A stretch of 64,000 bases of DNA from NCBI RefSeq assembly GCF_007904085.1, contig NZ_CP042326.1, positions 2,108,001-2,172,000 of the forward strand. The letters are read 5' to 3'. The DNA is from Euhalothece natronophila Z-M001. Its GTDB lineage: Bacteria > Cyanobacteriota > Cyanobacteriia > Cyanobacteriales > Rubidibacteraceae. Below the pieces are notes generated by a model, which did no database searches, was not told where the DNA came from, and saw only the letters and a list, made by a program, of their open reading frames with translations. Position numbers and translations under genes: made by a program. Position 1 is the stretch's first letter, and every line of letters starts with the position of its first letter. Below are positions 1-64,000 of the stretch, one piece after another.

Positions 1-220
1 TTTATAGGTTTTTCTTGCTTCTGCATTGACTCGAAGTTAGGGCAATTTAGCCTGATTGGTTGATCTATTCGAGGGGTAACATAAAGGAATGATCTGATTT
101 GCTTTTGCCAAAAACTATAGCAATCAGCAAGGATTCATGAGAAACTTTTGTTGCCTAATTGTCTATTAACTTAAACCAAAATTCCTGTCTCACAACTGAT
201 TCGGATACTGCTAATCACCT

Positions 221-925
221 ATGACTCAATCCCCCACCGATATTCAAGCCATTTTTAATCGCATTGCTCCAGTATATGATCAACTCAATGATGCCCTTAG
301 TTTAGGACAACATCGCATCTGGAAGCGTATGACCGTAAAATGGGCGCAACCGCAAGCAGGAGATACCGCCCTTGATTTATGCTGTGGTAGTGGCGATTTG
401 GCGTTCTTATTAGCGAAAATGGTAGGGAAAAGAGGCACTGTGATTGGGGCAGATTTTTCGCCACAACAGTTGGAAGTTGCCCGTCAGCGTCAGCAAAGTT
501 CTCTCTATCCGATACAGTGGGTAGAAGCTGATGCCCTTAATCTTCCTTTCTCGGATAATAAATTTGATTGTGCGACAGTGGGGTATGGCTTGCGGAATGT
601 AATTGATATTTCTCGCTGTTTAGAGGAGTTGTATCGCGTTTTAAAGCCTGAAGCGACGGTTGCGATTCTTGACTTTCATCGCCCCTACAATGAGACAATT
701 CGGGGGTTTCAGCAATGGTTTTTAGAGCAGTTAGTTGTTCCCACAGCAGAAGGGTTAGGATTTAAAGAAGATTATGCTTATATTAATCCCAGTTTAGAAC
801 GGTTTCCCCAAGGACGAGAACAAGTGAAACTAGCGCAAGCAGCGGGGTTTACTCAGGTTAAACATTACGCGATCGCGCTGGAGTTGATGGGGATTTTAGT
901 AATGACCAAACCTAGAATTGATTAA
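221..925 (+). CDS. menG: Demethylphylloquinone / 2-phytyl-1,4-naphthoquinone methyltransferase
   Basis: SAM-dependent methyltransferase of the UbiE/MenG family, 234 aa, the usual length. In cyanobacteria it performs the last methylation of phylloquinone, the secondary electron acceptor of photosystem I. The family signature around YDQLNDALSLGQHRIWK lies at residues 19-35. SAM motif I, LDLCCGSGD, is at 51-59, and the post-motif region ALNLPFSDNKFDCATVGYGL follows near 107-126. The ATG start gives the expected short N-terminus. The gene stands alone on this strand; a leftward tRNA and argH follow. UbiE-type ubiquinone methylation is the biochemical alternative, but cyanobacteria lack ubiquinone, so the MenG role is inferred from the likely host. 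Confidence 0.93.
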   Translation: MTQSPTDIQAIFNRIAPVYDQLNDALSLGQHRIWKRMTVKWAQPQAGDTALDLCCGSGDLAFLLAKMVGKRGTVIGADFSPQQLEVARQRQQSSLYPIQWVEADALNLPFSDNKFDCATVGYGLRNVIDISRCLEELYRVLKPEATVAILDFHRPYNETIRGFQQWFLEQLVVPTAEGLGFKEDYAYINPSLERFPQGREQVKLAQAAGFTQVKHYAIALELMGILVMTKPRID

Positions 926-996
926 AAAGATTCAAATAGGATTGCCACTATAGCCACGATTGTTGCATGATAACGCGATCGCAATAACCAATAAAA

Positions 997-1070
997 CAGG
1001 GTTGGCCAGGTTCGAACTGGCGACCTAGCGCTTAGGAGGCGCTTGCTCTATCCAACTGAGCTACAACCCC
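997..1070 (-). tRNA. tRNA-Arg (anticodon CCU)
   Basis: Reading the minus strand, a complete cloverleaf can be drawn. The acceptor arm is GGGGUUG paired with CAACCCU, with a G.U first pair. The D stem is GCUC/GAGC. The anticodon stem is AGCGC/GCGCU around the loop CUCCUAA, giving anticodon CCU (codon AGG). The T stem is GCCAG/CUGGC with loop UUCGAAC. CCA is not encoded. The first tRNA base follows the TAA stop of argH with no gap, so it is probably transcribed with argH and released by RNase P; this last point is inference. Confidence 0.95.
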
Positions 1071-2459
1071 TTATTGATTCATTAACAATTTAGCATTTTC
1101 AATAGCAATTTTAACTTGCTCAAAACCAGTTCCACCTTCACTATTTCTTGCAGAAACTACTTGTTTTGGCGTAATAGCATGATAGATATCTTGCTCAAAA
1201 GCAGGGTGAATTTGTTGCCATTCTTCTAGGGTTAAGTCTTTTAAGAGTTTACTTTTTTCCAGACAAGTTCTGACCACTTTTCCCACTAGATTATAGGCTT
1301 CTCGAAAAGGAACCCCTTTTGTTACTAAATAGTCCGCAACATCGGTGGCATTAGAAAAGTCTTCGGTCACTGCTTCACTAAGACGTTGTTTTCTAAATTC
1401 TAATCCTTCTGTTAATAAGATCGTCATTGCTTCTAAACAGGCTCCGGTAGTTTTTACTGCATCAAATAATCCCTCTTTATCTTCTTGTAAGTCTTTGTTA
1501 TAAGCTAAAGGAAGCCCTTTCATTAACATCAACATTCCTTGTAAACTTCCACAAACGCGCCCTGTTTTCCCACGGATTAATTCGGGAATATCAGGATTCT
1601 TTTTTTGCGGCATAATACTAGAACCCGTGGCGCAACTATCTTTAAGAGTGACAAAATTAAATTCTTGGGAAGCCCAAAGGATAATCTCTTCACTAAAACG
1701 CGAAAGATGTACCATAATTAAACTCGCAGCGTTGAGAAATTCAATGGCAAAATCGCGATCGCTGACTCCATCTAAACTATTACGATAAATCCTCTCAAAC
1801 CCTAATTCTTGGGCAGTATAATTACGATCAATGGGGAAAGTGGTTCCAGCTAAAGCGCCACACCCTAAAGGAGAAATATTGGTTCGTTTTGCGACATCTC
1901 CTAAACGTTCCCAATCCCGTTGTGCCATTTCCCAGTAAGCTAAAAGATGATGGGCGAGACTAATGGGTTGCGCCCGTTGTAAGTGGGTATAACCTGGGAT
2001 GAGGGTTTCTAGATTGTTTTCCGCTAACTCAAGTAAGGCTTGTTGATAATCACGGAGATGGTTGCGAATGTGGCTGATTTTTTCTCGTAAATAAAGGCGA
2101 ATATCAGTTCCCACCTGATCATTGCGCGATCGCGCGGTGTGTAATTTTTTCCCCACATCCCCGACTATCTCTGTTAAGCGATGTTCCACCGCAAAATGGA
2201 CATCTTCTTCCTCAACTCCAGGTTGAAACTCTCCTTGCTGGTATTCTGCTAAAATCTGTTGCAATCCCTGCACTAAGGTTTCTGCTTCTGTCTCAGAAAT
2301 AATCCCCGTTTTTGCCAACATTTGGGCGTGGGCGATTGAACCTTGGATATCGTAGGGGAGAAGTTCAATATCAAATAAAATACTGGCGTTAAATTGCGCG
2401 ATCGCGGGATTTAATGACGACTCAAAGCGATCACTCCAAGTAGAACCTGATTGTTTCAC
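1071..2459 (-). CDS. argH: Argininosuccinate lyase
   Basis: Splits argininosuccinate into arginine and fumarate, the final step of arginine synthesis, in the cytosol. Length 462 aa is typical. The fumarase/aspartase superfamily signature [11 protein letters not shown] is at residues 280-290, in the mobile catalytic loop. The conserved TARSRNDQV segment is at 108-116, and [10 protein letters not shown], containing the catalytic His, is at 156-165. The gene is preceded by about 20 bp separating it from the phosphotransferase gene on the same strand, so the two may be co-transcribed. Its stop codon directly abuts tRNA-Arg(CCU), an unusually tight junction. Confidence 0.97.
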
Positions 2460-2482
2460 GATTTTGACCTATTTCAACGAAG

Positions 2483-3493
2483 CTAGTTACCAGATTGTAA
2501 CTGTTTGAGCTTTTCTAAGCGACGATTAAAATAATAATCATCAAGGCGACTATAGTCAAAATAAAGGGCACGGTTAAGATGAATCCCCCATCCCCAAATA
2601 AAGGCAGCTATACTCAGGGCTTGTAAAGCGTCCAATTCTATAGGAGTAAGCGGAATAATACTCTCATAACCGTCTAAAAAGGCTTCTCGAATAGTATGAC
2701 TACAACCAGCTTGTAAAGAAACCTGGCGGAATTTAGCCACATCAAAAGCTCGCCAGCCGTACCCACATTGATCAAAATCAAAAAGCATTAGTTGATCATC
2801 ATGGGTAAAATGAGCATTACCACTATGAGGATCTCCCCAGCAAACTGTCCAATAGGGAGGAGTCATGGGGAGATGTTCTAATTCGTCTTTTACCTTACCA
2901 GCAATGCTAAGGAGAGTCCGTAAATGGTCTGTCTGTTTCTCTAAAAATGGCGCAATAATCCTGATCGACTCATCAACAATCAAAGATGGGGTAAGCGGAG
3001 AACGTTCACTGCTAGAGGAGAAATTTCGGCTTACTTGATGGATTTTAGCGACTGTTTCTCCGAGTTTATGACTTTGAGTGTAATTACAGTCTCCTAGTGG
3101 GACTGATCCCTCAGCGTATTCAAACAGTGCGCCATAGCGAGTTCCTTCTGGGGCTTCTATTTCTAAACAAAGCTCCCCTGTTTTCGTGTGAAGGGGAGAG
3201 GCTACGGGTAGCTGATGATAGCGGAGAAAGGTAAGAAATTCTAATTCAAACAGGATTTCAGAGCGCGATCGCCAATGATGATGAGAAATCCGAAAAATAT
3301 AGCGATTAATGCTAGTCTCAATCAAATAGATATCGCTAAGTCCGTGATACCAAAAGCGACAGTTTTTTACGACCCCAATATCATAGTGTTGGGCAACTGC
3401 AGCTGTAACGGCTTCAAGTGCTACAGTTGAGTAAGTAACCTGACACTGGATGCTCGTTCGACAAGCTGATTTAATCGATGTTTGGTTATACAA
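2483..3493 (-). CDS. APH/choline-kinase-like phosphotransferase
   Basis: A 336-aa protein with the aminoglycoside phosphotransferase/choline kinase fold. The Brenner-type catalytic loop reads WGDPHSGN at residues 219-226, the family's H-G-D motif with Trp in place of His. The metal-binding segment LFDFDQCGYG follows at 237-246. N-terminal kinase-lobe strands YIFRIS and a long helical middle fit the fold. The substrate cannot be read from sequence; homoserine kinase-like, SrkA-like or small-molecule kinases are all possible. It lies just upstream of argH on the same strand. The start is uncertain, because the first 20-25 residues look unlike the rest of the family. Confidence 0.75.
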   Translation of the reverse strand: MYNQTSIKSACRTSIQCQVTYSTVALEAVTAAVAQHYDIGVVKNCRFWYHGLSDIYLIETSINRYIFRISHHHWRSRSEILFELEFLTFLRYHQLPVASPLHTKTGELCLEIEAPEGTRYGALFEYAEGSVPLGDCNYTQSHKLGETVAKIHQVSRNFSSSSERSPLTPSLIVDESIRIIAPFLEKQTDHLRTLLSIAGKVKDELEHLPMTPPYWTVCWGDPHSGNAHFTHDDQLMLFDFDQCGYGWRAFDVAKFRQVSLQAGCSHTIREAFLDGYESIIPLTPIELDALQALSIAAFIWGWGIHLNRALYFDYSRLDDYYFNRRLEKLKQLQSGN

Positions 3494-3629
3494 GAGACTA
3501 GCAAGGTTTTCGATTCAACTCAACATTACCTTAAAATTATCTCGGAAACATTAACATCAGTTTGTATGGAAGACTACAAAATTAAAAATTTCTCTAAGTA
3601 AAGATCCTTGCATCTGACTGGGTACAGCT

Positions 3630-4379
3630 TCAGTTTACCTCTAATAACCCTTGTGCTAAAGCAACATTAAAATAACTTGATTGAATAACTTGTTTTGAGT
3701 GAAAAACTTTAAACGGTTGATCAGGTTCTCCTAACTGATCAATCACCAAGATAGCGTTAGAAAAGTTTTGGTTTAGGGTATAACGGTTAACTGTAATCAC
3801 CGTTTTTAAACCAGCCGCCATAGAAGCACTCAACCCCTGTTGAGAGTCTTCAAACACTAGGCACTCTTCTGGAGTTACCTTCATTTTGTCTAATACATAA
3901 TTATAAACATCAGGGTAAGGCTTTTTATTTTCAACCATATCTCCGGTTGCAATCACTTCAAAGTAATAATCTCCTTGCAGATAAGTGTTGAGTAATGCCA
4001 TGGTATTTTCAAGGGAACTCGTTGTCGCCACTGCCAAACGAATTCCTGATACTTTTGCTTCCTCTAGAAGTCGTTTTACTCCTGAACGGAGCGGAATTTT
4101 TCCATTCTCTAAGAGTTGACGGTAATATTGACTTTTAGCATGGTGTAGTTGTCGAATTAACTGATCTCCTTGAGAAGGATGCTGAGACTCAGGAAGATAA
4201 TGGGTAATGTAGTGGCGAATTCTCTCTTTCCCACCAGAAATAGCTAACAGTTTGCCATAGAGAGACTCTGACCAATGCCAATCTAAGCCAGCATCAGCAA
4301 ACGCTTGATTAAAAGCTACCCGATGACCATGACGTTCAGTGTCTGCTAAAGTGCCATCAACATCAAAAATGAAAAGCAT
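3630..4379 (-). CDS. HAD-superfamily hydrolase, CbbY/beta-phosphoglucomutase type
   Basis: Haloacid dehalogenase-like phosphatase/phosphomutase, about 249 aa. Motif I FDVDGTLADTE is at the extreme N-terminus, with Asp nucleophile and acid/base Asp. Motif II is around AVATTSS, motif III is the Lys in KKPYPDVYNYV, and motif IV is VFEDSQQG. It resembles the cyanobacterial CbbY group, which acts on small sugar phosphates. I start it at the ATG at 4379. The frame stays open 33 nt further upstream, but that part runs into the right end of the neighbouring TnpB element, so the longer start would be element-derived. The element end lies only about 12 bp before this start codon. Confidence 0.85.
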   Translation of the reverse strand: MLFIFDVDGTLADTERHGHRVAFNQAFADAGLDWHWSESLYGKLLAISGGKERIRHYITHYLPESQHPSQGDQLIRQLHHAKSQYYRQLLENGKIPLRSGVKRLLEEAKVSGIRLAVATTSSLENTMALLNTYLQGDYYFEVIATGDMVENKKPYPDVYNYVLDKMKVTPEECLVFEDSQQGLSASMAAGLKTVITVNRYTLNQNFSNAILVIDQLGEPDQPFKVFHSKQVIQSSYFNVALAQGLLEVN

Positions 4380-4415
4380 ATTATCTTGTTCATTGACATT
4401 CTCTCCCGTCAAACG

Positions 4416-5687
4416 CTACGCGCTATGACGGGAGATTCCTAGCCTCACGACTAAGTTTCCTGTCTCAGGCTCTTGACTAGACGAAGTTGCCTCCACCCCC
4501 GTCAGATCGCCTCTACAGGCAATTTGTTTATTCTCTAACCCCTGCCCGAGGTCGGAGAGTCCTCTATCTCTAATCACTTCAGCACTTACTACATCCCTTG
4601 AGCCTATGTAACCGCATTCAGGACAATGGTGAACTCTGACATCCAGAGTTTTCTTCCCTGTATGCGCTCCACACTGACTGCATTCTTGAGATGTACCATC
4701 TTTGTCAACTTTGGCAAAGTAAACATCACGTTTCCAACACACCCACTCCAAGATGTTCACAAACTGACCAAAGCCAGCATCCGCAGCGTGTTTAGATAAC
4801 ATTCCTCGTTGCCACGAACGGAAATTGATGTCTTCGACAAAGATCATTCCAGCCCCGTCGCACAAACGATGAGCAAGTTTGAAGTGCCAGTCTTTACGAG
4901 CGTCAGATATACGTTGGTGAACTCTTGCTATCTTTATATTTAGTTTATGGCGGTTATTCGACCCTTTCTTTTTGTTCTTGAGCCTACGTTGGAGCAATTT
5001 CAGCTTCCTTTGTAGAGACTTCAAAAACCTCGGTCGTTTAACTTCTAAACCATCAGAAGTCGCAACAAATTTGTCAAAGCCCAAGTCTAACCCTCTTGGA
5101 TGACCATGAGGGAAAGGTTGAGGAAAATCTACATCCAACTGAAGGGAAAGCATGACAAGGTAACCAGAGGCTTTTCTAATCACTCTTGCCTGCTTCACCT
5201 TAAATCCTTCTGGGATGTCTCTAGACTTTCTGAACCTAACCCAACCTAATTGAGGTAGTTTAATTTGATTTCCTTTTAATACTTCTCCCCTGATCTGAGG
5301 AATCAGATAAGACCTTAAACGATACTTGTTCTTAAATCTAGGAAAACCGAACCCTCTAGATTTCATGTCAGAGAAAGCACGATCTAAAGCTCTCAAAACT
5401 TGTTGAAGCACTTGAGCATTAACTGATTTAAGGCGTTCGCTATTTTTCTTTGCCTCGGTTAAGGCTTTTGCTTGCCTTGAATAACTCGGATAAAGTTCAT
5501 CGGGAGGAATCAGATATTCCTTTTCAATGGAACAAGCGTTAACAGGACATTTTCGAGAGTTGATCCAATCCTTCCTTTCCCTAAGAGCATAATTCCAAAC
5601 CGTTCGGCAAACACCGAGCGTCTGCTCGATCAGGTCGATTTGGAGTTGGTTTGGTTCTAACTTATACTCGTAGGAAAGGGTAAACAT
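4416..5687 (-). CDS. tnpB: TnpB, RNA-guided RuvC-family nuclease (copy 1)
   Basis: A 423-aa TnpB. The N-terminal HTH/OrfB region begins YEYKLEPNQLQIDLIEQTLG. The RuvC-like residues look intact: Asp201 in RGLDLGFDKF, Glu285 in IFVEDINF and Asp365 in GSRDVVSA. A zinc ribbon has Cys336/339 (CSQC) and Cys355/358 (CPEC). The last motif has RDVVSA where many TnpBs have RDxNAA, a variant whose activity I cannot judge. Family members use an RNA from the element right end to cut DNA matching the flanking sequence. It is very similar to the second copy at 31780-33051, with the same length. The C-terminal tail, from about residue 400, is encoded within the right-end structure. Confidence 0.9.
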   Translation of the reverse strand: MFTLSYEYKLEPNQLQIDLIEQTLGVCRTVWNYALRERKDWINSRKCPVNACSIEKEYLIPPDELYPSYSRQAKALTEAKKNSERLKSVNAQVLQQVLRALDRAFSDMKSRGFGFPRFKNKYRLRSYLIPQIRGEVLKGNQIKLPQLGWVRFRKSRDIPEGFKVKQARVIRKASGYLVMLSLQLDVDFPQPFPHGHPRGLDLGFDKFVATSDGLEVKRPRFLKSLQRKLKLLQRRLKNKKKGSNNRHKLNIKIARVHQRISDARKDWHFKLAHRLCDGAGMIFVEDINFRSWQRGMLSKHAADAGFGQFVNILEWVCWKRDVYFAKVDKDGTSQECSQCGAHTGKKTLDVRVHHCPECGYIGSRDVVSAEVIRDRGLSDLGQGLENKQIACRGDLTGVEATSSSQEPETGNLVVRLGISRHSA

Positions 5688-5791
5688 TGGATTTTGAACT
5701 TTAGTAATTCCAGTTTAACCGTTTCTACACGATTTAACAACTAATGTACGGATGTCCTAACGGACTTTTTTCTTTTGGTCACGATTCATGA

Positions 5792-5884
5792 GGGGCTGTG
5801 TGCGGAGGTCTCCTCCGCACCTTGTGAGGGCTTAGTTTGGAGGTTTCCTCCAAACGTAAGAAGCCCGAACCGAAGGAAAGCCCC
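5792..5884 (+). repeat. Branched palindrome (three nested/adjacent hairpins) in the left end of TnpB copy 1
   Basis: Closing arms GGGGCT (5792-5797) and AGCCCC (5879-5884) enclose two perfect 9-bp hairpins with 3-nt loops: GTGCGGAGG/CCTCCGCAC with loop TCT at 5800-5820, and GTTTGGAGG/CCTCCAAAC with loop TTT at 5835-5855. The second is itself flanked by GGGCTTA and TAAG-A-AGCCC. In TnpB copy 2 the flanking sequences (..ATTCAT and CTACCCG..) are directly joined, so this 93-nt block looks like a discrete insertion or an ancestral part lost from copy 2. Confidence 0.75.
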
Positions 5885-5965
5885 GTCTACCCGTTAAGCT
5901 CCTTTCGTCGCTATAACGGGAGTCCTCTCGTGACATATCTGATAGCAGGCAAAACTATCTACCTG

Positions 5966-6676
5966 TTAGATAATCATGGACTGATTGATGTTTTCTGGAG
6001 AGTTTTTCTCTTCCTGTCGTCTTTCTCGTTGCTTACGATCAGATTTAATAACATCTTCTAAAACCGATCGCGCTTGTTCCATTTTTTCTAAATTACTGCG
6101 ATAAAGGTCTAAATCTTTATCAACCTTTTCTTTCGGTAAATTCAGGGCTTGACAACACTTTTCTAATATTTCTTGCCGTACTTTATCATCATTGGTCAAA
6201 CTAGGATTAGCAGTTTCTAAGATCGTATAAAGCCCAATCATAAATAAACGGCTATACTTAAACCGAGGATTATCTTTAATTCCCTGTAATAAATTATCTA
6301 AATCTCCTGCCCCCGGTAAAGGCTTTAACTCACATAACCAAGCTGTTACCGCTTCAACCGAGTTATTTTCTGCCAAAGATTTTACCCGTTCAGCATCTTG
6401 TCGATACTGTTGGGGATCTCCTTCTACTGCTTTACAAATAGCATTGAAAATTGATTCTTTATCCTGTTCTGGCTGATATCCTTGCATAAAGGTATCAAAT
6501 ACCGTTACCACCCCTAAGGCATAAATGGGGTCATACTTAAAATCCACATTGACGGTTAGCAGGTGCATCTCCACCAATAATTCCTCAATCACTCGCCGAT
6601 AGATGGAGTTAAGAGGACGAGTATGGAGACTATAAAAGGTGCGCTTGGTTTCAGAAAGAGTGCGAAGGGTATCCAC
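5966..6676 (-). CDS. thf1: Thf1/Psb29, photosystem II biogenesis and FtsH-partner protein
   Basis: A 236-aa, mostly helical protein matching the Thf1/Psb29 (Psp29) family, which acts at thylakoids in PSII biogenesis and stabilises FtsH proteases during PSII repair. The conserved N-terminus reads TLSETKRTFYSLHTRPLNSI, then IEELLVEMHLLTVNVDFKYDP and LGVVTVFDTFMQGY. The C-terminal third is a charged helix (KQRERRQEEK). Full length with no signal peptide. TnpB copy 1 lies immediately downstream of the stop codon on the same strand, without damaging the gene. Confidence 0.92.
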   Translation of the reverse strand: MDTLRTLSETKRTFYSLHTRPLNSIYRRVIEELLVEMHLLTVNVDFKYDPIYALGVVTVFDTFMQGYQPEQDKESIFNAICKAVEGDPQQYRQDAERVKSLAENNSVEAVTAWLCELKPLPGAGDLDNLLQGIKDNPRFKYSRLFMIGLYTILETANPSLTNDDKVRQEILEKCCQALNLPKEKVDKDLDLYRSNLEKMEQARSVLEDVIKSDRKQRERRQEEKNSPENINQSMII

Positions 6677-6815
6677 AGGTTTTATCTAATTTTATTATCT
6701 TTAGAGAATTTGTCTATATTCTCTTATTGTCTCGTTTCTATAAAAATTTGCCAAGTATCTCTCGGATGATAAAACAGCAAAGCTGATATGATAGGGGAAA
6801 TCGTGATCCCCATGC

Positions 6816-7343
6816 ATGGATAAAAACATTGAAATTCGACCAGAAATTCCTCACGATTATCTGGCTGTTAGCAAGGTACATCAATTAGCTTTTGGACAAG
6901 AGGCGGAAGCAAACTTAGTCGATCAATTACGTTTAGTTGTCAATCCTTACCTGTCCTTGGTTGCGATCAAACAAGATCAAATTATTGGACATATTTTTTT
7001 TACCCCTGTTGATCTTGCTTCTGAATTGCCTATGACAACAGGAGTTATGGGACTAGCGCCAATGGCGGTTCTTTCACTATATCAGCGACAAGGAGTCGGA
7101 ACAGCATTGATTAGAGAAGGACTGCGATTATGTCAACAAATGGGAAGTAAAGCAGTGGTTGTACTTGGTCATCCTGAATATTATCCACGCTTCGGCTTTA
7201 AACCATCCATAGAATATGGACTTTACAGCGAATATGATGTTCCTCCAGAAGCATTCATGGCAATGGAATTAACTCCAAAAGGACTGGATGGGAAATCAGG
7301 TCTAGTTAAGTATCATCCAGTCTTTAAGCAAATTACGGAATAA
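6816..7343 (+). CDS. GNAT-family N-acetyltransferase (YhbS-like)
   Basis: A 175-aa single-domain GNAT acetyltransferase. The acetyl-CoA pyrophosphate loop, motif A (QRQGVGTALIREG), is at residues 90-102. The preceding strand is MGLAPMAVLSLYQ, and VVVLGHPEYYPRFGF near 125-139 fits the COG3153/YhbS group, in which it forms the last strand and helix. The substrate is unknown. It stands between thf1 and hemF, which run the other way. The downstream end is only 6 bp from the hemF stop codon, a convergent arrangement. Confidence 0.82.
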   Translation: MDKNIEIRPEIPHDYLAVSKVHQLAFGQEAEANLVDQLRLVVNPYLSLVAIKQDQIIGHIFFTPVDLASELPMTTGVMGLAPMAVLSLYQRQGVGTALIREGLRLCQQMGSKAVVVLGHPEYYPRFGFKPSIEYGLYSEYDVPPEAFMAMELTPKGLDGKSGLVKYHPVFKQITE

Positions 7344-7349
7344 CTATCA

Positions 7350-8390
7350 TTAACCTTGATGTTGCCAATTTACCCAATCTTGCGGCTTAAGAAAAGTCTC
7401 ATATAGTTCCGCCTCTGGGGTATTGGGTTCAGGATGATAGCAGTATTCCCAACGCACTAAAGGGGGTAGCGACATTAAAATGGATTCAATACGCCCATTG
7501 GTTTGTAAGCCGAAAATCGTACCGCGATCATAGACAAGATTAAATTCGACATAGCGTCCGCGTCGATAGAGTTGAAAATTTCGTTCTCGCTCCCCATAAT
7601 CAATTTTACGGCGTTCTTTAGCAATGGGAGTATAAGCAGGGAGAAAAGATTGACCACAGTCTTGAACAAAGGCAAATAACTGTTCCCAACTGCGAGGTTC
7701 AAGTTTCCCAACTTGATTGCTATATTGGGCTGCTACCCCTTCTGGATCAGGCCCTTTATATAATTGTCCTTGACCATCTTGGTAGTCGAAAAATACACCG
7801 CCAATTCCTCGGTTCTCCTGACGGTGTTTAATATAAAAATACTCATCACACCAACGCTTAAATGCTGGATAATACTCTGGATGATGACGATCGCAGTGAG
7901 TTTTAACGGTTTGATGAAAATGAACCGCATCTTCAGCAAAAGGATAATAAGGGGTTAAGTCAACGCCACCACCAAACCACCAAACCGGACCCGCTTCAAA
8001 GTAGCGATAATTGAGGTGAACTGTGGGAACATAGGGATGACGAGGGTGTAACACCATTGACGTTCCCGTGGCATAAAAGCTATGTCCTTCAGCTTCTGGG
8101 CGTTGTTTCAAGATAGAAGAAGGTAGTTTGTCGCCAAAGACTTCAGAAAAATTTACACCCCCTTGTTCAAAAAGATCACCATTTTTAATCACGCGCGATC
8201 GGCCGCCCCCTCCTTCCTCACGCTTCCACGTATCTTCCTGAAATTTTTGACCACTGCCATCAAGGGCTTCTAAGTTGCCACAAATGTCATCTTGAAGCGT
8301 CAACATAAATTGACTTACGCGACGTTTGGCATCTTCAGGTGGAACAAACTCGCTTTTTGTGGATTTTAAATCAGTATCTTTAACACTCAT
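7350..8390 (-). CDS. hemF: Oxygen-dependent coproporphyrinogen III oxidase
   Basis: Converts coproporphyrinogen III to protoporphyrinogen IX by oxidative decarboxylation of two propionates, in heme and chlorophyll synthesis. The 346-aa length is typical. Family signatures are readable: [49 protein letters not shown], and the C-terminal [18 protein letters not shown] with LMSLPP. The window also holds hemW, an anaerobic-oxidase paralogue, and hemE, but at distant positions, so no operon is implied. Confidence 0.97.
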
Positions 8391-8503
8391 GGATTAAATG
8401 GTTAATAAATTTTGCAAACTATTCTTGAGAAACTGCCCTTAAAGGGATTTAATTTTCCTACAATAGGATACTTGCCTGGGCGTAATGGATCAGGAGATAT
8501 GTT

Positions 8504-8989
8504 GTGATTCTTAATTTTTCGTTCAAGTTCATTGCGAGAAAAGAAAAAATTTGCTGTCAGTTTTCCCTCTATAAGACTTATCGTGTCTTAAGTAACGCAC
8601 CTGTGGATGTGCTTTGGGAGAAACTGATTAACTTAGGGGATGTGTCTTGGAATCCCTTGCTCGATCATACCAATGCCCCACGAGGATTGCAGGCTAAACC
8701 GGGGATTATTTATCAAGCTGTAACCCGACTAACCCCCATTCCCATTCGGGTATTTGTGGAAAAAGTTAGTCCTGGAGAATTGATTAGCCTGCGAGTGCTT
8801 GCCATTCCCGGTATTCAGAATCGAGTCACTTATCAAGTAGAATCAACCTTGATTGGCACTTATGTCTCTTGTTCAATTACTTTAAGAGGTTGGTTATCGC
8901 CGTTTTTATGGTGGATTATTCGCCCTTATGCTTCGCGAGTGGTACGAGAATTAGCTCAGTCTGCCGAATCTACAGAACAAGTGAGTTAA
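8504..8989 (+). CDS. SRPBCC (START/Bet v1-like) family protein
   Basis: A 161-aa protein whose residues 30-150 fit the SRPBCC lipid/ligand-binding fold: a segment like APVDVLWEKLINLGDVSWNPLLDHTNAPRG, then strands ending in a hydrophobic C-terminal helix, WLSPFLWWIIRPYASRVV. I keep the GTG start at 8504 because an AGGAG sequence (8492-8496) is spaced 7 nt before it. Function is unknown; in cyanobacteria such proteins are often polyketide-cyclase-like or membrane-associated. It follows the hemF promoter region in divergent orientation. Confidence 0.65.
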   Translation: MILNFSFKFIARKEKICCQFSLYKTYRVLSNAPVDVLWEKLINLGDVSWNPLLDHTNAPRGLQAKPGIIYQAVTRLTPIPIRVFVEKVSPGELISLRVLAIPGIQNRVTYQVESTLIGTYVSCSITLRGWLSPFLWWIIRPYASRVVRELAQSAESTEQVS

Positions 8990-9169
8990 AGAGGGAGTCA
9001 TTGCTTCTTAGTTTTCTAATCACAAAGGATTCTCTTTTAGCGGTTATAGACTTGTAACCGATACCAACGGTTAATATGTCAAAATAGAAGCGTAACTCGG
9101 AATCAATTTGATCCGTAAGGTATCTTGATCAACAATCCTAGAAATCTACCCTTGGCTCAGGAGAGAACA

Positions 9170-9502
9170 ATGCTACACCGCAAGATTCATAAATTTTGTA
9201 ACGAAGGTCGTGAAGTCTGCATTTTCTTGCGGGATCAACAACGCTGGATAGAGGAAGCACGAATTGTCAGTTTAGAAGGCGACCTAGTAACAGTTCGTTA
9301 TGAAGTCGATGAAGAGGAGGAAATTAGTTCGTGGGAGGAAATTATCCGTATTGAAAGTATTGCTTCTATCACTCATCGTCTCGCGTCAGTGATCCGCTCT
9401 AATGCTGACCCTTTGGTTTCTGATGATTGTCCTGAAGCTGAGCAAATTTATCCCAATCACCCCAATAACAATCCTGATTATCCTCAAGATTCATCTTCTT
9501 GA
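9170..9502 (+). CDS. Conserved cyanobacterial protein, probably DUF6679
   Basis: A 110-aa acidic protein. It begins MLHRKIHKFCNEGREV and continues with a small beta-rich domain (FLRDQQRWIEEARIVSLEGD, then VTVRYEVDEEEEISSWEEII). The tail is Asn/Pro-rich and disordered-looking. An upstream TTG would extend the frame to 9125, but the ATG at 9170 has a good AGGAG at 9159-9163, so I use that. The core resembles a small SH3-like fold binding an unknown ligand; this is inference. Its 3' end overlaps the convergent MBL-fold gene by 19 bp. Confidence 0.65.
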   Translation: MLHRKIHKFCNEGREVCIFLRDQQRWIEEARIVSLEGDLVTVRYEVDEEEEISSWEEIIRIESIASITHRLASVIRSNADPLVSDDCPEAEQIYPNHPNNNPDYPQDSSS

Positions 9503-11112
9503 TTGTCTAGTAAGGGTTCAAACACAGGACAATACCCTTGTGGAGTTACTTGAAATCCATAAAGGGGAGAAGCAGGGTTACGACAATGCTGACGTTTTCG
9601 GTGGCGGCAGTTGCCACAACTTGCGACATCGCGGGGGAGCTTCTCATCACTGGTTTCAGTGATAATTTCTTTTTGGGATAAGCCTCGTAGGACAAGTTCT
9701 TCTCCTTGCCAACGGGCTTTCACTAAGCCAGTATCCGAAAAATTGTGCCAACGGGGATCATTAACAATGCTACTAGGAAGCTGAATATTGATAGTTTTTT
9801 CCGCTTCTTTGACTTCTCCTTCATAGTTAGTTTCTGGGGGAGCAGCAGGTTGAATAAATTGATTCCCAATATGAAGTTCGACTTGTTTTTTGGCTTGAGG
9901 AAGATGGAGATGATAACGATTTTGTAATTCTTCAAGACTGGTGAGATCACTAAGATAGTTTCTGGGACCGTGAATAAAGATTACGTGCTGAGGGCGTAGG
10001 TTATGAATTAGTTGGGTTGTCCCTAAACCATCGCTGTGCTGCGCTAGGAGATAGCTTTGGATGGCGCTGGAAAACTGTTTTTCCCCAAGGGCTGGGGTGG
10101 TAAAATAATCCGGTTGAAAAATGACCCAGTGCTGGTTAGTCTCATAAAAATAATCTTGCCACTGGGAGGTTTCTTCGACAAGGATAATGGCAGGATGTTG
10201 ATCAAGGGGAGAGTCGGGAGTAAGGGGTTGAACTCGCGGGCGTACGCGATCATCCCAAAATAAAGGTTGATGCTTGGCAAAGTTTTGCACAGATGCGGGA
10301 AGATGAGGCAAAATTTCTAAGTAGGCTTCACAGGCTTTACTAATGGTTTCATCTACCCAAATATCAAGTTCTCGTCCTGTAAATTGATGATGAGAGCGTA
10401 GTAGGACTAAAATTTCTTGGGCAAGTCCAAAAAATGGCACGGGTAAAATAATGTTATACCCTTGATCTAAGGCTTCACTCAATCGCCCCATTAATTGATT
10501 TTCTTGTTGGCGACGATGAGGATGGCGAGCTGTGCCATAACTACCTTCTACAATTAGAATATCAGGGAAAAAACTCCGTAATTCTTCTAGAGATAATCCT
10601 TCTGCTAACCTAGAATTGGAAAGGAAAAAGTCTCCTGTATAAAGAATGCGATAAGATTGTTGGTGACTGGTATAAGTTAGCGCGATCGCGCAAGCTCCTG
10701 GTAAATGACCCGCAGGATATAATTCCACCACTAAATTATCTGCTAAAGCAACACGCGATCGCGTTGGAAGAGCTTGGGCTAAAGCTGGAATATGAGGCTC
10801 TTCTAGCCAATTGAGGGGAAGTAATTGCACTGTTACTTCACTAGCATAAATCGGGATATCAGGAAAATGACGATGGAGCGGGAGTAATCCCCGAGCATGA
10901 TCCCAATGAGCATGGCTACACAACACCCAATCCACAGGAGGAGAATCAGTTTCCACTAAATCTTTAACATTAGCGAGACCACAATCAAGGAGTAAGCGAT
11001 GTTCTCCTATTTGCAGTAAAAAACAAACCCCTTCCCCCTGATTTCCCACTGCATAGGGGTAGCAAAACAGTGGAATTTCGTCATTATTAAAGGAAGAAGG
11101 TGGTTGACTCAT
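9484..11112 (-). CDS. MBL-fold hydrolase of beta-CASP type with C-terminal cysteine cluster
   Basis: A 542-aa metallo-beta-lactamase-fold protein. The metal site HAHWDH is at residues 67-72, with further ligands probably His136 (AGHLPGAC) and Asp161 (LYTGDFFLSN). VEGSYGTARHP at 188-198 resembles the beta-CASP family's motif, and FIHGPRNYLSDL near 376 the late His motif, suggesting an RNA- or nucleic-acid-processing nuclease. The last 40 residues hold four cysteines (CGNCRHRKRQHC...GYC) that could bind zinc. It has no signal peptide. Its exact role is unknown; it is not one of the standard RNase J proteins, which are shorter in this region and lack the Cys tail. Confidence 0.72.
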   Translation of the reverse strand: MSQPPSSFNNDEIPLFCYPYAVGNQGEGVCFLLQIGEHRLLLDCGLANVKDLVETDSPPVDWVLCSHAHWDHARGLLPLHRHFPDIPIYASEVTVQLLPLNWLEEPHIPALAQALPTRSRVALADNLVVELYPAGHLPGACAIALTYTSHQQSYRILYTGDFFLSNSRLAEGLSLEELRSFFPDILIVEGSYGTARHPHRRQQENQLMGRLSEALDQGYNIILPVPFFGLAQEILVLLRSHHQFTGRELDIWVDETISKACEAYLEILPHLPASVQNFAKHQPLFWDDRVRPRVQPLTPDSPLDQHPAIILVEETSQWQDYFYETNQHWVIFQPDYFTTPALGEKQFSSAIQSYLLAQHSDGLGTTQLIHNLRPQHVIFIHGPRNYLSDLTSLEELQNRYHLHLPQAKKQVELHIGNQFIQPAAPPETNYEGEVKEAEKTINIQLPSSIVNDPRWHNFSDTGLVKARWQGEELVLRGLSQKEIITETSDEKLPRDVASCGNCRHRKRQHCRNPASPLYGFQVTPQGYCPVFEPLLDNQEDES

Positions 11113-11138
11113 GCTTCATCCCCCAAAAATATCTTTAA

Positions 11139-11261
11139 TTAATGAGCCGAGCCGTTGCCATGATAATTTTCGGAATCATAGAAACCGTTTTTTGTCCCAA
11201 AAAAGAGAGTAGAAACAATAAATAAACCGGATAGAACGACTAAAATTAACTTAATATCCAT
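11139..11261 (-). CDS. Small single-span membrane protein, 40 aa
   Basis: A short ORF of 40 codons, ATG at 11261, with AGGAATG upstream overlap weak as a ribosome site (CATTCCT precedes the ATG on the sense strand). The protein begins MDIKLILVVLSGLFIVSTLF, a clear transmembrane helix at about residues 4-22, followed by FGTKNGFYDSENYHGNGSAH, a polar tail rich in Asn, Gly and His. The helix-plus-patterned-tail design looks like the tiny thylakoid proteins of cyanobacteria, and I believe similar sequences occur in other species, but I cannot name a family. It sits between the MBL gene (same strand, downstream) and the yihY gene. Confidence 0.55.
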   Translation of the reverse strand: MDIKLILVVLSGLFIVSTLFFGTKNGFYDSENYHGNGSAH

Positions 11262-11309
11262 AGGAATGACAACTTCTGGTTAAACTAAAACTATTCATCT
11301 TAGAAACCA

Positions 11310-12254
11310 TTGTATCTTGAAGCGATTTCATTGGAGAAAAGAACATTGAGACATTTAAAGGAGTTATTCGCCCTACTCAAAGAAACCTTTACCCAGTGGT
11401 TAGGGCATAAAGCTCCTCGTTTAGCAGCTGCGCTTGCCTATTATATGGTTTTTTCTCTTTCTCCTATGATCATTATTGCAATTGCTATTGCTGGGGCAAT
11501 TTTCGGTGAAGATGCAGCACGGGGTCAAATTGTTGCCCAAATGAGTGATGTAGTGGGAGAAGAAGCAGCTAATATTATGGAGAGAGCAATTGCTAATGCT
11601 AGCCGACCGGATTTAAGTAATTTTGCTTCTCTTATTAGCTTGGGAGTTTTATTTTTTGCAGCTTCAGGTGTATTTGCTCAACTTCAAGATGCTCTGAATA
11701 CCATTTGGGGAGTACAGCCTAAACCGGGACTAGTCGTAAGACAATTTATCGTCAAACGCATTATTTCCTTTGCGATTGTTGTGGGTATTGGCTTTTTAGT
11801 CATTTTATCGCTATTTTTTAGTGCTGCGATAACAACGCTCATTCAACTGGAATTAATTCCAGGATTGTCTGAATTATGGCAATATATTTCTACTGTCATT
11901 TCTTTTGTCTTAACAACAATTTTATTTGCCCTGATTTTTAGATTTCTTCCTGATGCTAAAGTATCTTGGAGTGATGTTTGGATTGGCGCAATTATTACTT
12001 CCGTTTTGTTTGGAATTGGTCGTTGGTTATTAGAGTGGTATTTTGCTAGAACAGGCTTTGGTTCGACTTATGGGGCAGCTGGCTCTTTAATCGTCCTTTT
12101 AGCTTGGGTTTATTATTCAGCACAAATTCTGTTTTTGGGAGCAGAATTTACCGAAGTTTATGCCCGTAAATATGGATCGCGGATTACTCCAAATCGTTAT
12201 TCTGTGAAAGTAACCACAACTCCGATTGAATATCCTGAAGAGGACGAACAATAA
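11310..12254 (+). CDS. YihY/BrkB family integral membrane protein
   Basis: Integral inner-membrane protein of the YihY/virulence-factor-BrkB family, about 314 aa, with six or so membrane segments. The family opening is present: KAPRLAAALAYYMVFSLSPM at residues 34-53, then IGAIIT..FGIGRWLLEWYFART and YGAAGSLIVLLAWVYYSAQI near the C-terminus, ending GAEFTEVYAR. Despite an old RNase BN label, the family has no proven enzymatic role. The first codon is TTG at 11310; a start at a downstream TTG is possible, as no strong ribosome site separates them. Confidence 0.85.
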   Translation: MYLEAISLEKRTLRHLKELFALLKETFTQWLGHKAPRLAAALAYYMVFSLSPMIIIAIAIAGAIFGEDAARGQIVAQMSDVVGEEAANIMERAIANASRPDLSNFASLISLGVLFFAASGVFAQLQDALNTIWGVQPKPGLVVRQFIVKRIISFAIVVGIGFLVILSLFFSAAITTLIQLELIPGLSELWQYISTVISFVLTTILFALIFRFLPDAKVSWSDVWIGAIITSVLFGIGRWLLEWYFARTGFGSTYGAAGSLIVLLAWVYYSAQILFLGAEFTEVYARKYGSRITPNRYSVKVTTTPIEYPEEDEQ

Positions 12255-12255
12255 T

Positions 12256-12300
12256 TGTCATTAGTCATTGGTCATTGGTTTACAAACAACAAAGGACGAA
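12256..12300 (+). repeat. Modular heptamer repeat (TCATTAG / AAAGGAC type)
   Basis: Three TCATTAG/TCATTGG heptamers, then TTTACAAACAAC, then AAAGGACGAA. It lies between yihY and trpB. The same two modules, in the same order and with the same linker, recur at the other heptamer-repeat sites of this window. Confidence 0.8.
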
Positions 12301-12356
12301 TTTTTTCAATATTCGATAAGATAGAGGGTGCTATCGCAACAGTTTAAGGAAAGCAA

Positions 12357-13589
12357 GTGACAGTATCCTCAGTTCCATTTCAATCTCAATATCCTGATGC
12401 AAAAGGGCGCTTTGGTGAATTTGGCGGTAAATATGTTCCTGAAACCCTAATTTGCGCTCTTAGTGAATTAGAAAGTGCTTACCAAGAAATTCGCAATAAT
12501 CGCGATTTTCAGCAACAGTTAAAACAATTATTACACGATTATGTGGGACGACCGAGTCCTTTGTATTTTGCCGAACGTCTGAGTGAATACTATCAGCAAC
12601 CCGATGGCACTTCCCCTCAAATTTATCTGAAGCGAGAAGACTTAAATCATACTGGGGCGCATAAAATTAATAACGCGATCGCGCAGGTGCTACTTGCCCG
12701 TAAAATGGGAAAAAAGCGTATTATTGCTGAAACAGGAGCCGGTCAGCATGGGGTCGCCACTGCCACAGTTTGCGCTCGCTTTGGCTTGGAGTGCGTAATT
12801 TATATGGGGGTTCAAGATATGGAACGGCAAGCCCTCAATGTCTTTCGGATGGAACTGATGGGGGCAAAAGTTGAACCCGTAGAAGCTGGCAATGGAACCC
12901 TGAAAGATGCCACTTCCCAAGCAATTCGAGACTGGGTCACCAATGTAGAAACCACTCACTATATTTTAGGCTCTGTGGCGGGTCCTCATCCCTATCCCAT
13001 GATAGTCCGTGATTTTCATGCGGTTATTGGGGAAGAAACACGCTATCAATGTCAAGAAAAGTGGGGGGGACTTCCTGATATTCTCTTAGCTTGTGTGGGC
13101 GGCGGCTCTAATGCCATGGGATTATTTTCTGAGTTTGTCTCGGAATCCTCAGTTCGCCTCATTGGTGTAGAAGCAGCCGGAGAAGGGGTTAATGGTAGTA
13201 AACACGCTGCTACCTTAACTAAAGGAACACCGGGGGTTCTTCATGGAGCCATGAGCTATTTACTGCAAGATGAAGATGGACAGGTAACGGAAGCCCATTC
13301 GATTAGTGCAGGGCTAGACTACCCAGGCGTGGGCCCTGAACATAGTTATATGAAAGATAATGGTCGTGCTGAATACTATAGTGTCACTGATGCAGAAGCA
13401 GTAGAAGCCTTTCAAAGAGTCTCTCGTTTAGAAGGAATTATTCCCGCTTTAGAAACAGCTCATGCTTTTGCCTATCTAGAAAAGCTTTGTCCTCAGTTAT
13501 CAGGATCGCCCAAAATTGTGATTAATTGTTCAGGGCGTGGGGATAAAGATGTGCAAACGGTAGCAAAATATTTAGAGGAGCAGGGTTAG
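12357..13589 (+). CDS. trpB: Tryptophan synthase beta chain
   Basis: Condenses indole with serine to give tryptophan, using PLP. 410 aa with GTG start. Conserved landmarks: [16 protein letters not shown] at residues 18-33, PLP lysine 103 in [24 protein letters not shown] after it, the phosphate-binding GGGSNAMG loop near 246, and the C-terminal [11 protein letters not shown] trpA partner is not adjacent, as is common in cyanobacteria where trp genes are dispersed. The downstream exonuclease gene begins 11 bp after its stop and may be co-transcribed. Confidence 0.97.
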
Positions 13590-13599
13590 AGGAGAAAAA

Positions 13600-14229
13600 A
13601 TGGATTTATCGAAATTACAGGTTTGTGATCAAGACTTATCAGAAGATTCCTTAAAGCAATATTTAGCCAGTGAAGCGATTGCCGTCGATACCGAAACGAT
13701 GGGGCTAAAACCGAAGCGCGATCGGCTTTGCTTGGTACAACTGTGTGATGTTGATGGCAATGTCACCATGATTAGAATTGCTAAAGGACAAACTCAAGCC
13801 GAGAACCTCAAAAAATTAATGGCAGCCTCGAATGTATTAAAGGTATTTCACTTTGCTCGGTTTGATGTTGCCCAGCTTTATCATACCTTTGGGGTGATGA
13901 CCGATCCCATTTTTTGTACAAAAATTGCCAGTAAAATGGCGCGAACATATACCTCTAGTCACGGCTTAAAAACTTTAGTACAAGAGTTAGAAAAAATAGA
14001 GTTAGATAAAAGCTCTCAAAGCTCTGACTGGGGAAATGCCCACAATTTATCTCGAGAACAGTTGAGTTATGCCGCTAATGATGTTCGGTATTTAATTAGC
14101 ATGAAAGCGAAACTACAGCAAATGCTAGAAAGAGAAGAGCGTTGGGAGTTGGCACAAGAGTGTTTTAAATGCATTCCCACATTTGTAAAGCTAGATTTGC
14201 GACAATTTGACGGCATTTTTGAGCATTAA
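13600..14229 (+). CDS. RNase D-like 3'-5' exonuclease (DEDDy)
   Basis: A 209-aa protein consisting essentially of one DEDD exonuclease domain. Motif Exo I is VDTETMGL (Asp30, Glu32), Exo II lies in FHFARFDVAQL, and Exo III is YAANDVRYL with the Tyr four residues before the Asp, marking the DEDDy subgroup. HRDC domains found in E. coli RNase D are missing, so this is the short cyanobacterial/plant type, probably a tRNA or small RNA 3'-trimming enzyme. A GGAG sequence lies 6 bp upstream of the ATG. It follows trpB closely and precedes the ATP synthase operon. Confidence 0.88.
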   Translation: MDLSKLQVCDQDLSEDSLKQYLASEAIAVDTETMGLKPKRDRLCLVQLCDVDGNVTMIRIAKGQTQAENLKKLMAASNVLKVFHFARFDVAQLYHTFGVMTDPIFCTKIASKMARTYTSSHGLKTLVQELEKIELDKSSQSSDWGNAHNLSREQLSYAANDVRYLISMKAKLQQMLEREERWELAQECFKCIPTFVKLDLRQFDGIFEH

Positions 14230-14305
14230 GCTCGTAACCTTTCCCTCTCAGAATACTAGATAAATTTCCAGAAGATTAAAGAATTGTAACTAGACCGTGA
14301 TATGA

Positions 14306-14797
14306 TTGCTCGTGGCTCGTTTAAGTAACGTCATAACCCGAACCAAGGATTCAAGTGTGAGTTCACCGATGTCAGCACCTGAAACAACCGACAGCCCTAC
14401 TTCTGAGGCGAGTGAAGAGACAAACTCTGATCGCGCCATGACTGAGTTTTACCAACTCCAACGTAATCTTTATTTGGTTATGTTGGGGTTAACAGTGGTA
14501 ATTTTTGTCTCCGTGTGGGTCGCTTATTCAGGAAATACCGCACTCAATTACTTATTGGGCGCTTGTGCTGGCTTATTATACTTTCGTCGCTTGGCACGGG
14601 ATATTGAAGGGCTAGGCGTTTCTAAACAAGGAGTTGGATTTGGTAGCGTCCGTCTCGCGATTTTTATCGCTGTGATGGTTGTAGCCGCTCAACTCGAACG
14701 TCTAGCTATTTTGCCCGTATTTTTGGGATTTATGACTTATAAAGCAGCCATTATTGTTTACGTGGTGCAAACCACCCTTTTCCCAAAGGGGAAATAA
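14306..14797 (+). CDS. atpI: ATP synthase protein I
   Basis: First gene of the atp cluster (called atp1 in cyanobacteria). This small membrane protein helps assemble the c-ring and is not essential in most species. Up to 163 aa, with four predicted helices in residues 50-155 (for example LYLVMLGLTVVIFVSVWVAY, then ALNYLLGACAGLLYFRRL). The N-terminal 45 residues are Ser/Thr/Glu-rich and hydrophilic. Start is uncertain: TTG at 14306, GTG at 14312 and ATG at 14369 are all in frame with no clear ribosome site; the ATG would give 142 aa, nearer to family length. Confidence 0.85.
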   Translation: MLVARLSNVITRTKDSSVSSPMSAPETTDSPTSEASEETNSDRAMTEFYQLQRNLYLVMLGLTVVIFVSVWVAYSGNTALNYLLGACAGLLYFRRLARDIEGLGVSKQGVGFGSVRLAIFIAVMVVAAQLERLAILPVFLGFMTYKAAIIVYVVQTTLFPKGK

Positions 14798-14849
14798 GCC
14801 AAACTTGGCGTAAACTGACTGTTTGATTAACCACGGGGAAACTTGCTCC

Positions 14850-15599
14850 ATGACAACCTTGTTAGATGCAATTAAAATTACCCCTACTTTTCCCCTCGCT
14901 GAATTAGAAGTTGGGGAACACTTCTACTGGGAAATCGGTAACTTTACCATTCACGGCCAAGTTTTTTTAACCTCTTGGTTTGTGATTGCTTTACTGTTAA
15001 TCTTTAGTTTTCTGGGGACTCGTAACTTACAGCGAGTGCCCAGTGGACTGCAAAATTTCCTAGAATATGCCCTCGACTTCATTCGCGACATTGCGAAAAC
15101 TCAAATCGGTGAGAAAGAATATCGCCCGTGGGTGCCGTTTATTGGAACTTTGTTTTTATTTATCTTTGTTTCCAATTGGTCAGGAGCACTCTTTCCTTGG
15201 AAAGTGATTGAAATTCCACATAGTGAATTAGCAGCTCCGACTAATGATATTAATACAACGGTGGCTCTGGCGTTATTAACTTCTCTCGCTTACTTCTACG
15301 CGGGGATTAGTAAACGGGGAATCGGTTACTTTAAAAAGTACATTGAACCTACTCCCATTCTCTTACCGATTAATATTCTGGAAGAGTTTAGCAAACCTAT
15401 CTCCCTTAGTTTCCGACTTTTTGGTAATATTCTTGCGGATGAGTTGGTGGTTGCGGTATTAGTTCTACTAGTGCCACTATTTGTTCCCTTACCAGTAATG
15501 GCGTTGGGACTCTTTACCAGTGCCATTCAGGCGTTGATTTTTGCAACCCTGGCTGGGGCTTACATTGGTGAGTCTCTAGAACATGGTGAGGAAGAATAA
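14850..15599 (+). CDS. atpB: ATP synthase subunit a
   Basis: Fo subunit a, which forms the proton half-channels beside the c-ring in the thylakoid membrane. 249 aa from the ATG at 14850; an upstream TTG (14823) extends the frame but would add an atypical leader. The conserved helix [17 protein letters not shown] contains the essential Arg. Other marks are NWSGALFPW and the C-terminal [19 protein letters not shown]. Second gene of the operon; the spacer to the c-subunit gene is 126 bp. Confidence 0.96.
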
Positions 15600-15656
15600 A
15601 AAAAAACTTGGTCAGACTACTTGCTTAATTTGCCATTTCATGACCATGCTGTTAGT

Positions 15657-15672
15657 ATCCGTTTTTACGGAT
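15657..15672 (+). promoter_or_regulatory. Intercistronic stem-loop between subunits a and c
   Basis: Perfect 6-bp hairpin (ATCCGT/ACGGAT, four-T loop) in the 126-bp gap upstream of atpE. It has no following T-run, so it is more likely an mRNA processing or stability element than a terminator. Inference only. Confidence 0.35.
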
Positions 15673-15707
15673 TCGATTTACCTTTGAGTACACCCAAATC
15701 AAATTAA

Positions 15708-15971
<264 letters not shown>

Positions 15972-15984
15972 GGTTTAGAAGCGG

Positions 15985-16014
15985 TGAGGGTGGGCAACTC
16001 CCATCCTCATTTTT
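15985..16014 (+). terminator. Terminator-like stem-loop after atpE
   Basis: A 10-bp stem (TGAGGGTGGG with CCCATCCTCA, one G.U pair) with a five-base loop, directly followed by five T residues. It meets the criteria for an intrinsic terminator but sits inside the operon, so it probably terminates only part of the transcripts. Confidence 0.65.
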
Positions 16015-16051
16015 GTTGACATAAGCGTACATAACAATCACCATCTGAGAA

Positions 16052-16546
16052 ATGACAAACTGGATGATTTTACTGGCAGCTGAAGCGGTAGAAACCACAA
16101 AAGAGGGGGGATTGTTTGATTTTGATGCCACTCTCCCTTTAATGGCAGTGCAATTCTTGGTTTTGGTGGCCCTCTTGAATGTCTTATTTTATAAGCCTTT
16201 AACACGCGTGTTAGATGAACGGGATGACTATGTTCGCAAAAACCTTAATCAAGCGAAGGAAAATGCGAAAAAGTCAGAAGAACTAGCGCAAAAGTTTGAG
16301 GAGCAATTAAAGGACGCACGGCGAGAGTCGCAAGAGATCATTGCCAAAGCACAGGCGGAGGCTCAAGAAGAAGCGTCAAAAAATATTGCTCAAGCTCAAC
16401 AAGAGGTACAAGCCCAACGAGAAAAAGCAACTGCTGAAATTGAAGCCCAAAAGAGAGAGGCTCTGCAATCCCTAGAATCACAGGTGGATACTCTTAGCCA
16501 TCAAGTTTTGGACAAATTAGTGGGGAGAGATCTAGTCAAACGCTAG
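16052..16546 (+). CDS. atpG: ATP synthase subunit b' (second b-type stator subunit)
   Basis: Subunit b' of the split peripheral stalk found in cyanobacteria and chloroplasts, 164 aa. One membrane helix (residues 26-47, [20 protein letters not shown]) is followed by a long charged coiled coil ([20 protein letters not shown] and onward). The order c, b', b, delta is diagnostic of cyanobacterial atp operons. The symbol atpG is used for b' in cyanobacterial nomenclature, whereas the same symbol means gamma in other bacteria; b' is sometimes also called atpF2. Confidence 0.94.
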
Positions 16547-16600
16547 GGTATGCTCTCCTATAAAAACAGACGATTAATGTAAATTAAAGGATAAAGTGCG

Positions 16601-17137
16601 ATGATGGGGATGTTTTCTTACTTCCTCGCAACCGAAGCTGCAGAGGAAGGCTTTGGACTGAATTTTGATATTCTTGAGACCAATATAATTAACTTGGCGA
16701 TTATTATCGCAGTTTTATTTTACTTTGGTCGTAAATTTTTGGGTAATAATCTTTCTCGGCGTCGTTCTCAAATTGAAGAGGAAATTACTGATGTCGAAAA
16801 ACGAGCAGAAAAAGCCACTGCCGATTTAAAAGAGGCAGAACGGAAATTAGCTGAAGCCCAAAAAGAAATTGAGAATATCCGCAACTCAGCCCAAGAAAGT
16901 GCGAAAAAAGCAAAAGAGCGGATTTTAGCGGAAAATGCTAAAGAGGTAGAGCGGATTAAAGAGGCGGCTATTCAAGATTTGGATGCGGAAAGAGAACGGG
17001 CGGTAGCTGAAATTAAGCAGTATATTGCTCGTTTGGCTTTGGAAAAAGTGGAATCTGAATTGCGAAACCGCTTAGATCAATCTGCTCAAGAGAAGTTAAT
17101 TGACCGCTCTCTAGCTCAATTAGGAGGAGGGAGATGA
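16601..17137 (+). CDS. atpF: ATP synthase subunit b
   Basis: Stator subunit b, 178 aa. The membrane span is LETNIINLAIIIAVLFYFGR around residues 25-44, followed by a long Lys/Glu/Ala-rich coiled coil that dimerises with b'. The conserved pattern LGNNLSRRRSQIEEEI follows the membrane. The start has three clustered ATGs (MMGM), and the first is used here. Its stop overlaps the start of the delta gene (ATGA), indicating translational coupling. Confidence 0.95.
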   Translation: MMGMFSYFLATEAAEEGFGLNFDILETNIINLAIIIAVLFYFGRKFLGNNLSRRRSQIEEEITDVEKRAEKATADLKEAERKLAEAQKEIENIRNSAQESAKKAKERILAENAKEVERIKEAAIQDLDAERERAVAEIKQYIARLALEKVESELRNRLDQSAQEKLIDRSLAQLGGGR

Positions 17138-17697
17138 GAGAAAATACACTCATGAGCGCAGAAGTGGTTGAACCTTATGCTGAGGCCTTAATGTCCTTGG
17201 CAGATTCTCAAAATCTAGTAGAACGGTTTGGGAATGAGGCAAAAGAACTACTGTCTGCCCTAAAAGGATCACAGGAGTTACAACAGTTTTTGGCCAGTCC
17301 TGTAATTAAAATTGAGGATAAGAAAGCTGTTTTAAAACAGGTGGCTGGCGAGGGATTACATCACTATTTGTTGAACTTCTTGCAGTTGGTCATTGATAAA
17401 AAACGAACTGCTTTTTTAACAAGCATTCTGGAGCAGTTTTTAGCTCGCGTACGCGAACGCACTTCTACGGTTTTGGCACAGGTCACTTCGGTGACTGAGT
17501 TAAACCAACAACAGCGCGATCGCGTTAAAGAACAAGTAAAAGCCATGACCAATGCTCGGGATGTGGAATTAGAAACTTCTCTGGATCCTGATTTAATTGG
17601 TGGGGTTGTGATTAAAGTTGGCTCACAAGTGCTTGATGCTAGCTTGAAAGGACAACTCCGTCGTATCGGCTTAAGTTTAGAAGTTACGGCTTCATAA
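17134..17697 (+). CDS. atpH: ATP synthase subunit delta
   Basis: F1 delta subunit (OSCP type) that joins the stator to the alpha3beta3 head. 187 aa. The N-terminal helical domain begins VEPYAEALMSLADSQNLV, and the C-terminal portion has the family signature around LDPDLIGGVVIKVGSQVLD, SLKGQLRRIGLSLE. The ATG at 17134, inside the ATGA overlap, is supported by a very strong AGGAGGAGGGAG just upstream; the ATG at 17152 has no such site. A HIP1 octamer is inside the gene. Confidence 0.95.
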   Translation: MRENTLMSAEVVEPYAEALMSLADSQNLVERFGNEAKELLSALKGSQELQQFLASPVIKIEDKKAVLKQVAGEGLHHYLLNFLQLVIDKKRTAFLTSILEQFLARVRERTSTVLAQVTSVTELNQQQRDRVKEQVKAMTNARDVELETSLDPDLIGGVVIKVGSQVLDASLKGQLRRIGLSLEVTAS

Positions 17698-17736
17698 CAA
17701 CAAACAACAAAGATTAGATGACATCATAAGGGATAA

Positions 17737-19260
<1,524 letters not shown>

Positions 19261-19264
19261 GTTT

Positions 19265-19395
19265 TTCAGTGACCAGTAATCAGTCGCCAGTAACCAGTCA
19301 TCGGTAATAAGTGGTAATTAACTTTTTCCATTTAACCGAATTTAACCTGTCCTGGTAACTGGTAACTGGTAACTGGTAACTGAGAAGTGATCACT
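19265..19395 (+). repeat. Degenerate and tandem heptamer repeat between atpA and gamma
   Basis: First a degenerate series of CAGTAAC/CAGTCAT-like heptamers (19268-19310), then a clean tandem of four CTGGTAA units from 19352 to 19382. The block occupies most of the spacer inside an operon, so it is transcribed. Confidence 0.8.
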
Positions 19396-19426
19396 GATAA
19401 CTAAAAATTATTAACGATACAAAGCT

Positions 19427-20383
19427 ATGGCAAACTTAAAAGAAATCCGCGATCGCATTGATTCGGTTAAAAATACTCGAAAAATTACTGAGGCAATGCG
19501 TCTGGTTGCCGCTGCAAAAGTCCGACGCGCCCAAGAACAAGTTAGTTCCACTCGCCCGTTTGCAGATCGCCTAGCACAAGTTCTATATAATCTACAAGGT
19601 CGTCTGCAATTTGAAGATGTGGATCTCCCTCTTTTAGAAAAGCGGGAAGTAAACACCGTAGGCTTGCTGGTTGTCTCTGGTGATCGTGGCTTGTGTGGTG
19701 CTTATAATGCCAATGTAATTAAACGGGCTCGTCAGCGGGCGCAAGAATTAGAAGCTGAAGGCATTAACTATAAATATATCGTTGTCGGTAGCAAAGCCGA
19801 TCAGTTTTTAAAGCGTCGTGAAGCCCCCATTGAAGCAAGCTACACTAACCTGAATCAAATTCCTACCGCTGAGGAAGCCTCGAATATTGCAGATGAACTC
19901 TTATCGTTATTCTTGTCAGAAACAGTGGATCGAATAGAACTAGTTTATACTAAGTTTGTCTCTTTAATTAGTTCTCGTCCTGTGATTCAAACTTTACTCC
20001 CCCTTGATCCTCAGGGTTTAGAAGTGTCTGATGATGAGATTTTCCGCTTAACCACTAAAGGGGGAGACTTTGAGGTGGAACGGGAGCGAGTAGATAGCGA
20101 CACTCGCACTCAAACCTTCCCAAAAGATATGATTTTTGAGCAAGATCCAGTGCAGATTCTCGATGCTCTTCTCCCTTTATATCTCAATAATCAGTTACTA
20201 CGCGCTTTACAAGAATCTGCTGCTAGTGAGTTAGCCTCGCGGATGACAGCGATGAATAACGCTAGTGATAATGCTACCGAACTGATTAAAACCCTTACCC
20301 TTTCTTATAACAAAGCACGTCAAGCAGCCATTACTCAAGAGATTCTAGAAGTGGTTGCTGGTGCAGAAGCGCTGGGATCTTAA
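19427..20383 (+). CDS. atpC: ATP synthase subunit gamma
   Basis: F1 gamma subunit, the rotating shaft, 318 aa. N-terminus [20 protein letters not shown] and C-terminus [20 protein letters not shown] are the two interacting helices and the best conserved parts. The [13 protein letters not shown] segment is present. The cyanobacterial gamma insertion is in the middle (around [19 protein letters not shown]) and lacks the chloroplast thiol-regulatory cysteine pair. Cyanobacterial naming is atpC; other systems call gamma atpG. Last gene of the operon, followed by a terminator. Confidence 0.96.
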
Positions 20384-20407
20384 TTAAGATCATCATCTTT
20401 GTTTTTG

Positions 20408-20440
20408 CCTCTCTCTTCAATTTTAGAGAGGGGTTTTTTT
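20408..20440 (+). terminator. Intrinsic terminator of the atp operon
   Basis: Stem CCTCTCT/AGAGAGG followed by GG and seven T residues, 25 bp after the gamma stop codon. It is a typical rho-independent terminator. Confidence 0.85.
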
Positions 20441-20515
20441 ATTATTCTTGCATTAATGTCAATTACCCACCCTTAAACTCGTTATAACGGAGGCTTGTAG
20501 TGCGATTCGTTTCCT

Positions 20516-20710
20516 GTGAAAGGGAAACATACGGCAGGAATTGACGGCTATAAAAGCCTCTCTTCCAAACAACGCCTAACTCTTGCTGAAAACCTAACTC
20601 TTAACGAGAAGGGTAGTCCGTTAAGAAGAGTTTGGATTCCTAAACCCAGACGCACTGAAAAGCGGGGTCTGGGCATTCCTACCATGGTAGGGCAAGGCAG
20701 AGTCTTTTAA
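20516..20710 (+). pseudogene. Fragment of group II intron reverse transcriptase/maturase
   Basis: About 57 codons similar to the N-terminal part of LtrA-type maturases: TAGIDGYKSLSSKQRL, then RRVWIPKPRRTEKRGLGIPT, which in full-length proteins precede the RT palm. It ends at PTM; the next residues are unrelated and a stop follows, immediately before the IS1634-type insertion at 20711. No matching C-terminal part is seen after the insertion, so this is a dead remnant. Confidence 0.75.
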
Positions 20711-22769
20711 CCCACATTCCGCACCCTCAACTGTCACATTGTCCGTTTGGCGACCGTATCAAGGGGAATTGATTGATTCTAGCATCAAACTTAGGGGGAG
20801 AATCAGGGTGAATTCTTCTTATTCTCATTAACCAAGAGTAATTGAGAATTTATAAGCCTGAAATTACAGCAGCTCTTAACTGACTTCAGCTTTGATTTTC
20901 ACTCCTTCGGGGAAACTTCCCTTACACTAATCAATAATATTGTTGGCAAGGTTTGGGAAACAATTCTAGTAAATTTAATCTCTCTTCGGTGAGATTAGAA
21001 ACTTCGTTTTCTCCTCTAACTTTTAACAAGTGAACCGCTTGAAATTGTTGAAAAATCCAACGTAAAGTAGGAGAATTCGTTTCTTTCCCTAATTGATTTT
21101 TAACCATTTCTCCTCGTCTCACTAAAGCCGAACGCAGTTCTCTTTGCCCCAAATTATAAATGAGCAGACACAAGCCCAGAATTAAGACCATCGCCTGAAT
21201 TCGTTCCGGAGATTTAATGAAAATGCTGTCTGCTAAAAACATGGGGTCTTTTAAGAACCTAAATCCCCTTTCCGTTGACTGTTGCTCTTTATATTCAATG
21301 AGCATTTGATTAGGAGAGAGTTCCCCTTCATCTACAATATTAGTGGCGAGAAGAAACCGTCCAGCTAGTTGTTTTTCTTCCTGAATCAGGGCTAAATTTT
21401 CTTCTAAACCGGCTCGAACTCTAACCTTAGCTTGGTCAGGATTTTTGTCTTTTTCTTCACGAGTTTCAATCTGGCTGATTTGATGGTACTTAAATTTCTT
21501 TTCTAGTTTTTTGGCAGCTTTGATGGCATCAGGAACACAAGCATAAGTTTGTCGAGATAACTCTCGTAATTCTTTTTCGGCTTCGAGTCTATCTTTCTTT
21601 ATTTTTTTCTCAAGACGTTTTTGGTCGGATTCTTTTCTTTCTTCACTTTCTACCACTAACCATCGTTGTTCAATTCCCCCATAAGTTGTCTGGTGAATCG
21701 AGTAACTGTATCCATCAAGAGAACTGGAACTCATTTGAGAGGATTTAATTTGTCTAGCAAGAGCTTGAGCCGGTTTAAGACGGAAGGGAACTCGGGTCAG
21801 CCATTTCAACTCTTCCATTTGTTTCAAATTTTCTGCGGTGTATAGTGCCCTATCTGCTACCATCAATGAATCGAAATCTACTTGAGAACGAAATTGCTTA
21901 AAAAGTTCAGGAAATACTTTTTGGTCAGATTCATTGCCACTTCCGGCTCTTAAGAAAACGGGAATATCTCCATCGCTACTACTAATTAAATCGACCATGA
22001 ATTGCTTTAAGTCGGGACGTTTATCCCGAGAATAACCATAGGTAATTTCAATTCGTTGAGGTGGATTTCGTTTTTCTCCTGGTTCTGAATCCACTTCCAA
22101 ATTGACTTCTTCGATTAAAGGATTTTCGTATTCTCCTTCCACACTGAAAGAGCTGGAATCGAGATGAACACTCTCGACATCAATTGAGAATTGTTTGATG
22201 GCTTTTAAGGCGATGCTAAGAAATATGTCTTCTAATCCGGTTAAATATAATTTGTCTAAGACTCGTCCTAACCGGTCATCATTTAAGTGTTTGGCTTCAA
22301 TCCCTTCTCCAATTAAATGTGAGGTGGGTTTTCCTTCAAAGAACTTGGGAAATAGGTATAACGGAGATGAAAACAGTCCTAATCCATTGAGAATCATTGC
22401 TTTCACTGCATGACCAGGACTGACTTTTTCCCGGGGTTGTTCCACTACTAATTCATTAATTTGTTCTACCAGCCCGATTTCATCAATTAATCCAGCTACT
22501 ATTCCTAAATGGTCTAAATTGGTGACTTCAATTGATGAGAAGTTGTTGGAGATAGTCGCCATCACTCATTTTAATTAAGAAAGGATTGATTCCTCAGTTT
22601 ACCTTTCTTTTTTCCTTAAATCGACCCCTCAAGCTGATTCCTTACTCTTTCTTCAGAGTTTTCGGAATTAGTCACTTTGTAGCTGTGACAATTCTCGGCA
22701 AAAAGTCCCACTTTTCTCATTTCAGTTGATCTGAAGGGACAATGTGACAGTTGGGGTGCGGAATGTGGG
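20711..22769 (-). mobile_element. IS1634-type insertion sequence, complete copy
   Basis: About 2.06 kb bounded by 33-34 bp near-perfect inverted repeats: the left end (20711-20744) starts CCCACATTCCGCACC, and the right end (22737-22769) is its complement, with a one-base length difference. One transposase gene, on the minus strand. A convincing target duplication was not found (left flank TTTAA, right flank ATTAA), so one flank may have changed. A truncated second copy lies at 36362-36884. Confidence 0.88.
20931..22565 (-). CDS. IS1634 family transposase
   Basis: A 544-aa DDE transposase of the IS4-superfamily branch IS1634. The probable acid residues are Asp in VHLDSSSFSVEGEYE, Asp in LMVADRALYTAENLKQ, and Glu in STERGFRFLKDPMF, the last in the family's Y/x-x-R-x-x-x-E/K-type region. 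The N-terminal part (ISNNFSSIEVTNLDHLGIV, then EKVSPGHAVKAMILNGLG) is the typical opening of this group. The frame is intact, so the element may be functional. Confidence 0.88.
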   Translation of the reverse strand: MMATISNNFSSIEVTNLDHLGIVAGLIDEIGLVEQINELVVEQPREKVSPGHAVKAMILNGLGLFSSPLYLFPKFFEGKPTSHLIGEGIEAKHLNDDRLGRVLDKLYLTGLEDIFLSIALKAIKQFSIDVESVHLDSSSFSVEGEYENPLIEEVNLEVDSEPGEKRNPPQRIEITYGYSRDKRPDLKQFMVDLISSSDGDIPVFLRAGSGNESDQKVFPELFKQFRSQVDFDSLMVADRALYTAENLKQMEELKWLTRVPFRLKPAQALARQIKSSQMSSSSLDGYSYSIHQTTYGGIEQRWLVVESEERKESDQKRLEKKIKKDRLEAEKELRELSRQTYACVPDAIKAAKKLEKKFKYHQISQIETREEKDKNPDQAKVRVRAGLEENLALIQEEKQLAGRFLLATNIVDEGELSPNQMLIEYKEQQSTERGFRFLKDPMFLADSIFIKSPERIQAMVLILGLCLLIYNLGQRELRSALVRRGEMVKNQLGKETNSPTLRWIFQQFQAVHLLKVRGENEVSNLTEERLNLLELFPKPCQQYY

Positions 22770-22785
22770 ATTAAAAAATGCCGTT

Positions 22786-22829
22786 ATAAAAATCACCTTG
22801 CTTCTGCCAATTTTGTGGCTAGCAAGGTG
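22786..22829 (-). terminator. Terminator of the ndhF-ndhD unit
   Basis: On the minus strand, stem CACCTTGCT/AGCAAGGTG (22794-22829), with an inner GCCA/TGGC extension, is followed by ATTTTTAT. It lies about 50 bp after the ndhD stop codon, between it and the IS1634 copy. Confidence 0.75.
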
Positions 22830-22877
22830 ATAAAAATAACTACAATTTAAGTGAAATAAGTTATTTTATTTTGTGTT

Positions 22878-24458
22878 TTACTTCAAAAGAGAAGCCGTTA
22901 AAGAAACAAGAGAAGAATCAACTTGTGCTACTTCTGAAGGCTTGACTAAGCTAGGAACTGCATCCCGTAAGCGATTGGTATAAGCAACCGTTGTAGAATC
23001 ATAGACTTGCGTTAACATTTTGGGATACAAGCCAATGCCAATAATTGGCACTAATAAGCAAGCAATAATAAAGACTTCTCTGGGTTCAGCATCCACTAAA
23101 ACTTCATGAGAAACTAACTCTTGATTTTCCTTTCCGTAGAAAATTTCTCTTAACATGGAAAGGAGATAAATGGGAGTTAAAATCACCCCAACAGCCGCTA
23201 AAAACACCACAATTACCTTAAAAGTTGTGTTATAAGCATCACTGGTAGAAAAGCCAATAAAGACCATTACCTCAGCAACAAAACCACTCATTCCAGGTAA
23301 TGCTAGAGACGCAAGCGAACAAGTGGTAAACATGGCAAAAATCTTTTGCATACGCTGTCCGACACCGCCCATTTCATCTAACATTAGGGTGTGGGTACGG
23401 TCATAGGTTGCCCCAACTAAGAAGAAGAGACTCGCCCCAATTAAGCCATGAGACACCATCTGTAATACAGCCCCACTTAAGCCCAAATTGGTAAAAGAGG
23501 CAATTCCAATTAGCACAAACCCCATGTGAGAAATCGAAGAATAGGCAATTTTCCGTTTGAGGTTCCGTTGGGCAAAGGAGGTTAAGGCAGCATAAATAAT
23601 ATTCACCACCCCTAAAATCACCAGTGCTGGGGCAAAATAAGCATGGGCATCTGGAAGCATTCCTGCATTCATACGAATTAAGGCATAGCCACCCATTTTT
23701 AAGAGAATCCCAGCTAATAGCATATGTACTGGGGCAGTTGCTTCGCCATGGGCATCAGGAAGCCAAGTGTGTAGGGGAAAAATTGGTAATTTAACTGCAT
23801 AGGCAATTAAGAAAGCAGCATAAAGCCAGAGTTGGACATTAACCGCAATATCCTTTGCCGCCAAACCCCGCATATCAAAGGTGACAGTATCGCCATAGAA
23901 AGCCATGGCTAAAGCCGCAACTAAGATAAATAATGATCCGCCTGCGGTATAGAGGATGAACTTAGTGGCAGCATAGAGACGTTTTTTACCACCCCAAATT
24001 GATAGCAGAAGATAAACTGGAATTAACTCTAACTCCCACACTAAGAAGAATAACAACATATCCTGCACAGCAAAGACAGCAATTTGTCCGCCGTACATGG
24101 CAAGCAAGAGGAAGTAAAAGAGTTTCGGTTTGAGACTCACTGGCCAAGCAGCTAAAGTGGCAAGGGTGGTAATAAACCCTGTCAGAATAATTAAGGGCAT
24201 GGAAATGCCATCGGCACCCACTGACCAATTGAGATCAAGTTGCGGAATCCAACTATAACTTTCTACCAGTTGTAAGTCAGGGTTAGAAAAGTCATAGTCC
24301 AAATAAAAGCCCGCTACAATGAGGGCAAAGTTAATTAATCCGATTACAAGGGCATACCAGCGCACTTGCTTCCCATCTTTATCTGGGATTAAAGGAATAA
24401 AAAATGATGCAATTAAGGGAAAAAGAATAACGGTTGTTAACCAGGGAAAATTTGTCAT
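22878..24458 (-). CDS. ndhD: NAD(P)H-quinone oxidoreductase chain 4
   Basis: NDH-1 antiporter-like proton-pumping subunit, 526 aa with about 14 membrane segments, working in cyclic electron flow and respiration in the thylakoid. Conserved segments include [36 protein letters not shown] and [14 protein letters not shown]. It forms a pair with ndhF, 98 bp upstream on the same strand. The close pairing of ndhF and ndhD and the sequences fit the respiratory/cyclic-flow complex (NDH-1L, D1/F1) rather than the CO2-uptake forms, which are linked with chpX/chpY genes. Confidence 0.94.
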
Positions 24459-24516
24459 AGTTGGATCAAGGGTGATATAACGTTACTCTCATTAAGTGTC
24501 AGACAATTGTTATGAG

Positions 24517-24538
24517 CGGGGGAATATAACGTCCCCCG
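24517..24538 (-). promoter_or_regulatory. Stem-loop in the ndhF-ndhD spacer
   Basis: Seven-bp hairpin with arms CGGGGGA and TCCCCCG, about 20 bp after the ndhF stop. It has no T-run, so it is more likely a processing or stability element than a terminator. Confidence 0.4.
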
Positions 24539-24556
24539 TTAGGTATTTTAATTGCC

Positions 24557-26596
24557 TTAAGCAATGCTGAAAACAATCACAAACCCTAAAACAGCCCCAA
24601 AGACAATCAAGGCATAAAATTGGGCGCGACCATTTTCAAAGTATTTCAAGCCTTCGCCACTGATGATGGCAGCTAAACCAGTTAGGTTGACAACTCCATC
24701 CACGACGCGATAGTCCACTTCTAGCACTTGTCGGGCAATGCGACGACTTCCTTTGACAAAGAGGCGATCATAGAGTTCGTCAAAGTACCATTTGTTAAGG
24801 GAGAAGCGGTAAAGGAAGGGGAATTTCTGCGCGATCGCGCTTGGATCAATTTTACGACTTGCATACATCAAAGACGCTACAGTAATCCCAATTAAAGCAA
24901 TTCCCACTGAGTTCCCTGCCATAATCAAAAATTCTGACCATTCAAACTCAGCGCTAGCTTCCAACACTTCCTCTAAGGTTTCTCCAGGGGCATAAATAAA
25001 CTGCTCAAAGAAGTTTTCCCAAGGTTTCCCAAGATAACCAATGGCAATAGAGGGAATGGCTAAAATAATTAAAGGCACTGTCATGCTCAAAGGCGATTCA
25101 TGAGGGGTTTCACTATGATGATGGTCGTGTGCGTCCTGTTCAGATTCTAATTCTTGAGTATCCATTGCCCCTGGCCCAAAAGCGGGTTTAAAGGAAGCAA
25201 GAATCGACTCATCATTGCCCCGAAATTCTCCTTCAAAGGTCATAAAATACATTCGGAACATATAGAAAGCAGTTAACCCTGCTGTTAACCAACCCACAAA
25301 CCATAAAGCAGGGTTAGTATGAAACGCCTCACTTAAAATTTCATCTTTTGACCAAAACCCAGCAAAGGGAGGAATCCCACAAATGGCTATCGTTCCGACC
25401 AAAAAGGTTAATGAGGTAATGGGCATATATTTGCGTAAGCCTCCCATCAGGCGCATATCTTGGGCAAGTGCAGGGTTATGACCCACTACTTCTTCCATGC
25501 CATGAATCACTGAACCTGAACACAGGAATAACATCGCCTTAAAGAAAGCATGAGTGGTCAGATGGAAAAGCCCTGCGGTATAGCCACCGACTCCCATCGC
25601 CATAACCATATACCCTAATTGGGAAATCGTTGAATAGGCTAACCCTTTCTTAATGTCATTTTGAGTGAGCGCAATAGTTGCCCCTAAAAAGGCAGTAAAT
25701 GCACCTGTCCAAGCAATAACAGTCATGACTGAGGGTAAATTTTCAAAGACAGGATACATTCGGGCAATGAGAAAAACCCCAGCAGCAACCATTGTAGCAG
25801 CGTGAATGAGTGCTGAAATGGGAGTAGGGCCTTCCATCGCATCAGGTAGCCAGACATGGAGGGGGAATTGGGCGGACTTTGCTACAGGGCCCAAGAAGAC
25901 TAAAAATCCAAATAAACTGGCAAGACTTGCGCCAATAATTCCAGACTGGACAAGGGTTTCCAGTTGTACACCCATCTCTGAAAATTCAAACGTGCCAGTT
26001 GCCCAATAAAGCCCTAACATTCCCAATAAGAAGCCAAAGTCACCCACACGGTTAACCACAAAGGCTTTTTGACAAGCATCTGCTGCGGCTTTTCGGTCAT
26101 ACCAGAAGCCAATGAGAAGGTAAGAAGCCATTCCCACTAACTCCCAAAAAATATACACTTGCACCAAATTGGGACTCATCACTAAGCCCAACATGGAAGA
26201 AGCAAATAAACTGAGATAGGCATAAAAGCGGACATAACCGGGGTCATGTTCCATATAACCATCGGTGTAGATCATCACCAAAAAGGCAACGGTGGTGACT
26301 ACTGCCAACATCAGGGTCGTTAAATGGTCAATGGTATAACCCATCGTTAATTTAAAGTCTCCTGCTGCTGCCCATTCAAAAGTCTGAAGAAAGGCTTCAT
26401 GACCATTGAGTTGACTCCATAGCAGGGCATAAGATAAAACCATTGTCGCTCCAGCAAGGAAAACAATAAAAATTGCTGTCGGTTGACGGAGACGACTAAC
26501 AGTTTGATTAAATGAAATCAGCCCTAAGCCGACGAGCATTGCACCCGCCAAGGGAAGGACTGGTATTAGCCAAGCATACTGATATAGCTGTTCCAT
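24557..26596 (-). CDS. ndhF: NAD(P)H-quinone oxidoreductase chain 5
   Basis: NDH-1 subunit NdhF, 679 aa, a large antiporter-like subunit with a long lateral helix near the C-terminus. Marks include VYIFWELVGMASYLLIGFWY, FPLHVWLPDAMEGPTPISAL, and KKGLAYSTISQLGYM. A His-rich loop (DAHDHHHSET, near residue 480) sits between helices, a lineage feature of unknown meaning. First gene of the ndhF-ndhD unit. Confidence 0.95.
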   Translation of the reverse strand: MEQLYQYAWLIPVLPLAGAMLVGLGLISFNQTVSRLRQPTAIFIVFLAGATMVLSYALLWSQLNGHEAFLQTFEWAAAGDFKLTMGYTIDHLTTLMLAVVTTVAFLVMIYTDGYMEHDPGYVRFYAYLSLFASSMLGLVMSPNLVQVYIFWELVGMASYLLIGFWYDRKAAADACQKAFVVNRVGDFGFLLGMLGLYWATGTFEFSEMGVQLETLVQSGIIGASLASLFGFLVFLGPVAKSAQFPLHVWLPDAMEGPTPISALIHAATMVAAGVFLIARMYPVFENLPSVMTVIAWTGAFTAFLGATIALTQNDIKKGLAYSTISQLGYMVMAMGVGGYTAGLFHLTTHAFFKAMLFLCSGSVIHGMEEVVGHNPALAQDMRLMGGLRKYMPITSLTFLVGTIAICGIPPFAGFWSKDEILSEAFHTNPALWFVGWLTAGLTAFYMFRMYFMTFEGEFRGNDESILASFKPAFGPGAMDTQELESEQDAHDHHHSETPHESPLSMTVPLIILAIPSIAIGYLGKPWENFFEQFIYAPGETLEEVLEASAEFEWSEFLIMAGNSVGIALIGITVASLMYASRKIDPSAIAQKFPFLYRFSLNKWYFDELYDRLFVKGSRRIARQVLEVDYRVVDGVVNLTGLAAIISGEGLKYFENGRAQFYALIVFGAVLGFVIVFSIA

Positions 26597-26913
26597 AAAA
26601 TTTAAACAAGCGTGATCTGGCGGTTATACTCTCATTGATGCTTAAGAACTCAAGCCTCTTCCACTGTCTTCAGTGAGAGAGAGTAGAAATACCGTTAACA
26701 ATTGTGACACATCTAGGAAGATAGTCAGTGCTGATTATTCTGTCTAAAGTTAGGGATTTTCCCCTCTGGTCACAATTTGATTAATAAAATAATATTTAAT
26801 TTTGATTAAGATTCTATCAATTTTGCAACAATGGAGGGTATGGGCAAGCGGTAGCGAAACAGCGGATTCATCTGTCAGGGTAATAAGAAGATCACAAATA
26901 AGGAGTCCAATTC
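26597..26913. other. Intergenic region between divergent ndhF and the 103-aa gene
   Basis: 317 bp, AT-rich, with divergent promoters expected for ndhF (leftward) and the small ORF (rightward). A small palindrome, CACTG-TCTT-CAGTG, is near 26660. I see no further gene, repeat or RNA structure that I could defend. Confidence 0.6.
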
Positions 26914-27225
26914 ATGGAAAAGGAAGACAGTTCTAACCCAATTTGGGAATATAAGGTCATTCATCTGAATATTAAAAACAATGAAGCCCCCAGTGCTGAA
27001 GCAGCCAGTTCAGCCACTAAGGGAACATTTAGCCCGCAATTTCTAAAACAGGAGTTTCCTGATATTTATAGTGATAAAAGTAATGCTAATCACCCTGCTC
27101 GTCAACTACAGGAAGCTCTCAACCGTCTAGGAAAAGAAGGTTGGGAGTTATTAGAAATTTCTCAAATTGGTTCGCTAACAATGATGTTTTTTAAGCGTTT
27201 GAAACCAAAAGGCAACACGGATTAA
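26914..27225 (+). CDS. Uncharacterised 103-aa protein, DUF4177-like fold
   Basis: Starts with ATG after a good AAGGAG. The pattern IWEYKVIHLNI at the start and LQEALNRLGKEGWELLEISQ with a closing strand MMFFKRLK is that of the short alpha/beta DUF4177-like proteins (strand, long loop, helix, strand). The middle, Ala/Ser-rich part is low complexity. Function unknown. Its stop codon overlaps that of the convergent pyrC. Confidence 0.55.
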   Translation: MEKEDSSNPIWEYKVIHLNIKNNEAPSAEAASSATKGTFSPQFLKQEFPDIYSDKSNANHPARQLQEALNRLGKEGWELLEISQIGSLTMMFFKRLKPKGNTD

Positions 27226-28544
27226 CCGGCATTAAATTGCAAGGCTTTTCCTCGAATTTCTGAATTAACTTTTCCTTGATGATAGACGACTTGTCCGCCG
27301 ACAATTGTAGTTTGCGCCCATCCCGTCAAACTCCACCCTTCAAAGGGACTCCAGCCACATTTACTTAAAATATCTTCTCGTCGCACTGGGGAATAAGTAT
27401 TGAGATCGACTAAAACTAAATCCGCATCATAGTTAAGCGCGATCGCGCCTTTATTGGGGATATTATAAGCCTTTGCTGGCGCAGTTGACATCCAATAACT
27501 CACTTGAGACACGCTACACCGTCCTGCTTTGGCTTGGGTTAACATAAGTGCTAAAGACGTTTCTACTCCTGGCATCCCTGAAGGGGCATGAGGGTAGCCT
27601 TTTCCTTTTTCTTCTAGGGTATGGGGGGCATGATCGGTAGCAATAAAATCAATGACTCCATCTAAGAGGGCTTTCCAGAGGGTTTCATTATCCCAGCGCG
27701 ATCGAAGTGGAGGATTCATTTGCGCCAATGTACCAATGTTTTCATAGGCTTCACTATTTAAAAGTAAATGTTGGGGAGTCACTTCAGTCGTTACCCAACT
27801 AGGCTTATCTTCCCGTAATAATTCCGCTTCATCCCCTGTGGAAAGATGAAGAATATGTAATCGCCGTTGATAGCGTTTAGAGAGTTTTAGGGCTAATTTT
27901 GTGGCATTTAACGCAGCTTGATTATCTTGAATTTGAGAATGAGTAGCAGGATCCGTTGCCCCCTGAAATTGTTTCTTTCGCTGAACAATGCGAGCTTGAT
28001 CTTCGGCGTGAACTGCAATTAAACGTTTTCCGTTAGCAAAAATGGGTTCTAAGGTTTCTTCCTCTGAGACTAATAAAGCTCCATGGGCTGATCCCATAAA
28101 AATTTTAATGCCACAAGCGGGATTAACCGATTCTAACGCCTCTAAATTATCTCCAGTTGCGCCGACAAAAAAGCCATAGTTAACTAAACATTTCTCAGAA
28201 GCTCGTTTTAGCTTATCATCCATTGCCGCTTGATCAATGGTGGGCGGACGAGTGTTAGGCATTTCCAAGAAAGAAGTAACGCCCCCTCTGGCACAAGCGC
28301 AAGTAGCGGTAAATAAGTCTTCTTTATGTTCTAACCCGGGTTCACGAAAATGCACTTGCGGATCAATGACTCCCGGTAATAAAGTTAATCCAGTCCCATC
28401 AATTTCTTCTTCCCCTTGATCTGGGATTTGAGAAGTGATGGCTTTAATTTTTCCCTCAGCAATTCCCACATCCCCTTTTTCGATGTGACCATCAGGGTGT
28501 AAAACTTCAGCATTGCGAATAATGAGTTTCATGGTATCTGACAT
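27222..28544 (-). CDS. pyrC: Dihydroorotase (class I)
   Basis: Ring-closing enzyme of pyrimidine synthesis, 440 aa from the ATG at 28544; an in-frame start at 28586 would add an atypical leader (CHLIFYSRTLNPF). The metal ligands of the amidohydrolase fold are readable: HFREPG after VIDPQV, HAEDQ, LHLST, and FIATDHAPH. Class I enzymes have this length. Expressed alone on the minus strand, with lepB diverging upstream. Confidence 0.92.
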   Translation of the reverse strand: MSDTMKLIIRNAEVLHPDGHIEKGDVGIAEGKIKAITSQIPDQGEEEIDGTGLTLLPGVIDPQVHFREPGLEHKEDLFTATCACARGGVTSFLEMPNTRPPTIDQAAMDDKLKRASEKCLVNYGFFVGATGDNLEALESVNPACGIKIFMGSAHGALLVSEEETLEPIFANGKRLIAVHAEDQARIVQRKKQFQGATDPATHSQIQDNQAALNATKLALKLSKRYQRRLHILHLSTGDEAELLREDKPSWVTTEVTPQHLLLNSEAYENIGTLAQMNPPLRSRWDNETLWKALLDGVIDFIATDHAPHTLEEKGKGYPHAPSGMPGVETSLALMLTQAKAGRCSVSQVSYWMSTAPAKAYNIPNKGAIALNYDADLVLVDLNTYSPVRREDILSKCGWSPFEGWSLTGWAQTTIVGGQVVYHQGKVNSEIRGKALQFNAG

Positions 28545-28617
28545 AAAAGGATTTAAAGTTCTAGAATAAAAGATGAGATGACACAATTAATTGTATTCGG
28601 AACTAGGTTATTACCCA

Positions 28618-29172
28618 ATGCCTGAAAATCATAATGAAAATCCATGGGTCGAAACACTAAAAACCCTCGCTATCAGTGCTGTTTTGGCTTTTGGAGTTCG
28701 GACTTTTGTGGCAGAAGCCCGTTATATTCCCTCTACTTCCATGTTGCCAACATTAGAAGTCAATGATCGGCTATTAGTGGAAAAAGTAGGCTATCGATTT
28801 GGCTCTCCTGAGCGTGGTGAAATTGTGGTTTTTGAGGCAACTGAGGAATTACAACGCCAAGGTTACAATGATGCGTTTATTAAGCGCATTATTGGCTTAC
28901 CCGGGGAAACGATTGAGGTGAGTGGGGGAGTTGTTTATATTGATGGTGAACCGCTCGCTGAGGATTATATTGCTGATCAACCAGAGTATCAATTTGGCCC
29001 TGTGACGATTCCTGATGACCAATATATTGTGTTAGGGGATAATCGTAATAATAGTTTAGATTCCCATGCTTGGGGCTTTGTTCCAGCAGACAATATTATT
29101 GGTCGCGCTACAATTAGGTTTTGGCCCTTCGATCGTATTGGAACTATTGAAGAGCCATCTTACCCCGAATAA
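28618..29172 (+). CDS. lepB: Signal peptidase I
   Basis: Membrane serine protease that removes signal peptides from exported and thylakoid-lumen proteins, 184 aa from ATG 28618; the TTG at 28591 is less likely. A short N-terminal region is followed by a membrane helix (TLAISAVLAFGVRTFVAEAR), then catalytic Ser in IPSTSMLPTL and Lys in AFIKRIIGLPGE. Later boxes LGDNRNNSLDSHAWGFV are present. Length fits the cyanobacterial type with one membrane span. Confidence 0.94.
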   Translation: MPENHNENPWVETLKTLAISAVLAFGVRTFVAEARYIPSTSMLPTLEVNDRLLVEKVGYRFGSPERGEIVVFEATEELQRQGYNDAFIKRIIGLPGETIEVSGGVVYIDGEPLAEDYIADQPEYQFGPVTIPDDQYIVLGDNRNNSLDSHAWGFVPADNIIGRATIRFWPFDRIGTIEEPSYPE

Positions 29173-29189
29173 TTTGTGCTCAATAATCA

Positions 29190-29381
29190 TTACGCTGTTT
29201 CTAGCCATTCGTAAATCCGATCTAACTGCTCTAATGTTACTAAGCCATACTGCCAAAGTAACATGGGGAGTGGGTCGGTATGACGTTGAGAATACCGTTG
29301 CGCGATCGCGATGGAATCATTGGAAATCGCCAGTTCTTCTCTTAAAAAGCGTATAAATTTTGCATAAGTATTGGGCATCAT
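29190..29381 (-). CDS. DUF2949 family protein
   Basis: A 63-aa protein that matches the cyanobacterial DUF2949 pattern: FIRFLREELAISNDSIAIAQ, then a short polar run ending LPMLLWQYGLVTLEQLDRIY. Small helical, no membrane segment, function unknown. A near-canonical CAGGAGG lies 8-14 nt upstream of the ATG pair. It runs convergently with lepB. Confidence 0.75.
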   Translation of the reverse strand: MMPNTYAKFIRFLREELAISNDSIAIAQRYSQRHTDPLPMLLWQYGLVTLEQLDRIYEWLETA

Positions 29382-29672
29382 TTTCTTAAACCTCCTGACT
29401 ATTATTTAGGAGTACGTTAATTTTTAAATTGAATAGGGGATAAGTCAAGCTACAAGGAACTCTGAACTCTTCTCTAATGTCCTGCAGGAGAATTATTGCT
29501 ACTAAAATGTGATATTGTAGTAGATGCGCTTTATTGCCTGACTTTTCTTCGTTTTATTTTAAGGTTATCGGTTTTATATTGAATCACCTACGAAGATTGC
29601 TTTTTGAGTCATCCCACCTGCAAGACATAAGGTGGATAACCATTAAAGAGAGTTTATTAAACTAATTACTAA

Positions 29673-29831
29673 CTAAGTTTAGGCTAAACTAGATGTCGGC
29701 AGGCTCTATCTGGTGAGTGATTCTATAAATTAATGGGATCACCTAAGCGATAGAGAAATGATAGCCAGCTTCTAGTTAAATTTAGGTGGAACTTAGAATT
29801 ATACTTATAGTAGTTCAAATGTGCTACTTTT
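29673..29831 (+). ncRNA. Unnamed structured RNA candidate (or MITE-like palindrome)
   Basis: A 124-nt imperfect rod: CTAAGTT/AACTTAG (29673-29679 with 29790-29796), AACTAGA/TCTAGTT (29687-29693 with 29771-29777), CTCTATC/GATAGAG (29704-29710 with 29749-29755), GGTGA/TCACC (29712-29716 with 29739-29743) and TTCTAT/ATGGGA (29721-29726 with 29733-29738), with an AAATTA terminal loop. A weak terminator-like hairpin (AGTAG/CTACT plus TTTT) follows to 29831. It lies in a 540-bp spacer (29382-29923) with no other gene that I can see. 6S-type RNA, a leader of the downstream gene and a decayed MITE are all possible. Strand is a guess based on the T-run. Confidence 0.45.
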
Positions 29832-29923
29832 GCCGTTAAGTTTCATCAACTTTTTTCCACTTGTCACTTCAGCGCAGATGATTGATAATAGAGAATTGGT
29901 TATTTAATATTCATTTTTGATTG

Positions 29924-30493
29924 ATGCGCTTAAATCAGCACCAAGTCGCTAAACGTCCAGTTCTCTCTCTACTTATTGCGCTAATTATGGCAGTGGGATT
30001 AATTTTTAGTCCGAGCGCGATCGCGGCGTTAGAGGATGATCATTATGATGGCAATATTTTTGCCCTCTACGCTGGTAATGGCTCTTTAGTTCCTCCGCAA
30101 GTCAGTCTCGCTGAATCCCTTAAAGGAGGGAAACCTAGTCTGCTTGTATTTTACTTAGAGGATAGCAAAGACTGTAAAGCCTTTTCTGTGGTGGTTTCAG
30201 AACTACAACGCTATTATGGTCGTGCTGCCAGTTTTATTCCTATTAATGTGGATATGCTAGCAGACAGACAAGACTTTTCTCCTCAAGAAGCTGGCTATTA
30301 TTATCGGGGGCTAGTTCCGCAAACCGTTATTATTGATCAAGAGGGAAAGGTTGCATTTGACGAAGTTGGACAAGTTCCCTTTGAAAAAGTAGATAGTGCT
30401 TTTCGAGAAGTGTTTGATTTGCTACCGCGTTCGGAATCTAAAGAACTAAAACGTCGCCCTCTCAATAATATTAATGTTGGCTTAGACGAATAG
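29924..30493 (+). CDS. Thylakoid thioredoxin-like protein (photosystem I accumulation factor type)
   Basis: An exported/membrane-anchored 189-aa protein with a hydrophobic leader (PVLSLLIALIMAVGLIFSPS) followed by AIA, then a thioredoxin-fold region (KPSLLVFYLEDSKDCKAFS, IPINVDML, GLVPQTVIIDQEGKVAF). Only one Cys occurs where CxxC would be (KDCKAF), so it cannot be a classical redox thioredoxin. Cyanobacterial homologues are annotated as thylakoid photosystem I accumulation factors; I apply this cautiously. The start is the ATG at 29924; a TTG directly precedes it. The 5' spacer holds the structured RNA candidate. Confidence 0.7.
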   Translation: MRLNQHQVAKRPVLSLLIALIMAVGLIFSPSAIAALEDDHYDGNIFALYAGNGSLVPPQVSLAESLKGGKPSLLVFYLEDSKDCKAFSVVVSELQRYYGRAASFIPINVDMLADRQDFSPQEAGYYYRGLVPQTVIIDQEGKVAFDEVGQVPFEKVDSAFREVFDLLPRSESKELKRRPLNNINVGLDE

Positions 30494-30508
30494 CAGTCTC
30501 TAGAAGCG

Positions 30509-31720
30509 TCAATCACTGAAATCCTGAAATAGTTGGGCAATAATACTGTTAGAAAAGAGGAATCCTTCTGGATCACTCAGTTTTAATTGTCCCCACTCCT
30601 TCCCATTAGGTTTAGTTAGTTGCACCCATTGTTTGTCTATATAGGGTTGGAGACTAACCAGAATCTGCTTCACAGCTTGCGAGCCAAATTGTTCCGCGAT
30701 CGCGCTAAGGTTAACGCCTTCTTTTAATCTTAACCCTAGCATGAGAGTTTCTAATAACTGATCAATGGGCTCAATGGAGGGAGTGGAAGTCAGATCATTA
30801 GGAGTCTTGGTTAACGTTTCTAGCCAAGCATAGTATTCCCGACGAGTGCGCGATCGCGCATAACGCTTTCCCCCTAAATAACTGGTTGCCCCCATTCCAA
30901 AGCCATAAAAGGGTAAATTTTGCCAGTAAATGCGATTGTGACAACATTGATAGCCAGCTAGCGCATAGTTACTAATTTCGTAGTGATCATAACCCGCATC
31001 AGTCAGCCGTTGTTGGGTAATCCGATACATTTCAGCAGCAGTTTCATCAGGTGGTAAGGGGAGTTTTCCTTTTTCTAACTGTCGCTCAAATGCGGTTTCG
31101 GGTTCGATGATGAGATCATAACAAGAGAGATGGGCTGGGGAAACCTCAATTGCTTTTTCTAGCGTTTCCTCCCATTGGGAAACAGTTTGCTGGGGTAAGC
31201 CAGAAATTAAATCTAGACTAAAATTAGTAATGCCGAGTTGTTCAAACTGCGCGATCGCGCGCTTGATATCTTCCAGACGATGGGTACGCCCCATACTAGC
31301 TAATAACTCATCTTGAAAGGCTTGTACCCCTAAACTGTAGCGATTAATTCCTAAATTTTGATAGGCTTGAAGTTGAGGAAAATCAAACGTTCCCGGATCG
31401 ATTTCTAGGGAAATTTCAGCGTCTTTGCTAATGCCAAATGTTTCCTCTAGAGTCATTAAAATTCTTTCTAATTCTGTCGTAGGGAGGAGAGAGGGCGTTC
31501 CACCCCCAAAGAACACTGTCTCTAAATTAGAGGTGGGATAGAGAGTTGCTGTGAGACAAATTTCTTGACACAAGGCTTTAACATAGGCTTTCATCAACTG
31601 AGTGCGATCAAACTTTTCCGAAGCGCGATCGCCGATTACCGTAATGGGAAAATCGCAGTAATAGCAACGACGACGACAAAAAGGAACATGGATATAAGCA
31701 GCCTTTGTATTAGCAATCAT
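30509..31720 (-). CDS. hemW: HemW, radical SAM heme chaperone (formerly anaerobic coproporphyrinogen oxidase-like)
   Basis: Radical SAM protein, 403 aa from ATG 31720 (TTG at 31738 is the longer alternative). The FeS cluster motif is CRRRCYYCDFP, Cys15, 19 and 22, followed by the SAM pattern VFFGGGTPSLL. The C-terminal HemN-type domain (GLRLKEGVNLSAIAEQFG) is present. HemW members bind heme and deliver it, rather than decarboxylating coproporphyrinogen. TnpB copy 2 inserted just 5' of this gene, 36 bp from the start codon. Confidence 0.9.
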   Translation of the reverse strand: MIANTKAAYIHVPFCRRRCYYCDFPITVIGDRASEKFDRTQLMKAYVKALCQEICLTATLYPTSNLETVFFGGGTPSLLPTTELERILMTLEETFGISKDAEISLEIDPGTFDFPQLQAYQNLGINRYSLGVQAFQDELLASMGRTHRLEDIKRAIAQFEQLGITNFSLDLISGLPQQTVSQWEETLEKAIEVSPAHLSCYDLIIEPETAFERQLEKGKLPLPPDETAAEMYRITQQRLTDAGYDHYEISNYALAGYQCCHNRIYWQNLPFYGFGMGATSYLGGKRYARSRTRREYYAWLETLTKTPNDLTSTPSIEPIDQLLETLMLGLRLKEGVNLSAIAEQFGSQAVKQILVSLQPYIDKQWVQLTKPNGKEWGQLKLSDPEGFLFSNSIIAQLFQDFSD

Positions 31721-31755
31721 GAAAACCGAACGATGCAAAAGAGTTAGAAAGATAT

Positions 31756-33190
31756 ATTGACATCCTCTCCCGTCAAACGCTACGCACTATGACGGGAGAT
31801 TCCTAGCCTTGCGACTAGGTTTCCTGTCTCAGGCTCTTGACTAGACGAAGTTGCCTCCATCCCCGTCAGATCGCCTCCACAGGCAATTTGTTTTATGTCC
31901 AACCCCTGTCCGAGGTCAGACAACCCTCGATTTCTAATCACTTCGGCACTCACCACGTCTCTTGAACCAATGTAACCGCATTCAGGACAATGATGAACTC
32001 TAACATCTAATGTTTTCTTCCCTGTATGCGCTCCACACTGGCTACATTCTTGGGAAGTGCCATCTTTGTCAACTTTGGCAAAGTAAACATCACGTTTCCA
32101 ACACACCCACTCCAAGATGTTTACAAACTGACCAAAGCCAGCATCCGCAGCCTGCTTAGACAGCATCCCTCTTTGCCACGAACGAAAGTTAATATCTTCG
32201 ACAAAGATCATCCCTGCTTCATCGCACAATTGATTAGCAAGTTTGAAGTGCCAATCTTTACGAGCATCAGAGATACGTTGGTGAACTCTTGCTATCTTTC
32301 TGTTTAGTTTCTGGCGGTTATTCGACCCTTTCTTTTTGTTCTTAAGCCTTCGTTGCAGTAATTTTAACTTGCGTTGAAGGGACTTCAAGAACCGAGGTCG
32401 TTTCACTTCTAAACCATCAGAAGTCGCAACAAATTTGTCAAAGCCCAAGTCTAACCCTCTTGGGTGTCCATGAGGAAAGGGTTGAGGAACATCCACATTT
32501 AGTTGAAGGGATAACATGACGAAATAACCAGAGGCTTTTCGGATCACTCTTGCCTGTTTAAACTGAAAGCCGTCTGGGATGTCTCTAGATTTTCTGAATC
32601 TAACCCAACCTAATTGAGGTAATTTAATCTGATTTCCTTTTAATACCTCTCCCTTGAGCTGAGGAATCAGATAAGACCTTAAACGATACTTGTTCTTAAA
32701 TCTAGGAAAACCGAACCCTCTAGATTTCATATCAGAGAAAGCCCTGTCCAAAGTTCTCAAAACTTGTTGAAGGACTTGAGCATTAACTGACTTCAACCGT
32801 TCGCTCTCTTTTTTAGCATCCGTTAAGGCTTTTGCTTGCCTTGAATAACTCGGATAAGGTTCATCAGCAGGGATAATATATTCCTGTTCAATGGAACAAG
32901 CGTTAACAGGAGATTTTCGAGAGTTGATCCAATCCTTTCTTTCTCTAAGAGCATAATTCCAAACCGTTCGGCAAACACCGAGGGTCTGCTCGATTATACT
33001 AATTTGAAGTTGATTTGGTTCTAACTTATACTCGTAAGAAAGGGTAAGCATTGGATTTGGAACTTTAACTAATTCCAGTTTAACTGTTTCTACACGATTT
33101 AACAATTCGTGTAACGATCTCCTGACGGAGTTTTTTGGCGCAATTCATCTACCCGTTAAGCCTGACGGCTATAATAGGAGTCCTGTTGCG
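31756..33190 (-). mobile_element. Orphan TnpB element, copy 2
   Basis: Same class as copy 1 at 4392. The right-end hairpin CTCCCGTCA/TGACGGGAG (31767-31798) overlaps the tnpB stop, and the right edge is at 31756, where identity to copy 1 stops. The left end has the shorter CCCGTTA/TAATAGG-like stem-loop at 33152-33177 and lacks the 93-nt branched insert of copy 1. The left edge is approximate. The element lies between hemW and the divergent PIN-TRAM gene. Confidence 0.8.
31780..33051 (-). CDS. tnpB: TnpB, RNA-guided RuvC-family nuclease (copy 2)
   Basis: 423 aa when started at the ATG aligned with copy 1 (33051); the frame opens further to 33105, but the extra 18 residues lack a counterpart in copy 1. 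RuvC and zinc-ribbon residues all match copy 1 (GLDLGFDKF, IFVEDINF, CSQC, CPEC, SRDVVSA). Differences are scattered conservative substitutions, which suggests both copies remain under constraint or diverged recently. I see no frameshift. Confidence 0.9.
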   Translation of the reverse strand: MLTLSYEYKLEPNQLQISIIEQTLGVCRTVWNYALRERKDWINSRKSPVNACSIEQEYIIPADEPYPSYSRQAKALTDAKKESERLKSVNAQVLQQVLRTLDRAFSDMKSRGFGFPRFKNKYRLRSYLIPQLKGEVLKGNQIKLPQLGWVRFRKSRDIPDGFQFKQARVIRKASGYFVMLSLQLNVDVPQPFPHGHPRGLDLGFDKFVATSDGLEVKRPRFLKSLQRKLKLLQRRLKNKKKGSNNRQKLNRKIARVHQRISDARKDWHFKLANQLCDEAGMIFVEDINFRSWQRGMLSKQAADAGFGQFVNILEWVCWKRDVYFAKVDKDGTSQECSQCGAHTGKKTLDVRVHHCPECGYIGSRDVVSAEVIRNRGLSDLGQGLDIKQIACGGDLTGMEATSSSQEPETGNLVARLGISRHSA

Positions 33191-33256
33191 CTACTTAGAT
33201 AGAAACTTAATCGAGATCATCTCAATTGATCGTGATTCTGCCATCGGACAAAACCC

Positions 33257-34336
33257 ATGATTGATGTCATTATTGTTATTTTATTCGTTTTTGCCGTAGC
33301 AGGGCTAGGATTCGGTAGTGTTGACTTATTGCCAGACTCAGCCCTAGCAACCGTTACTAATATAGAAGCTCTACGCTGGATTATTGGCAGTTTTGGAGCG
33401 CTCATTGGTCTAGTAGTAGGGTTAACAGCTCAAAACCTCTATCGGCGACTAGAAGAAAAAATTAGGCAAACTGCGATTGAGGTCATTTTAACGCGTTCTG
33501 TGGGACTCGCGATCGGGCTTTTAATTGCAAATTTAATGCTTGCTCCGATCTTTCTCTTTCCCATTCCCGAACAGTTAGATTTTATCAAACCTCTCACCGC
33601 CATTTTAGGAAGCCTTATTTTTGGGTTCTTAGGAGTTACCCTTGCTGATACTCATGGACGTACCTTTTTGCGCTTAATTAACCCCAATAGCATTGAATCT
33701 ATTTTAGTTGCCGAAGGAACACTTAAACCAGCAACAACAAAAGTTTTAGATACCAGCGCAATCATTGATGGGCGAATTGAGGAACTTCTCAGCACTGGCT
33801 TTATTGAAGGACAAATTATTATCCCCCAATTTGTCTTACAAGAATTACAATACCTAGCTGATACTGCTAATGATCAAAAGCGAGTCCGTGGGCGTAGAGG
33901 GTTAGATATTCTTAAACGGATGCAGGAAGAGTATCCTGAGCAAATTGTTATCAATAATTATGATTATGATGATGTTTATACAGTCGATGCAAAATTAGTC
34001 CGTTTTACTCAAGAAATTAATGGGGTACTCCTCACCAATGACTATAACCTCAATAAAGTGGCTGATTTGCAGAAAGTTTTAGTGCTAAATGTCAATGATC
34101 TTGCCAGAGCCGTCCGTCCCATTTATTTACCGGGGGATACCCTAGAGTTAAAAATTATAAAACAGGGAAAAGAGCCTGAACAAGGAGTTGGCTATCTAGA
34201 AGATGGGACAATGGTTGTGGTAGAAGAAGGACAAGAATATGTGGGAGGAGAATTAGCCGTCATTGTTACCTCTGCCTTACAAACATCCGCAGGGCGAATG
34301 ATTTTTGCCAAACCCCAGACTTCAGTATTAGCTTAA
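33257..34336 (+). CDS. PIN/TRAM-domain membrane protein (YacL type)
   Basis: A 359-aa protein. Residues 1-110 hold several hydrophobic helices (MIDVIIVILFVFAVAGLGFG, then two more). The PIN nuclease domain follows, with KVLDTSAIIDGRIEELLSTG carrying the conserved Asp, and LTNDYNLNKVADL later. The C-terminal TRAM-like RNA-binding part is residues 290-350 (LKIIKQGKEPEQGVGYLEDG). This is the YacL arrangement, found widely in cyanobacteria and Firmicutes, probably an RNase or RNA-binding factor; the target is unknown. Confidence 0.85.
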   Translation: MIDVIIVILFVFAVAGLGFGSVDLLPDSALATVTNIEALRWIIGSFGALIGLVVGLTAQNLYRRLEEKIRQTAIEVILTRSVGLAIGLLIANLMLAPIFLFPIPEQLDFIKPLTAILGSLIFGFLGVTLADTHGRTFLRLINPNSIESILVAEGTLKPATTKVLDTSAIIDGRIEELLSTGFIEGQIIIPQFVLQELQYLADTANDQKRVRGRRGLDILKRMQEEYPEQIVINNYDYDDVYTVDAKLVRFTQEINGVLLTNDYNLNKVADLQKVLVLNVNDLARAVRPIYLPGDTLELKIIKQGKEPEQGVGYLEDGTMVVVEEGQEYVGGELAVIVTSALQTSAGRMIFAKPQTSVLA

Positions 34337-34537
34337 TTAAGTTACTTACTAAGTTCGTGAAAAATTCAAATTTAATGATTAGCCTCAAAAGCAACTTATT
34401 ACTCTCCTAATTTGAAGTAGATGTCCTTTATGCTTCTATTGACTGTTTTGATACTCGCCAATTCCATTATTTCCTCTACTCAGAAATGGATTCATTTGCG
34501 AGATAATTACAGGCGAAATAATAGGAAGCTAGGGGGA

Positions 34538-34978
34538 TCATGATTCATTTATACGCCATGGCGAGTCTAGGATCAATGCTACAACTGTAACAAGACAAGT
34601 TATTAAAGTAGCTAACCAAGGAGGAGTTGCAGGAGTATTTTCTAAGACACTTAAAGTCGCCATTAAAGTAGGTAGATAAAAACTTAGAAGAGATACTGGA
34701 ATTAAATAACTTGCCCAAATTTGATCTTGACGGCGAAATGGTATCAAAATTAAGGTTAAAGTAAAAATTCCCAGCGCTATCCATCCCCCACCAGCAACTG
34801 TCATCAGCGCTAAAATTAATGTCTGTACTCTTCCATCAACATCTTCCCAAGGCGTTCCCAAAGCCTCCTGATGATAGGGCATAAACTCATTACTAAATAG
34901 ATAAATGCCACCAAGAATTAAACTAGCAATAGCAATAGTCCCATAAAGAATAGAGGCAATTTTTTTTCTCTGAGACAT
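34538..34978 (-). CDS. Uncharacterised four-helix membrane protein
   Basis: 146 aa with four hydrophobic helices at about residues 7-28, 51-82, 86-109 and 121-138 (for example LILALMTVAGGGWIALGIFT). The loop after helix 1 holds FMPYHQEALGTPWEDVD, resembling short bacterial proteins of unknown function in which a conserved H-x-E sits at the outer face. No family name can be given safely. Single gene on the minus strand; its upstream side adjoins the nested IS block. Confidence 0.6.
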   Translation of the reverse strand: MSQRKKIASILYGTIAIASLILGGIYLFSNEFMPYHQEALGTPWEDVDGRVQTLILALMTVAGGGWIALGIFTLTLILIPFRRQDQIWASYLIPVSLLSFYLPTLMATLSVLENTPATPPWLATLITCLVTVVALILDSPWRINES

Positions 34979-35223
34979 AAAAAAGTCAATTTAAGTTGTC
35001 ACGTTCAAATTATACGGAAAACGGGTTTAGGGAGGAGCGCGATCGCGCCTAGTATAATTTTCTCAGCAACTGATATAGCAATCCTAAATGATTTGTAAAC
35101 ATTTACATAATTATATAAAATTGCTAATAGGGCATCTAGCAGATTGTTTTCTTTGAGGGAGATTACCGTGACGCTCTCTCAAGAGCTTTCTATTGAAACA
35201 GCCAAATGGAGAGATTGAGAAAA

Positions 35224-36330
35224 ATGAGTGATGAGTTTTCAAGCAATAGTTTAGAAAAGCTAGACCAATTTATTAACAGCAATCCCGAACCGAGAGAACT
35301 AAAAAGAGCTTTGGCAGTACAGATGCTGACTCAAGGGGTAAAAAGGAAAAAAATCCAAGAAATCTTAGGAGTTTCTGCTCCTTTTATTAGTAAATGGAAA
35401 GTTCGATATGCGTGGGAAGGCTTGGAGGGATTGAAACTTAAACATCGAGGTTCGAGGGGGTATCTATCAAAGCGCGATCGAATCTTCGATTCGGTGAGCG
35501 GAGCTCAATCGCGCTGAAGTAATCCGCTGGTTAGAACAAAAGACTCAAGTACATTTTAGTGAGTTAAAGGCTCATCTAGAAGATGGTTACGGGGTGGAGT
35601 TTAAGTCAAAGCAAAGTTACTATGACTTGTTTAAAGAAGCCAGAATGAGTTGGAAGAAAACTCAAAAAAAAATCCCAAACGAAATGAGGCTTTGGTGGAA
35701 AATAGACACAAAGAAATCTGCAATTTGTTAGAAACCCATCGCGAGGAGATAGAGAGGGAAAGGCTGATTATCTATATAATTGATGAATGTCATCTCCTGT
35801 GGGGAGATATTTGTGGATATGGGTGGGGAACGACATAAGAAAGGTTAGAAGTTCCCATGACGAATGAGCGAGCTCGTGCCACCTACTATGGAGCATTAAA
35901 TTATCAAACCAAAGAGTTTGTTATCCAAGAATATGATCAGGGAAATGCCAAGAATACCGTTTTATTTTTACAGTCATTAAGAGCCCTCAATCCCGAGAAA
36001 AGACTGTTAATCATTTGGGATGGAGCAAGTTACCACAAATATAAAGAAATGAAAGACTATTTAAGTGAAATTAATGACGGTTTAGAGATGTCAGAAAGAC
36101 CAATTCACTGTGAAATTTTAGCCCCAAATGCTCCCGAGCAAAATCCAGTTGAAGATATCTGGTTAAAAGCCAAAAACTTTCTGAGGCAGTTTTGGTATAA
36201 GCTAAATTCATTTGGTTTGGTCAAGTGGTTATTTGAGTTATTTCTTCAGAAGGAAGTCTTTGATTTTCCGAAACTACATAAGTATGGTATTTTTTCTAAA
36301 GAGGAAGAAATGGTTGCTTATTCTACTTAA
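35224..36330 (+). pseudogene. IS630-A transposase, broken
   Basis: The reading frame is broken by three lesions. (1) A 31-nt net insertion in a HIP1 site at 35474-35512 shifts the frame. (2) A frame change at a run of nine A (near 35664-35672) would be cured by one more A, or by -1 slippage. (3) An in-frame TAA after GYGWGTT (near 35836) replaces an expected sense codon. Parts are recognisable: an HTH region (QEILGVSAPFISKWKVRY), DDE motifs YIIDECHLLWGD, LLIIWDGASYH and NAPEQNPVEDIWLKA. No functional protein is likely. Confidence 0.85.
35474..35512 (+). repeat. Double-hairpin microelement in HIP1 (variant 2)
   Basis: Between GCGAT and ATCGC are two small hairpins: CGAATC/GATTCG with loop TTC, and TGAGC/GCTCA with loop GGA, joined by one G. 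Removing the 31 nt between CGAT and CGC restores an intact HIP1 octamer (GCGATCGC) and the transposase reading frame. The architecture is that of the copies at 37415 and 54136, with unrelated stem sequences. Confidence 0.75.
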
Positions 36331-36361
36331 TATATTTTACAAATGAATTAGGATTGCTATA

Positions 36362-36884
36362 GCAGACAGCATTTTCATTAAATCTCCTGAACGAATTCAG
36401 GCGATGGTCTTAATTCTGGGCTTGTGTCTGCTCATTTATAATTTGGGACAAAGAGAACTGCGCTCGGCTTTAGTTAGACGAGGGGAAATGGTTAAAAATC
36501 AATTAGGGAAAGAAACCAATTCTCCTACTTTACGTTGGATTTTTCAACAATTTCAAGCGGTTCACTTGTTGAAATTTAGAGGAGAAAACGAAGTTTCTAA
36601 TCTCACCGAAGAGAGATTCAATTTACGACAATTGTTTTCCAAACCTTGCCAACAATATTATTGATTAGTGTAAGGGAAGTTTCCCCGAAGGAGTGAAAAT
36701 CAAAGCTGAAGTCAGTTAAGAGCTACTGTAATTTCAGGCTTAGGAATTCTCAATTATTCTTGGTTAATGAGAATAAGAAGAATTCAGCCTGATTCTCCCC
36801 CTAAGTTTGATGCTAAAATCAATCAATTCCCCTTGATACGGTCGCCAAACGGACAAGGTGACAGTTGAGGGTGCGGAATGTGGG
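36362..36884 (+). mobile_element. IS1634-type remnant, 3' part only
   Basis: Nearly identical to the 3' end of the IS at 20711-22769, in opposite orientation. It begins at the IS630-A junction and ends with the terminal inverted repeat (36851-36884). The contained frame (36364-36664) is the last 99 codons of the transposase, so there is no function. The rest of this copy is missing. Confidence 0.88.
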
Positions 36885-37073
36885 TTTGAACATTAAGGGG
36901 ATGATTAAAAAATGTAAACCAAAGCAAGATGAGAATGGGAAATATCTTAAAAACGGTCAGTCTGCTAAAAGAGCATTAAATCGCTTAATCCGAGATTGTG
37001 CGTGGGGAGAACTTAAACTAAAAATACAGTCGGTAGCTGAGAAGTTTGGCTGTCTTGTGGTTGAAGTTAATCC
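36885..37073 (+). pseudogene. tnpB: Fragment of a tnpB gene of another subgroup
   Basis: About 60 codons read LNIKGMIKKCKPKQDENGKY, LKNGQSAKRALNRLIRD and KIQSVAEKFGCLVVEVNP, the section that precedes the zinc ribbon in IS1341-type TnpB proteins, unlike both complete TnpBs here. The 5' side is cut by the IS1634 remnant and the 3' side by IS630-B at 37076, so this is a scrap. Confidence 0.75.
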
Positions 37074-37138
37074 TAATACCATCTCTGATAACTTATGCTA
37101 CAATGCCTCGGAAGTAAAATGACTTGGAGTTAAGTGCC

Positions 37139-38236
37139 ATGAGAGTTAACTATCAATGCGTCATTCAAGAAACTCCCTCACAACTGAAAAAACTTCAAAC
37201 CCAGCAGAAAGAGCTTTCAAAATTTCGGAAAATGCAAGGTTTATATTTGCTAAAAACCGGTGAAGTAAAAACAGTGACTCATCTAGCGACTTATTTAGGA
37301 GTGCATCGGGTAACTATTCAAAGATGGTTAAAGAGCTATCGCCAAGAAGGAGTAAACGGATTATTAACCGAACCAGAGGATCAAGGAGGGCGACCACCAA
37401 AAATAGAAGGAAGCGCGATTGCCTTCGGCAAATGGCAGAGCCATATCGCAGAGCTACAAGAAAGACTATCACAAGAAGAACAAGGATTTAGAAGCTACGG
37501 AGAAATCCAAAAATGGTTAGAAGATAATTACCAGATTTTCCTCAACTATAAAACGCTATACCATTTGGTGAAATATAAACTAAAAGCGAAACTGAAAGTT
37601 CCTAGACGAAGCTCAGCCAAGAAGAATGAAAAAGAAGCAGAAGGCTTCAAAAAAAAACTTCCTAATTTGCTAAATGCAGCGAAATGGCTGGAAGAAATGG
37701 AAAGGAAAGAAAGTCGAAAAATTAGGTATTGGTGTCAAGACGAAACGCGATTAGGATTAAAGACAATTGAAAGAAAAAGAATTACAGCTCAGGGAGTTAA
37801 GCCAATAGGAAAGGTGCAATGGGAATTTGTCGCTTATTATTTGTATGGAATAATTGAGCCAAGTAGTGGAGATAATTTCTTTCTAGAATTTTCTCACTTA
37901 GATAGTGATTGTTTTCAAGTCTTTTTAGAGCAAGTGTCTAAACACTCTCCGAATTGTTTGAATATTATTCAATTGGATCAAGGGAAATTTCATCAAAGTA
38001 AAAACTTAAAAATTCCCGAAAACATTTTATTACTATTTCAACCGCCAGCTAGTCCAGAGCTAAACCCAATTGAAAGGTTTTGGCAATATATTAAAGACGA
38101 ACTAAGTTGGAACTTATATGAAGAACTGGAAGAGCTTAAGGAAGAAGTAAGAACTATTTTAACGAAAATTACACCGAAAACTATCATCTCTCTAACCAAT
38201 TGGGATTACCTACAAAAAGCTCTTACTGTAGTGTAG
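37139..38236 (+). CDS. IS630 family transposase (element B)
   Basis: DDE transposase of about 365 aa. The N-terminal HTH part is TVTHLATYLGVHRVTIQRWL; the catalytic motifs are IRYWCQDETRLGLKT, IQLDQGKFHQ and SPELNPIERFWQYIK. An in-frame 9-residue segment (around AFGKWQSHI) comes from a HIP1-borne microelement at 37415-37449, so the protein carries an unusual insertion in the linker after the HTH, but the frame is open. I use the ATG at 37139; a TTG lies 15 nt upstream. Confidence 0.88.
   Translation: MRVNYQCVIQETPSQLKKLQTQQKELSKFRKMQGLYLLKTGEVKTVTHLATYLGVHRVTIQRWLKSYRQEGVNGLLTEPEDQGGRPPKIEGSAIAFGKWQSHIAELQERLSQEEQGFRSYGEIQKWLEDNYQIFLNYKTLYHLVKYKLKAKLKVPRRSSAKKNEKEAEGFKKKLPNLLNAAKWLEEMERKESRKIRYWCQDETRLGLKTIERKRITAQGVKPIGKVQWEFVAYYLYGIIEPSSGDNFFLEFSHLDSDCFQVFLEQVSKHSPNCLNIIQLDQGKFHQSKNLKIPENILLLFQPPASPELNPIERFWQYIKDELSWNLYEELEELKEEVRTILTKITPKTIISLTNWDYLQKALTVV
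37415..37449 (+). repeat. Double-hairpin microelement in HIP1 (variant 1, copy a)
   Basis: Outer GCGAT/ATCGC encloses hairpins TTGCC/GGCAA (loop TTC) and ATGGC/GCCAT (loop AGA). Removing the 27-nt insert restores GCGATCGC and the transposase frame GSAIAEL. The same 34-nt core occurs at 54136-54169, in another unrelated gene. Confidence 0.85.
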
Positions 38237-38252
38237 GTTTTTAGAAATGGTA

Positions 38253-38780
38253 TTACTCTGGATACCAAAACATTGCTTTAATCCCTTCTGGATCAGGAAC
38301 AAACCCTAACCGATTGTAAAATTCAACAACACCAGCATCGGCAAATAAAGTAATGTTACTAATATCTTCTTGACGTAAGCGTTTAATCATATAATTCATC
38401 AATGCTTTTCCTAAACCCTTTCCTTGGGCTTTCGGATGCACAACTACATCCCAAATTGTCGCATTAAAGGCATGATCAGAGGTTGCTCTAGCAAAGCCAA
38501 TTAAACGCCGATTTGCGCCTCTTTCTTCCCACATTGAGACAACGAGAAAACTGTGCTGCATTGCTTTGCGAACTTTTCTCAGAGGGCGACGAGACCACCC
38601 CACAGCATCACAGAGTTCCTCTAATTCATATAAATCAATAGAGCGCGTAGTGCTAAAGAGAATTTTACTTTCCTGTTTGGTCTCACCCGTTTTTAGCAAG
38701 GTTTCTTCCTCAGATTGAGTTTTGGATGAAGGCGCGATCGCGTTTGCGCTATTATTAAATAAACTTTTCCAAAATGCCAT
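38253..38780 (-). CDS. GNAT acetyltransferase, Ycf52-like
   Basis: 175-aa GNAT protein resembling the plastid/cyanobacterial Ycf52 group. The conserved C-terminal half holds [23 protein letters not shown], with the acetyl-CoA loop [10 protein letters not shown], then [20 protein letters not shown] and the end [10 protein letters not shown]. The N-terminal 40 residues are a low-complexity Ser/Glu-rich leader. The substrate in cyanobacteria is not established. Its stop codon TAA has its final base on the IS630-B side, so the insertion touched the gene without visibly truncating it. Confidence 0.78.
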
Positions 38781-38889
38781 GCAGTCTGCGAGTCGCTTGT
38801 TAGGTGTTTTCTAATTACAATTAAACTTTATTTATTAAAGCCTCTTCAAAAATAATAACACACGGCGTTTTCACCGTCTTGCCAGCTAA

Positions 38890-39570
38890 TTATTGAGGAA
38901 AAGATCGGGACTTTAAAAGGGTTTCTGTCATTTGGGCTAACTTATCCAGTTGTTTCTCGTCTTTTTCGGCTGTTTTTTTATAGTTTAGCTTCCGTCGCAG
39001 GGCTGCTTTAGCCACGTCTTCTTTTCCTTCTTGTAAGGCTTTCCATGCTACCTTTTGCCAAGTCTTGGCTTCACTCAGGGCTTTTTTATAGCGAGGCTGA
39101 ATCTGATCCCACACCCGTTGAATTTCCCCAAGGGCTTCATTAACCATTTGTTGCTGATCATGTTGCTTTGCCTGTTTTAGGGCTTCTTTTACAGGTTCTG
39201 ATAAACCTTCTACCTGTAAACGAGACATCATAGGAATAAAGTCTCGTACTTGTTGGCTATAGGCATAACCTAATTTGCACCAAGTAGCAAAATGCTCACA
39301 ATTATTAAACAGAAGATTATATTGGGCATCTTCTCCAAGCCGACTGTAGGCACGACGAACCACTACATCAGGAACAAAAGATAGGGGATAATTTTTTACG
39401 TAAACCTTCTTTCCACCTGTAAACTCTTGAAAGGGACTCCGAGTAATAATTTCATTCTTTTTTCGCAAATGAATGACCGTTCCATCTCCACAGTCAACGC
39501 CATGATGTTCATAAAGCCCTTCTAAGTTAATAAAGTGCTGTAGGGTGTAAATTTGATCGCCACGCCCCAT
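38890..39570 (-). CDS. LRAT-like (NlpC/P60 superfamily) protein with C-terminal helical tail
   Basis: A 226-aa protein. The lecithin:retinol acyltransferase-type fold in residues 1-110 shows the catalytic pair: His in LYEHHGVDCGDGTVIHL and Cys in LLFNNCEHFATWC. The remaining 115 residues are long charged helices (VNEALGEIQRVWDQIQ, then KALSEAKTWQKVAWKALQEG and KKTAEKDEKQLDKLAQ), possibly a coiled coil. Such proteins act as acyltransferases or thiol hydrolases on lipid substrates in other organisms; its substrate here is not known. Starts 6 bp after the cupin gene, on the same strand. Confidence 0.75.
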   Translation of the reverse strand: MGRGDQIYTLQHFINLEGLYEHHGVDCGDGTVIHLRKKNEIITRSPFQEFTGGKKVYVKNYPLSFVPDVVVRRAYSRLGEDAQYNLLFNNCEHFATWCKLGYAYSQQVRDFIPMMSRLQVEGLSEPVKEALKQAKQHDQQQMVNEALGEIQRVWDQIQPRYKKALSEAKTWQKVAWKALQEGKEDVAKAALRRKLNYKKTAEKDEKQLDKLAQMTETLLKSRSFPQ

Positions 39571-39576
39571 AACTAT

Positions 39577-39954
39577 TTAACTCTCTGCGTCACCAAAACG
39601 GACAATGTCATCTTCCCCTAAATATTCTCCATTTTGCACTTCAATCATCACGAGAGGAATCACCCCGGGATTTTCTACCCGATGCGGCGTATTCATCGGA
39701 ACATAGGTAGATTGTTTCGCCATGAGGGTGATTTCTTCCCCATCTTTAATGACTTTCGCAGTTCCCGAAACCACTACCCAGTGTTCTGTGCGATGGTAGT
39801 GCATTTGGGTACTAATATGATGACCGGGCTTAACTTCAATGCGGTTAATGCAATACCGTTCTCCTTTTTCCAAAACGGTTACTGATCCCCAAGGGGGAAG
39901 ACGAGTTTGGGGAGAGTCTTCTGACTGAGACAGATCAGGAGGGGAATCGCTCAT
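39577..39954 (-). CDS. Cupin-domain protein, mannose-6-phosphate isomerase type II-like
   Basis: 125-aa cupin matching the C-terminal domain of bifunctional mannose-6-phosphate isomerase/GDP-mannose pyrophosphorylase enzymes, here as an independent protein. The metal-binding elements are YHRTEHWVVVSGTAKV and, further on, PHRVENPGVIPLVMIEVQ, containing the two conserved cupin motifs. The N-terminal 20 residues are Ser/Pro-rich. Its role is unclear; a free-standing isomerase or a sugar-binding regulator are possible. In one unit with the LRAT gene. Confidence 0.8.
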   Translation of the reverse strand: MSDSPPDLSQSEDSPQTRLPPWGSVTVLEKGERYCINRIEVKPGHHISTQMHYHRTEHWVVVSGTAKVIKDGEEITLMAKQSTYVPMNTPHRVENPGVIPLVMIEVQNGEYLGEDDIVRFGDAES

Positions 39955-40071
39955 TGTATCAAATGGATCAATGTTTAGTCGGGGAGTGGGTGAGATAAGG
40001 AGATAAGATGAGGGGGAAAGGGGCTAATTTAAAATATCATAGCGTGAACTAGATTGTTTTTTAAAGTAGCC

Positions 40072-40692
40072 TTACAACATTCCTTTAGAACTGGGAATTT
40101 GTCCACTACGGCGAGGATCAATTTCTACGGCAGTTCGCAACGATCGCGCAAAGGCTTTAAATGTAGCTTCAATAATATGATGAGAATTAATCCCCTCTAG
40201 TTGGCGAATATGCAAAGTCATTTGACTATGATTAACCAAAGCAACAAAAAATTCTCGCACCAGTTGAGTGTCATAAGTTCCCACTCGCTGCGTCGGAATC
40301 TCTAACCCATAACTCAGGTGAGGTCGCCCAGAGAAATCTAACGCTACTTGAATTAGGGCTTCGTCTAAGGGTGCGAGAAAATTGCCAAACCGATGAATCC
40401 CCGCGCGATCGCGCAATGCTTGGGCAAACGCCTGTCCTACAGTAATGCCTACATCTTCATTGGTATGATGGTCATCAATTTCAATATCCCCTGTGGCTTT
40501 GACTTCTAAATCAAATAAGCCATGAGAGGCTAACTGATGAAGCATATGATCCAGAAAAGGAATCCCCGTTTGTGCGTCACAGTGACCTTCTCCATCAAGA
40601 TTTAAAGTAACCGAAACATCAGTTTCCCCAGTTTTCCGAGACACTGATGCTGTACGTTGTTGTAAAGAAAGTGGATGTTCTGAAAGTTGCAT
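40072..40692 (-). CDS. hisB: Imidazoleglycerol-phosphate dehydratase
   Basis: 206-aa single-function HisB, sixth step of histidine synthesis. The two His-rich manganese motifs are present: [29 protein letters not shown], and in the second half [22 protein letters not shown]-terminus [20 protein letters not shown] is normal. The product name is certain; other his genes are not adjacent. Monocistronic or with the heptamer repeat at its 5' side. Confidence 0.97.
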
Positions 40693-40800
40693 TTTAGTTA
40701 TTAGTCATTAGTCATTGGTCATTAGTCATTAGTCATTGGTCATTAGTCATTAGTCATTAGTTTATAAATAACAAAGGACAAAGGACGAATGACAAACAAC
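40693..40800 (+). repeat. Modular heptamer repeat, longest array
   Basis: Around ten TCATTAG/TCATTGG heptamers, then TTTATAAATAAC, then AAAGGACAAAGGACGAATGAC. It fills the hisB-fabI interval and begins within about 5 bp of the hisB start codon on the sense side. Confidence 0.88.
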
Positions 40801-40808
40801 GAATAAGA

Positions 40809-41585
40809 TTACATTCCCATAATGTTGTAGCCAGAATCGACATATAACGTATGTCCAGTAATGCCACTAGCAAGATCACTACACAAGAAGGCAGCCGCAT
40901 TTCCCACTTCCGTTTGGGTAACCGTTCGCTTCAGTGGGGCGGTTTCTTCCACATGATGAATCATATCTAAAATTCCACCCACTGCCGAAGAAGCTAAAGT
41001 GCGAATGGGGCCAGCGGAGATGGCATTAACGCGAATGTTATTTTCTCCCATTTCTGCTGCCAGATAGCGGACACTCATTTCTAGTCCCGACTTGGCAATC
41101 CCCATAACATTATAGTTGGGAACCACTCTGTCTCCGCCAAGATAAGTAAGGGTGACAATACTGCCACCATCTGTCATCAAAGGTTTTGCCGCCTTAGCAA
41201 GACGAGTCAGGGAATAAGTGCTAATGTCTAGGGCTTGCTTAAAGCCTTCTCGCGAGGTTTTACTAAATTCTCCAGATAACTCTTCTTTCCCAGCAAAAGC
41301 AAGACAATGAACCAGAATATCTAATTTTCCCCATTGATCAGCCACTGCTTGAAATGTCTCATCAATTTGTGCATCATCTTGAACATTACAGGGGAGAAAC
41401 AAACTAGGATTAATGGGGGAAACTAAGTCTCTGACTTTTTTCTCAAATTTCCCTTTATCATCAGGGAGATAAGTAACTCCCATTTCTGCGCCGGCTGTAT
41501 GAAGTTGTTGGGCAATTCCCCAAGCAATCGAACGGTTATTGGCGATTCCTGTAACTAAGGCTTTTTTCTGACTTAAATCTAGCAT
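40809..41585 (-). CDS. fabI: Enoyl-[acyl-carrier-protein] reductase (NADH)
   Basis: 258-aa SDR-type FabI, last reduction of the fatty-acid elongation cycle. The active-site pattern is YNVMGIAKSGLEMSVRYLAA with Tyr-x6-Lys. The nucleotide-binding start reads LVTGIANNRSIAWGIAQQLH, a FabI feature. The substrate-binding loop VGGILDMIHHVEETAPLKR and the C-terminal DLASGITGHTLYVDSGY complete the protein. The heptamer repeat lies downstream. Confidence 0.96.
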   Translation of the reverse strand: MLDLSQKKALVTGIANNRSIAWGIAQQLHTAGAEMGVTYLPDDKGKFEKKVRDLVSPINPSLFLPCNVQDDAQIDETFQAVADQWGKLDILVHCLAFAGKEELSGEFSKTSREGFKQALDISTYSLTRLAKAAKPLMTDGGSIVTLTYLGGDRVVPNYNVMGIAKSGLEMSVRYLAAEMGENNIRVNAISAGPIRTLASSAVGGILDMIHHVEETAPLKRTVTQTEVGNAAAFLCSDLASGITGHTLYVDSGYNIMGM

Positions 41586-41663
41586 TATCGGAATATCATA
41601 ACTACAACCTTTCTACATTATCAAATAAATAAAATTAAATTGATTAATTTCTGCTACACTGAT

Positions 41664-41797
41664 TTGTTTTTCGTCCTTTGTCATTCGTCATTTGTCCTTT
41701 GTCCCCCCATCTCCCCATCTCCCTATCTCCCCATCTCCTTGTCTCCCTTGTCTCCCTTCTCTCCCCATCTCCCCATCTCCTTGTCTCCCTCTCCCCG
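41664..41797 (+). repeat. Heptamer repeat remnant plus pyrimidine-rich tandem repeat
   Basis: The first 45 bp are the AAAGGAC/TCATTCG module in reverse (TCCTTTGTC, CATTCGTC). From 41704 an 8-9 bp tandem of CCCCATCTC-like units (also CTTGTCTCC) continues to 41797. The reverse strand frame here encodes nothing convincing. It may fold or be slippage-prone. Confidence 0.8.
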
Positions 41798-41868
41798 ACC
41801 AATCTGAACCAAAATTGATCCATAATATCGGGAGAAGTTTCACTTACTTATCCTCTCCCGATTATCCT

Positions 41869-42555
41869 TTATACCTCTGCTGCTGGAGGGGATTCTCTTA
41901 ATTCCTCTTCTTCGCTTAATGAAGCATTTTTTCCATTGCTACCTTGAGCTTTTTCATGGAGTGTTCCATGGGTATGACCATTGCTATTGCGCGGTTGAAT
42001 AACCCCATACCCCCCATGATTGCGCTCATAGATTACATTAATTTCCCCAGTATTTTCATTGCGGAAAACATAGAAGTCGTGATCTACTAACTGTAACTGA
42101 TCTTTGGCTTCTTCAACTCCCATTGGGGGCATCGCAAAATACTTGACGCGCACAACATCTTCTGGGAGCTCAGGAGCACGATCGCGCAGTAAATCTTCCT
42201 CAACCGGTTCAGGTGTTACCATTTCTGCGGTTTTGGGACTTTCCTGAGTTTTCTTATCCAGATGTTTCTCTTTATATTTGCGAAGCTGACGGGCAATTTT
42301 ATCAGCGACTAAATCAATGCTGGCATATAAATCACCACTGTGTTCCTGCGCTCGGATCACTTTACCGCTGGCATAAACCGTTACTTCTGCTTTAGCGCGA
42401 TCGCTGACCCGAGAATTATGGGCAACGGATAAATGCACATCAACTTTTGAAGTGAGTTGTTGAAAGTGTTTGACGGCATTTTCCAGTTTTTCTTCCACAT
42501 AATTGTGGATGGCTTCGGTGACTTCTATATTGTTGCCTTGAATCAAAAGCTTCAT
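41869..42555 (-). CDS. hpf: Ribosome hibernation promoting factor, long form (LrtA)
   Basis: 228-aa long-type HPF. The N-terminal RaiA/HPF domain ([18 protein letters not shown], residues 9-26) binds the 30S subunit, and the C-terminal domain ([38 protein letters not shown]) mediates dimerisation into 100S particles. The cyanobacterial protein is called LrtA, after its light-repressed transcript, known from other species. A long 5' region precedes it here. The C-terminus has a Ser/Glu-rich tail. Confidence 0.95.
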
Positions 42556-42960
42556 CTTTGTTACTCCATCTTCTAACAGGTTTGACTAAGCTAGTTTTCT
42601 TTTTAGCGAGAAAATTCCTAGCGTAATTGATTCCACTGATGCAAGAAGTTAGAGTAATTACTCCAGCCTTTTCTGGAGGTAGTTCTCTTCCTATCGCCTC
42701 TAATGAGTTCTCTTGCAACAGCTTCCTTTCCTCATTATTTAATTATTTAGCGAAAAAAACTAGGTGGCATCAACGCAATTTTCCTTAAGATTTTCTTTAG
42801 TATATTTTACTTGCAGAAACAATCTGTTGATGATAAAAGACTTTTCCTCCTCTCTTTCATCCTTGGCTCTAGCCTAGCACTTTGTAAGCTGGTTTACGAG
42901 GTTGCTTTCTTGGCTTTTAACTGTTATTAACATTTCTTGTTATTATTGAGAAAAATGAAG
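42556..42960 (-). promoter_or_regulatory. Long 5' region of hpf/lrtA
   Basis: About 480 bp to lipB without a recognised gene. Reading toward hpf, there is a hairpin (CTCCAG/CTGGAG with six-base loop), purine-rich tracts and a continuous out-of-frame ATG ORF (42718 to 42440) that overlaps the hpf start. lrtA in other cyanobacteria has a long leader that affects mRNA stability; this segment is the natural candidate. No riboswitch of a known type recognised. Confidence 0.5.
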
Positions 42961-42965
42961 GGAAA

Positions 42966-43037
42966 GGTTTGTCCTTTGTCCCTCGTCCTTTGTCAACCAA
43001 TGACCAATGACTAATGACCAATGACTAATGACCAATG
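42966..43037 (+). repeat. Modular heptamer repeat entering the lipB start codon
   Basis: Reverse-oriented module: CCTTTGTC units, then GACCAATGACTAAT units. The final GACCAATG supplies the lipB ATG (43035-43037). Confidence 0.85.
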
Positions 43038-43673
43038 CGACGTTGCTACTTAATCAATCAGGGAGTCATTGCTTATGAGGAAGCATGGGAACAACAGCGA
43101 TCGCTGATTGACCAACGTATTGAAAATCCCGAGTTAGACGATGTATTAATTTTATTAGAGCATCCCCCAGTTTATACCCTGGGAACGGGGGCAACGGAAA
43201 ATTACCTCAAGTTTGACCCTAATAATAGTTCCGTACCATTATATCGCACAGAAAGGGGAGGAGAAGTCACTTATCACTGCCCTGGGCAAATTGTAGGCTA
43301 CCCGATTTTAAACTTACACTATTATTACTGTGATCTGCACTGGTACTTACGACAATTGGAAAGCGTTTTAATCCGCACAATAGAGGGATATGGGTTAACA
43401 GCAAAGAGAGAAGCTGGATTAACAGGAGTTTGGGTAGAAGGAGTAAAAGTAGGCGCGATCGGGATTAAAGCTAAACGCTGGATTACTATGCACGGCTTTT
43501 CTTTGAATGTGTGCCCAGATTTAAGCGGTTTTTCAAAAATTGTCCCTTGTGGGATCAGCGATCGCGCTGTTGGCAGTCTCCAACAATTTTTACCTGAGAT
43601 TACTTGCCAACAAGTCCGCCAAGATATTATTACCCATTTTGCCGAAATTTTCGAGGTTGAATTTTACAGCTAA
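43035..43673 (+). CDS. lipB: Octanoyltransferase (lipoate-protein ligase B)
   Basis: 212-aa LipB that moves octanoyl from ACP to lipoyl domains. The pattern [20 protein letters not shown] has the conserved His region; [20 protein letters not shown] and [20 protein letters not shown] contain the catalytic Lys, and [15 protein letters not shown] the catalytic Cys. The N-terminus ([20 protein letters not shown]) starts right at the expected place. The start codon is the last unit of the heptamer repeat, so no normal ribosome-binding site precedes it. Confidence 0.95.
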
Positions 43674-43699
43674 CTGCTATCAAGAATTATATTAAAAAA

Positions 43700-44581
43700 A
43701 TGCTAGCAAGAATCCAAAAAAATTGGAAACAGGGATTCATCCCAACTAATAATATTCAACTCCATTATGTGAGTCAGGGGGAAGGGCCATTAATGGTTAT
43801 GCTTCACGGATTCCCTGAATTTTGGTATTCTTGGCGATATCAAATTCCCGAATTTGCCCAAAGTTACCAAGTAGTTGCCCCCGATTTAAGAGGGTATAAC
43901 GATAGCGAAAAACCACAAGAGATCTCTGCTTATGCCATGACAGAATTAGTGGAAGATGTCAAAGGAATTATTGAAGGGTTTGGCAATCAAAAAGGTATTT
44001 TAGTCGGTCATGATTGGGGAGGCGCGATCGCGTGGCACTTTGCTTATGCTTATCCCGAAATGCTAGAGAAATTAATTATTATGAATCTTCCTCACCCTGC
44101 CGAATTTAGTAAAGGCTTAAAAACGCCTCAACAATTATTAAAAAGTTGGTACATTTTCTTTTTCCAATTGCCTTTTTTACCAGAATGGTTTTTATCTGGG
44201 AATGACTATAGCGCGATCGCGGCTGCCTTTAGAGAAATGGCTATTGATCAAACTGCTTTTACCCAAAAAGATATTGAAGCCTTTAAAGAGGCTGCTGCTA
44301 AACGTGGCGCATTAACAGCAATGATCAATTACTATCGTTGTGCCTTTCGAGATTTATTGGAAGTCAGTAATAGAAATTGGGGCGTGTTAGAGATTCCAAC
44401 CTTAATGATTTGGGGAGAACAAGACGCTGCCTTAGGTAAAGAACTAACTTATGGGACGAAGAACTATGTGAAGGATTTGAGAGTTCGCTATATTCCCAAC
44501 TGTAGTCATTGGGTGCAACAAGAACAACCAGAACTGGTTAATCATTATATGCGAGAGTTTTTACAGGAGACTTTTGCTTAA
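43700..44581 (+). CDS. Alpha/beta hydrolase, epoxide hydrolase-like
   Basis: 293-aa enzyme of the epoxide hydrolase/haloalkane dehalogenase group. Oxyanion strand HGFPEFWYSWRYQIPEFA, nucleophile Asp in VGHDWGGAIAW, and late catalytic His in IPNCSHWVQQEQPELV. The cap holds Tyr candidates (LPFLPEWFLSGNDYSAIA). The Asp (not Ser) nucleophile argues against a lipase/esterase. The start is 27 bp after lipB and the two may share a transcript. Natural substrate unknown. Confidence 0.85.
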   Translation: MLARIQKNWKQGFIPTNNIQLHYVSQGEGPLMVMLHGFPEFWYSWRYQIPEFAQSYQVVAPDLRGYNDSEKPQEISAYAMTELVEDVKGIIEGFGNQKGILVGHDWGGAIAWHFAYAYPEMLEKLIIMNLPHPAEFSKGLKTPQQLLKSWYIFFFQLPFLPEWFLSGNDYSAIAAAFREMAIDQTAFTQKDIEAFKEAAAKRGALTAMINYYRCAFRDLLEVSNRNWGVLEIPTLMIWGEQDAALGKELTYGTKNYVKDLRVRYIPNCSHWVQQEQPELVNHYMREFLQETFA

Positions 44582-44622
44582 TTCAGTTCTTTATTAATAT
44601 TCTCCTCATTCTGCCCTAGTAA

Positions 44623-45249
44623 CTAACTTGCTTTTCGCTTAGGAGCTTTGCGCTTAGGGCGTTCTGGCTCTTGGGATTCTTTGAGAGCTTTACGACCATT
44701 TTGAGTCACATGCAACATTTCTCCCAAACGTTCTTCTAAACTATTTAAAACCCAATCCGCATACTGATCAGCATCCCGTCGCAACTCCTCACACTCGCTA
44801 TAAGCTTGTTGGCGGAGCTTTTCAATTTCTTGCAATGTCTTCTCGTGTAACTGTTGACAGTGTTGTTCCGTTTCCGCCTGAATTTGATAAGCCTCTTGTT
44901 GAGCTTCTTGAATAATTCCACTCTGGTTTTTAATTTGTCTCGCCTCTTGTTGGGCTTGTTTAAGAATTTGTTCCCGTTCAGTCTGGGCTTGCTGGAGAAT
45001 TTTCTGCTTTTCCTCCAAAATATAATAGGCTTGTTCAAACGCATCAGGGAGACTTTCCCACAGACTATCCATTTGTTGAAAAAACTGATTTTCATTGACA
45101 AATTTATAGGGAGTTAAAGGGAAATTATGGCTACTTACAAGGAACTCCTCCAGTTGTTGAAGTTTTTCTTGGATGATGAGTTCTTCGGAGGAAGGTTGTT
45201 GATCGGATGAGTTGGATTGGGATTCACTTGGGGAGTTTTTGTGTAACAT
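44623..45249 (-). CDS. Coiled-coil DivIVA-like protein, candidate Cdv3
   Basis: 208-aa protein dominated by a coiled coil (residues 75-175, Gln/Glu-rich, e.g. [20 protein letters not shown]). The segment [20 protein letters not shown] before it resembles the N-terminus of cyanobacterial DivIVA-like Cdv3 proteins, which take part in septum placement; those genes also adjoin coaD in other cyanobacteria as I recall. The C-terminal tail is Lys/Pro-rich. The first 38 codons overlap the end of coaD in a different frame. Name given from memory of context and not confirmed. Confidence 0.65.
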
Positions 45250-45710
45250 TTATATACTTCTAGGGCGACACTTTTAGGAATTAAATGCTCAACTGAGCCA
45301 CCGAACCGAGCAATTTCTTTAACCACGCTACTGCTTAAAAAACTGTACTCATTGGAGGTTGCCAAAAAAACAGTTTCCATATTCTGCCAGAGGGTTTGAT
45401 TCGTATGTGCCATTTGTAACTCTTTTTCAAAGTCTGATAGCACCCTTAACCCTCTTAGTAGCACTTTTGCATCACGTTGCTTGGCATATTCTACCGCCAA
45501 CCCGTCGAAATGATCGACCTCTACGCCAGATAAATCCTGAGTACAGTTTTGAATTTGCTGAATCCGTTCTTCCACGGAAAACAAAGGTTGCTTATTCGGG
45601 TTAGATAAAACAGCCACAATAACGCGATCAAACAATTGCGTTCCGCGCTCAATAATATCAAGATGACCAAAGGTTATGGGATCAAAACTACCAGGGTAAA
45701 TGGCAATCAC
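45135..45710 (-). CDS. coaD: Pantetheine-phosphate adenylyltransferase
   Basis: CoaD makes dephospho-CoA. 191 aa. The nucleotidyl-transferase start is [19 protein letters not shown] with the T/HxGH-type motif (TFGHLD), followed by [20 protein letters not shown] and [20 protein letters not shown]. The enzyme core ends near residue 155; the last 36 residues ([18 protein letters not shown] onward) are low-complexity and lie in the overlap with the coiled-coil gene. The usual protein is about 160 aa. Confidence 0.94.
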
Positions 45711-45903
45711 CAGTTTTTAAAAGACAAAATAGAGCCTACAGTGAGGATTATAGTCTTAGACGGGAAATTATACAAAGGGGTTCTACTTTGCCATTTAAGG
45801 AGATTCGCTATACCATAACAAGGTGGCTCGATCTTGAGAAAAAAGAGAATCGCGTTAAAGTAACAAAGTAGAGCAAGTAGTAAAAGAGAGGACTCATAGA
45901 AAA

Positions 45904-47187
45904 GTGACTGAAGATAACTTAGACTTTTTAACCAAAGCGGATCCCACTGTATCGGGAATGCTACAAAAGGAATTACAAAGACAAAGAGAACACCTTGAAC
46001 TCATTGCCAGTGAAAACTTTACCTCTCCGGCGGTAATGGCAGCTCAGGGGTCTGTTTTAACCAATAAATATGCAGAAGGACTCCCTGGAAAACGCTATTA
46101 TGGGGGTTGTGAATTTATCGACCAAGTAGAGCAATTAGCCATCGATCGCGCTAAGGAACTGTTTGGGGCAGCTAGTGCTAATGTTCAACCTCACTCGGGG
46201 GCGCAAGCTAATTTTGCGGTATTTCTTACCCTCCTCAACCCAGGGGATAAAATTATGGGGATGGATTTGTCTCACGGCGGACACCTGACCCATGGTTCTC
46301 CTGTGAATGTTTCTGGGAAATGGTTTGAAGCTGTTCATTATGGGGTAAACCAAGAAACTGAACAACTCGACTATGATGAAATTTTAGAATTAGCTCGCAA
46401 AGAGCAACCAAAGTTAATTATCTGTGGCTATTCTGCTTACCCTCGGATTATTAATTTTGAAAAATTCCGCGCCATTGCTGATGAAGTCGGTGCGTATCTC
46501 TTAGCTGATATTGCTCACATTGCTGGCTTAGTCGCCAGTGGTCATCATCCTAACCCCGTTCCCCATTGTGATGTCGTGACTACCACCACCCACAAAACTT
46601 TACGTGGCCCCCGTGGTGGCTTAATCCTCACCCGTGACCCAGAATTAGGGAAAAAGCTCAATAAATCTGTCTTCCCAGGAACTCAGGGTGGCCCCTTAGA
46701 ACATGTCATTGCTGGTAAGGCTGTGGCTTTTGGGGAAGCGCTTACTCCTGACTTTAAGGCTTATTCTGGGCAAGTGATTGAAAATGCTCAAGCCATGGCG
46801 AAACAACTACAAAGCCGAGGCATCAAAGTAGTTTCGGGTGGCACCGAAAATCATCTGCTGTTAGCTGATATGCGTTCTGTTAAGCTAACTGGAAAACAAG
46901 CGGATCAGCTTGTCAGTGAGATTAATATTACGGCAAATAAAAATACTGTGCCCTTTGATCCCGAATCGCCTTTTGTCACCAGTGGCATACGTTTAGGATC
47001 TCCTGCAATGACGACCCGTGGCTTTGGTACTAAAGAGTTTACTGAAATTGCCAATATTATTGCGGATCGTCTGCAAAATCCTGAAGATGAACAGGTTAAA
47101 CAAGCCTGTAAACAGCGCGTAGAAACTTTGTGTAAGCAATTTCCACTCTATCCACACTTAAATATGCCTGTTCCAGCGATGGCGTAG
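45904..47187 (+). CDS. glyA: Serine hydroxymethyltransferase
   Basis: PLP enzyme interconverting serine and glycine with tetrahydrofolate, 427 aa, also part of photorespiratory and one-carbon metabolism. Start is GTG at 45904. The PLP lysine motif [16 protein letters not shown], the [11 protein letters not shown] segment and the C-terminal [19 protein letters not shown] are as expected. The MITE-like palindrome follows 7 bp after the stop, giving a strong stem-loop at its 3' end. Confidence 0.98.
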
Positions 47188-47193
47188 TAACTG

Positions 47194-47299
47194 ATACCAT
47201 TTTCAAAAAGCTAGGTTACAGTAGATCCCCCCTTCGCCCCCCTTTATTAAGGGGGGTTGGGGGGATCGTAGTAGTAGCACCAGTTGATCGAAATGGTAT
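47194..47299 (+). repeat. MITE-like palindrome with IS630-B-like ends
   Basis: 106 bp with terminal inverted repeats ATACCATTT/AAATGGTAT. The inside continues TCAAAAAGCTAGGTTACAGTAG, very like the IS630-B end, and encloses a G/C stem (GATCCCCCC and GGGGGGATC, plus CCCCCC/GGGGGG). It lacks coding capacity. The left flanking dinucleotide is TG and the right is GA, so the usual TA duplication is not visible. It probably also acts as a terminator for glyA. Confidence 0.8.
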
Positions 47300-47366
47300 G
47301 ACAAAATTTGACTTGTACCTAACCCCTTAGCAGTGTCATGATAGATTTATTTCTGAATTCTGGATA

Positions 47367-48428
47367 ATGCTCATGTCTGCTGAGTGGTACTTTCTTCTCG
47401 CCTTCGCTTTTGGAACAAGTCTTGTGGTTGCCGTAACGCCAATTGTGAAGAAAATTGGCATCGCAACCAAACAAGTTGATAAACCAGATTTACGGAAAAT
47501 TCATACCTTCCCCATCGTTCGCATTGGGGGGGGTTCTATTTTTATCGCGATTATGTTAAGCCTTGGGATTCTCTATGGCGTTCAAGGCTGGGCTTTTCTC
47601 GATTCAGAAGCAGTCAATAGGTTAATTATTATTATTCTTGGGGGATGTGCCTTTTTTGCCATGGGGTTAGCCGATGATATTTGGGATTTATCTGCCTTTT
47701 ATCGCTTGAGGTTGCAGTTTTTGGTGATTGTTGGACTGTGGTGGCAAGGATTACGGGTGGATTTATCCTTTTTGCCTTGGGATAATTCTTTTCTATTGGG
47801 AGGATTGAGTTTACTAATTACCTTCTTATGGCTAGCTGGTGTGGCAAATGCGGTAAATTGGATTGATGGCATGGATGGTTTAGCTGGGGGGGTAACAGGG
47901 ATTATTGCCTTTGCAACTTTATTTATTACCCTAGAAAACGGAAATTATGGGGTTGCCCTATTAATGGCGACCACTGCTGGAAGCGCGATCGCGTTTTTAT
48001 GGTATAACTTCCACCCTGCCGATATTTTTATGGGGGATGGGGGATCAAATTTTCTCGGCTTTCTCTTAGCGGCTTCAAGTTTAGCTGGCATTGCCAATGA
48101 ACCAGGGTTAGGAAATACCCTTGCCCCGTTTGTCCTTCTAGCTGTCCCGATTGGTGATATGCTAGTGGTGATTACTGCTCGTTTACGTGCTGGAAAATCT
48201 CCGTTTATTGCCGATCAGATTCATATTCATCACCGTCTATTGGCAAAAGGAATTTCTCAAACCATGACGGCGTTATTTCTTTATACTTTAACCTTATGGG
48301 TAGGAACGTTGGCGTTAGTTTTCTGTAATTTTGAACGTCCTTGGATTTATTTTGCCCCTGCTACAGTGGTTCTGTTAGGAATGACGTGGCAAGTGCAACG
48401 CAGTCGTAAGCAAAAAAAGGAACTATGA
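47367..48428 (+). CDS. Polyprenyl-phosphate GlcNAc-1-phosphate transferase-type glycosyltransferase (WecA/TagO/MraY family)
   Basis: 353-aa integral membrane enzyme with about 10 helices. The DDxxD-like motif AMGLADDIWDLS, the signature AVNWIDGMDGLAGGVTGI and the H-rich loop ADQIHIHHRLLAKGI are those of the WecA/TagO branch, which starts O-antigen or wall polymers on undecaprenyl phosphate. The precise donor is unknown. The next gene starts inside its stop codon (ATGA overlap), so translation is coupled with cinA. Confidence 0.88.
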   Translation: MLMSAEWYFLLAFAFGTSLVVAVTPIVKKIGIATKQVDKPDLRKIHTFPIVRIGGGSIFIAIMLSLGILYGVQGWAFLDSEAVNRLIIIILGGCAFFAMGLADDIWDLSAFYRLRLQFLVIVGLWWQGLRVDLSFLPWDNSFLLGGLSLLITFLWLAGVANAVNWIDGMDGLAGGVTGIIAFATLFITLENGNYGVALLMATTAGSAIAFLWYNFHPADIFMGDGGSNFLGFLLAASSLAGIANEPGLGNTLAPFVLLAVPIGDMLVVITARLRAGKSPFIADQIHIHHRLLAKGISQTMTALFLYTLTLWVGTLALVFCNFERPWIYFAPATVVLLGMTWQVQRSRKQKKEL

Positions 48429-49672
48429 GCGCGGAAGTTATTTGTGTGGGAACAGAATTGCTGTTAGGGGATATTCTTAATAGTAATACGCAGTTTTTAG
48501 GACGACAGTTAGCTGATTTGGGGATTCCTCACTATTTTCAGACAGTGGTAGGAGATAACCCTGAACGCATTAAACAGGCGATTAAAATTGCCAGCGATCG
48601 CGCTTCTCTTCTCATTTTTACAGGAGGATTGGGGCCAACGCCAGATGATCTCACCACAGAAACCATTGCTAGTTTTTTTGAAACCCCTTTAGAAGAACGA
48701 CCAGAATTAATTGCCGATATTAAAGAAAAATTTGCCCAGCGCAAGCGCACCATGTCGGAAAATAACCGTAAACAGGCGTTAATGCCCAAAGGAGCGAGTA
48801 TTTTACCGAATCCCATGGGAAGTGCCTCAGGGATGATTTGGCAACCACGTCCTAATTTAACGGTTATGACCTTTCCAGGAGTGCCAGCAGAATTACATCG
48901 GATGTGGCAAGAAACGGCGGTTCCCTTCTTAAAACAGGAGGGTTGGGGGGCAAATGTCATTCTCAGTCGGACGCTGCGATTTTGGGGCATTGGCGAGTCA
49001 GATTTAGCCGAAAAGGTGAGTGATTATTTCGATTCCACCAATCCTACTGTTGCCCCCTATGCTTCAAAAGGAGAAGTACGGTTACGAGTGTCAGCACATG
49101 CCGAAAGCAAAGAAGGCGCGATCGCGCTTATTAATCCCATTCAACAACGGATTCAAGAAATTGCGGGATTAGACTATTTCGGCTGCGATGACGACACCCT
49201 TCCCAGAGTGACAGGAAAACTGCTTTTAGACACCAAGCAAACCGTAGCCGTTGCCGAATCTTGTACAGGTGGGGGGTTAGGCGCAATGTTAACCTCTGTA
49301 TCTGGTAGTTCTGGTTATTTTCGTGGGGGAATTGTCGCTTACGATAATGAAGTTAAACAGCAGTTATTAGGAGTTAAAGCCGAATCTCTCAACCAAGAAG
49401 GGGCAGTAAGTGGCACGGTAGCCAAGGAAATGGCATTAGGGGCTAAAAAACAGCTTCATAGCGATTGGGGATTGAGTATTACAGGCATTGCTGGCCCCAC
49501 AGGGGGAACTGCGGAAAAGCCTGTAGGCTTAATTTACTTAGGAATTGCTACCCCAGAGGGAGAAGCTGATCAGGTAGAATTACGACTAGGACAGCAACGC
49601 TTACGAGATACCATTCGTCATATTAGCGCCTGTCATGCTCTCGATCAGTTGCGACGAAAACTTTCTGCATAA
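48425..49672 (+). CDS. cinA: CinA-like protein (nicotinamide-nucleotide amidohydrolase / competence-damage domain)
   Basis: 415-aa full-length CinA. The N-terminal MoaB/CinA domain (VGTELLLGDILNSNTQFLG, then FTGGLGPTPDDLTTETIA) precedes the C-terminal PncC-like nicotinamide-mononucleotide deamidase domain (VAVAESCTGGGLGAML, GIAGPTGGTAEKPVGLIYLG). This form probably works in NAD recycling; a role in competence is historical. The start overlaps the preceding transferase, and a Zn-binding mini-protein follows 7 bp downstream. Confidence 0.93.
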   Translation: MSAEVICVGTELLLGDILNSNTQFLGRQLADLGIPHYFQTVVGDNPERIKQAIKIASDRASLLIFTGGLGPTPDDLTTETIASFFETPLEERPELIADIKEKFAQRKRTMSENNRKQALMPKGASILPNPMGSASGMIWQPRPNLTVMTFPGVPAELHRMWQETAVPFLKQEGWGANVILSRTLRFWGIGESDLAEKVSDYFDSTNPTVAPYASKGEVRLRVSAHAESKEGAIALINPIQQRIQEIAGLDYFGCDDDTLPRVTGKLLLDTKQTVAVAESCTGGGLGAMLTSVSGSSGYFRGGIVAYDNEVKQQLLGVKAESLNQEGAVSGTVAKEMALGAKKQLHSDWGLSITGIAGPTGGTAEKPVGLIYLGIATPEGEADQVELRLGQQRLRDTIRHISACHALDQLRRKLSA

Positions 49673-49678
49673 GAAGTT

Positions 49679-49936
49679 ATGGAAGCCTTTAGCCCCGTTC
49701 CTCCCAGTTGGACAGAAAACGCCATTCATTCCCTTGATTTCCATTGTCCCAGTTGTGGGGCAACTGCAGCCGAAGCTGAGAAAGTTTGGCTTAATCGTCG
49801 CGCTCCTGTAATTGGAGATAATTATGAGCGCAAATGGCAAGAATTTTATTCCTGTCAATGTGGCGAGGTATGGTGGGGATGGAGTAGTGATCGACCTCCC
49901 TCTGATCTCCTAGAGAATGAGGAATCAACACAATAG
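49679..49936 (+). CDS. Small zinc-ribbon-like protein
   Basis: 85-aa protein with CPSCG near residue 23-27 and SCQCGEVWWGW near 58-68, four cysteines in two CxxC/CxC pairs, a plausible single zinc ribbon. The middle is helical (AAEAEKVWLNRRAPVIGDNY). I do not recognise the family by name. Placement between cinA and gor, 7 bp and 22 bp apart, suggests one transcript from the WecA-like gene to gor. Confidence 0.6.
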   Translation: MEAFSPVPPSWTENAIHSLDFHCPSCGATAAEAEKVWLNRRAPVIGDNYERKWQEFYSCQCGEVWWGWSSDRPPSDLLENEESTQ

Positions 49937-49957
49937 TAGCTAAAAGGACGAATTGTT

Positions 49958-51313
49958 ATGGCTTACGATTATGATTTATTTGTCATTGGTGGCGGTTCTG
50001 GAGGCATTGCTGCAGCCAGACGAGCGACAGAATATGGCGCAAAAGTGGGATTAGCGGAGTTTGATCGCTTAGGCGGAACTTGCGTTAATCGGGGCTGTAT
50101 TCCTAAAAAGTTAATGGTTTATGCCTCTCATTTTCCCCATTGGTTTGAAGATGCCAAAGATTATGGTTGGTCAGTGGGAGAAGCCAGTTTAGACTGGAAA
50201 AAGATGACCACAGCAGTTAATGGGGAAGTGGCTCGCCTCAATGGCGTTTATCAACGAAATTTAGATAAGGCTGAGGTGACCGTTTACCGAGGCTATGCCC
50301 AATTTGTAGATGCCCATACCCTGACCATCGGTGACGAAAAAATTACTGCCGATAAAATTTTAATTGCTGTGGGGGGGATTCCAGAAAAAATAGATGCCCC
50401 TGGAATTGAGCATACCATTGTCTCTGATGATATGTTCACTCTTCCCGAACAACCGAAGCGATTTGTGGTACTCGGTGGCGGCTACATTGGGGTAGAATTT
50501 GCTTGTATTCTCAATGCGTTAGGCTCACAAGTTACCCAAATTATTCGCCGTCCTTACATTTTACGAGGCTTTGATAATGATCTGCGTGAGCATTTGCAAA
50601 ATAGCCTCATTGAAGAAGGGTTACAGGTACTTGATGATACGGAAGTTAAATCCATTGAAAAGACAAAAGAAGGGCTGAAATTAACCACAAAAGGCAATCA
50701 TGAAGAAACCATTACTGCTGATGTAGTGTTAACGGCAACTGGGCGCATTCCTCGTTTAGAAAAACTAGGTTTAGAAAATACTGATGTGAAAGTCAAAGAT
50801 GGCGCGATCGCGGTTAATGATTATAGTTGTACCACTGTTCCTAATATTTTTGCTGTGGGCGATTGCACGAATCGGATTAATCTTACTCCCGTCGCCATTC
50901 AAGAAGGAAGAGCCTTTGCTGATACGGAATTTGGTGGCAAAAATCGGGTTATGAGCCATGAAAATGTCCCTTCTGCTGTGTTTAGTAGCCCAGAGGCGGC
51001 TAGCGTGGGATTAACCGAACAAGATGCGAAGGCAAAATACGGAGACAATGCCATTGATATCTATCGAGCCAAATTTGGTTCCACTTACTTTAGCTTAACC
51101 CGTCGTAAAGAAAAGGCGATGTTAAAGTTAGTGGTAGAAAGAAACAGCGATCGCGTTTTAGGGGCGCACATGGTAGGAGAAGCCGCTGCTGAGATTATGC
51201 AGGGTGTTGCTGTTGCCGTGAAAATGGGCGCGAAAAAAGCTGATTTTGATGCCACTGTAGCTATTCACCCTTCAGTTGCAGAGGAGTTTGTCACCATGCG
51301 AAATCCTCTTTAA
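49958..51313 (+). CDS. gor: Glutathione-disulfide reductase
   Basis: FAD flavoenzyme reducing GSSG with NADPH, 451 aa. The FAD fingerprint GGGSGGIAAARRA is at residues 11-23 and the redox pair is Cys42/Cys47 in TCVNRGCIP. The NADP loop VVLGGGYIGVEFAC and the C-terminal VAIHPSVAEEF (catalytic His) are present. The other pyridine disulfide reductases (lipoamide, mercuric) are less likely because of the C-terminal half. A stronger ribosome site AAAGGA precedes the ATG. Confidence 0.93.
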   Translation: MAYDYDLFVIGGGSGGIAAARRATEYGAKVGLAEFDRLGGTCVNRGCIPKKLMVYASHFPHWFEDAKDYGWSVGEASLDWKKMTTAVNGEVARLNGVYQRNLDKAEVTVYRGYAQFVDAHTLTIGDEKITADKILIAVGGIPEKIDAPGIEHTIVSDDMFTLPEQPKRFVVLGGGYIGVEFACILNALGSQVTQIIRRPYILRGFDNDLREHLQNSLIEEGLQVLDDTEVKSIEKTKEGLKLTTKGNHEETITADVVLTATGRIPRLEKLGLENTDVKVKDGAIAVNDYSCTTVPNIFAVGDCTNRINLTPVAIQEGRAFADTEFGGKNRVMSHENVPSAVFSSPEAASVGLTEQDAKAKYGDNAIDIYRAKFGSTYFSLTRRKEKAMLKLVVERNSDRVLGAHMVGEAAAEIMQGVAVAVKMGAKKADFDATVAIHPSVAEEFVTMRNPL

Positions 51314-51459
51314 GTTAACAATAGTTTTCCCTTTTCCTAATCAGTAGGAGAAGGGAATTACAAAATCTCTGCGCGATCAATGGTCTAAAATCAAGTAAGA
51401 AAAAAGAATTTTGTGTTTACAATAGAACCAATGTTAAGAAAAATTTTAATGTTGGTGCT

Positions 51460-52563
51460 ATGTTACAAGAATATGAGCGCGCTACTGATAGCCCCATTGC
51501 TTCGTGGCTAAAAGACTTTCAAGCCAGCATTCCCAATTGGATTCTCGTTTTATTAATGTTTCCGCTCATTATTCTTGACGGTTGGCTATTTTTAGTCGTC
51601 ATTGACTATTTTAATCAGTTAATTACTACCTTTATTGCTGCCACATTACTAGCATTTTTATTAAACTATCCCACTCAGGTTCTAGAGAAATTAAAGGTTA
51701 GACGTAGCTATGCGGTTCTCATTGTCTTTTTTAGTACCCTAATAATATTTGCCTTAATTGCCCTTTTTAGTCTTCCTTTAATTATTGATCAATTTGAAAA
51801 ATTTCGTAATCAAATCCCGATGTGGATCGATTCTTCTGAAAGTCAATTAGAACAGTTAGCCACTATCTTTAATATTGACTTTAGTGAATGGAGCGATGAT
51901 TTACAAAGAAGCCTTAAAAGTCAAATTCAGTCCTTTTTAAAAGACTTGCCGAATTTAGCCTTAGGAACATTGGGAAATTTTCTGCAAATTTTCTTTATTT
52001 TAGTATTAACGGTTTTTCTAGGCATTTTTTATAAAGGGTTATTACAAAATACTGTAGAAACCTGGTTTCCAGTTACCAGTCCCCAAGTGCTGCGATCGCT
52101 GCGGAGAAACTTTAATAGTTATGTGGTTAATCAATTCACCCTTGCTATTTCACTAACAGCCTTTATGATTCCAACATTTTGGTTGCTTAACGTTCCCTTT
52201 TATTTACTATTTGCCCTAACTATTGGCATTATGGGAGTTATTCCCTTTGGTGCGATTTTAACCATATTTTTAATTAGTTTTTTGTTAGGCTTAAAAAGCA
52301 TTTGGCTAGGGTTAAAAGTATTAGTGGTTGCCATGATTATTGACCAAATTATTGAAAACACTGTGACACCTCGTCTTTTAGGAACTTTAACAGGACTCAA
52401 TCCCATTGTCGTTCTATTTTCTCTCATGGTGGGAGCAAGAATTTCGGGGTATTTAGGAGTCTTAATTGCTGTTCCAATTACTGCAACGATTAAAAGTACT
52501 CTTAGATTATTATCTCAAAAAAGCTCTGAATTGTTAGAAGAGCCTCCAATAAAAAATTACTAA
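51460..52563 (+). CDS. AI-2E family (PerM/YdiK-type) transporter
   Basis: 367-aa permease with about eight membrane segments. The typical C-terminal array is FALTIGIMGVIPFGAILTIF, then IIDQIIENTVTPRLLGTLTG and PIVVLFSLMVGARISGYLG. The N-terminal soluble stretch, up to residue 28, precedes the first membrane segment. Members move quorum molecules, ions or are of unknown function; the substrate cannot be inferred. It is separate from the gor unit by about 150 bp. Confidence 0.87.
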   Translation: MLQEYERATDSPIASWLKDFQASIPNWILVLLMFPLIILDGWLFLVVIDYFNQLITTFIAATLLAFLLNYPTQVLEKLKVRRSYAVLIVFFSTLIIFALIALFSLPLIIDQFEKFRNQIPMWIDSSESQLEQLATIFNIDFSEWSDDLQRSLKSQIQSFLKDLPNLALGTLGNFLQIFFILVLTVFLGIFYKGLLQNTVETWFPVTSPQVLRSLRRNFNSYVVNQFTLAISLTAFMIPTFWLLNVPFYLLFALTIGIMGVIPFGAILTIFLISFLLGLKSIWLGLKVLVVAMIIDQIIENTVTPRLLGTLTGLNPIVVLFSLMVGARISGYLGVLIAVPITATIKSTLRLLSQKSSELLEEPPIKNY

Positions 52564-52584
52564 TCAATTAATATCTGTAATTAA

Positions 52585-53340
52585 ATGGCTGATGTTTCTA
52601 TTATTATCCCTACTTTTAATGAAGCTAGATATATTAAATCCACTCTTAATTCTCTTCAGGTTTTAACCCCACCTGCAAAAGAAATCATTATTGTTGATGG
52701 TGAAAGTCAAGATAAAACACTTTTCTTAATTCAAAACTTTATTGATCAGACTTCTCTTTCGTCAGTTATTAAGTGTATTAGCACTTCACCGAGTCGTAGT
52801 CAACAAATGAATAAAGGCGCGGAAATAGCCACAGGAGATTATTTATGCTTCCTGCACGCTGATACTTATGTTCCTCCTGATTTGATTACAATTATTGGTA
52901 AAACCCTTCTTAATCCTTCTATTGCTGGGGGTGGATTTATTTCAATTATGTGTGGAGACTCTTCCACTCGTTGGGGGATATCTTTACACAACTTCCTCAA
53001 AACTTATTATACGCCTTTACTGTTTCGTCCCCATTTATTTTTTACAAAACGATTACGAATTTTATTTGGAGATCAAGTGATCTTTTGTCGTCGTCAAAAC
53101 TTTCTAGATTGTGGCGGTTTTGATACGAATCTTCCGATTATGGAAGAGGCTGACTTCTGTTTGCGGTTATGTCAATATGGTCATATAAAACAAGTTAATC
53201 GCATTGTTGAATCTTCAGATCGTCGCGTGGCAAAATGGGGAGCAGCAAAAGCTAATTTAATCTATTTAATGATTGGCTTCTTGTGGGGAATGGGAGTTTC
53301 AGCGCAATGGTTAAAACAGTTTTATGATGAAATTCGATAA
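52585..53340 (+). CDS. Family 2 glycosyltransferase, TIGR04283 type
   Basis: 251-aa GT2 protein. The start is VSIIIPTFNEARYIKSTLNS and the donor Asp motif FLHADTYVPP, followed by GDQVIFCRRQNFLDCGGFD and LPIMEEADFCLRL (acceptor-side). The combination, together with its length, fits the transferase class linked to arsenosugar synthesis in other cyanobacteria (TIGR04283), but no arsenic gene lies nearby, so the biological role is open. Its stop codon abuts that of the convergent epimerase gene with no gap. Confidence 0.82.
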   Translation: MADVSIIIPTFNEARYIKSTLNSLQVLTPPAKEIIIVDGESQDKTLFLIQNFIDQTSLSSVIKCISTSPSRSQQMNKGAEIATGDYLCFLHADTYVPPDLITIIGKTLLNPSIAGGGFISIMCGDSSTRWGISLHNFLKTYYTPLLFRPHLFFTKRLRILFGDQVIFCRRQNFLDCGGFDTNLPIMEEADFCLRLCQYGHIKQVNRIVESSDRRVAKWGAAKANLIYLMIGFLWGMGVSAQWLKQFYDEIR

Positions 53341-54300
53341 TTACATCTTATGTTGCTGGAAAACATCCATTAAGGTAGGGCAATATGCTTTTAAGCCAAA
53401 AGTTTGAGGATTAATAGGAGTTTGATGGCTAAAGTGCCGATATTGCAGACAAAATTTATCCCATTTTGCCATTTCAATCCGAAAGATAACAATCAGAATA
53501 TTTGCCAGCGTGAGGGATAAAGGAATGCGAAAATAAATACGCTTTCCAAAATACTGACACAGGGTTTCAATGAGTTGATTCGCACTAATGCGAGGACTTC
53601 CTAAAACAATTTCTCTAGTTTGGGTTGAGGGATTTTGTATTAAATAATGAACCGTCGTGGCAATATCTTTACCGTGAATAAAATGGAAGCTACCATCAGC
53701 TTTCAGCCAACGGGCTAAGTTAACCCATTTTCCTACTTCAGGAAGCCCAGAGGAAATATGAGAATGGGGTTTATTGTCATCACCTCCTAAGACAAGAGTT
53801 GGGAAAACAATGGTTAATTTCGAGGCAAGGGGATGTTCTTTAATGCGGAAATAACACTCATATTTAGAACGAATATATTCAGTTCCTAATTCCCCTGCTT
53901 GCGGTAACGGCTGGTGATAATAGTCGAGAATACTAGCAGTAGAAAAGTAAATAATTTGCTGACAAGTATTACTATCTAATAAGTCTAATAGTTCTAGATT
54001 TTTCTCAACATTAATTCTAAAGGTTTCTTCTTTTCCTCCCCAAATTGTTGCAGCAAGGATAGCAATATCAATGGTTTTGAGTAAGTCTTGAAATTCATTG
54101 ATATTCTCTAAATTACCTTCTAGAAGATGAATCCCCGATTGCCTTCGGCAAATGGCAGAGCCATATCGCGCTTTTGTATTAAACTGAACTTTAGCCACAT
54201 TTCTAACTAAGAAAAACAGTTCATGATCGCTATTTTCGATTAATTCTTCAGCAAGATAATGACCAACACAACCACTTCCACCCGTAATAAAAATTCGCAT
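53341..54300 (-). CDS. NAD-dependent epimerase/dehydratase family protein
   Basis: 319-aa extended SDR. The dinucleotide-binding loop ITGGSGCVGHYLAEEL is at residues 4-19. The catalytic pattern is YIRSKYECYFRI (Tyr-x3-Lys). The region at residues 43-53 (ARYGSAICRRQ) comes from a microelement inserted in the frame and would disturb the loop after the second beta strand, so function may be altered. The C-terminal domain (IETLCQYFGKRIYFRIPLSL) is complete. The substrate is unknown. Confidence 0.8.
   Translation of the reverse strand: MRIFITGGSGCVGHYLAEELIENSDHELFFLVRNVAKVQFNTKARYGSAICRRQSGIHLLEGNLENINEFQDLLKTIDIAILAATIWGGKEETFRINVEKNLELLDLLDSNTCQQIIYFSTASILDYYHQPLPQAGELGTEYIRSKYECYFRIKEHPLASKLTIVFPTLVLGGDDNKPHSHISSGLPEVGKWVNLARWLKADGSFHFIHGKDIATTVHYLIQNPSTQTREIVLGSPRISANQLIETLCQYFGKRIYFRIPLSLTLANILIVIFRIEMAKWDKFCLQYRHFSHQTPINPQTFGLKAYCPTLMDVFQQHKM
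54136..54169 (-). repeat. Double-hairpin microelement in HIP1 (variant 1, copy b)
   Basis: 34 nt identical to the core at 37415-37449, in the opposite reading direction relative to the host gene. The 27-nt net insertion falls in a CGATCG site and preserves the epimerase frame, adding nine residues (YGSAICRRQ). Confidence 0.85.
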
Positions 54301-54310
54301 TCCTAATAAT

Positions 54311-55333
54311 TTACTTTCTTTGCCAACGATCGCCGTCTTCTAAAACTTCCCGTGGCTGATCACTATTCAACCAATTCTGTGCTAAGTGATCATCTTTTAA
54401 CCAAGCATCCCAAAAAGCGGTACTAAGGGCGAGAATAGCACGATGATGATTAGGATTAAAAGCACCTGGCATTCTGTCTTCATCAACAAAGACAAAATGA
54501 TCTGCTCCATCTAAGACTAACTCATATTTATTACCACGTGGTAAAGCAGGAAAGATTGCCAAACGATCTTCAACTCTCGCTGTTCCCACAATAGCCATAT
54601 CCTTTGTGCCAGTCATTAGCATCCAAGGGATATCCACTGCGTTAAAGGCTTCTTCAGGGGAATGGTAGGGTGGGGCTTGCGGGCTTAACATTAAAGCAGC
54701 ATCAATGCGATCATCCTGAAAAGGGGTTTCTTCCTGTCTCATATTTTGACCACCTAGCGCTTGAGTCGTTAACGCCCCAAAAGAATACCCTGACATTCCG
54801 ATTTTATCTAAATTCATTCGCCCTGCCAGATCGTGTTTCCTTTTTTCATTCCAAGCCTCTAGTTGATCTAAAACCACAGGAATATCTTGAATACGCAATA
54901 AGTAATTTCGCCAGTTAGCAGCTTGGTGTAACCTTTGAAAATTTAATCGTCTTGACTGATTTTCCAAAATTGCGCGATCGTCGCTGCCTGGATGTTGAAC
55001 AAACACTGCTGTATAGCCACGAGATGCCCAATGTTTGCCTAAATACTGGCTACTTTCACGGGATCCTCCTAACCCATGACTATAGATAATTACAGGGCTA
55101 GGAGAAGAGTTTTCGGGGAGATAGACTAAAATGGGTAGGGTGCGTTCCCGTTGTGCATCATTAACGAGTAACTCTAGAGTTTTCACATCATTATCAGGAG
55201 TTGCCAAGGGATCATAAACATCAGATTGGACAATGGGGGTTTCTAAAGAATCAGCAGTGGTTTCTCTAATTCCTAAAGGAAAAAGGATGCTGATTAAACC
55301 AATTAAGCAAATTTGTTTGATGTTAAAAGTCAT
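54311..55333 (-). CDS. Exported alpha/beta hydrolase (dienelactone hydrolase/PAF-acetylhydrolase-like)
   Basis: 340-aa hydrolase with an N-terminal hydrophobic leader (KQICLIGLISILFPLG) that marks secretion or anchoring. The oxyanion strand VIIYSHGLGGSRESSQYLGK, nucleophile Ser in GMSGYSFGALTTQALG, and the late His in LDGADHFVFVDEDRMP make a full triad. The family acts on ester or lipid substrates; its own is unknown. It lies 10 bp beyond the epimerase gene on the same strand, so the two are probably co-transcribed. Confidence 0.82.
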   Translation of the reverse strand: MTFNIKQICLIGLISILFPLGIRETTADSLETPIVQSDVYDPLATPDNDVKTLELLVNDAQRERTLPILVYLPENSSPSPVIIYSHGLGGSRESSQYLGKHWASRGYTAVFVQHPGSDDRAILENQSRRLNFQRLHQAANWRNYLLRIQDIPVVLDQLEAWNEKRKHDLAGRMNLDKIGMSGYSFGALTTQALGGQNMRQEETPFQDDRIDAALMLSPQAPPYHSPEEAFNAVDIPWMLMTGTKDMAIVGTARVEDRLAIFPALPRGNKYELVLDGADHFVFVDEDRMPGAFNPNHHRAILALSTAFWDAWLKDDHLAQNWLNSDQPREVLEDGDRWQRK

Positions 55334-55407
55334 TAGTCATTGGTCATTAGTCATCAGTCATTGGTTTACGAAGGACAAAGGACAAAGGACAAAAAACAAA
55401 GGACAAA
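55328..55407 (+). repeat. Modular heptamer repeat
   Basis: TCATTAG/TCATTGG heptamers followed by TTTACG and then AAAGGAC units. Lies just upstream of the alpha/beta hydrolase start and partly overlaps its first codons. Confidence 0.85.
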
Positions 55408-55510
55408 TATTGCCTTGCTTCTATGGGAATTAGTGGAATCAATCATACTTTATTATTGAACTCGTTTTTACTGGGGTGAATTTCACCCCTTTAACTTAAT
55501 TCTAAATCAA

Positions 55511-56554
55511 TCACTCAGCTTGTTTGGCGACTTCAAAGAAATGTCGAACATTATCTTCAGGAGTACCAGGTAAAACGCCATGCCCTAAGTTTAGAATATG
55601 TCCGCGATTTTCTCCTTTGCGAATTGTCTCTAAAACGCGATCGCGAATAAAGTCTTGCGATCCAAATAAAACCCCTGGATCAATGTTGCCTTGAACTTTT
55701 GTATCTTGTCCTAAGCGTTGTCTGCCTTCTGCAAGATCCACTGTCCAATCTAAACTAATAATATCAAATCCCGTTTTGCCCATGCGTTCTAAAACGCCAG
55801 CACTGCCACTAATATAGAGAATTAAAGGCGTGTCAGGATGAGTTTGTTTAACTTCTTCGACCACTCGTTTTTGGTAAGGTAAAGCAAAGGTTTCATAATC
55901 TTGAGGGGAAAGTTGACCTGCCCAAGAATCGAACATTTGGACAACTTGTGCGCCACAGTCGATTTGATACCGTACATATTGCGCGATCGCGTCAGCCACT
56001 TTTCCTAAAAAGGTATGGAGTAACTGAGGCTCTTTAAACGCCATCCCTTTGATATTAGAATAATTCTTAGACGTTTTCCCTTCAATGGCATACGCTGCTA
56101 AAGTCCAAGGCGCACCAACAAAGCCTAAAACCGTTGATTGGTTTCCCACTTCTTCTCGTAAGGTTTTCAAAATAGTTTTAATAAAGGGGAGAGAGGCTTC
56201 AGGATCAAGGGGACGCATTTGATCGACTTGTGCTTGGGTACGAATCGGCGGATCAATAACCGGCCCTTTGTTTTCCACAATATCAAAATCAATGCCAATT
56301 CCCGGAAGAGGGGTTAAAATATCGGAAAAGAGAATCACCCCATCAGGCTTAAAAGCTCGCCAAGGTTGTAAAGAAATTTCAATGGCGAGGTCTGGATTCT
56401 CGGAGCGTTCCCGAAAACTAGGATATTTATCTCGTAAGTCCCGATATTCTTTCATGTAGCGTCCGGCTTGACGCATCATCCACACGGGTGGACGTGATAC
56501 ACTTTCCCCACGGGCAACTTTTAAAAGAGAAGGAAGTTCTTGCTGGCTTGCCAT
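55511..56554 (-). CDS. hemE: Uroporphyrinogen decarboxylase
   Basis: 347 aa, decarboxylates uroporphyrinogen III to coproporphyrinogen III for heme and chlorophyll. Signature [20 protein letters not shown] (residues 22-41) and [16 protein letters not shown], with the key Asp in [16 protein letters not shown]. The C-terminal [16 protein letters not shown] is intact. A HIP1 octamer is inside. Alone on the minus strand. Confidence 0.97.
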
Positions 56555-56657
56555 AGATGGTTCTTAAAGTTCTGAATATTTAAGCGCAATCGTTAGCTTA
56601 TCATTTTGTTCATAGCAATAGTGACACTTCTCCACAAAATGCAAAAATCTGATATGT

Positions 56658-56703
56658 TATTGGTCATTCATTGGTTTACAAATAACAAAGGACAAACCAC
56701 AAA
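56658..56703 (+). repeat. Modular heptamer repeat, short
   Basis: TGGTCATTCATTGG, then TTTACAAATAAC, then AAAGGACAAACCACAAATG. It runs to the first base of the CpcF-like gene's ATG. Confidence 0.8.
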
Positions 56704-57314
56704 TGACATCAGAATCTCTGATTGAAGCCGTTGAAAAGGCGAGTTCTCCTGATGAGTTAGTGAAAGCTGTTTGGGCGTTAAGTGGTAGCCAGTCAGAGGA
56801 CGCAATTCCTACGCTGATTCAGGTGTTAGGCTTTAATAACCCTGGTGCCGCGATCGCTGCAGTAGAAGGCTTGGTAAAACTAGGGGATGTGGCTGTCCCG
56901 ATTTTAATTCGAGATTTAGATGGCTATGATTATGGAGCAAGGGCGTGGGCAATTCGAGCCTTATCCAGAATTGCTCATCCTGATGCGTTAGATATTTTAA
57001 CAGAAGCAGCCGCCCATGATTTTGCCCTCAGTGTCCGTCGTGGCGCGGCGAAAGGGTTGGGGGACTTACGTTGGGAAAAGTTGCCCCCAGAGGCACAAGA
57101 AGGGGCGCAGAAAAAGGTTTTGGAAACCCTTAAGCAAGTGGCAAAAAAAGATGAGGAATGGATTGTTCGGTATGCCGCAATTGTGGGGTTAGAGTCTTTA
57201 GCCAAGCAAGCGCTAACTGAAGAAATTAAGACGTTTTTACAGGAATTAGAGAAACAAGAGAAAGATTTAACTGCGCGATCGCGCCTTCGTCTAGCTTTCA
57301 CGAATCAGGAATAA
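56703..57314 (+). CDS. HEAT-repeat protein, phycocyanobilin lyase CpcF-like
   Basis: 203-aa protein built of tandem HEAT-like helical pairs: SEDAIPTLIQVLGFNNPGAA, ARAWAIRALSRIAHPDALDI, VRRGAAKGLGDLRWEKLPPE and VRYAAIVGLESLAKQALTEE. Length and repeat pattern fit CpcF, one half of the CpcE/CpcF heterodimer attaching bilin to phycocyanin alpha; the CpcE partner and cpc genes are not here. Other HEAT lyases or the NblB-type degradation factor remain possible. Start is the ATG at 56703. Confidence 0.7.
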   Translation: MTSESLIEAVEKASSPDELVKAVWALSGSQSEDAIPTLIQVLGFNNPGAAIAAVEGLVKLGDVAVPILIRDLDGYDYGARAWAIRALSRIAHPDALDILTEAAAHDFALSVRRGAAKGLGDLRWEKLPPEAQEGAQKKVLETLKQVAKKDEEWIVRYAAIVGLESLAKQALTEEIKTFLQELEKQEKDLTARSRLRLAFTNQE

Positions 57315-57373
57315 CCAAATCTCACATTTTTGCTAGATTTGAGAATAACGTTATTTGCTAATTATTAAGAATC

Positions 57374-58339
57374 ATGAATACTAGTGCCACTGCGCCTGAA
57401 ACCGTCTCTTTAGGAAAGAATGGTCCGAAAGTAACCCCCTTGGGAGTAGGAACTTGGTCTTGGGGAGATCGCTTATTTTGGAATTACGGAAAAGAATATG
57501 ATCAAAGGCAAGTCCAAGAGGCATTCCAAGCATCAGTGGAAGCTGGCATTACCCTTTTTGATACTGCAGAAGTTTATGGTACAGGAGACTCAGAACAGTT
57601 ATTAGGGAACTTTGCTAAAGCCAGTGATCGAGAAATCGCGATCGCGACGAAGTATTTTCCCTTACCTTGGCGGGTTTTTCCCGAATCCGTGCGAGAAGCA
57701 GTGAGTAAAAGTTTAGAACGCCTACAAATCGAGAGCATCCCTTTATATCAAGTTCATACTCCTTTTACCTTTTTCATGAGTCAAGAAACCCTAATGAAAA
57801 CCTTGGCAGAAGAAGTGCAAAAAGGGCGTATTCAAGCAGTGGGGGTGAGTAACTACTCAGCAAGTCAAATGCGCGAAGCCCAAGAACATTTAGCAAAATA
57901 CGACATTCCCCTAGCGAGTAACCAAGTTATCTATTCTCTCCTCAACCGTAAAATTGAAAGTAATGGCACATTTCAAACTGCCCAAGAATTAGGGGTCAAA
58001 ATTATTGCTTATAGTCCCCTAGCGCAAGGGTTACTCACAGGAAAATATACAGGTTCAGAAAAACCAAGTGGCGCTCGGGCTTTAGATCCCAAATTTAAGT
58101 CTTCTGGAATCAATAAAATTTCTCCTGTTATTGATAATTTGCAAAAATTAGGGGAAAAATACCAAAAAATACCAGCACAGGTAGCTCTAAATTGGTTAAT
58201 TACTCAAGGAACCATTCCCATTCCAGGGGCAAAAAATGCCAACCAAGCCCAACAAAATGCGGGGGCCTTAGGTTGGCAACTCAATTCCGAAGACGCTCAA
58301 ACTTTAGATCAAGCAAGTCAACCGTGGTTGACCCCTTAA
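57374..58339 (+). CDS. Aldo/keto reductase
   Basis: 321-aa AKR. The catalytic four are readable: Asp in TLFDTAEVYGTGDSEQLLG, Tyr in the same segment, Lys in IAIATKYFPLP, and His in LYQVHTPFTF. The NADP-binding end IPIPGAKNANQAQQNAGALG matches the family. The enzyme class is clear; the aldehyde or sugar substrate is not. It ends only 4 bp from the convergent cydA stop. Confidence 0.9.
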   Translation: MNTSATAPETVSLGKNGPKVTPLGVGTWSWGDRLFWNYGKEYDQRQVQEAFQASVEAGITLFDTAEVYGTGDSEQLLGNFAKASDREIAIATKYFPLPWRVFPESVREAVSKSLERLQIESIPLYQVHTPFTFFMSQETLMKTLAEEVQKGRIQAVGVSNYSASQMREAQEHLAKYDIPLASNQVIYSLLNRKIESNGTFQTAQELGVKIIAYSPLAQGLLTGKYTGSEKPSGARALDPKFKSSGINKISPVIDNLQKLGEKYQKIPAQVALNWLITQGTIPIPGAKNANQAQQNAGALGWQLNSEDAQTLDQASQPWLTP

Positions 58340-58343
58340 TCCT

Positions 58344-59774
58344 TCAATTCTCTACAGGGCGGCGATCTGGAGTCGGTTCAACAGGAGTCGCGGTTATAGA
58401 GCCTTGTGGAAGCGGTAAATCAAAATTAGGACCTTGACGAATAATGCGACTACCAAAATAGAGGGCAGAAATAAACAAGAGAGTATAAACCCCTGTAAAC
58501 CCTAATAAAGAAGTCAAAATTTCTTGGGGGGGTAGATTAGAAGCCGCATCAACGGTGCGAATTTCTTCGTACATCGTCCAAGGCTGTCTCCCTACACAGC
58601 GGACAATCCAACCTGACTCAATCGCAATATACCCTAATGGCGCAGCAAACATCCAACCAATCAGTAACCATTTTTGGTTGGCAATTTCTACTGTTGCCAG
58701 TTTTCCTCGTAGCCATTGGATCACCGTAAATGCCATTAATCCCACCAGTAGGAAACCAATTCCTACCATAATCCGAAAAGAATAGTAAATTAACCCCACC
58801 ATTCCGGGACGATCTTCGGGTTTCCATTCTTTTAAGCCTTGTACCGGTTCAGATAAGTCTTTCTTAAACTCTAGAATGTAGCCTAAACCATTGGGAATGG
58901 AAATTTCCCAGTCATTTTGTTCTGCTTTCGAGTTGGGAATTGCCACTAAACTCCAATCTGCTGGTTGTCCACTCGGGGCAGTTTCCCATTGTGCTTCCAT
59001 CGCAGCCATTTTCGTAGGCTGTTGTTTATAAACTTGTTCGCCACTAAGATGTCCAATGTAGAGTTGTAGCGGGGCAACTGCGATCGCGCAGGCAAGAACA
59101 ATCTTAAACGAACGAGTGAAAAACTCTTGATAGCGTTGATTCCGATTCAAAATATACCAAGCACTAATTCCCCCAATCACAAATAAAGAAGTTTCCAAGG
59201 TGGCAAAAAACATATGGAGAACACTATTTACCATGAAGGGATTAAAAATAGCTTGGAAATAGTCAGAGACAACAAACTTGCCATCTACTAATTCCCCACC
59301 AGCTGGGGTTTGTAACCAAGAATTTGCCGCCAAAATCCAAAAAGTCGATAAATTTGCCCCAAAGGCAACCATAATCGTCGCAATATAGTGCATCACCCCA
59401 GGAACACGCCCCCAACCAAAGAGCATAATTCCCAAGAATCCTGCTTCTAACATAAACGCCATGGAAGCCTCAAACCCAAGAATACTACCAAAAAAGTCTC
59501 CCACAGCTTCCGAAAATGGAGCCCAATTCGTCCCAAATTGGAATTCCATGGGAACGCCACTAGCAACCCCAATTCCAAAATTCAAAACATATAGCTTTGA
59601 CCAAAAACGGGCATGATAGTAGTAATCAGGATTACGGGTTTTGAGCCATAATCCCTCTACCACGACTAAATAAATTGACATACCAGTGGTTAAAACCGGC
59701 CACAACATATGAAAAATTGCAGTTACAGCAAACTGCATCCGCGATAGTGAAACCGAATCTGATAAAAACTCCAT
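58344..59774 (-). CDS. cydA: Cytochrome bd quinol oxidase subunit I
   Basis: 476 aa from the ATG at 59774 (the longer frame start at 59792 lacks support). Integral membrane oxidase subunit with b558, b595 and d hemes. Ligand and quinol motifs are present: His22 in AIFHMLWPVLTT, a second His in NSVLHMFFATLETSL, GRQPWTMYEEIRTVDAASNL, and the Q-loop with GEQVYKQQPTKMAAMEAQWE. The usual partner cydB is not adjacent: 4 bp after the stop the convergent aldo/keto reductase gene ends. Cyanobacteria use this oxidase for cyanide-insensitive respiration. Confidence 0.92.
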   Translation of the reverse strand: MEFLSDSVSLSRMQFAVTAIFHMLWPVLTTGMSIYLVVVEGLWLKTRNPDYYYHARFWSKLYVLNFGIGVASGVPMEFQFGTNWAPFSEAVGDFFGSILGFEASMAFMLEAGFLGIMLFGWGRVPGVMHYIATIMVAFGANLSTFWILAANSWLQTPAGGELVDGKFVVSDYFQAIFNPFMVNSVLHMFFATLETSLFVIGGISAWYILNRNQRYQEFFTRSFKIVLACAIAVAPLQLYIGHLSGEQVYKQQPTKMAAMEAQWETAPSGQPADWSLVAIPNSKAEQNDWEISIPNGLGYILEFKKDLSEPVQGLKEWKPEDRPGMVGLIYYSFRIMVGIGFLLVGLMAFTVIQWLRGKLATVEIANQKWLLIGWMFAAPLGYIAIESGWIVRCVGRQPWTMYEEIRTVDAASNLPPQEILTSLLGFTGVYTLLFISALYFGSRIIRQGPNFDLPLPQGSITATPVEPTPDRRPVEN

Positions 59775-59886
59775 GCTGCCTCTTAAATGCACATATCAAG
59801 CACCACCTCATCATAACGAGAAGTGTAGTTTTGTTACTTAAACTTTAAAAAAAGCTTTAACATTTATTTTTTTTCTGCTTGAGGTA

Positions 59887-59972
59887 TTTGTCCTTTGTCC
59901 TTTGTCCTTCGTTCTTTGTTGTTTGTAAACCAGTGACTAATGACTGATGACCAATGACTAATAACTAATAAC
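59887..59972 (+). repeat. Modular heptamer repeat, reverse orientation
   Basis: TTTGTCC units first, then GTTTGTAAACCAGTGACTAAT and GACTAAT/GACCAAT units. It lies between divergent cydA and the hemerythrin gene. Confidence 0.85.
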
Positions 59973-60013
59973 ATCCAAGAGCAAAGAGTGGGTTAAAATA
60001 TCTGTTTGAAGCA

Positions 60014-60478
60014 ATGCCTTATACAGTTAGCTCACTTTCAACTATGCAAACTCCTCAGTGGTCTAAAGAATACGAAACTGGTTTTCCTGTAATTGATCAG
60101 CAACATAAAGAAATGTTTGGGTTGGTTGGGGAATTGCAACAAGCAATGGTAAAACCTAATCAGGAAGCTGAAATTAAAAGCCTAATCGAACAGCTACTTC
60201 AAGATACCGTAAATCACTTTGCTCTAGAAGAAGGATTAATGCTAGAGCATGACTACCCCTCTTATGAGGAACATAAACAAATCCATGATCGCTTAACTCG
60301 CAAAATTCAAAAAGTTCTTCACAGCATTGAAACAGAGAAAGACACAAGTATCATTAATACTGAACTTTCCCACTTTCTTCATCAATGGTTGGTTCACCAC
60401 ATCCAAGGACAAGACCAGAAAATGATTCAATTCTTTCGAGAACAAAATATCCGTGATGCAATTCCCACTTATGTTTAG
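60014..60478 (+). CDS. Bacteriohemerythrin
   Basis: 154-aa non-heme diiron O2-binding protein. The ligand set is complete: His31 (QQHKEM), His68 and Glu72 (NHFALEE), His87 and His91 (EEHKQIHD), His129 and Asp134 (HIQGQD). The leader of about 12 residues before MQTPQWSKEYETGF is optional; the in-frame ATG at residue 11 is an alternative start. Roles in oxygen storage or delivery have been proposed for relatives; here nothing more specific can be inferred, though the neighbour oxidase cydA is suggestive. Confidence 0.93.
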   Translation: MPYTVSSLSTMQTPQWSKEYETGFPVIDQQHKEMFGLVGELQQAMVKPNQEAEIKSLIEQLLQDTVNHFALEEGLMLEHDYPSYEEHKQIHDRLTRKIQKVLHSIETEKDTSIINTELSHFLHQWLVHHIQGQDQKMIQFFREQNIRDAIPTYV

Positions 60479-60660
60479 CAGTTGTGGATAAGGATAGGGC
60501 TTGAGGAGACATCTCAGTATTAGGTAAATCCCAAACTTGTCTATTGGAGGGGGATATCAAGAGATGTGTAGCAGAAACTAATTAATTTCATCTTAAATCA
60601 GCGGATGTTATTGAAGATTAATCGTTAAGATAGATTAAGATGTAAAGAAATGTAACAAGA

Positions 60661-61371
60661 ATGAACGGCAAAGTTATTGTTATCGTTGGTGCAACCGGTG
60701 GCATTGGTTCTACTCTCACCCATGAGCTTGCAGAAACCGGAGCAAATTTAGTCTTAGTCGCTAGAGATAGTGCGCGTTTATCGGCGTTAGTATCTCAACT
60801 ATCGGTAACGGAGAAAGTTTTAAATATTCCCGCTGATATTACCAGGCCTGATCAAGTGCAGACATTAATGGAAAAAACCATCGCGCAGTTTGGGCAAATT
60901 GATGTTTTAGTTAATGCAGCTGGTGCGGGTATTCTCAAGCCCCATGCCAAAGTTGAACCCAGTGATCTTGATACCATGCTTGATCTCAACCTCAAAGGAA
61001 GTTTTTATACCTCCCAAGCAGCCGCAGAAGTAATGCGGAAACAAAAATCTGGACACATCTGTAACATTGTGGGGATTTTAGGAAAACATCCCATGGCGAT
61101 GGGCAGTGCTTATTGTGCCTCTAAATTTGGAGCAGTAGGTTTCAGTAAATGTATGGCAGAAGAATTAAAACGTTATGGGGTAAAAATGACCTTATTTTAC
61201 TTCGGTGGTGTTAATACTCCCTTTTGGGATCAAGCAGGTTTAAAAGTAGATCGAGATAAAATGCTGAGTGCAGATACTGCAGCCCAAGCAATCTTATTTG
61301 CAATTCAAGCAGAACCCCATGCCGTGCCAACAGAAATTAATATCCAACCTGATAATCATTTATTTTTCTAG
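60661..61371 (+). CDS. Short-chain dehydrogenase/reductase
   Basis: 236-aa classical SDR. The coenzyme loop is VGATGGIGSTLTHELA and the active site AYCASKFGAVGFSK (Tyr-x3-Lys); Asn in VLVNAAGAGIL. It resembles the 3-ketoacyl-ACP reductase-like and general oxidoreductase groups. Substrate unknown. It precedes hppD by about 50 bp and could be co-transcribed. Confidence 0.85.
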   Translation: MNGKVIVIVGATGGIGSTLTHELAETGANLVLVARDSARLSALVSQLSVTEKVLNIPADITRPDQVQTLMEKTIAQFGQIDVLVNAAGAGILKPHAKVEPSDLDTMLDLNLKGSFYTSQAAAEVMRKQKSGHICNIVGILGKHPMAMGSAYCASKFGAVGFSKCMAEELKRYGVKMTLFYFGGVNTPFWDQAGLKVDRDKMLSADTAAQAILFAIQAEPHAVPTEINIQPDNHLFF

Positions 61372-61422
61372 GAAAAACTGTATCCTAACGGGAGAAACAC
61401 CTAATAAACTAATGTAGCCTCG

Positions 61423-62505
61423 ATGAAAATTGATCAGATTCACTTTTACGTCGAAAATGCTTCTTGGTGGCGTAACTGGTTTATTTCCCAAATGGGGTTT
61501 GAAGCTGTTACTTCTCCCTACAGGGATAAACATACGCTTATAGAAGTGGTTAAAAGTGGTGAGGCGGAGTTCCTCCTTTATTCTCCAGAAAGTGAGGAAA
61601 GTCCCGTTGCGGCTTACTTAAAGCAACATCCTCCCGGGGTTGCCGAAGTAACCTTTGAAGTGTCTTATCTCGAAGAAACCCTCGCCAAGATGCAAGGAGT
61701 AACCTTATTACGGCCTTTGCAGACCATTCCCACTAACTCCGGTCATCTCAAATGGTGTCAAATTTTGGGGGTAACAGGATTAATCCATACCTTAGTGGAA
61801 CGAGAGGGGGTAACGCCTTTACTCCCTTGGTTGCCTCAATGGCAGTGGAAAACTACTGCCAAAGGGGGGTTATTTTTTACTGGAATTGATCATGTTGTAC
61901 TTAATGTGGCAAAAGGGGCGCTACAGTCAACGGTACAATGGTATGAAAAGATTTTTGGATGGCAACGGAAACAAGCGTTTACTATTCAGACTCCTCATTC
62001 GGGGTTAAAGTCCCAAGTTTTAGTAGATAGCAGTGGGAAGGTGCAATTTCCCATTAATGAACCAACTTCTGAAACCTCGCAAATTCAAGAGTTTATTAAT
62101 TATAATCGCGGGGCAGGTATTCAACATATTGCCCTGCAAACGCCAAATATTACCGATGTAACGCTAACCCTTAAACAACGAGGCGTATCTTTTCTGAGAG
62201 TTCCCGATACTTACTATACCCAATTAAAAGAGCGATTTCCGAAACTACCTTTCTCCACCTCAGAATGGGAACAAGTTAAGGAAGCACAAGTATTAGTTGA
62301 TTCAGAAGCCTCGGCATTAACCACTGATTTTAAGAAAAACCCTTTATTATTACAGATTTTTACTCAACCTATTTTTCAAGAACCAACATTTTTCTTTGAA
62401 TTAATTGAAAGGCGCGATCGCGCTCAGGGCTTCGGGGAGGGAAATTTCCGTGCCTTATTTGAAGCCATTGAACGGGAACAATTCAGTAAAAATCAACAGA
62501 GTTAA
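61423..62505 (+). CDS. hppD: 4-hydroxyphenylpyruvate dioxygenase
   Basis: Fe(II) enzyme giving homogentisate for tocopherol in cyanobacteria, 360 aa. Two VOC-fold halves: IHFYVENASWWRNWFISQMG at the N-terminus and GIDHVVLNVAKGALQSTVQW in the second half. Iron ligands are His (GIDHVVL), His (GIQHIALQTP) and Glu in FFFELIERRD. Length and spacing are normal. It faces the convergent gap2 gene, with a stem-loop between. Confidence 0.93.
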   Translation: MKIDQIHFYVENASWWRNWFISQMGFEAVTSPYRDKHTLIEVVKSGEAEFLLYSPESEESPVAAYLKQHPPGVAEVTFEVSYLEETLAKMQGVTLLRPLQTIPTNSGHLKWCQILGVTGLIHTLVEREGVTPLLPWLPQWQWKTTAKGGLFFTGIDHVVLNVAKGALQSTVQWYEKIFGWQRKQAFTIQTPHSGLKSQVLVDSSGKVQFPINEPTSETSQIQEFINYNRGAGIQHIALQTPNITDVTLTLKQRGVSFLRVPDTYYTQLKERFPKLPFSTSEWEQVKEAQVLVDSEASALTTDFKKNPLLLQIFTQPIFQEPTFFFELIERRDRAQGFGEGNFRALFEAIEREQFSKNQQS

Positions 62506-62519
62506 TGAAAATTGACATG

Positions 62520-62546
62520 AAAAAGCCGTGAGGTATTCCCCACGGC
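62520..62546 (-). terminator. Terminator of gap2
   Basis: Stem GCCGTG/CACGGC (62525-62546) with a 10-base loop; on the minus strand it is followed by five T residues, so it terminates leftward transcription from gap2. In the other direction only AAACTC follows. Confidence 0.7.
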
Positions 62547-62580
62547 AAACTCAACAAAAAATATTAAAAACACTAAGGAG

Positions 62581-63597
62581 TTAGGATTTCCACTTTTGGG
62601 AAATTACCTCTGCTAAATCAACAACGCGCTGAGAATAACCCCACTCGTTGTCATACCAGGCAATCACCTTCACTAAATCCCCATTCATCACCATGGTGAA
62701 ATTGCTATCAACAATCGAAGAAGCATCATTGCCACGATAGTCAGAGGAAACTAAGGGTAAGTCCGTGTATTCAATAATCCCTTTCATATATCCATTAGCG
62801 GCATCATGAAGCACCTCATTGACTTGTTCAGCAATGGTAGGTTTAGACACCTGAGCCACAAAGTCAACCACAGAAACATTAGGAGTCGGAACCCGCATGG
62901 CTAAACCACTAAGTTTTCCTTCTAATTCTGGAATCACTAAAGCAACTGCTTTGGCTGCTCCGGTACTGGTGGGAACAATATTGACAGCAGCGGCTCTTGC
63001 CCGACGCAGATCACGGTGACTAGCATCGAGAATCCGTTGGTCACCGGTATAGCTATGAGTGGTGGTCATTGTTCCTTTGACAATGCCAAATTGGTCATGA
63101 AGAACCTTAACGATCGGTGCTAAGCAATTGGTAGTACAACTGGCATTACTGATGACATTATGTTTATCATGGTCATATTTGTCGTGATTGACACCAACCA
63201 CATACGTTCCAATATTGCCACCTTTTCCGGGAGCAGTTATAAGAACCTTTTTAGCACCAGCTGCAATATGTTGAGAAGCCTTTTCCTCACTAGTAAACAC
63301 CCCAGTGGATTCCACAACTAGATCAATATCCCAAGAATCCCAAGGTAACTGAGTGGGATTGCGATCAGAACAACATTTAATTGTTTTTCCGTTAACGGTG
63401 ATTGTATTTTCATCATGGCTAATCTCAGCTTTGAGATTGCCTAGCATTGAGTCATATTTAAGCAAATGTGCATTGGTTTTGGGGTCAGAGGTATCATTGA
63501 GACCCACCACTTCTAACCCAGTATTTTCTCGTTCTAACCAGCAACGCAAAAAGTTACGTCCAATACGTCCAAATCCATTAATGGCTACTCTAATCAC
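62581..63597 (-). CDS. gap2: Glyceraldehyde-3-phosphate dehydrogenase, NADP-using Gap2 type
   Basis: 338-aa GAPDH of the Calvin cycle. Rossmann start [17 protein letters not shown]. The coenzyme-selecting segment after strand 2 reads [19 protein letters not shown], with no acidic residue directly after strand 2 in the position typical of NAD-only enzymes, pointing to Gap2. The catalytic loop [13 protein letters not shown] holds the active Cys, and the C-terminal [20 protein letters not shown] is complete. The regulatory C-terminal extension of plant GapB is absent. Confidence 0.95.
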
Positions 63598-63786
63598 TAT
63601 TTATTCGCCCCCTTGCTGAAGGTCAATAACATTAATTTATTCTTAACGACCCTGATCATACCGTAAAGTCTGTACTATGAAAAAGATCAATTTGATCCTA
63701 AGTGCGTTGATATTTTGGCAAGAAAGCAAGAATTTCCTCTTTTTTGGGCAAATGGAGAATCACAGGATGAAATTACGTCGTGGTAG

Positions 63787-64000
63787 TTATTGATCAGGAT
63801 CGGTTTCAAGCTCCTCTTCATCTCCTCCTTTTATTTCCTTAATTTCCTCTGGGGCAGCAGTGTCATGACGATGAATCCGAATTTGGTAGATGCGGGGACC
63901 ACTGGCTGAAGTGACTGTTAGCTCTAAGTTATCGTAAAGAAGTGTTTCTCCTTGCTTGGGAATTTTCTGGAATTGATAGATTACAAAACCGCCAATGGTT
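63787..64000 (-). CDS. CorC/HlyC-type hemolysin-family protein, C-terminal end (partial)
   Basis: The minus-strand frame runs out of the window at 64000. About 70 residues are visible: TIGGFVIYQFQKIPKQGET, then LLYDNLELTVTSASGPRIYQ and IRIHRHD. This is the CorC_HlyC domain that follows CBS domains in the DUF21-type transporter family, probably a Mg2+/Co2+ efflux-associated membrane protein. The tail is acidic. The start lies outside. Confidence 0.75.
   Translation of the reverse strand, partial: TIGGFVIYQFQKIPKQGETLLYDNLELTVTSASGPRIYQIRIHRHDTAAPEEIKEIKGGDEEELETDPDQ

Follow-up and report, generated by a model that had tools for sequence, protein, structure and literature searches.

The closest described relatives of the elements studied here are the SDR families of cyanobacteria. 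Elhai and colleagues are said to have described in 2008 (Genome Res. 18:1484) SDR families of 21-27 nt, confined to one cyanobacterial subgroup (the Nostoc group) and in some cases nested, with a structure common to SDR4, SDR5 and SDR6 that was backed by compensatory mutations. SDR5 was reportedly found only in HIP1, and the view taken is said to have been that of an RNA intermediate. HIP1 itself, according to the available part of another paper (PMC4390886), is strongly over-represented in the majority of cyanobacteria and has no settled role; the same part places the insertion of SDR5 in Nostoc-type cyanobacteria between nucleotides 3 and 4 of HIP1, and gives an extended HIP1 for Halothece PCC 7418 (gCGCGATCGCGc), with Dactylococcopsis salina also having TCGATCGA. 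A second source, likewise available in part (PMC6006769), describes REPs of subclass 2.4 as abundant in cyanobacteria and able to lie in frame inside genes. In this study, three small elements were analysed in a 64-kb window (the whole stretch of 64,000 nt from Euhalothece natronophila Z-M001), and they are considered, with a probability of about 0.78, to represent a mobile repeat of the SDR5 kind that is very small and non-autonomous.

The window elements were read directly from the sequence and scanned by script. Element A (35474..35512, + strand, 39 nt) consists of GCGAT, a 6-bp hairpin with a TTC loop, one spacer nucleotide, a 5-bp hairpin with a GGA loop, and ATCGC (GCGAT CGAATC-TTC-GATTCG g TGAGC-GGA-GCTCA ATCGC). 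Element B (37415..37449, + strand, 35 nt) has a 4-bp TTC hairpin, one nucleotide and a 5-bp AGA hairpin (GCGAT TGCC-TTC-GGCA a ATGGC-AGA-GCCAT ATCGC), and the third copy (54135..54169, + strand) has CCGAT as its left end, then the core of element B and ATCGC. The sequence-only reading had claimed a two-hairpin plan between HIP1-type ends, a 34-nt core shared by the second and third elements, the same plan with unrelated stems in the first, and perfectly self-complementary arms. The three elements as so described were confirmed: the plan is present in each, the 34 nt at 54136-54169 are identical to 37416-37449, the stems of A (CGAATC and TGAGC) are unrelated to those of B (TGCC and ATGGC), and every hairpin arm is perfectly complementary to its partner. 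The pairing of the outer GCGAT and ATCGC, also claimed, held for A and B, in which the outer arms closed both hairpins in RNA and DNA folding (one strand of element B as DNA folded with a small register shift), but not for the third copy, which has CCGAT and whose outer arms were open in the RNA MFE structure. Single elements folded modestly better than shuffles as RNA (z -1.15 to -1.98), and the DNA folds of elements A and B had z values of -2.59 to -3.17. An Rfam scan of the 64-kb window at the gathering score left the elements unmatched and returned one tRNA only (997-1070).

All three window elements are evidently, judging by homologous sites, insertions into HIP1 or CGATCG. Element A is a 31-nt insertion in HIP1 within an IS630-type transposase gene, which it shifts out of frame: the N-terminal (HTH) half (35206..35517, + strand) is cut off just after the element, the C-terminal DDE part of the same transposase lies at 35857..36330 (+ strand), and the HTH and DDE_3 domains fall on separate halves. 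Element B is a 27-nt in-frame insertion in the HIP1 of a second IS630-type transposase gene (37124..38236, + strand; 370 aa, with relatives annotated as IS630 family), and the third copy is a 27-nt in-frame insertion in a 319-aa NAD-dependent epimerase-type gene (53341..54300, - strand); both genes are open through their element. Copies of the first transposase in the window (35206-36330) and at locus L065 (on the 82-kb contig C2) are 83% identical overall, and both carry element A at the same site within a 57-nt identical run. This sharing between two paralogues may reflect common descent, conversion or two insertions.

When homologues were compared, as the sequence-only reading had proposed, the inner sequence was absent and HIP1 or CGATCG was present at all three window places, and also elsewhere. 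For element A, the homologue L061 of genome G005 has an empty AGCGCGATCGCGCTG, and the window frame without the 31 nt continues as in L061, over a short right-side homology of ~25 nt. For element B, the homologue L080 of G002 (70% identity over the gene) has an empty GCGATCGC. At the site of the third copy, five of five same-genus orthologues (72-74% identical) have CGATCG without the 27 nt, two of them as full HIP1; in one, the aligner splits the 27 gap columns. AT stands on both sides of the inserts, and 27 or 31 nt are added at the three window places. Outside the window, locus L011 differs from its within-genome paralogue L089 by a 31-nt gap (82% identity over 531 nt; 91.8% over 305 nt for the joined flanks), and clean empty and filled sites were also seen for L034/L112 and L126/L021. 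Some targets were CGATCG or TCGATCGA and not full HIP1. The empty/filled pairs are known from comparison, at 70-92% identity, and rows from repeat arrays or partial matches were left out of the tally. A filled site may also be passed on by descent: one gene site is empty in L008 and filled in L062 and L066, and these two count as one insertion because their flanks are shared.

Chance was assessed in a 464-kb sample consisting of the window and 20 evenly spaced 20-kb stretches, which were not picked by covariance model. Double hairpins without HIP1 ends numbered 45 in the 464 kb and 47-58 in five shuffles; this lack of enrichment indicates that the fold alone is not the signal. Among 38 GCGAT…ATCGC spans of 22-35 nt, three held perfect double hairpins and four held double hairpins with at most one mismatch, against expectations from core shuffling of 0.000 and 0.003, respectively. 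For 363 control 5-mers of similar frequency, none of 5,458 spans held a double hairpin. Two of the three perfect spans are the window's own elements, and the 400 kb outside the window contributed one perfect and one single-mismatch element. Double hairpins that exactly fill the span from GCGAT to ATCGC are far beyond chance.

Genome G000 has the core of element B at six places, exactly in three of them and with 2 mismatches in the other three. The flanks reduce these to four contexts, of which two hold exact copies and two hold variants: two of the exact copies have identical transposase sequence around them, and a short repeat is common to two of the variant ones. Elements of the A type occupied six distinct contexts among 11 loci compared. 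Five loci of genome G003 (L119, L120, L125, L127 and L128) belong to a MITE-like repeat of ~250 nt that carries elements as passengers. L119, L120 and L127 have one element at a given point and L125 has a longer form. In L128, by our reading of the sequence, a whole element is nested in the GCGATCGA made by the start of another, and the other four copies of the repeat seen have one element at this nested site. The repeat also has a TCGATCGA site that is plain in L119 and L120 but holds a different, decayed element in L125 and L127. At L099 (G000:C1:2607000-2620000), L100 (2591000-2597000), L145 and L124, many partial matches revealed long arrays of degenerate repeats that bear HIP1, approximately GCGATCGCGCTTCC...CATCCCAAAACA, with several elements embedded.

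The search for further genomic copies, also proposed by the sequence-only reading, gave between 9 and 49 matches in each of six same-genus genomes. At E<=1, a covariance model (R1, 10 sequences) returned 39 matches in G000, 9 in G001, 26 in G002, 25 in G003, 22 in G004 and 49 in G005, counts that are perhaps lower bounds, as 150 candidates were scored per genome, and that include about one expected chance match per genome. Each model was built from sequences of one length, since a mixed-length MAFFT alignment misplaced the arms. From the loci of part of the R1 matches and from BLAST matches, an element finder that required stems of 4 bp or more, GAT and ATC, and a full GC end on one side or both, and that tolerated a single mismatch in each hairpin, yielded 101 elements with distinct 25-nt flanks, representing 84 distinct sequences, many of them unrelated. 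Lengths were 35 nt (67 elements), 36 nt (1), 37 nt (10), 39 nt (13) and 41 nt (10), which on subtraction of 8 nt correspond to inserts of 27, 28, 29, 31 and 33 nt. The elements stood between CGAT and ATCG in 94 of the 101 cases, the finder itself having required GAT/ATC and one GC end, and the GCGC flanks around many of them are explained by the extended HIP1 of the clade. A 1-nt spacer fitted all 101, under a scoring that mildly favours 1 nt.

Stem pairs in the 84 distinct sequences, taken in the short-first orientation, were Watson-Crick in 791 of 809 cases (13 A·C, 2 G·T and 3 other), a rate that is inflated because the finder rule selects for pairing, and 44 distinct stem pairs were seen, some with a mismatch. 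In the 35-mers read on the strand with the 4-bp stem first, there were 11 A·C mismatches and no G·T, as would be seen if the other strand were the one that folds; this hint is weak, since 6 of the 11 A·C recreate GCGATCGC and the longer elements include 2 G·T. Covariation was measured in 44 of 50 distinct 35-mers. Stem cells were paired in 97.2% (shuffle mean 69.3%), cells changed on both sides numbered 99 (shuffle mean 30.3), both partners had changed in eight of nine pairs (5.4 on average in shuffles), and the covariation score was 0.637, compared with 0.142 in shuffles and 0.150 in the best slid control. The remaining one of the five measures, further pair types, showed no excess in this set (15 versus 14.8 in shuffles). 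The 35-mers had been pre-selected for pairing, so the evidence lies in the variety of the pairs and not in the percentage. The earlier proposal of a family defined by fold more than by sequence is supported by these data.

The origin of these compensatory changes has a real rival explanation, in which the elements were inserted and their pairing is a by-product: template switching during replication of the hairpins would copy one arm onto the other, with no selection for the fold and no folded intermediate. The same stem often occurs with both loop polarities, as hairpin inversion would give (TGCGC with GGA four times and TCC four times, CGAGC with TTC three times and GAA four times, TGCC with GAA five times and TTC twice), and the paralogous sites L119 and L125 of G003 have differing yet perfect first hairpins beside an identical second hairpin. 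Template switching nevertheless leaves unexplained the narrow set of sizes and the near-fixed C-G pair closing the loops, and it sits poorly with the spacer that fits every element and with the lack of enrichment of hairpin pairs without HIP1. It was judged unlikely.

The loops are more constant than the stems. A C–G pair closed the loop in 192 of 196 triloop hairpins, and the loop was R-N-A or its complement in 186 (GAA 90, AAA 29, AGA 26, GGA 25, GTA 15, GCA 1 and others 10). The GAA triloop, d(GCGAAGC) and GNA loops are ultra-stable DNA mini-hairpins, according to the available part of the literature (PMC11101458), and the near-fixed C(RNA)G loops are of this type, a resemblance that speaks a little more for single-stranded DNA than for RNA. 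Within an element, the two loops had opposite polarity in 41 of 48 scorable distinct 4+5 elements, so that one strand seldom has two GNA-type loops, which argues against a simple recognition of both loops on one strand.

The reading of the elements as copies of a mobile repeat draws on the precise insertion into CGATCG, the copies in unrelated flanks, the nesting, and the retention of the fold while the letters change. Insertion could occur by the joining of an insert X into a CGAT^CG cut with a 2-nt 3' AT overhang, or X could itself bring one AT; the two are indistinguishable because AT is its own complement. The intermediate in copying would be a folded single strand with two triloop hairpins, and the copying machinery would recognise the fold and not the sequence, which would allow the stems to drift while staying paired.

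A search for a mobilising enzyme among Y1 transposases (PF01797) in G000 to G005 found none whose counts track those of the elements: matches, pieces included, numbered 3, 9, 8, 1, 1 and 6. These were mostly strong, full-length and of IS200 size, with G000 having one full-length match without stops and G001 including one weak match in a 185-aa frame. This result bears on a second alternative, that the elements belong with the REP/REPIN repeats and that a REP-associated tyrosine transposase (RAYT) moves them via single-stranded DNA. Such repeats are also small hairpins of variable sequence, those of subclass 2.4 can lie in frame in genes according to the available part of the source (PMC6006769), and some stems here start with GTAG or GTGG. 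The GTRG is however inside the stem, in only part of the stems, and is not a 5' foot; the insertion point is HIP1, and the Y1 counts do not follow the element counts, so that this explanation appears very improbable.

The position relative to open frames was determined for the 90 elements with enough flank. Seventy-two lay outside open frames of >=200 codons, shorter genes being invisible to this approach; the remaining elements were in frame (12), left the frame (4) or broke it (2). GC skew in 20 samples showed no clear halves. The location outside long frames and the conserved fold would suit a host that keeps the elements as structural RNA or DNA signals (transcript stability, nucleoid sites), their mobility being old, but this explanation is very improbable, given that elements occur in transposases, in the epimerase-type gene and in other long frames (12 of 90 in frame), that element A breaks a transposase frame, that none of the five orthologues found has the third copy, and that the compared loci suggest no conservation at orthologous places across the genus.

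For the distribution beyond the genus, 117 genomes drawn evenly from the phylum were surveyed under strict filters, at the cost of weak matches. At E<=0.001, model R2 matched 14 genomes and the 32-nt model R3 matched 11, together 18 of 117, some single matches being doubtful; the other 99 had no match to either model under these filters. Genome G028, of the same class and another order, gave >=59 matches of the 32-nt type among 61 candidates scored, with stems of 4+4 bp and no spacer in those read. This type is also present on a Planktothrix agardhii plasmid. A 35-mer of G023 matched 24 plasmid records, including Nostoc, Anabaena, Trichormus, Tolypothrix, Scytonema, Chroococcidiopsis and Planktothrix, and five fetched plasmid places had their sequences read. 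The same plan with other stems was seen in Nostocaceae, in Planktothrix and in another order. Several candidates were set aside: an R2 match in G032 looks like coding DNA, single matches such as those in G075 or G131 may be chance, and L028 (a planctomycete), one of two loci from a contig scan, was taken for coding DNA that matched by chance. When element A was compared with plasmids by BLAST, the four matches were weak and came from proteobacteria, and a Nostoc-type 35-mer (L163) had no match among phages. The L163 locus, which has a double-hairpin element (family f14), also contains tandem HIP1 units 27-30 nt apart at 445-594 and 2098-2163.

A broader and more tentative proposal, to which we give somewhat less than even odds, is that of a phylum-wide class of mobile elements below 40 nt, defined by fold alone. 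It would consist of two C(RNA)G triloop hairpins with a spacer of 0-1 nt and a CGATCG target, served by an enzyme that reads single-stranded hairpins and cuts the HIP1 core. Its sequence lineages would be the published SDR5, the hypervariable Halothece type and the 32-nt type known from G028 and Planktothrix.

The precise landing in the HIP1 core suggests that something cuts or opens the DNA there, and ordinary cyanobacterial strains offer a way to test the mechanism, thanks to the empty/filled pairs and the nested copy. As the elements share a fold and few letters, sequence searches miss the family and its range may be underestimated. If real, these elements would reportedly be among the smallest mobile DNA elements known, and as tiny hairpin-pair repeats they extend a class of extremely small mobile repeats that is known but poorly understood.

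In comparison with known systems, Rickettsial palindromic elements are likewise palindromic inserts that keep reading frames, but they are longer (more than ~100 nt), belong to another phylum and are not tied to one target of 6-8 nt. MITEs, by their usual definition, are also non-autonomous dispersed repeats with a possible short target duplication; the elements described here are far shorter, and no terminal inverted repeats of a parent transposase were recognised in them. REP and REPIN sequences share the short hairpins, the variable sequence and, as far as the available part of the source goes (PMC6006769), the occasional in-frame position inside genes. They differ in having a GT[AG]G foot 5' to the hairpin, whereas GTRG is found here only inside some stems, and the present elements are bound to HIP1, with two triloop hairpins and a 1-nt spacer.

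The likeness to SDR5, one of description and not of letters, is the closest. The empty sites place the insertions precisely between the third and fourth nucleotides of HIP1, as the accessible account of SDR5 has it, and HIP1-borne 35-mers of the same plan occur in the named Nostocaceae plasmids. The 27-nt inserts fit the range of 21-27 nt that SDRs are said to have, and the fold with compensatory changes seen here stands beside the one reportedly described for SDR4, SDR5 and SDR6. The elements differ in that their inserts reach 33 nt (31 nt in element A), outside that range; in that they occur in six of six Halothece-type genomes, on a Planktothrix plasmid and in G028, where SDR5 is said to be restricted to the Nostoc group; and in the many stems per genome in the Halothece-type genus. 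Within the openly licensed literature searched, there was no report of the Halothece-type form or of a range outside the Nostoc subgroup, and sequence words of the Nostoc-type elements gave no related mention. The sequence-only reading had left open whether this folded class was described: given the close likeness, the kind is already known as SDR5, inserted in HIP1 in Nostoc-type cyanobacteria, in the available part of the source (PMC4390886), and the Halothece-type form, which is hypervariable and longer, looks like a new form of this SDR5-like kind.
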